The notes below the pieces were generated by a model. The model was not told the origin of the DNA, did no database searches, and worked only from the letters and a program-made list of their open reading frames with translations. DNA of 14,293 bases from Ruminococcus flavefaciens (lineage in GTDB: Bacteria > Bacillota > Clostridia > Oscillospirales > Ruminococcaceae). Positions 1-14,293 of this stretch are shown piece by piece (position 1 is the stretch's first letter; every line of letters starts with the position of its first letter). A program made the position numbers and the translations under genes. The stretch covers positions 5,635-19,927 of the forward strand of contig DEDQ01000050.1 of NCBI GenBank assembly GCA_002350065.1. Reading direction: 5' to 3'.

Positions 1-1180
<1,180 letters not shown>

Positions 1181-1192
1181 GGAGGTGCTGAA

Positions 1193-1795
1193 ATGGCAGG
1201 AATTGAAGAGATCCTGAACATGATAGACTCTCAGCAGAAGCAGACCGAGGACAATATCCTTTCGGCAGCGTCAAGGAAAGCGACCTCTATTGAAAGAGAA
1301 GGCAGAGACAGAGCTGAAAAGGCTTACGCTGAATATGTGAAAAAGGGAAAAGAGCAGCTCGAACGCGACTTTGAAAACTCCTGTTCATCGGCAGATGCGG
1401 CAATGAAGCGCCGTATCCTCGACAGCAAGATAAAGCTCATCGACGAGGCAGTTGAAGCGGCAGTAAAGAAGCTTGACACACTCCCTGACAAAGAGTATTT
1501 TTCAGTGCTTGAAAAGCTGGCGGTAAAGCGTCTTTCCGGCGGTGAGGGAGTTCTCTCGCTGAGCAGCCGCGACCTTGCAAGAGTTCCCGCAGACTTCATG
1601 CAGAAGCTCAGCGAAGCGGCAGCAAAGACCGGCGGCAGCGTAAAGCTTGCAAAGGAGCCTGCTGAGATAGAAAACGGATTCGTTCTGACATACGGTCTTA
1701 TCTCCGAGAACTGCAGCTTCCGCGCGATAATCGAAGCGGAGCGCGAGGGCGTGAGAGATACGGCTGCAAGAGTATTGTTCGGGCAGGTGAGCTGA
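1193..1795 (+). CDS. atpE: V-type ATPase subunit E (peripheral stalk)
   Basis: A 200-residue protein of normal length for the E subunit, which pairs with the G/H subunit in the peripheral stalk that keeps the catalytic head from turning. The first ~90 residues are highly charged and helical (EREGRDRAEKAYAEYVKKGK), as expected of the long coiled coil. The C-terminal globular part carries the typical ENGFVLTYGLISENCSFRAI pattern near residues 162-181 and ends in VLFGQVS. A strong GGAGGTG ribosome binding site directly abuts the atpK stop codon and precedes ATG 1193. The stop overlaps the next start in the sequence TGATG. The partner subunit G/H is not in the window and is expected upstream of atpI, as in E. 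hirae (ntpF). Confidence 0.93.
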   Translation: MAGIEEILNMIDSQQKQTEDNILSAASRKATSIEREGRDRAEKAYAEYVKKGKEQLERDFENSCSSADAAMKRRILDSKIKLIDEAVEAAVKKLDTLPDKEYFSVLEKLAVKRLSGGEGVLSLSSRDLARVPADFMQKLSEAAAKTGGSVKLAKEPAEIENGFVLTYGLISENCSFRAIIEAEREGVRDTAARVLFGQVS

Positions 1796-2733
1796 TGAGC
1801 ACTATCAAATATGCAAATGCCGTTGCCGCGATAAGGGCAATGGAGAATACACTCCTCAGCCGCAGCGATATCGAGCAGCTCATAAACTGCGCTACGAAGG
1901 CTGAATTCGAGAATCTTATCGCCTCAAAGCGCGGCGGTGAGGACTTCACTCTCGAGGGCGTGTGGGAAATGCTGAGGGGCTATGCTCCGGAATGCAAAGA
2001 GCTGGAGATACTGCTTTACAAAAACGATTTCCACAACCTCAAAGCCGCTCTGAAATCGAAGATAGCAGGCAAGGAGCCCGAGGGCTATTATATCCGTCCG
2101 ACAAACCTCGACCTCAAAGAGCTGTATCCGGCTGTTTCGGCTAAGGAATACGAAGCTCTTCCGGAGTATATCAGAAGCACCGCCGAGGAAGCATATGAGC
2201 TCCTGACGCGGACTCTTGACGGACAGCTTGCGGATTCGCTGATAGATACAGCCGCAATGCAGGCAATGAGGAAGGCTGCTGAGAAATGCGGCAGCGACTT
2301 CATAAAGAGCTATGTCGAGCTGACTATCGTCTGCGCCGACATCAAGACAGCATACAGGTGCGCGAAGATGAAGAAGCAGCGCAGCTTCCTTGAAATGGCG
2401 ATATGCGGCAGCGCAGAGCTCGACAAGGACACGCTCGTGCGAGCTGCTCTCGGCGGAGCTGAGAGCGTACTGAGCTGCGTTGAGAGCTCCTCTTACGCAG
2501 AGGCGGCAAAGCTGCTTGCAGAGTCGCCGGCTCAGTTCGAGAAGTGGTGCGACGACGTGATAATGGAGCTTGCCGAAACTGCCCGTATGCAGGCATTCGG
2601 AGCCGAACCTCTCGCGGCATATTATATCGCGGCAGAGGCGGAGCTCAAGGATATCCGTATACTCTCGGTATGCAGGGAATCCGGCACAGACAAGGAAACT
2701 ATGACTGAAAGGATGAGAAAGCTCTATGTCTGA
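1795..2733 (+). CDS. atpC: V-type ATPase subunit C (central-stalk/membrane connector)
   Basis: A 312-residue all-helical protein of the AC39/subunit d family, which sits as a socket on the rotor ring and receives the D-F shaft. The recognisable pattern is three repeats of helical bundles: YANAVAAIRAMENTLLS at the N terminus, YKNDFHNLKAALKSK near residues 77-91, and the C-terminal PLAAYYIAAEAELKDIRIL (about residues 270-288), the family hallmark before the final ERMRKLYV. The start ATG shares an A with the atpE stop (TGATG), so its translation probably depends on ribosomes arriving from atpE. The end overlaps atpF by 8 nt. Sequence conservation in this family is low, but position in the operon and the C-terminal motif leave little doubt. 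Confidence 0.93.
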   Translation: MSTIKYANAVAAIRAMENTLLSRSDIEQLINCATKAEFENLIASKRGGEDFTLEGVWEMLRGYAPECKELEILLYKNDFHNLKAALKSKIAGKEPEGYYIRPTNLDLKELYPAVSAKEYEALPEYIRSTAEEAYELLTRTLDGQLADSLIDTAAMQAMRKAAEKCGSDFIKSYVELTIVCADIKTAYRCAKMKKQRSFLEMAICGSAELDKDTLVRAALGGAESVLSCVESSSYAEAAKLLAESPAQFEKWCDDVIMELAETARMQAFGAEPLAAYYIAAEAELKDIRILSVCRESGTDKETMTERMRKLYV

Positions 2734-3046
2734 AACGTATAAAGTAGCCGCTATCGGCGATACAGCGAGCGTTTCCGGATTCGCAGCACTCGGACTTTCA
2801 GTGTTCTGCGAGACGGACGGAGCCAAGATATCAAAGCTGATAAACAGGCTCGCCGCCAACGATTTCGCGGTGATATATATCACAGAACCCGCAGCAGCAC
2901 TTGCGGCTGATACAATAAAAAAATACCGGAGCAGCAGACTGCCCTCCATTGTCCTTATCCCTGCTATAGAGGGAAATACCGGCGACGGAATGAGGGCTCT
3001 GCACGAGGCAGTCGAGAAGGCTGTCGGCTCGGATATCCTTAATTGA
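2726..3046 (+). CDS. atpF: V-type ATPase subunit F (central shaft)
   Basis: A 106-residue protein of the size and fold pattern of V-ATPase subunit F, a small Rossmann-like alpha/beta protein that binds subunit D in the rotating shaft. It opens with [20 protein letters not shown], the family's conserved first strand and turn. This is followed by the second-strand pattern [11 protein letters not shown] at about residues 48-58 and the third, [12 protein letters not shown], near residues 74-85. The gene begins inside the last codons of atpC with an 8-nt overlap and a GGATGAG-like ribosome site. It corresponds to ntpG of the E. hirae operon and should not be confused with F-type atpF (subunit b). 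Confidence 0.93.
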
Positions 3047-3062
3047 GGAAGGAGAAACGACT

Positions 3063-4832
3063 TTGGCAAGTATAGGAAATATAGTTAAGATATCAGGTCC
3101 TCTCGTAGTTGCTGAGGGCATGAGAGACGCCAATATGTTTGACGTTGTCCGCGTTAGTGACAAGCGTCTTATCGGAGAGATAATAGAAATGCACGGCGAC
3201 CGCGCCTCCATACAGGTATATGAGGAAACAGCCGGACTCGGCACAGGTCAGGCAGTAGAATCCACCGGCGAGCCCATGAGCGCCGAGCTCGGACCCGGAC
3301 TCATCGGCAGTATCTACGACGGAATACAGCGTCCGCTCGACGATATCCGCAAGGTCTGCGGAAACAATCTTGCCCGCGGAGTTGAAGTTCCCTCGCTCAA
3401 GCGCGACAGAAAGTGGAAGTTCACCCCCACAGTCGAGGTCGGCGACGAGATAACCGGCGGCGACGTGATAGGAACAGTTCCCGAGACCGATATCGTTCTG
3501 CACAAGATAATGGTGCCTAACGGCGTAAGCGGCAAGGTGAAGTCCATAAAAGAGGGCGAGTTCACAGTTGACGAGACCGTATGCGTAGTTGAGACAGAAA
3601 AGGGCGAAAAGGAGCTCTCCATGATGCAGAAATGGGGAGTAAGAAGCGGCAGACCCTACGCAAAGAAGCTTTCGCCGGATATGCCTCTTGTAACAGGTCA
3701 GCGAGTAATTGACTGTCTTTTCCCGATAGCAAAGGGAGGCGTTGCGGCTATCCCGGGACCTTTCGGAAGCGGCAAGACCGTTACACAGCACCAGCTCGCA
3801 AAATGGGCAGAGGCTGATATCATCGTATACATCGGCTGCGGCGAGCGCGGAAACGAGATGACCGACGTACTCAACGAGTTCCCGGAGCTCATCGACCCCA
3901 AGACCGGCAAGTCGCTCATGGAGCGTACAGTGCTCATCGCAAACACATCTGATATGCCTGTTGCGGCGCGTGAAGCCTCGGTATACACAGGCATCACCAT
4001 AGCAGAATACTACCGTGATATGGGCTATTCAGTAGCTCTTATGGCGGACTCTACATCGCGCTGGGCAGAGGCTCTGCGTGAGATGTCGGGACGTCTTGAG
4101 GAAATGCCCGGCGACGAGGGCTATCCCGCCTACCTCGGAAGCCGTCTCGCTCAGTTCTACGAGCGTGCCGGAAGAGTCATCTCCACCGGCAAGGAGGGCA
4201 GAGAGGGCGCACTTTCCGTTATCGGCGCAGTATCGCCTCCCGGCGGTGATATCTCCGAGCCTGTATCGCAGGCGACACTTCGTATCGTCAAGGTATTCTG
4301 GGGACTTGATTCCAACCTCGCATACCAGCGTCACTTCCCGGCGATAAACTGGCTGACGAGTTACTCGCTCTATGCGGATTCGCTTGCTCCGTGGTATGAC
4401 AACAACGTCTCCAAGGAGTGGATGACCTCGCGTGCAAGATTCATGTCGATACTTCACGACGAGGCAGAGCTGAAGGAAATAGTAAAGCTCATCGGTATGG
4501 ACGCGCTCTCGGCGAACGACCGTCTCAAAATGGAGACAGCCCGCTCGATACGTGAGGACTTCCTCCACCAGCTCGCATTCCACGAGGTAGATACCTACAC
4601 CAGCCTGAAGAAGCAGCTTTACATGATGAAGCTCATACTCAACTTCAACGACGAGGCTGAGGCTGCGATAAAGAAGGGCGCGGACGTAGAAGAGGTCGCA
4701 GGTCTTGCAGTGCGCGAGCACATCGGACGTTTCAAGTACGTACCCGAGAACGAGACAGACCACGAATTTGAAAAGCTCTCAGTCGAGATATCATCTGAGC
4801 TTGACGAGCTGCTCAACAAGGAGGAAGACTGA
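3063..4832 (+). CDS. atpA: V-type ATPase catalytic subunit A
   Basis: A 589-residue catalytic subunit of normal length (three per complex) that hydrolyses or makes ATP at its interface with B. The N-terminal beta-barrel begins [19 protein letters not shown]. It is followed by the A-specific non-homologous insert around residues 115-190 ([20 protein letters not shown]). The Walker A loop GPFGSGKT is at residues 232-239, with K238 and T239 contacting ATP. The conserved GERGNEM sequence is near residues 260-266 and carries the catalytic glutamate. Walker B ends in [15 protein letters not shown] with D329. The start is an unusual TTG, supported by AAGGAG at 3049-3054 with 8-nt spacing and by the family N terminus beginning exactly there. 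The stop overlaps atpB as TGATG. No defect is seen. Confidence 0.97.
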
Positions 4833-6208
4833 TGCCAAGAGAATACAGAACCATTGAAGAGGCGGCAGGTCCTCTGCTCCTCGTAAAGGATGTTGAAAAC
4901 GTAACATACGGCGAGCTTGCCGAGATAAGGCTTGCAAACGGCGAAAAGCGCCGCTGCCGCGTGCTTGAGATAGACGGAAACAACGCACTTGTCCAGCTTT
5001 TTGAGAATGCCGCAGGCATCAACCTCAAGGACAGCGCCGTAGTTTTCTCGGGACACCAGATGGAGCTCGGCGTATCCGAGGATATGCTCGGACGCGTATT
5101 TGACGGACTCGGCAGACCTATCGACGACGGTCCGGAGATAATCCCGGAAATGCGCATGGACGTAAACGGACTCCCCATGAACCCTGTTGCGAGAAAATAT
5201 CCTCAGGAGTTCATACAGACAGGCGTTTCTGCCATTGACGGTCTTAACACTCTTGTCCGCGGACAGAAGCTCCCTATCTTCTCCGCGAGCGGACTTCCCC
5301 ACGCTCAGCTTGCAGCTCAGATAGCGCGTCAGGCGCGAGTTCTCGGAGATAACGAGCAGTTTGCCGTTGTATTTGCGGCAATGGGAATCACCTTCGAGGA
5401 GTCGGAATACTTCGTTCGCAGCTTCCGTGAAACAGGAGCTCTCGACCGTACCGTCCTCTTCGTAAACCTCGCTAACGACTCAGCTATCGAGCGCCTTGCC
5501 ACTCCGAAAATGGCGCTTACAGCCGCAGAATATCTCGCATTCCAGAAGGGAATGCACGTACTTGTAATCCTTACTGATATCACCAACTACGCCGACGCTC
5601 TGCGTGAGGTATCGGCTGCGCGTAAGGAAGTTCCCGGACGCCGCGGCTATCCCGGATATATGTACACCGACCTCGCGTCTATCTATGAGCGTGCAGGACG
5701 TCAGGACGGCAAGGAAGGCTCTATCACGATGATACCTATCCTCACCATGCCCGAGGATGACAAGACCCACCCGATCCCTGACCTTACCGGCTACATTACC
5801 GAGGGACAGATAATCCTCTCGCGTGAGCTCTACCGCAAGGGAATAACTCCGCCGGTAGACGTTCTGCCGTCGCTTTCACGACTGAAAGACAAGGGTATCG
5901 GCAAGGGCAAGACCCGCGCCGACCACTCCGACACGATGAACCAGCTCTTCTCGGCATATGCCCGCGGAAAGGACGCAAAGGAGCTCATGGTCGTACTCGG
6001 CGAGGCGGCACTCACGCCTACAGACCTGCTCTATGCGAAGTTTGCAGACGAGTTTGAAAAGCGCTACGTATCGCAGGGCTTCGACAACAACCGCAGCATC
6101 GAGGAAACTCTTTCCATCGGCTGGGAGCTGCTCAGGCTTCTGCCGCGAAGCGAGCTGAGACGTATCAGGGAGGAGTACCTCACTGAGTACTACGACAAAC
6201 AGGATTGA
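4832..6208 (+). CDS. atpB: V-type ATPase regulatory (non-catalytic) subunit B
   Basis: A 458-residue B subunit of normal length, alternating with A in the hexameric head. The equivalent of the P-loop is degenerate, [19 protein letters not shown] (about residues 150-168), with no GKT lysine, as expected for the non-catalytic subunit. Other landmarks are [13 protein letters not shown] near residue 90, [18 protein letters not shown] near residues 192-209, and [20 protein letters not shown] near residues 249-268. [20 protein letters not shown] near residues 348-367 contains the arginine that reaches the catalytic site of subunit A. The start ATG overlaps the atpA stop and has AAGGAGG at 4819-4825 inside the end of atpA. 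A and B are therefore translationally coupled, fitting their equal stoichiometry. Confidence 0.97.
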
Positions 6209-6219
6209 GGTGAGCTGCA

Positions 6220-6870
6220 TTGGCAAGACTTAACGTAAATCCTACGCGAATGGAGCTGAGCAAGCTGAAAAAGAAGCTTGTCTCGGCGCAGCGCGGACAC
6301 AAGCTTCTGAAGGATAAGCGCGACGAGCTGATGAGACAGTTCATGATACTCATCAAGGAGGACAGACAGCTTCGCACAGAGGTCGAGGCGGCTATCGCCG
6401 AGGCAGACCGCTACATGGCGGTCGCGGGCTCAGTAATGCAGAGGGAAGCGCTTGAAACGGCGCTGATGCTCCCGAAGCAGGAGGTCGAGCTCGAAGTAGG
6501 CGAGAAGAACGTCATGAGCGTGTATATCCCTGTATTCAGCCCGAAATACCGCACGAGCGACACCAGCGACATCTACTCCTACGGCACGGCATTCACATCC
6601 GCAGACCTTGACGGCGCGGTAAGCGCACTAAGCGAGGTCTTCCCGAAGATGATACGCCTTGCAGAAGTTGAGAAGGCGTGTCAGCTCATGGCTGACGAGA
6701 TAGAAAAGACCCGCCGACGCGTAAATGCTCTCGAGCATATCATGATACCAGACTATCAGGAGACCATAAAGTATATCACGATGAAGCTCTCGGAAAACGA
6801 GCGCAGCACAACGACCTCCTTGATGAAGGTCAAGGACATGGTACTCAAACAGAGTCACAACTTCACATAA
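6220..6870 (+). CDS. atpD: V-type ATPase subunit D (central shaft)
   Basis: A 216-residue protein matching subunit D, the long helical hairpin that turns inside the A3B3 head. It starts with the diagnostic NVNPTRMELSKLKKKLVSAQ and GHKLLKDKRDELMRQF. It carries the C-terminal family signature EIEKTRRRVNALEHIMIPDY near residues 162-181, followed by the second arm of the coiled coil. Translation starts at TTG 6220, the only start that keeps the conserved N terminus. The ribosome site TGAGGTG (6206-6212) overlaps the atpB stop. D is the last gene of the operon, with the terminator stem six bases after its stop. No H or J homologue follows, unlike in E. hirae. Confidence 0.96.
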   Translation: MARLNVNPTRMELSKLKKKLVSAQRGHKLLKDKRDELMRQFMILIKEDRQLRTEVEAAIAEADRYMAVAGSVMQREALETALMLPKQEVELEVGEKNVMSVYIPVFSPKYRTSDTSDIYSYGTAFTSADLDGAVSALSEVFPKMIRLAEVEKACQLMADEIEKTRRRVNALEHIMIPDYQETIKYITMKLSENERSTTTSLMKVKDMVLKQSHNFT

Positions 6871-6875
6871 AAAAG

Positions 6876-6900
6876 ACCGCATTTCAGTTTGAAATGCGGT
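6876..6900. terminator. Bidirectional intrinsic terminator between atpD and the HMA gene
   Basis: A perfect 10-bp inverted repeat (ACCGCATTTC / GAAATGCGGT) closes on a 5-nt AGTTT loop. On the + strand it is followed by TCATTTTTT and begins six bases after the atpD stop. On the - strand it is followed by TCTTTTTT and lies about 12 bases after the HMA gene stop. It can therefore end transcription of both convergent genes. Confidence 0.92.
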
Positions 6901-6912
6901 TCATTTTTTGCA

Positions 6913-7170
6913 TCACTTTTTGCCGAAGAGGGAGAAGCCTTTCTTCTCATACGGCTCGGAGCTTACAGAGATGAATTTGTAACCGGTCGCACCGATAACT
7001 TCGCGGAGCTTAGCCTCGTCGAGCGGCTCTTCTGAGATGATTTCGGTAGTATTGTTCTTGTGCGAGGAATTGACCTTGCTTACGTTAAAGTTTTTGCGAA
7101 TCTCGTCATTAACGTGTGATTCGCACATACCGCACATCATACCCTCGATATTGATTATAGTTTTTATCAT
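6913..7170 (-). CDS. Small heavy-metal-associated (HMA, CopZ-like) domain protein
   Basis: An 85-residue cytoplasmic protein consisting of one HMA domain, which binds a soft metal ion, usually Cu(I), and passes it to a partner. The metal loop is GMMCGMCESH with C13 and C16 (CxxC). It follows the first strand IKTIINIEG, and the rest fits the beta-alpha-beta-beta-alpha-beta ferredoxin-like fold, ending VIGATGYKFISVSS. A basic tail EKKGFSLFGKK (residues 75-85) extends beyond the domain. The start has AAGGAGGT at 7177-7184, six bases upstream, and a near-consensus promoter. No copper ATPase or repressor gene is adjacent, so the partner must be elsewhere. Metal identity is not shown by sequence; Cu, Hg or Zn handling are all possible, and copZ would be an over-precise name. 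Confidence 0.88.
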   Translation of the reverse strand: MIKTIINIEGMMCGMCESHVNDEIRKNFNVSKVNSSHKNNTTEIISEEPLDEAKLREVIGATGYKFISVSSEPYEKKGFSLFGKK

Positions 7171-7200
7171 GGAAAGACCTCCTTGTTAGCTTATAATAAT

Positions 7201-7229
7201 ATTGTAATACGAAAGCGGCAAAATGTCAA
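7201..7229 (-). promoter_or_regulatory. Sigma-A-type promoter of the HMA gene
   Basis: Read on the - strand, a perfect -35 TTGACA (7224-7229) is separated by 17 bases from TACAAT (7201-7206), a five-of-six -10 box. Initiation near 7194 would leave a leader of about 24 nt containing the strong ribosome site. No clear operator dyad is visible over it, so constitutive expression is plausible. Confidence 0.85.
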
Positions 7230-7262
7230 GCTTGCGAATGGTATTATTGACAACGCGACTAA

Positions 7263-7493
7263 GTAATAGAGAATACATATAAGAAAATTGAACATTTTAT
7301 TGAGTGGCGTGAAAAAATTGCAGAGCTTGGCGATATTGATGGTGACGGCAGGATCAATACAGCTGATGAATCGCTCATGCTTTATGTCATGTTAAAATCA
7401 CATAAAACCGGTGACGTTAATACTGACGGTGCAGTTGATGCGATAGATGCTTCTGAAGCTCTTGCAATTTATACTGAAAATGCTGCAAAATAA
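7263..7493 (+). pseudogene. Dockerin-like C-terminal fragment without a start (gene relic)
   Basis: The frame opens directly after a TAA at 7260-7262, runs 76 codons to TAA 7491-7493, and has no ATG, GTG or TTG before the middle of the domain. From base 7332 it encodes two EF-hand-like calcium loops. The first is DIDGDGRINTAD with its helix ESLMLYVMLKSH; the second is DVNTDGAVDAID with helix ASEALAIYTENAAK. Aspartate/asparagine at loop positions 1, 3, 5, 9 and 12 are intact in both. That duplicated arrangement at a C terminus is the type I dockerin pattern, which docks secreted enzymes onto cohesins in cellulosome-bearing Ruminococcus and Clostridium. The preceding 23 codons match nothing I know. 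I infer the 3' end of a deleted secreted-protein gene. A stand-alone EF-hand protein using a rare start is less likely. The stretch is AT-richer than its neighbours. Confidence 0.6.
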
Positions 7494-7510
7494 TAGTTCC
7501 TTCATATAAG

Positions 7511-7539
7511 ATCAGCGGCACTTTGATAGTGCCGCTGAT
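7511..7539. terminator. Hairpin terminator between the dockerin relic and the helicase gene
   Basis: An 11-bp perfect inverted repeat (ATCAGCGGCAC / GTGCCGCTGAT) surrounds a TTTGATA loop and can extend outward by weaker pairs. On the + strand it is followed by TTTATTATAT and lies 17 bases after the relic's stop, so it probably belonged to that gene. On the - strand it lies just after the helicase stop codon but has a poor T-tract there. It may still end the helicase operon. Confidence 0.7.
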
Positions 7540-7543
7540 TTTA

Positions 7544-9781
7544 TTATATGAACATATCGCTCCATTCGGCGATGCGCTCCTTCATTCCGGAGATATCGAG
7601 AATGCCGTAAGCGAAGCCCTTTTTTATAAGCTCCGGCGGCACAAACTGGTCGTACTTCTCGAACATGGGGACTTCATTCGGGTAGACGAGCTCGAGCGGG
7701 TCGAATTCGACAGCCGCCTCCTCCGCAAGGACGCGGAAGAATTCTTCAGGCTGGACTTTCATGGTGAACTGGATATAATACGGACGGGCGGAGTCCATAC
7801 CGCGCAGACCGAGCCTTTCGGCGCAGCGGAGCTTGAGAAAGCGCTCCATAGCGAAGAAAGCGTATGTACCGAGCCAAGGGAAAAGCGCCCACATATTGCC
7901 TCCGAGGCAGATGAGCGGCTGTTCGGTGACTCCGGAATTGCGGGCGGATGTTCTTGCCTGAGCGAGTCTCAGCACGGCATTTTTCATAAGGTAAGGGTAG
8001 CTTTTATCCTCGCTGAGAGCCTGTTTCATGCGCAGGAGTATCTTGGTATTGATGTCGCCGGGGCAGTCGCCGAAGTAGGCCGGGACCTTTCCCTTTATCA
8101 GCGAGCAGTAGACGATGCGGCGTTTGTGGTCGATATCCTCCACGACCCACACATGACCCGCGATAGCGACTTTCTCGCCGATAGGCGGAGGGCTGACGAT
8201 AGTGCCGAGCTCCTGCGAATCATAGCGGACAGTGTACTCCTCGTTCTCCTGAAAAACGGCATAGAATTTGAAGCTGTTTATCACTCTTTCGCCGGCGAGA
8301 CCGACGATAAGACCGCCCTCCTCAGTGCGCTGGATATGTTCAGTTTCGAGAAGGTGACGTAGCAGGATACGGAAGTCGTCCTGAGATATCCTGTGAAAAT
8401 ATCGGAGCGTAAGAACGCGCGAAGCGAGCTGAGCTGGAGTGAGCTCGCCGCATGAAGCGAGCGTGCTCATGGTCTGATGATAGAGCAGTGAAAAGGGGAG
8501 TCTGTCGAGCTTTGGCGGCTCGACCCAGCGCTCCTCAACGTAGACCTGCACAAGAGCGATGCCCTGCAAAAGCTTCCACGGTATAGTTTCGGGGAGCATT
8601 GAGCGCGGCTCTGGGAGCTCCTCACGTATCACGAACCACATTTCGGGCGGCAGACCTCTTCTTCCGGTACGACCCATACGCTGGAGAAAGGACGAAACGG
8701 TAAACGGAGCGTCTATCTGGAAAGCGCGTTCGAGCCTTCCGATGTCGATACCGAGCTCGAGGGTCGCAGTCGTGCAGGTAGTCATGAAGATATCGTCGTC
8801 CTTCATAGCGGCTTCAGCGGTCTCGCGCAGAGCGGCTGAGAGGTTGCCGTGATGTATCATGAAGCGGTCGGGCTCGTGTTTGGCTTCGCAGTAGGAGCGC
8901 AGGGTAGTTGTCACAGCTTCGCACTCCTCGCGGGAGTTGACGAACACGAGGCATTTTTTACCGCGTGTATGCTCGAAAACGTAGCCCATACCCTCGTCGG
9001 CGTGCTCGGGAGCGGTATCGGTCTTATCGTCGAGTACAGGCAGAGCCTCCACGTCGGCGGAGCTGTCAGGCTGATTCTGCTGAGAGATATAGAAATGCTC
9101 CATTGAGAGACGCCATTTCACACCTGGAGCGTTGATTTTCGGGATAAGTGTGCGGCGTTTTGTTCCGGCTGAGAGGAATTCTCCAGCGGCTTCGAGGTCG
9201 CCGATAGTTGCCGACAGACCTATCCTGCGGGGCTCAACGCCTGCAAGCTTCGAGAGCCTTTCGATGAGGCAGAGCGTCTGACCTCCGCGGTCGCCGCGCA
9301 TGAGGGAGTGTACCTCGTCGATGACGACAAATCTCAGGTCGCCGAACAGTTTGGGGATTAGCGCGTGCTTTCGCAGGAGCATAGCCTCGAGCGATTCCGG
9401 AGTTATCTGCAAAATGCCTGACGGGTGTTTAAGCATTCTTGCCTTGTGAGACTGAGCCGCATCGCCGTGCCAGTGCCATACTGGGATATCAGCCTCCTCG
9501 CAGAGCTCGGTCAGACGGGCGAACTGGTCATTGATGAGAGCCTTGAGCGGTCCGATGTAGACAGCTCCGACAGAGCGCGGCATATCCTCTGAAAACAGGG
9601 TAAGTATCGGAAAAAACGCAGCTTCCGTCTTGCCGGAGGCGGTAGAAGCCGAGAGCAGAAGGTGCTCATCGGTGTTGAATATGGCGTCTGCTGCGGCAGT
9701 CTGTATCGCGCGTAGCGACTCCCAGTTATTGCGGTAGATGAAGTCCTGAATAAAAGGAGCGTAGCGGTCGAAAGCGTTCAT
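7544..9781 (-). CDS. Lhr/BrxHI-like superfamily II DEAD/DEAH-box helicase
   Basis: A 745-residue ATP-dependent nucleic acid helicase of the Lhr-like class, the family used as BrxHI in type 2 BREX phage-resistance loci. Motifs in order: I, SASTASGKTEA (K51); Ia, GPLKALINDQ near 77; Ib, TPES near 127; II, DEVH at 155-158; III, SAT at 190-192; IV, CLVFVNSREECE at 277-288; V, TATLELGIDIG at 338-348; VI, QRMGRTGRRG at 367-376. Residues after ~400 should form the winged helix and Lhr-type core extension, with an SPPPIGEKVAIAGHVWVVED beta region near 530-550. The protein is half the length of full E. coli Lhr (~1500), so the large C-terminal half is absent. No nuclease motif is seen. The start has TGAGGTG overlapping the stop of the upstream ATPase gene. 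It is the third gene of an operon with the ATPase and TerB-domain genes; its role there, probably DNA remodelling, is inferred. Confidence 0.9.
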   Translation of the reverse strand: MNAFDRYAPFIQDFIYRNNWESLRAIQTAAADAIFNTDEHLLLSASTASGKTEAAFFPILTLFSEDMPRSVGAVYIGPLKALINDQFARLTELCEEADIPVWHWHGDAAQSHKARMLKHPSGILQITPESLEAMLLRKHALIPKLFGDLRFVVIDEVHSLMRGDRGGQTLCLIERLSKLAGVEPRRIGLSATIGDLEAAGEFLSAGTKRRTLIPKINAPGVKWRLSMEHFYISQQNQPDSSADVEALPVLDDKTDTAPEHADEGMGYVFEHTRGKKCLVFVNSREECEAVTTTLRSYCEAKHEPDRFMIHHGNLSAALRETAEAAMKDDDIFMTTCTTATLELGIDIGRLERAFQIDAPFTVSSFLQRMGRTGRRGLPPEMWFVIREELPEPRSMLPETIPWKLLQGIALVQVYVEERWVEPPKLDRLPFSLLYHQTMSTLASCGELTPAQLASRVLTLRYFHRISQDDFRILLRHLLETEHIQRTEEGGLIVGLAGERVINSFKFYAVFQENEEYTVRYDSQELGTIVSPPPIGEKVAIAGHVWVVEDIDHKRRIVYCSLIKGKVPAYFGDCPGDINTKILLRMKQALSEDKSYPYLMKNAVLRLAQARTSARNSGVTEQPLICLGGNMWALFPWLGTYAFFAMERFLKLRCAERLGLRGMDSARPYYIQFTMKVQPEEFFRVLAEEAAVEFDPLELVYPNEVPMFEKYDQFVPPELIKKGFAYGILDISGMKERIAEWSDMFI

Positions 9782-9790
9782 GCGGGCACC

Positions 9791-11113
9791 TCATATGGTA
9801 AATTCCGCGAATTCTTCCTCGGCAGCCTCTCCCTCGGGAGCCGCCGACGGCATTGAATCGGAAAGAATGAATTCGCTGACGTTTATGCCGGGGTTCTGAT
9901 AGATTATGTCAAGCAGCTCGATGAGGTCGCGAATGACCTCGCGGGGAGTGATATGGCTTCCGGAGCCGATACGTCCGAATTCGAGCTTGATGAAGTTGAC
10001 GAGGTCGTCCTGACTGATAACGCGTTCATATCCGAAAAGTCCGGCGTGGATATCGGCGAGCTTTTCCGTAAGTACGAGCATTTCCTCATAGGTGAGCGGC
10101 GAGAGGTGAATAACAGGCGCGAGCATATCCTTCACGCCCTCTCTGCCGAAGCGACCCTCCGCGAGCCTTGAACGGAGCGCCTCATAGCTGTATACTCCGC
10201 GGCGCGTATCCTCGATGCACTGAGGAGTTCCGCCCATGATGATACCGAGGTGCTTAGCCTTGCCCTGTAGTGTATCATTATACATCGTGAGAATTTTTTC
10301 GTAGTTGTACTGACGGGTTATCGCGTTCGGTATCTTATAGATGTTGACGAGCTCGTCGATGAGCACGAGCAGACCGCCGTATCCGGCGCGTTTTAGGAAA
10401 GCCGCGAACAGCTTGATGTATTCATACCAGTCGTCATCGGTGATGATAATATTCACGCCGAGGTCTGACTTAGCCTCAGTTTTAGTGGAATATTCGCCGC
10501 GGAACCACTTCACGACCTTAGCCTTGCTCTCGTCGTCGCCGGAGGCGTATGAGCGGTAGTAAATAGTCAGCAGCTTTGCAAAATCGAATCCGTGGACCAT
10601 TTCATTCAGCGCTGATATGACCTCATAAATCTTCTTCTCGACGGCATTCGCGAACTCGGGCGAATCTGCCGCGAGCCCTGTTTCAGCCGCAGTTTCAGCC
10701 TGCACGCTGCTTATCCAGCGGTCGAGAATTAGAGTTAGAGCACCGCCGTCGGGACGGGTCTTAGTGGACATATTGCGGATAAGCTCCTTGTAAGTGGCAA
10801 GTCCCTGACCCTTTGTGCCCTGAAGTCTGCGCTCGGGTGAGAGGTCAGCGTCAACAACGACAAAGCCCTTGTCCATGACGTGTGAGCGGATAGTTTGCAG
10901 AAGAAAGCTCTTACCGCTTCCGTATTTGCCGACGATGAAGCGGAACGAAGCTCCGCCGTCCTCGATTATGGCGACATCGTGCAGGAGCGCGTCTATCTCG
11001 AGCTCGCGTCCGACGGTTATGTACGGAAGTCCGATACGCGGAACCACACCGCCTTTAAGTGAGTTGATTATTGCCGAAGCTATGCGCTTCGGGACTGTTG
11101 GTCTGTTGTTCAT
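9791..11113 (-). CDS. BrxD-like P-loop ATPase (DUF2791 family)
   Basis: A 440-residue ATP-binding protein resembling BrxD, the ATPase encoded next to the BrxHI helicase in type 2 BREX loci. The N terminus reads IINSLKGGVVPRIGLPYITV, then GRELEIDALL, as in AAA/Orc-like ATPases. Walker A is GKYGSGKS (residues 62-69, K68). The strongly family-specific DADLSPERRLQGTKGQGLAT lies at residues 88-107. Walker B is LLVLIDE (248-254, D253 and E254), followed by a sensor-1-like strand GIIMGGTPQCIED near 290-302. Arginines in the EALRSRLAEGRFG segment (311-323) may act as a finger. The C terminus is acidic (EGEAAEEEFAEF). It starts 9 nt after the TerB gene stop, and its stop is 9 nt from the helicase start. 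BREX partners PglX and PglZ are absent here, so the exact role, perhaps loading or regulating the helicase, is inferred. Confidence 0.87.
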   Translation of the reverse strand: MNNRPTVPKRIASAIINSLKGGVVPRIGLPYITVGRELEIDALLHDVAIIEDGGASFRFIVGKYGSGKSFLLQTIRSHVMDKGFVVVDADLSPERRLQGTKGQGLATYKELIRNMSTKTRPDGGALTLILDRWISSVQAETAAETGLAADSPEFANAVEKKIYEVISALNEMVHGFDFAKLLTIYYRSYASGDDESKAKVVKWFRGEYSTKTEAKSDLGVNIIITDDDWYEYIKLFAAFLKRAGYGGLLVLIDELVNIYKIPNAITRQYNYEKILTMYNDTLQGKAKHLGIIMGGTPQCIEDTRRGVYSYEALRSRLAEGRFGREGVKDMLAPVIHLSPLTYEEMLVLTEKLADIHAGLFGYERVISQDDLVNFIKLEFGRIGSGSHITPREVIRDLIELLDIIYQNPGINVSEFILSDSMPSAAPEGEAAEEEFAEFTI

Positions 11114-11122
11114 AATTTCACC

Positions 11123-12604
11123 TCATGAGACGAAGCCTTGCAGCTCGTCGATGTAATCTTCAATGAGTTCGGGAACGTCGGTGCTCATGTCAATGACGGT
11201 GTCGCCGAAGAAGTCGAACAGCTTCTCGTTGATGCTGTCAGCGAGAATAGAGGGCATAGTTCCGGCATTTTTAGCCGCCGCAGCCCAGTCGCCGCCGCGG
11301 AGCAGAGCCCGCAGGAACAGGATTTCCGCGTCCGTGAGGGGCGAGTCCGAAGCCGGTATATCCTCCTGTACCGGCTCGGGAGCATACTCTTCCGGCACAT
11401 TTTCCTCCTCCTCAACGATGAGCTTATCCCGCGTGATATCGGCAGCGGAGCGAATGCTCTCGAGCTTGGAGAGGTCTATCTCTATCTTCAAAGCCTCGCG
11501 GCGAGAGTTTTCCTGCGCGATGAGGTCGAGCTCCTTGCTGACGATACCGGCGATGTTTTTAGAGACCTCAGCAGGCCGCAGTTTATAGCGGAAATCGTAC
11601 TTTTCACGCATGAGGTAGTCGAGCATTTTCATCAGCTCGCCGAGCTGACCGTTGCGGGTCCGGCAGCCGTAAAACCGCCGGCAGCGCCAAATGCCGCTGC
11701 GGCAGGTATATGAGTGTATCGCATTGAGCGAGTAATCGGTCGAGCGGGAGGTATTCCTGTCGTAGAACACCGAAGCTTCAAACAGCCGGCAGTTCATTTC
11801 AGTAATATGACCGAAGTATTTCTCGCACAGTGAGTTCTTCCTGTGGTCACGGAAAAACGCCGAAACAGCGCGGAATACGCGCACAGCGGCAGCCCGGAAC
11901 TCCTCCGGATACTGAATGTAAAACCGCGAACGCTCTGCCGGATAAGATGAAAGAGCAGTTATTGCCGCGAAGAGCTCCTCATCGGGGGTATTCTCCCAGT
12001 TTATGAGCTTCAGCAGTGCCGTATCGAATCTGATATCGGGGTTATCGCTGATGAGTGCGGGGTCGAGCTCGTAGTAGACGCAGTAGTCGACTATCCAGCG
12101 GGGGAGGTGCTTTGCGAGGGATTCGTCCGTGTAGTGCGAGCCGAGCTCTTTCAGCAGCGCGAGTCCCTCTTCCGGAGCTTTCACGCCGATGTTGTTGATA
12201 AGCTCATATGCGTAGATGAAAACAAACGGCATGGGAGCGGCTTTGTATTCGCCTTTTCGGACGTATGAGCGCCACGAGAAATAGCCGCGGAGCTGTTCAT
12301 TGTCGAGGTCGTGGTAGGTCGGGTAGAATTTAGTGAAGCCGGTCGTGTATTCGTATACGTCTGAGAAATTCTCCATAAATTTTCCCTGATTGTAGAAGAG
12401 CCAGGCGGAGGTTTTCCAGTAGGCTTCGGGAGTGTAGGCGATAGCCTTCATATCCTTGATTTTCTGCGGAGTATCGGGAGTTTTTATCTGCGAGGCGCGT
12501 TTGATTATAGGCTCATCGGAGTAGACCTTGTCGCGGAAGGCACGGCTGTTGAGCAGCTTTTCATCGGTGAGTATCGAGTTTAATATGTTTTTCACGTCCG
12601 ACAT
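11123..12604 (-). CDS. TerB_N / TerB_C domain protein, first gene of the helicase operon
   Basis: A 493-residue protein with no signal peptide or membrane helix. Numbering from ATG 12604, residues ~55-290 match the TerB_N domain: YTPEAYWKTSAWLFYNQGKF, then the signature LRGYFSWRSYVRKGEY (105-120), FVFIYAYELINNIGV (127-141) and a helical tail. Residues ~350-490 match TerB_C: REALKIEIDLSKLESIRSAA (369-388), an acidic linker rich in E and P (396-420), and a last helical part, LTDAEILFLRALLRGGDW (423-440). A cysteine/arginine-rich patch, YTCRSGIWRCRRFYGCRTRN (299-318), joins the halves. These domains are known from predicted stress-response and DNA-processing clusters; tellurite resistance is a historical label and is not implied. 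A GTG at 12608-12610 is in frame, but AAGGAGG (12612-12618) is spaced 7 nt from ATG 12604 and only 1 from the GTG, so ATG is chosen. It probably scaffolds or senses for the ATPase and helicase. Confidence 0.82.
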   Translation of the reverse strand: MSDVKNILNSILTDEKLLNSRAFRDKVYSDEPIIKRASQIKTPDTPQKIKDMKAIAYTPEAYWKTSAWLFYNQGKFMENFSDVYEYTTGFTKFYPTYHDLDNEQLRGYFSWRSYVRKGEYKAAPMPFVFIYAYELINNIGVKAPEEGLALLKELGSHYTDESLAKHLPRWIVDYCVYYELDPALISDNPDIRFDTALLKLINWENTPDEELFAAITALSSYPAERSRFYIQYPEEFRAAAVRVFRAVSAFFRDHRKNSLCEKYFGHITEMNCRLFEASVFYDRNTSRSTDYSLNAIHSYTCRSGIWRCRRFYGCRTRNGQLGELMKMLDYLMREKYDFRYKLRPAEVSKNIAGIVSKELDLIAQENSRREALKIEIDLSKLESIRSAADITRDKLIVEEEENVPEEYAPEPVQEDIPASDSPLTDAEILFLRALLRGGDWAAAAKNAGTMPSILADSINEKLFDFFGDTVIDMSTDVPELIEDYIDELQGFVS

Positions 12605-12637
12605 TTTCACGCCTCCTTTTCGATATCGTTACCCTTT

Positions 12638-12666
12638 ATTATAGCATACCGCACCGGATAAAGCAA
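12638..12666 (-). promoter_or_regulatory. Extended -10 promoter of the TerB-ATPase-helicase operon
   Basis: On the - strand a perfect TATAAT (12638-12643) is preceded by TGC (12644-12646), an extended -10 element. A weaker -35, TTGCTT (12661-12666), sits 17 bases upstream. Initiation near 12631 gives a leader of about 27 nt. The three genes thus form their own transcription unit, separate from ackA, whose terminator lies upstream. Confidence 0.8.
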
Positions 12667-12775
12667 CAGTTAGATGCGAACTGCTGTGCATTTTTATTGC
12701 CGCAGCCGGAGCAGTGCTTATTCTCAGCCAATACAGACAGGAGAAGCACGGATTATTTTGGAAGGGAAATGAAAA

Positions 12776-12801
12776 AGCCCCGTGGCAATTGCCTCGGGGC
12801 T
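12776..12801 (-). terminator. Intrinsic terminator of ackA
   Basis: An inverted repeat AGCCCCG / CGGGGCT (7 bp) continues past one T-T mismatch into GGC / GCC around an AATT loop. On the - strand it is followed by TTTTTC, and it starts about 20 bases after the ackA stop. It separates ackA from the TerB operon promoter downstream. Confidence 0.88.
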
Positions 12802-12820
12802 GAGTTTATAAAAGCAGAAA

Positions 12821-14020
12821 TTACTTGGAGATAAGCTCGAGAGTATCTCTTGCGATGAGGAGCTCCTCATTTGTAGGAACGATCCAGACCTCGATCTTTG
12901 AATCGGGAGTGCTGAGCTTTGTGAGCTTGCCTCTTACGGACTTGTTGAGCTCCTTGTCGATCTTGATGCCGAAGTATTCCATACCTGTGCATACGCCCTC
13001 GCGTACTTCCCATGAATTCTCGCCGATGCCGCCTGTGAAGAGGATAGCGTCAACGCCGTTCATAGCAGCAGCGTAGGAACCGATGTACTTCTTTATCTCG
13101 TAAACAAGCATATCGGAAACGAGCTGAGCTCTCTTGTTGCCCTCGTTAGCAGCAGCCTGAACGTCGCGGTTGTCAGAGCCAACGCCGGAAACGCCGAGGA
13201 AGCCTGACTTCTTGTTCATGTATTCGCTCATCTCAGAGGGAGTAAAGCCGTGCTTGTCAGCGACGAAAGTAACAGCAGAGGGGTCAACAGCGCCGGTACG
13301 TGTACCCATAACAACACCGTCGAGGGGAGTGAAGCCCATGGAAGTATCAACAGACTTGCCGCCGTCAACAGCAGTAATGGAAGAGCCGTTGCCGAGGTGG
13401 CAGGAAACTATCTTGAGATCCTTAACGTCCTTGCCCATAGCCTCAGCGAGAGCCTTGGAAACGAATCTGTGAGATGTGCCGTGGAAGCCGTACTTTCTTA
13501 CGTGGTACTTCTCGTAGTCCTCATAGGGGAGACCGAACATATAAGCCTTAGCGGGCATAGTCTGGTGGAAAGCTGTATCGAAAACAACTACCTGAGGAAC
13601 GTTTGCGGGGATAACGCTCTTGCAGGCGCGGAGAGCGAGAGCGTGAGCGTGGTTATGTACGGGAGCGAGCTCGCGGAGCTCGTCGATCTTGTCGATAACT
13701 TCGTCTGTAACGAGAACTGACTTGTCGAATACGTCAGCGCCCTGTACTATACGGTGACCAACAGCGGAGATCTCGTCCATGCTGTCGATGACCTTAGCGT
13801 CGCTCTTTGTGAGAGCTTCAACGAGCTTCATGAAAGCTTCTGTATGTGTCGGGAAAGCGCAGTCCTCATCGAGAGTTCTGCCGTCAGCAGCCTTGTGAGC
13901 GATGTGACCGTCGATGCCGATACGGTCGCAGTTACCCTTTGCGAGAACGCTCTCGTCGTCCATATTGATGAGCTGGTACTTGAGAGATGAGCTTCCTGCG
14001 TTAACAACTAAGATAAGCAT
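12821..14020 (-). CDS. ackA: Acetate kinase
   Basis: A 399-residue cytoplasmic enzyme of normal length that transfers phosphate between acetyl phosphate and ADP, the ATP-yielding step of acetate fermentation. The first family signature is VVNAGSSSLKYQL with N7. Active-site residues, by comparison with the Methanosarcina thermophila enzyme, are all present: R90 in GHRIVQG, H122, D148 in VVFDTAFHQTMP, H180 in YGFHGTSHRFV, R241 in GVVMGTRTGAVDP, and the glutamate of PTNEELLIARDT (385/386). The nucleotide-binding segments HLGNGSSITAV (208-218) and FTGGIGENS (328-336) are intact. AAAGGAA lies 10 nt before the ATG. It has its own promoter and terminator, and no pta gene is adjacent on the visible side. 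It is divergent from tmcAL, a common clostridial neighbourhood. Confidence 0.98.
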   Translation of the reverse strand: MLILVVNAGSSSLKYQLINMDDESVLAKGNCDRIGIDGHIAHKAADGRTLDEDCAFPTHTEAFMKLVEALTKSDAKVIDSMDEISAVGHRIVQGADVFDKSVLVTDEVIDKIDELRELAPVHNHAHALALRACKSVIPANVPQVVVFDTAFHQTMPAKAYMFGLPYEDYEKYHVRKYGFHGTSHRFVSKALAEAMGKDVKDLKIVSCHLGNGSSITAVDGGKSVDTSMGFTPLDGVVMGTRTGAVDPSAVTFVADKHGFTPSEMSEYMNKKSGFLGVSGVGSDNRDVQAAANEGNKRAQLVSDMLVYEIKKYIGSYAAAMNGVDAILFTGGIGENSWEVREGVCTGMEYFGIKIDKELNKSVRGKLTKLSTPDSKIEVWIVPTNEELLIARDTLELISK

Positions 14021-14062
14021 AATAGTTAAATTCCTTTCGCTTTATAATTTTTTGCAGGATAT

Positions 14063-14091
14063 ATTATAACATATTCTTCCGGAAATTGCAA
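14063..14091 (-). promoter_or_regulatory. Promoter of ackA (extended -10)
   Basis: On the - strand TATAAT (14063-14068) is preceded by TGT (14069-14071). A -35-like TTGCAA (14086-14091) lies 17 bases upstream, matching four of six consensus bases. Initiation near 14056 gives a leader of about 36 nt. The layout, extended -10 with weak -35, is the same as at the TerB operon promoter. Confidence 0.78.
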
Positions 14092-14151
14092 CACCCGCGG
14101 AGCAATATTTCATATTTAATTATATTACGTATAAAAATATCGTGATAATCA

Positions 14152-14180
14152 TTGACAAATCACTTGTTTTCGGCGATAAT
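14152..14180 (+). promoter_or_regulatory. Promoter of tmcAL
   Basis: A perfect -35 TTGACA (14152-14157) is followed after 17 bases by GATAAT (14175-14180), five of six consensus. A second TATAAT register (14180-14185) is too far at 22 bases. It faces away from the ackA promoter; about 60 bases separate the two -35 boxes, room for shared regulation, though no clear operator dyad is seen. Confidence 0.8.
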
Positions 14181-14237
14181 ATAATATGTATGGGAAAAAA
14201 CGGGATAGAAAAAGAGAATGAACAAGAGGAGAACAGA

Positions 14238-14293
14238 ATGAAGATAAGCGGTGTGATATGCGAATACAATCCGTTCCACAACGGACATCTTTA
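14238..14293 (+). CDS. tmcAL: tRNA-Met cytidine acetate ligase, N-terminal 18 codons (3' end outside window)
   Basis: Only the first 18 codons are present, but they contain the strongly conserved start of TmcAL (formerly YlbM): GVICEYNPFHNGHL, with the nucleotidyltransferase-type HNGH motif (HxGH) that binds ATP. The enzyme activates acetate with ATP and forms N4-acetylcytidine at position 34 of elongator tRNA-Met. An in-frame ATG lies 48 bases upstream at 14190, but it falls within the expected transcription start region and has no ribosome site. ATG 14238 is preceded by AGAGGAG at 14225-14231 with a 6-nt gap and gives the family's usual N terminus. Placement beside ackA fits the shared substrate acetate. 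Confidence 0.88.
   Translation, partial: MKISGVICEYNPFHNGHL

What the first reader, a model, noticed from the sequence alone, without database searches (positions are those of the whole stretch)
7544..12666. Stand-alone TerB_N/C + BrxD-like ATPase + BrxHI-like helicase operon: candidate defence or DNA-processing system
Seen: three tightly packed genes under one promoter, bounded by hairpins, between housekeeping genes. Known: the DUF2791 ATPase (BrxD) and Lhr-like helicase (BrxHI) are paired in type 2 BREX loci, and TerB_N/TerB_C domains occur in predicted stress and DNA-processing clusters. Here the pair occurs without PglX methyltransferase, PglZ, PglW/PglY or any visible nuclease; a TerB-domain protein stands in the first position. 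Inference: a minimal three-part module in which the TerB protein recognises or scaffolds, the ATPase switches, and the helicase acts on nucleic acid. It could be anti-phage or a repair system.
Basis: partly seen in the sequence, partly recalled or inferred. Interest (0 to 1): 0.75.

Follow-up and report, generated by a model that had tools for sequence, protein, structure and literature searches.

The report
Shango three-gene phage defence operon
Three neighbouring genes in a gut Ruminococcus form a compact copy of Shango, an already described bacterial defence system against viruses whose workings are still unknown, so the locus itself is ordinary but its relatives hint at which part recognises the virus.

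Summary
In detail: three tightly packed minus-strand genes (TerB_N/TerB_C protein, BrxD-like ATPase, BrxHI-like helicase) lie between ackA and an HMA gene. The reading as an unnamed system does not: the proteins match PADLOC's SngA, SngB and SngC (1e-74, 3e-192, 2e-278), i.e. Shango, shown by others to be anti-phage. A BREX remnant is unlikely: no PglZ in this 74%-complete genome. What the session adds: in 125 genomes of the genus the three proteins are found in the same 50, even where one gene has moved away; SngA diverges about four times faster than SngB and SngC in all 1596 locus pairs; some Shango-free relatives (4 of 20 regions) have ackA and HMA adjacent, consistent with insertion; and SngA here lacks the central TerB domain (0 of 66 length-selected relatives) that four Pseudomonadota SngA have. 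Best mechanism, inferred: SngA is the phage-facing sensor, SngB an ORC/Cdc6-like loader, SngC the translocating helicase. A new member of a known kind; interest modest.

The parts
12776..12801 (-). ackA terminator hairpin upstream of the operon
   Evidence: read by eye: AGCCCCG...CGGGGCT followed by TTTTTC; not in the scan, whose loop limit is 8
12638..12666 (-). likely sngABC promoter: TTGCTT-17-TATAAT, extended -10
   Evidence: read by eye; not listed (weak -35)
11123..12604 (-). sngA: TerB_N + TerB_C protein, 493 aa, no TerB core domain
   Evidence: (PADLOC SngA 1e-74); structure model
9791..11113 (-). sngB: BrxC/BrxD-like AAA+ ATPase, 440 aa, Walker A GKYGSGKS at residues 62-69
   Evidence: (PADLOC SngB 2.6e-192; BrxD 5.5e-47)
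7544..9781 (-). sngC: SF2 DExH helicase of the BrxHI/Lhr-like kind, 745 aa; GKT 50-52, DEVH 155-158, SAT 190-192, QRMGRTGRR 367-375
   Evidence: (PADLOC SngC 2.3e-278; BrxHI 4.4e-119)
7511..7539 (-). terminator hairpin after sngC, 12-bp stem, also faces the plus strand
   Evidence: -25.1 kcal/mol for 7495-7550, z -7.15
7263..7493 (+). 5'-truncated type I dockerin remnant between the operon and the HMA gene
   Evidence: PF00404, 3.4e-6; in-frame stop at 7260-7262
6913..7170 (-). HMA (heavy-metal-associated) small protein, right-hand neighbour
   Evidence: PF00403, 3.6e-8
12821..14020 (-). ackA, acetate kinase, left-hand neighbour

Best explanation
The locus is a complete Shango anti-phage system (sngA-sngB-sngC) of a compact SngA type, lying between ackA and an HMA gene in a Ruminococcus genome. 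SHOWN HERE: three full-length proteins with intact ATPase and helicase motifs, all-or-none co-occurrence, presence in part of the genus, and one fast and two slow proteins. SHOWN BY OTHERS: Shango of P. aeruginosa PA14 lowers plating 10-100-fold for many, not all, phages tested. INFERRED: SngA is the sensor and specificity part that meets a phage DNA structure or protein, with a winged-helix-like TerB_C domain that may touch DNA; SngB is an ORC/Cdc6-type AAA+ loader that couples SngA's recognition to ATP; SngC is then loaded and translocates along or unwinds phage DNA, stalling its replication. With no nuclease gene in the operon, damage would come from helicase action itself or from a host or accessory nuclease.
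For: PADLOC SngA/B/C nearly full-length matches. The published Shango of S. faviae plasmid 4 has the same gene order and is the record L150 fetched here. SngA, SngB and SngC are each in the same 50 of 125 genus genomes (compared); of the 49 other carriers 43 have all three adjacent and 6 do not. Prevalence falls from 50 of 125 (genus) to 25 of 197 (family sample) to 15 of 249 at 40% identity or more (phylum sample), own genome counted each time. SngA mean pairwise identity 42% against 81% and 80% for SngB and SngC; A is the least conserved in 1596 of 1596 pairs. TerB_C region resembles winged-HTH domains (weak). BrxD as ORC/Cdc6-type ATPase that may load BrxHI: PMC12839542 (passages). SngC in a defence-linked SF2 clade with BrxHI, DruE and DpdJ: PMC12278908 (passages). 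Plating data: PMC10250203 (passages).
Confidence: 0.82

Rival explanations
1. A housekeeping DNA-repair or chromosome-processing module of Ruminococcus, kept vertically, with no phage role.
For: Same site in clades; housekeeping neighbours; unremarkable G+C; carriers in 38 of 52 genomes with AckA identity of 90% or more against 6 of 50 below; only single, mostly generic PADLOC matches among 168 neighbour representatives and 75 ORFs of the own contig.
Against: 75 of 125 genus genomes lack all three. Among 44 carriers SngB identity follows AckA identity weakly: rho 0.32, p 0.035; without the 8 closest rho -0.26, p 0.13. SngB relatives on 692 plasmid records. Published anti-phage activity of the family.
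Confidence: 0.1
2. A remnant or satellite of a type 2 BREX locus (BrxD + BrxHI) that lost PglX, PglZ, BrxC and PglW.
For: SngB matches BrxD (5.5e-47) and SngC matches BrxHI (4.4e-119) in PADLOC; BrxD and BrxHI are a linked dyad in type 2 BREX (PMC12839542, passages).
Against: SngB and SngC models score far better (2.6e-192, 2.3e-278); SngB is below NCBIfam's BrxD cut-off (160 of 350 bits). No PglZ in the own genome (genome 74% complete). A dedicated third gene always comes along in the genus.
Confidence: 0.03
3. Shango acts mainly as a genome-integrity sensor of the Hachiman kind: SngC patrols DNA and, on meeting phage-induced DNA ends, releases a host nuclease or another toxic activity (abortive infection).
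For: Hachiman's helicase works so (PMC12278908, start of abstract and passages); SngC has weak sequence similarity to HamB (5.5e-4); a PD-(D/E)XK nuclease gene and a UvrD-helicase gene follow sngC directly in S. faviae.
Against: No nuclease gene next to the operon here; [quoted passage not shown]
Confidence: 0.25

Closest known systems
Shango (SngABC), PADLOC PDLC03958-03960; Johnson et al. 2023 (PMC10250203, passages); Millman et al. 2022 (recalled; not held)
   Same: Gene order A-B-C, nearly full-length model matches for all three, single operon.
   Different: SngA here is 493 aa with TerB_N and TerB_C only. The four Pseudomonadota SngA examined (L150, L197, L198, L200) are 769-847 aa with a central TerB domain (PF05099); an archaeal one (L199) has it below the cut-off.
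Type 2 BREX, BrxD + BrxHI dyad (PMC12839542, passages)
   Same: Homologous ATPase and helicase.
   Different: No PglZ found; SngA present; scores far below those of the Shango models.
Hachiman (HamAB; PMC12278908, passages) and Druantia type III (DruH-DruE; PMC13316683, passages)
   Same: SF2 helicase plus a partner that senses or acts; SngC groups with DruE, BrxHI and DpdJ.
   Different: No HamA-type nuclease or DruH match among the window proteins scanned against PADLOC; an added AAA+ ATPase.
Lhr / MrfA (YprA) helicases (names for 5v9x and 7lhl recalled)
   Same: Helicase core of SngC; best solved-structure matches by sequence are 5v9x, 7lhl and YprA 6znp.
   Different: SngC occurs with SngA and SngB in the genus.

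Membership tests
Shango | SngB: ATPase of the SngB family | tested here: met
   PDLC03959, 2.6e-192, residues 5-439 on model 4-438 of 439; Walker A intact
Shango | SngC: helicase of the SngC family | tested here: met
   PDLC03960, 2.3e-278, residues 2-735 on model 2-715 of 720; motif residues GKT, DE-H, SAT and QR-GRTGRR invariant in 47 sequences
Shango | SngA: TerB-related protein of the SngA family | tested here: met
   PDLC03958, 1e-74, model 49-525 of 528; TerB_N and TerB_C present
Shango, as listed in a review table | Central TerB domain PF05099 (PMC10952713, table passage). I hold it to be accessory, not defining, as the PADLOC SngA model matches the compact form nearly end to end | tested here: not met
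   0 of 66 SngA of this kind, selected for 480-540 aa; 0 of 12 SngA of the phylum sample, any length; 0 of 2 Paenibacillus; present in 4 of 4 Pseudomonadota
Shango | Three genes in one operon, order A-B-C | tested here: met
   exceptions among relatives: L041 order A-C-B; sngC not beside sngAB in G013, G106, G567, G568; sngA not beside sngBC in G053
Shango | Anti-phage activity | not testable with these tools
   published for PA14, and cited for E. coli, in the passages I read
BREX type 2 | PglZ | tested here: not met
   PF08665: none in the own genome, which is 73.8% complete, so absence is not final
BREX type 2 | BrxD above the curated cut-off | tested here: not met
   NF033438: 160.4 bits against a cut-off of 350
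BREX type 2 | PglX, BrxC and PglW beside BrxD/BrxHI | tested here: inconclusive
   the other window genes scanned are V-ATPase subunits, AckA and HMA; no BREX family at 1e-10 among 75 further ORFs of the contig; not searched in the rest of the genome

The most novel reading that the evidence does not exclude
Bacillota and some others carry a distinct compact Shango subtype in which SngA lacks the TerB core and is a rapidly diversifying, DNA-contacting sensor that programmes a conserved SngB-SngC loader-helicase motor. In Ruminococcus it has become a long-kept chromosomal defence held at a few fixed sites outside defence islands, with a cargo slot between sngB and sngC.
Probability: 0.3. Interest if true: 0.5.

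Novelty: new member of a known kind. Interest (0 to 1): 0.3.

Why it matters
I found no description of Shango's mechanism in the held papers (listings of searches; passages of a few papers read; most subscription journals not held). The comparison made here points to a testable division of labour: SngA varies, SngB and SngC do not, and in 125 genus genomes none is found without the others. Ruminococcus, with 33 of 68 high-quality genomes positive, offers dozens of natural SngA variants on one conserved motor, which suits SngA-swap experiments. The compact SngA also suggests that the tellurite-type TerB domain is not needed for the module to be kept.
Full report
What is there. The window holds, on the minus strand, three genes in 5.1 kb: a TerB_N/TerB_C protein (12604-11123, 493 aa), a BrxC_BrxD-family ATPase (11113-9791, 440 aa) and a DExH helicase (9781-7544, 745 aa), with 9-bp gaps. 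Upstream are a terminator of ackA and a promoter, both read by eye; downstream is a 12-bp hairpin (z -7.15 for the piece 7495-7550). The Walker A of SngB and the helicase motifs of SngC are intact, and the SngC motif residues are invariant among 47 sequences.

What it is. PADLOC matches the three proteins nearly end to end to SngA (1e-74), SngB (2.6e-192) and SngC (2.3e-278); the BREX models BrxD (5.5e-47) and BrxHI (4.4e-119) score far lower, and NCBIfam's BrxD model is under its cut-off. This is Shango. Johnson et al. 2023 (PMC10250203, passages) describe Shango as a three-gene system with TerB, helicase and ATPase domains, report a modest 10-100-fold lower plating for many but not all phages and strong protection in liquid, and note a weaker effect of an E. 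coli Shango found by another group. A published annotation of SngA, SngB and SngC on S. faviae plasmid 4 (PMC10221251, passages) has the coordinates of a record that the SngB search returned here. Shango is reported in rumen genomes in general (PMC13356809, passages).

Host and neighbours. The window is part of a 99-kb contig of a 2.08-Mb, 74%-complete genome. The closest named loci by SngB are Ruminococcus flavefaciens YRD2003 and a record titled Anaerotruncus sp. MC2020 (91%), then Ruminococcus MAGs. No PglZ was found in the genome. PADLOC on 75 other ORFs of the contig (130 aa or more, outside the window) gave six families, one ORF each, at 1.8e-30 or weaker.

Co-occurrence. A genus search found SngB in 50 of 125 genomes (33 of the 68 of high quality), SngC at E up to 1e-150 in 50 and SngA at E up to 1e-20 in 50. 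They are the same 50: the hit tables, copied by eye for the 49 carriers other than the window's own, agree name by name. Some hits are incomplete: SngA in G054, G075 and G107, SngC in G024, G030 and G097; SngA of G096 and SngB of G030 are split between frames, and a few frames hold one stop; I did not sort contig ends from real damage. Of these 49 carriers 43 have the three genes adjacent (starts under 4 kb apart). In G013 and G106 sngC, and in G053 sngA, lies on another contig although the contig goes on beyond the place where it would be; G025 looks alike (7 kb follow sngB) but was not examined; in G024 and G075 the genes lie at contig ends (coordinates). In the genomes of L045, L058, L035 (same assembly as G106 by coordinates) and G013, sngC is not beside sngAB but is present elsewhere, at 82-85% identity to the window's. 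So the three proteins are kept as a set even when the operon is broken. Among the 80 loci, 79 have a SngA match and 75 a SngC match on the held stretch; of the six losses three are loci where the held contig ends at sngB (L070, L078, L080) and three are L035, L045 and L058.

Distribution. Outside the genus the system thins out: 25 of 197 in a family sample (this counts the own genome, G053 of the genus, two short fragments, G451 and G564, and one weak hit, G456) and 15 of 249 in a phylum sample at 40% identity or more, own genome counted; 11 further genomes there have weaker hits. Within the genus, carriers cluster: 8 of 8, 11 of 18, 19 of 26, 3 of 14 and 3 of 36 genomes in falling bands of AckA identity to the window (95-100, 92-94, 90-91, 87-89, 80-86%), i.e. 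38 of 52 at 90% or more and 6 of 50 below (AckA hits cut short left out). That speaks for long vertical keeping. Among 44 carriers SngB identity follows AckA identity weakly (rho 0.32, p 0.035) and not once the eight closest are left out (rho -0.26, p 0.13): G101 has AckA 94% and SngB 75%, G090 has AckA 80% and SngB 85%. That speaks for some exchange. SngB relatives, all under 60% identity, are on 692 plasmid records, 684 over at least 80% of the query, 542 typed conjugative; the lowest, at 25-27%, are probably BrxD-like. None is on 50,697 phage records.

Sites. Of 20 Shango-free ackA regions fetched, 4 (G083, G122, G094, G092) have HMA directly after ackA, G003 has HMA two genes further on, and the rest have other genes or too little sequence; of four carriers with Shango elsewhere (G062, G101, G009, G022), G101 has HMA directly after ackA. 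The window has sngABC plus a dockerin remnant in that place, which is consistent with an insertion but rests on few empty sites. Shango also lies on the 3' side of ackA in G030, G078 and G084 (same orientation), in G013 (one gene between) and in G033 and G048 (tail to tail), and in close relatives such as G007, G074 and G085 the order is sngABC-HMA-ackA. Other clades have other fixed sites: thiamine/suf genes in the R. albus group and a LysR/M18-peptidase site in the R. flavefaciens group (neighbour names partly recalled from sequence, LysR confirmed). So the system has entered several places and then stayed put within clades.

Neighbour scan. Of 366 neighbour ORFs of at least 120 aa I took 224 representatives and gave 168 of them to PADLOC (117 and 51): 33 families (25 shown) and 5 families matched at 1e-10, one member each, many of generic enzymes. 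There was no control set, so I claim only that no defence island is evident.

Evolution of the parts. In 56 relatives of the 80 plus the window, those with three full-length genes, mean pairwise identity is 42% for SngA, 81% for SngB and 80% for SngC; SngA is the least conserved in all 1596 pairs, with a distance about four times larger. SngA blocks 61-80, 101-120, 381-400 and 461-493 are the most conserved (0.69-0.73) and 401-420 the least (0.30). A protein search with SngA gave 554 relatives (only the 7995 best candidates were scored); the 120 listed all carry TerB_N and TerB_C and none the central TerB domain. None of 66 aligned SngA has it, but these were chosen for 480-540 aa, so longer ones were left out. 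Of the 14 other phylum-sample loci SngA was found in 12, of 514 to 1431 aa, none with it; SngA of L195 and L196 was not found by BLAST and not examined. Two Paenibacillus SngA lack it. Four Pseudomonadota SngA have it, and an archaeal one below the cut-off. The compact form is not only in Bacillota: the 66 include L077, titled Deltaproteobacteria bacterium, and L080, titled Acidobacteriota. N-terminal parts vary widely: a TM2 membrane domain in L194 and L199, and a 1431-aa SngA in L188.

How it most likely works (inference). BrxD is classed as an ORC/Cdc6-type AAA+ ATPase that may load or activate BrxHI on DNA (PMC12839542, passages), and SngC groups with BrxHI, DruE and DpdJ in a defence-linked SF2 clade (PMC12278908, passages). 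By analogy SngB would load or activate SngC. SngA, the fast part with a possible DNA-binding end, would be what meets the phage. The helicase would then block phage replication, alone or with a nuclease; in S. faviae a PD-(D/E)XK nuclease gene and a UvrD-helicase gene follow sngC directly. Arms-race evolution and relaxed constraint are not separated by my data.

Verdict. Already described as a kind of system; this locus is a new member of the compact, TerB-less SngA type. The value lies in the all-or-none retention and in the contrast between one fast and two slow components. On rechecking the calls I added the clustering of carriers by AckA band, the small number of empty sites and the length selection of the 66 SngA; none moved the odds enough to change them.

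Noticed in passing
window 7263-7493 (+): 5'-truncated type I dockerin domain directly after an in-frame stop, left between the operon and the HMA gene: a cellulosome gene remnant at the site.
   Followed up: partly
L026 10308-10799, L027, L029, L036 (also L005 2890-3384); L063 4989-5336, L072; L051 10365-14760; L068; L081: Extra genes sit between sngB and sngC in some relatives: a P-loop (adenylate-kinase-like) protein of 163-164 aa, an ArsC-family protein, a cluster with a NUDIX-like protein, an acyltransferase-like protein (last two named by eye). 19 loci, of at most 74 with both genes called, have a gap over 100 bp there.
   Followed up: partly
L150 6015-11721: In S. faviae the Shango operon runs directly into a PD-(D/E)XK nuclease gene and a UvrD-helicase gene (AddAB-like by recall): a possible effector for Shango.
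   Followed up: no
L194 6524-8503; L199 3482-5971: SngA with an N-terminal TM2 membrane domain, which would place some Shango complexes at the membrane.
   Followed up: no
L188 596-4891; L153 4517-7675: Very long SngA (1431 and 1052 aa) whose N-terminal extensions match no Pfam family at 0.01.
   Followed up: no
L126-L144, ackA flanks: ackA is a recurrent neighbour of Shango in several arrangements; in the closest relatives the order is sngABC-HMA-ackA, which a single inversion of the window's order does not explain.
   Followed up: partly
window 1-6870 (+); L053 2310-8973: V-type ATPase operon next to the operon; in L053 Shango directly follows the V-ATPase D gene.
   Followed up: partly
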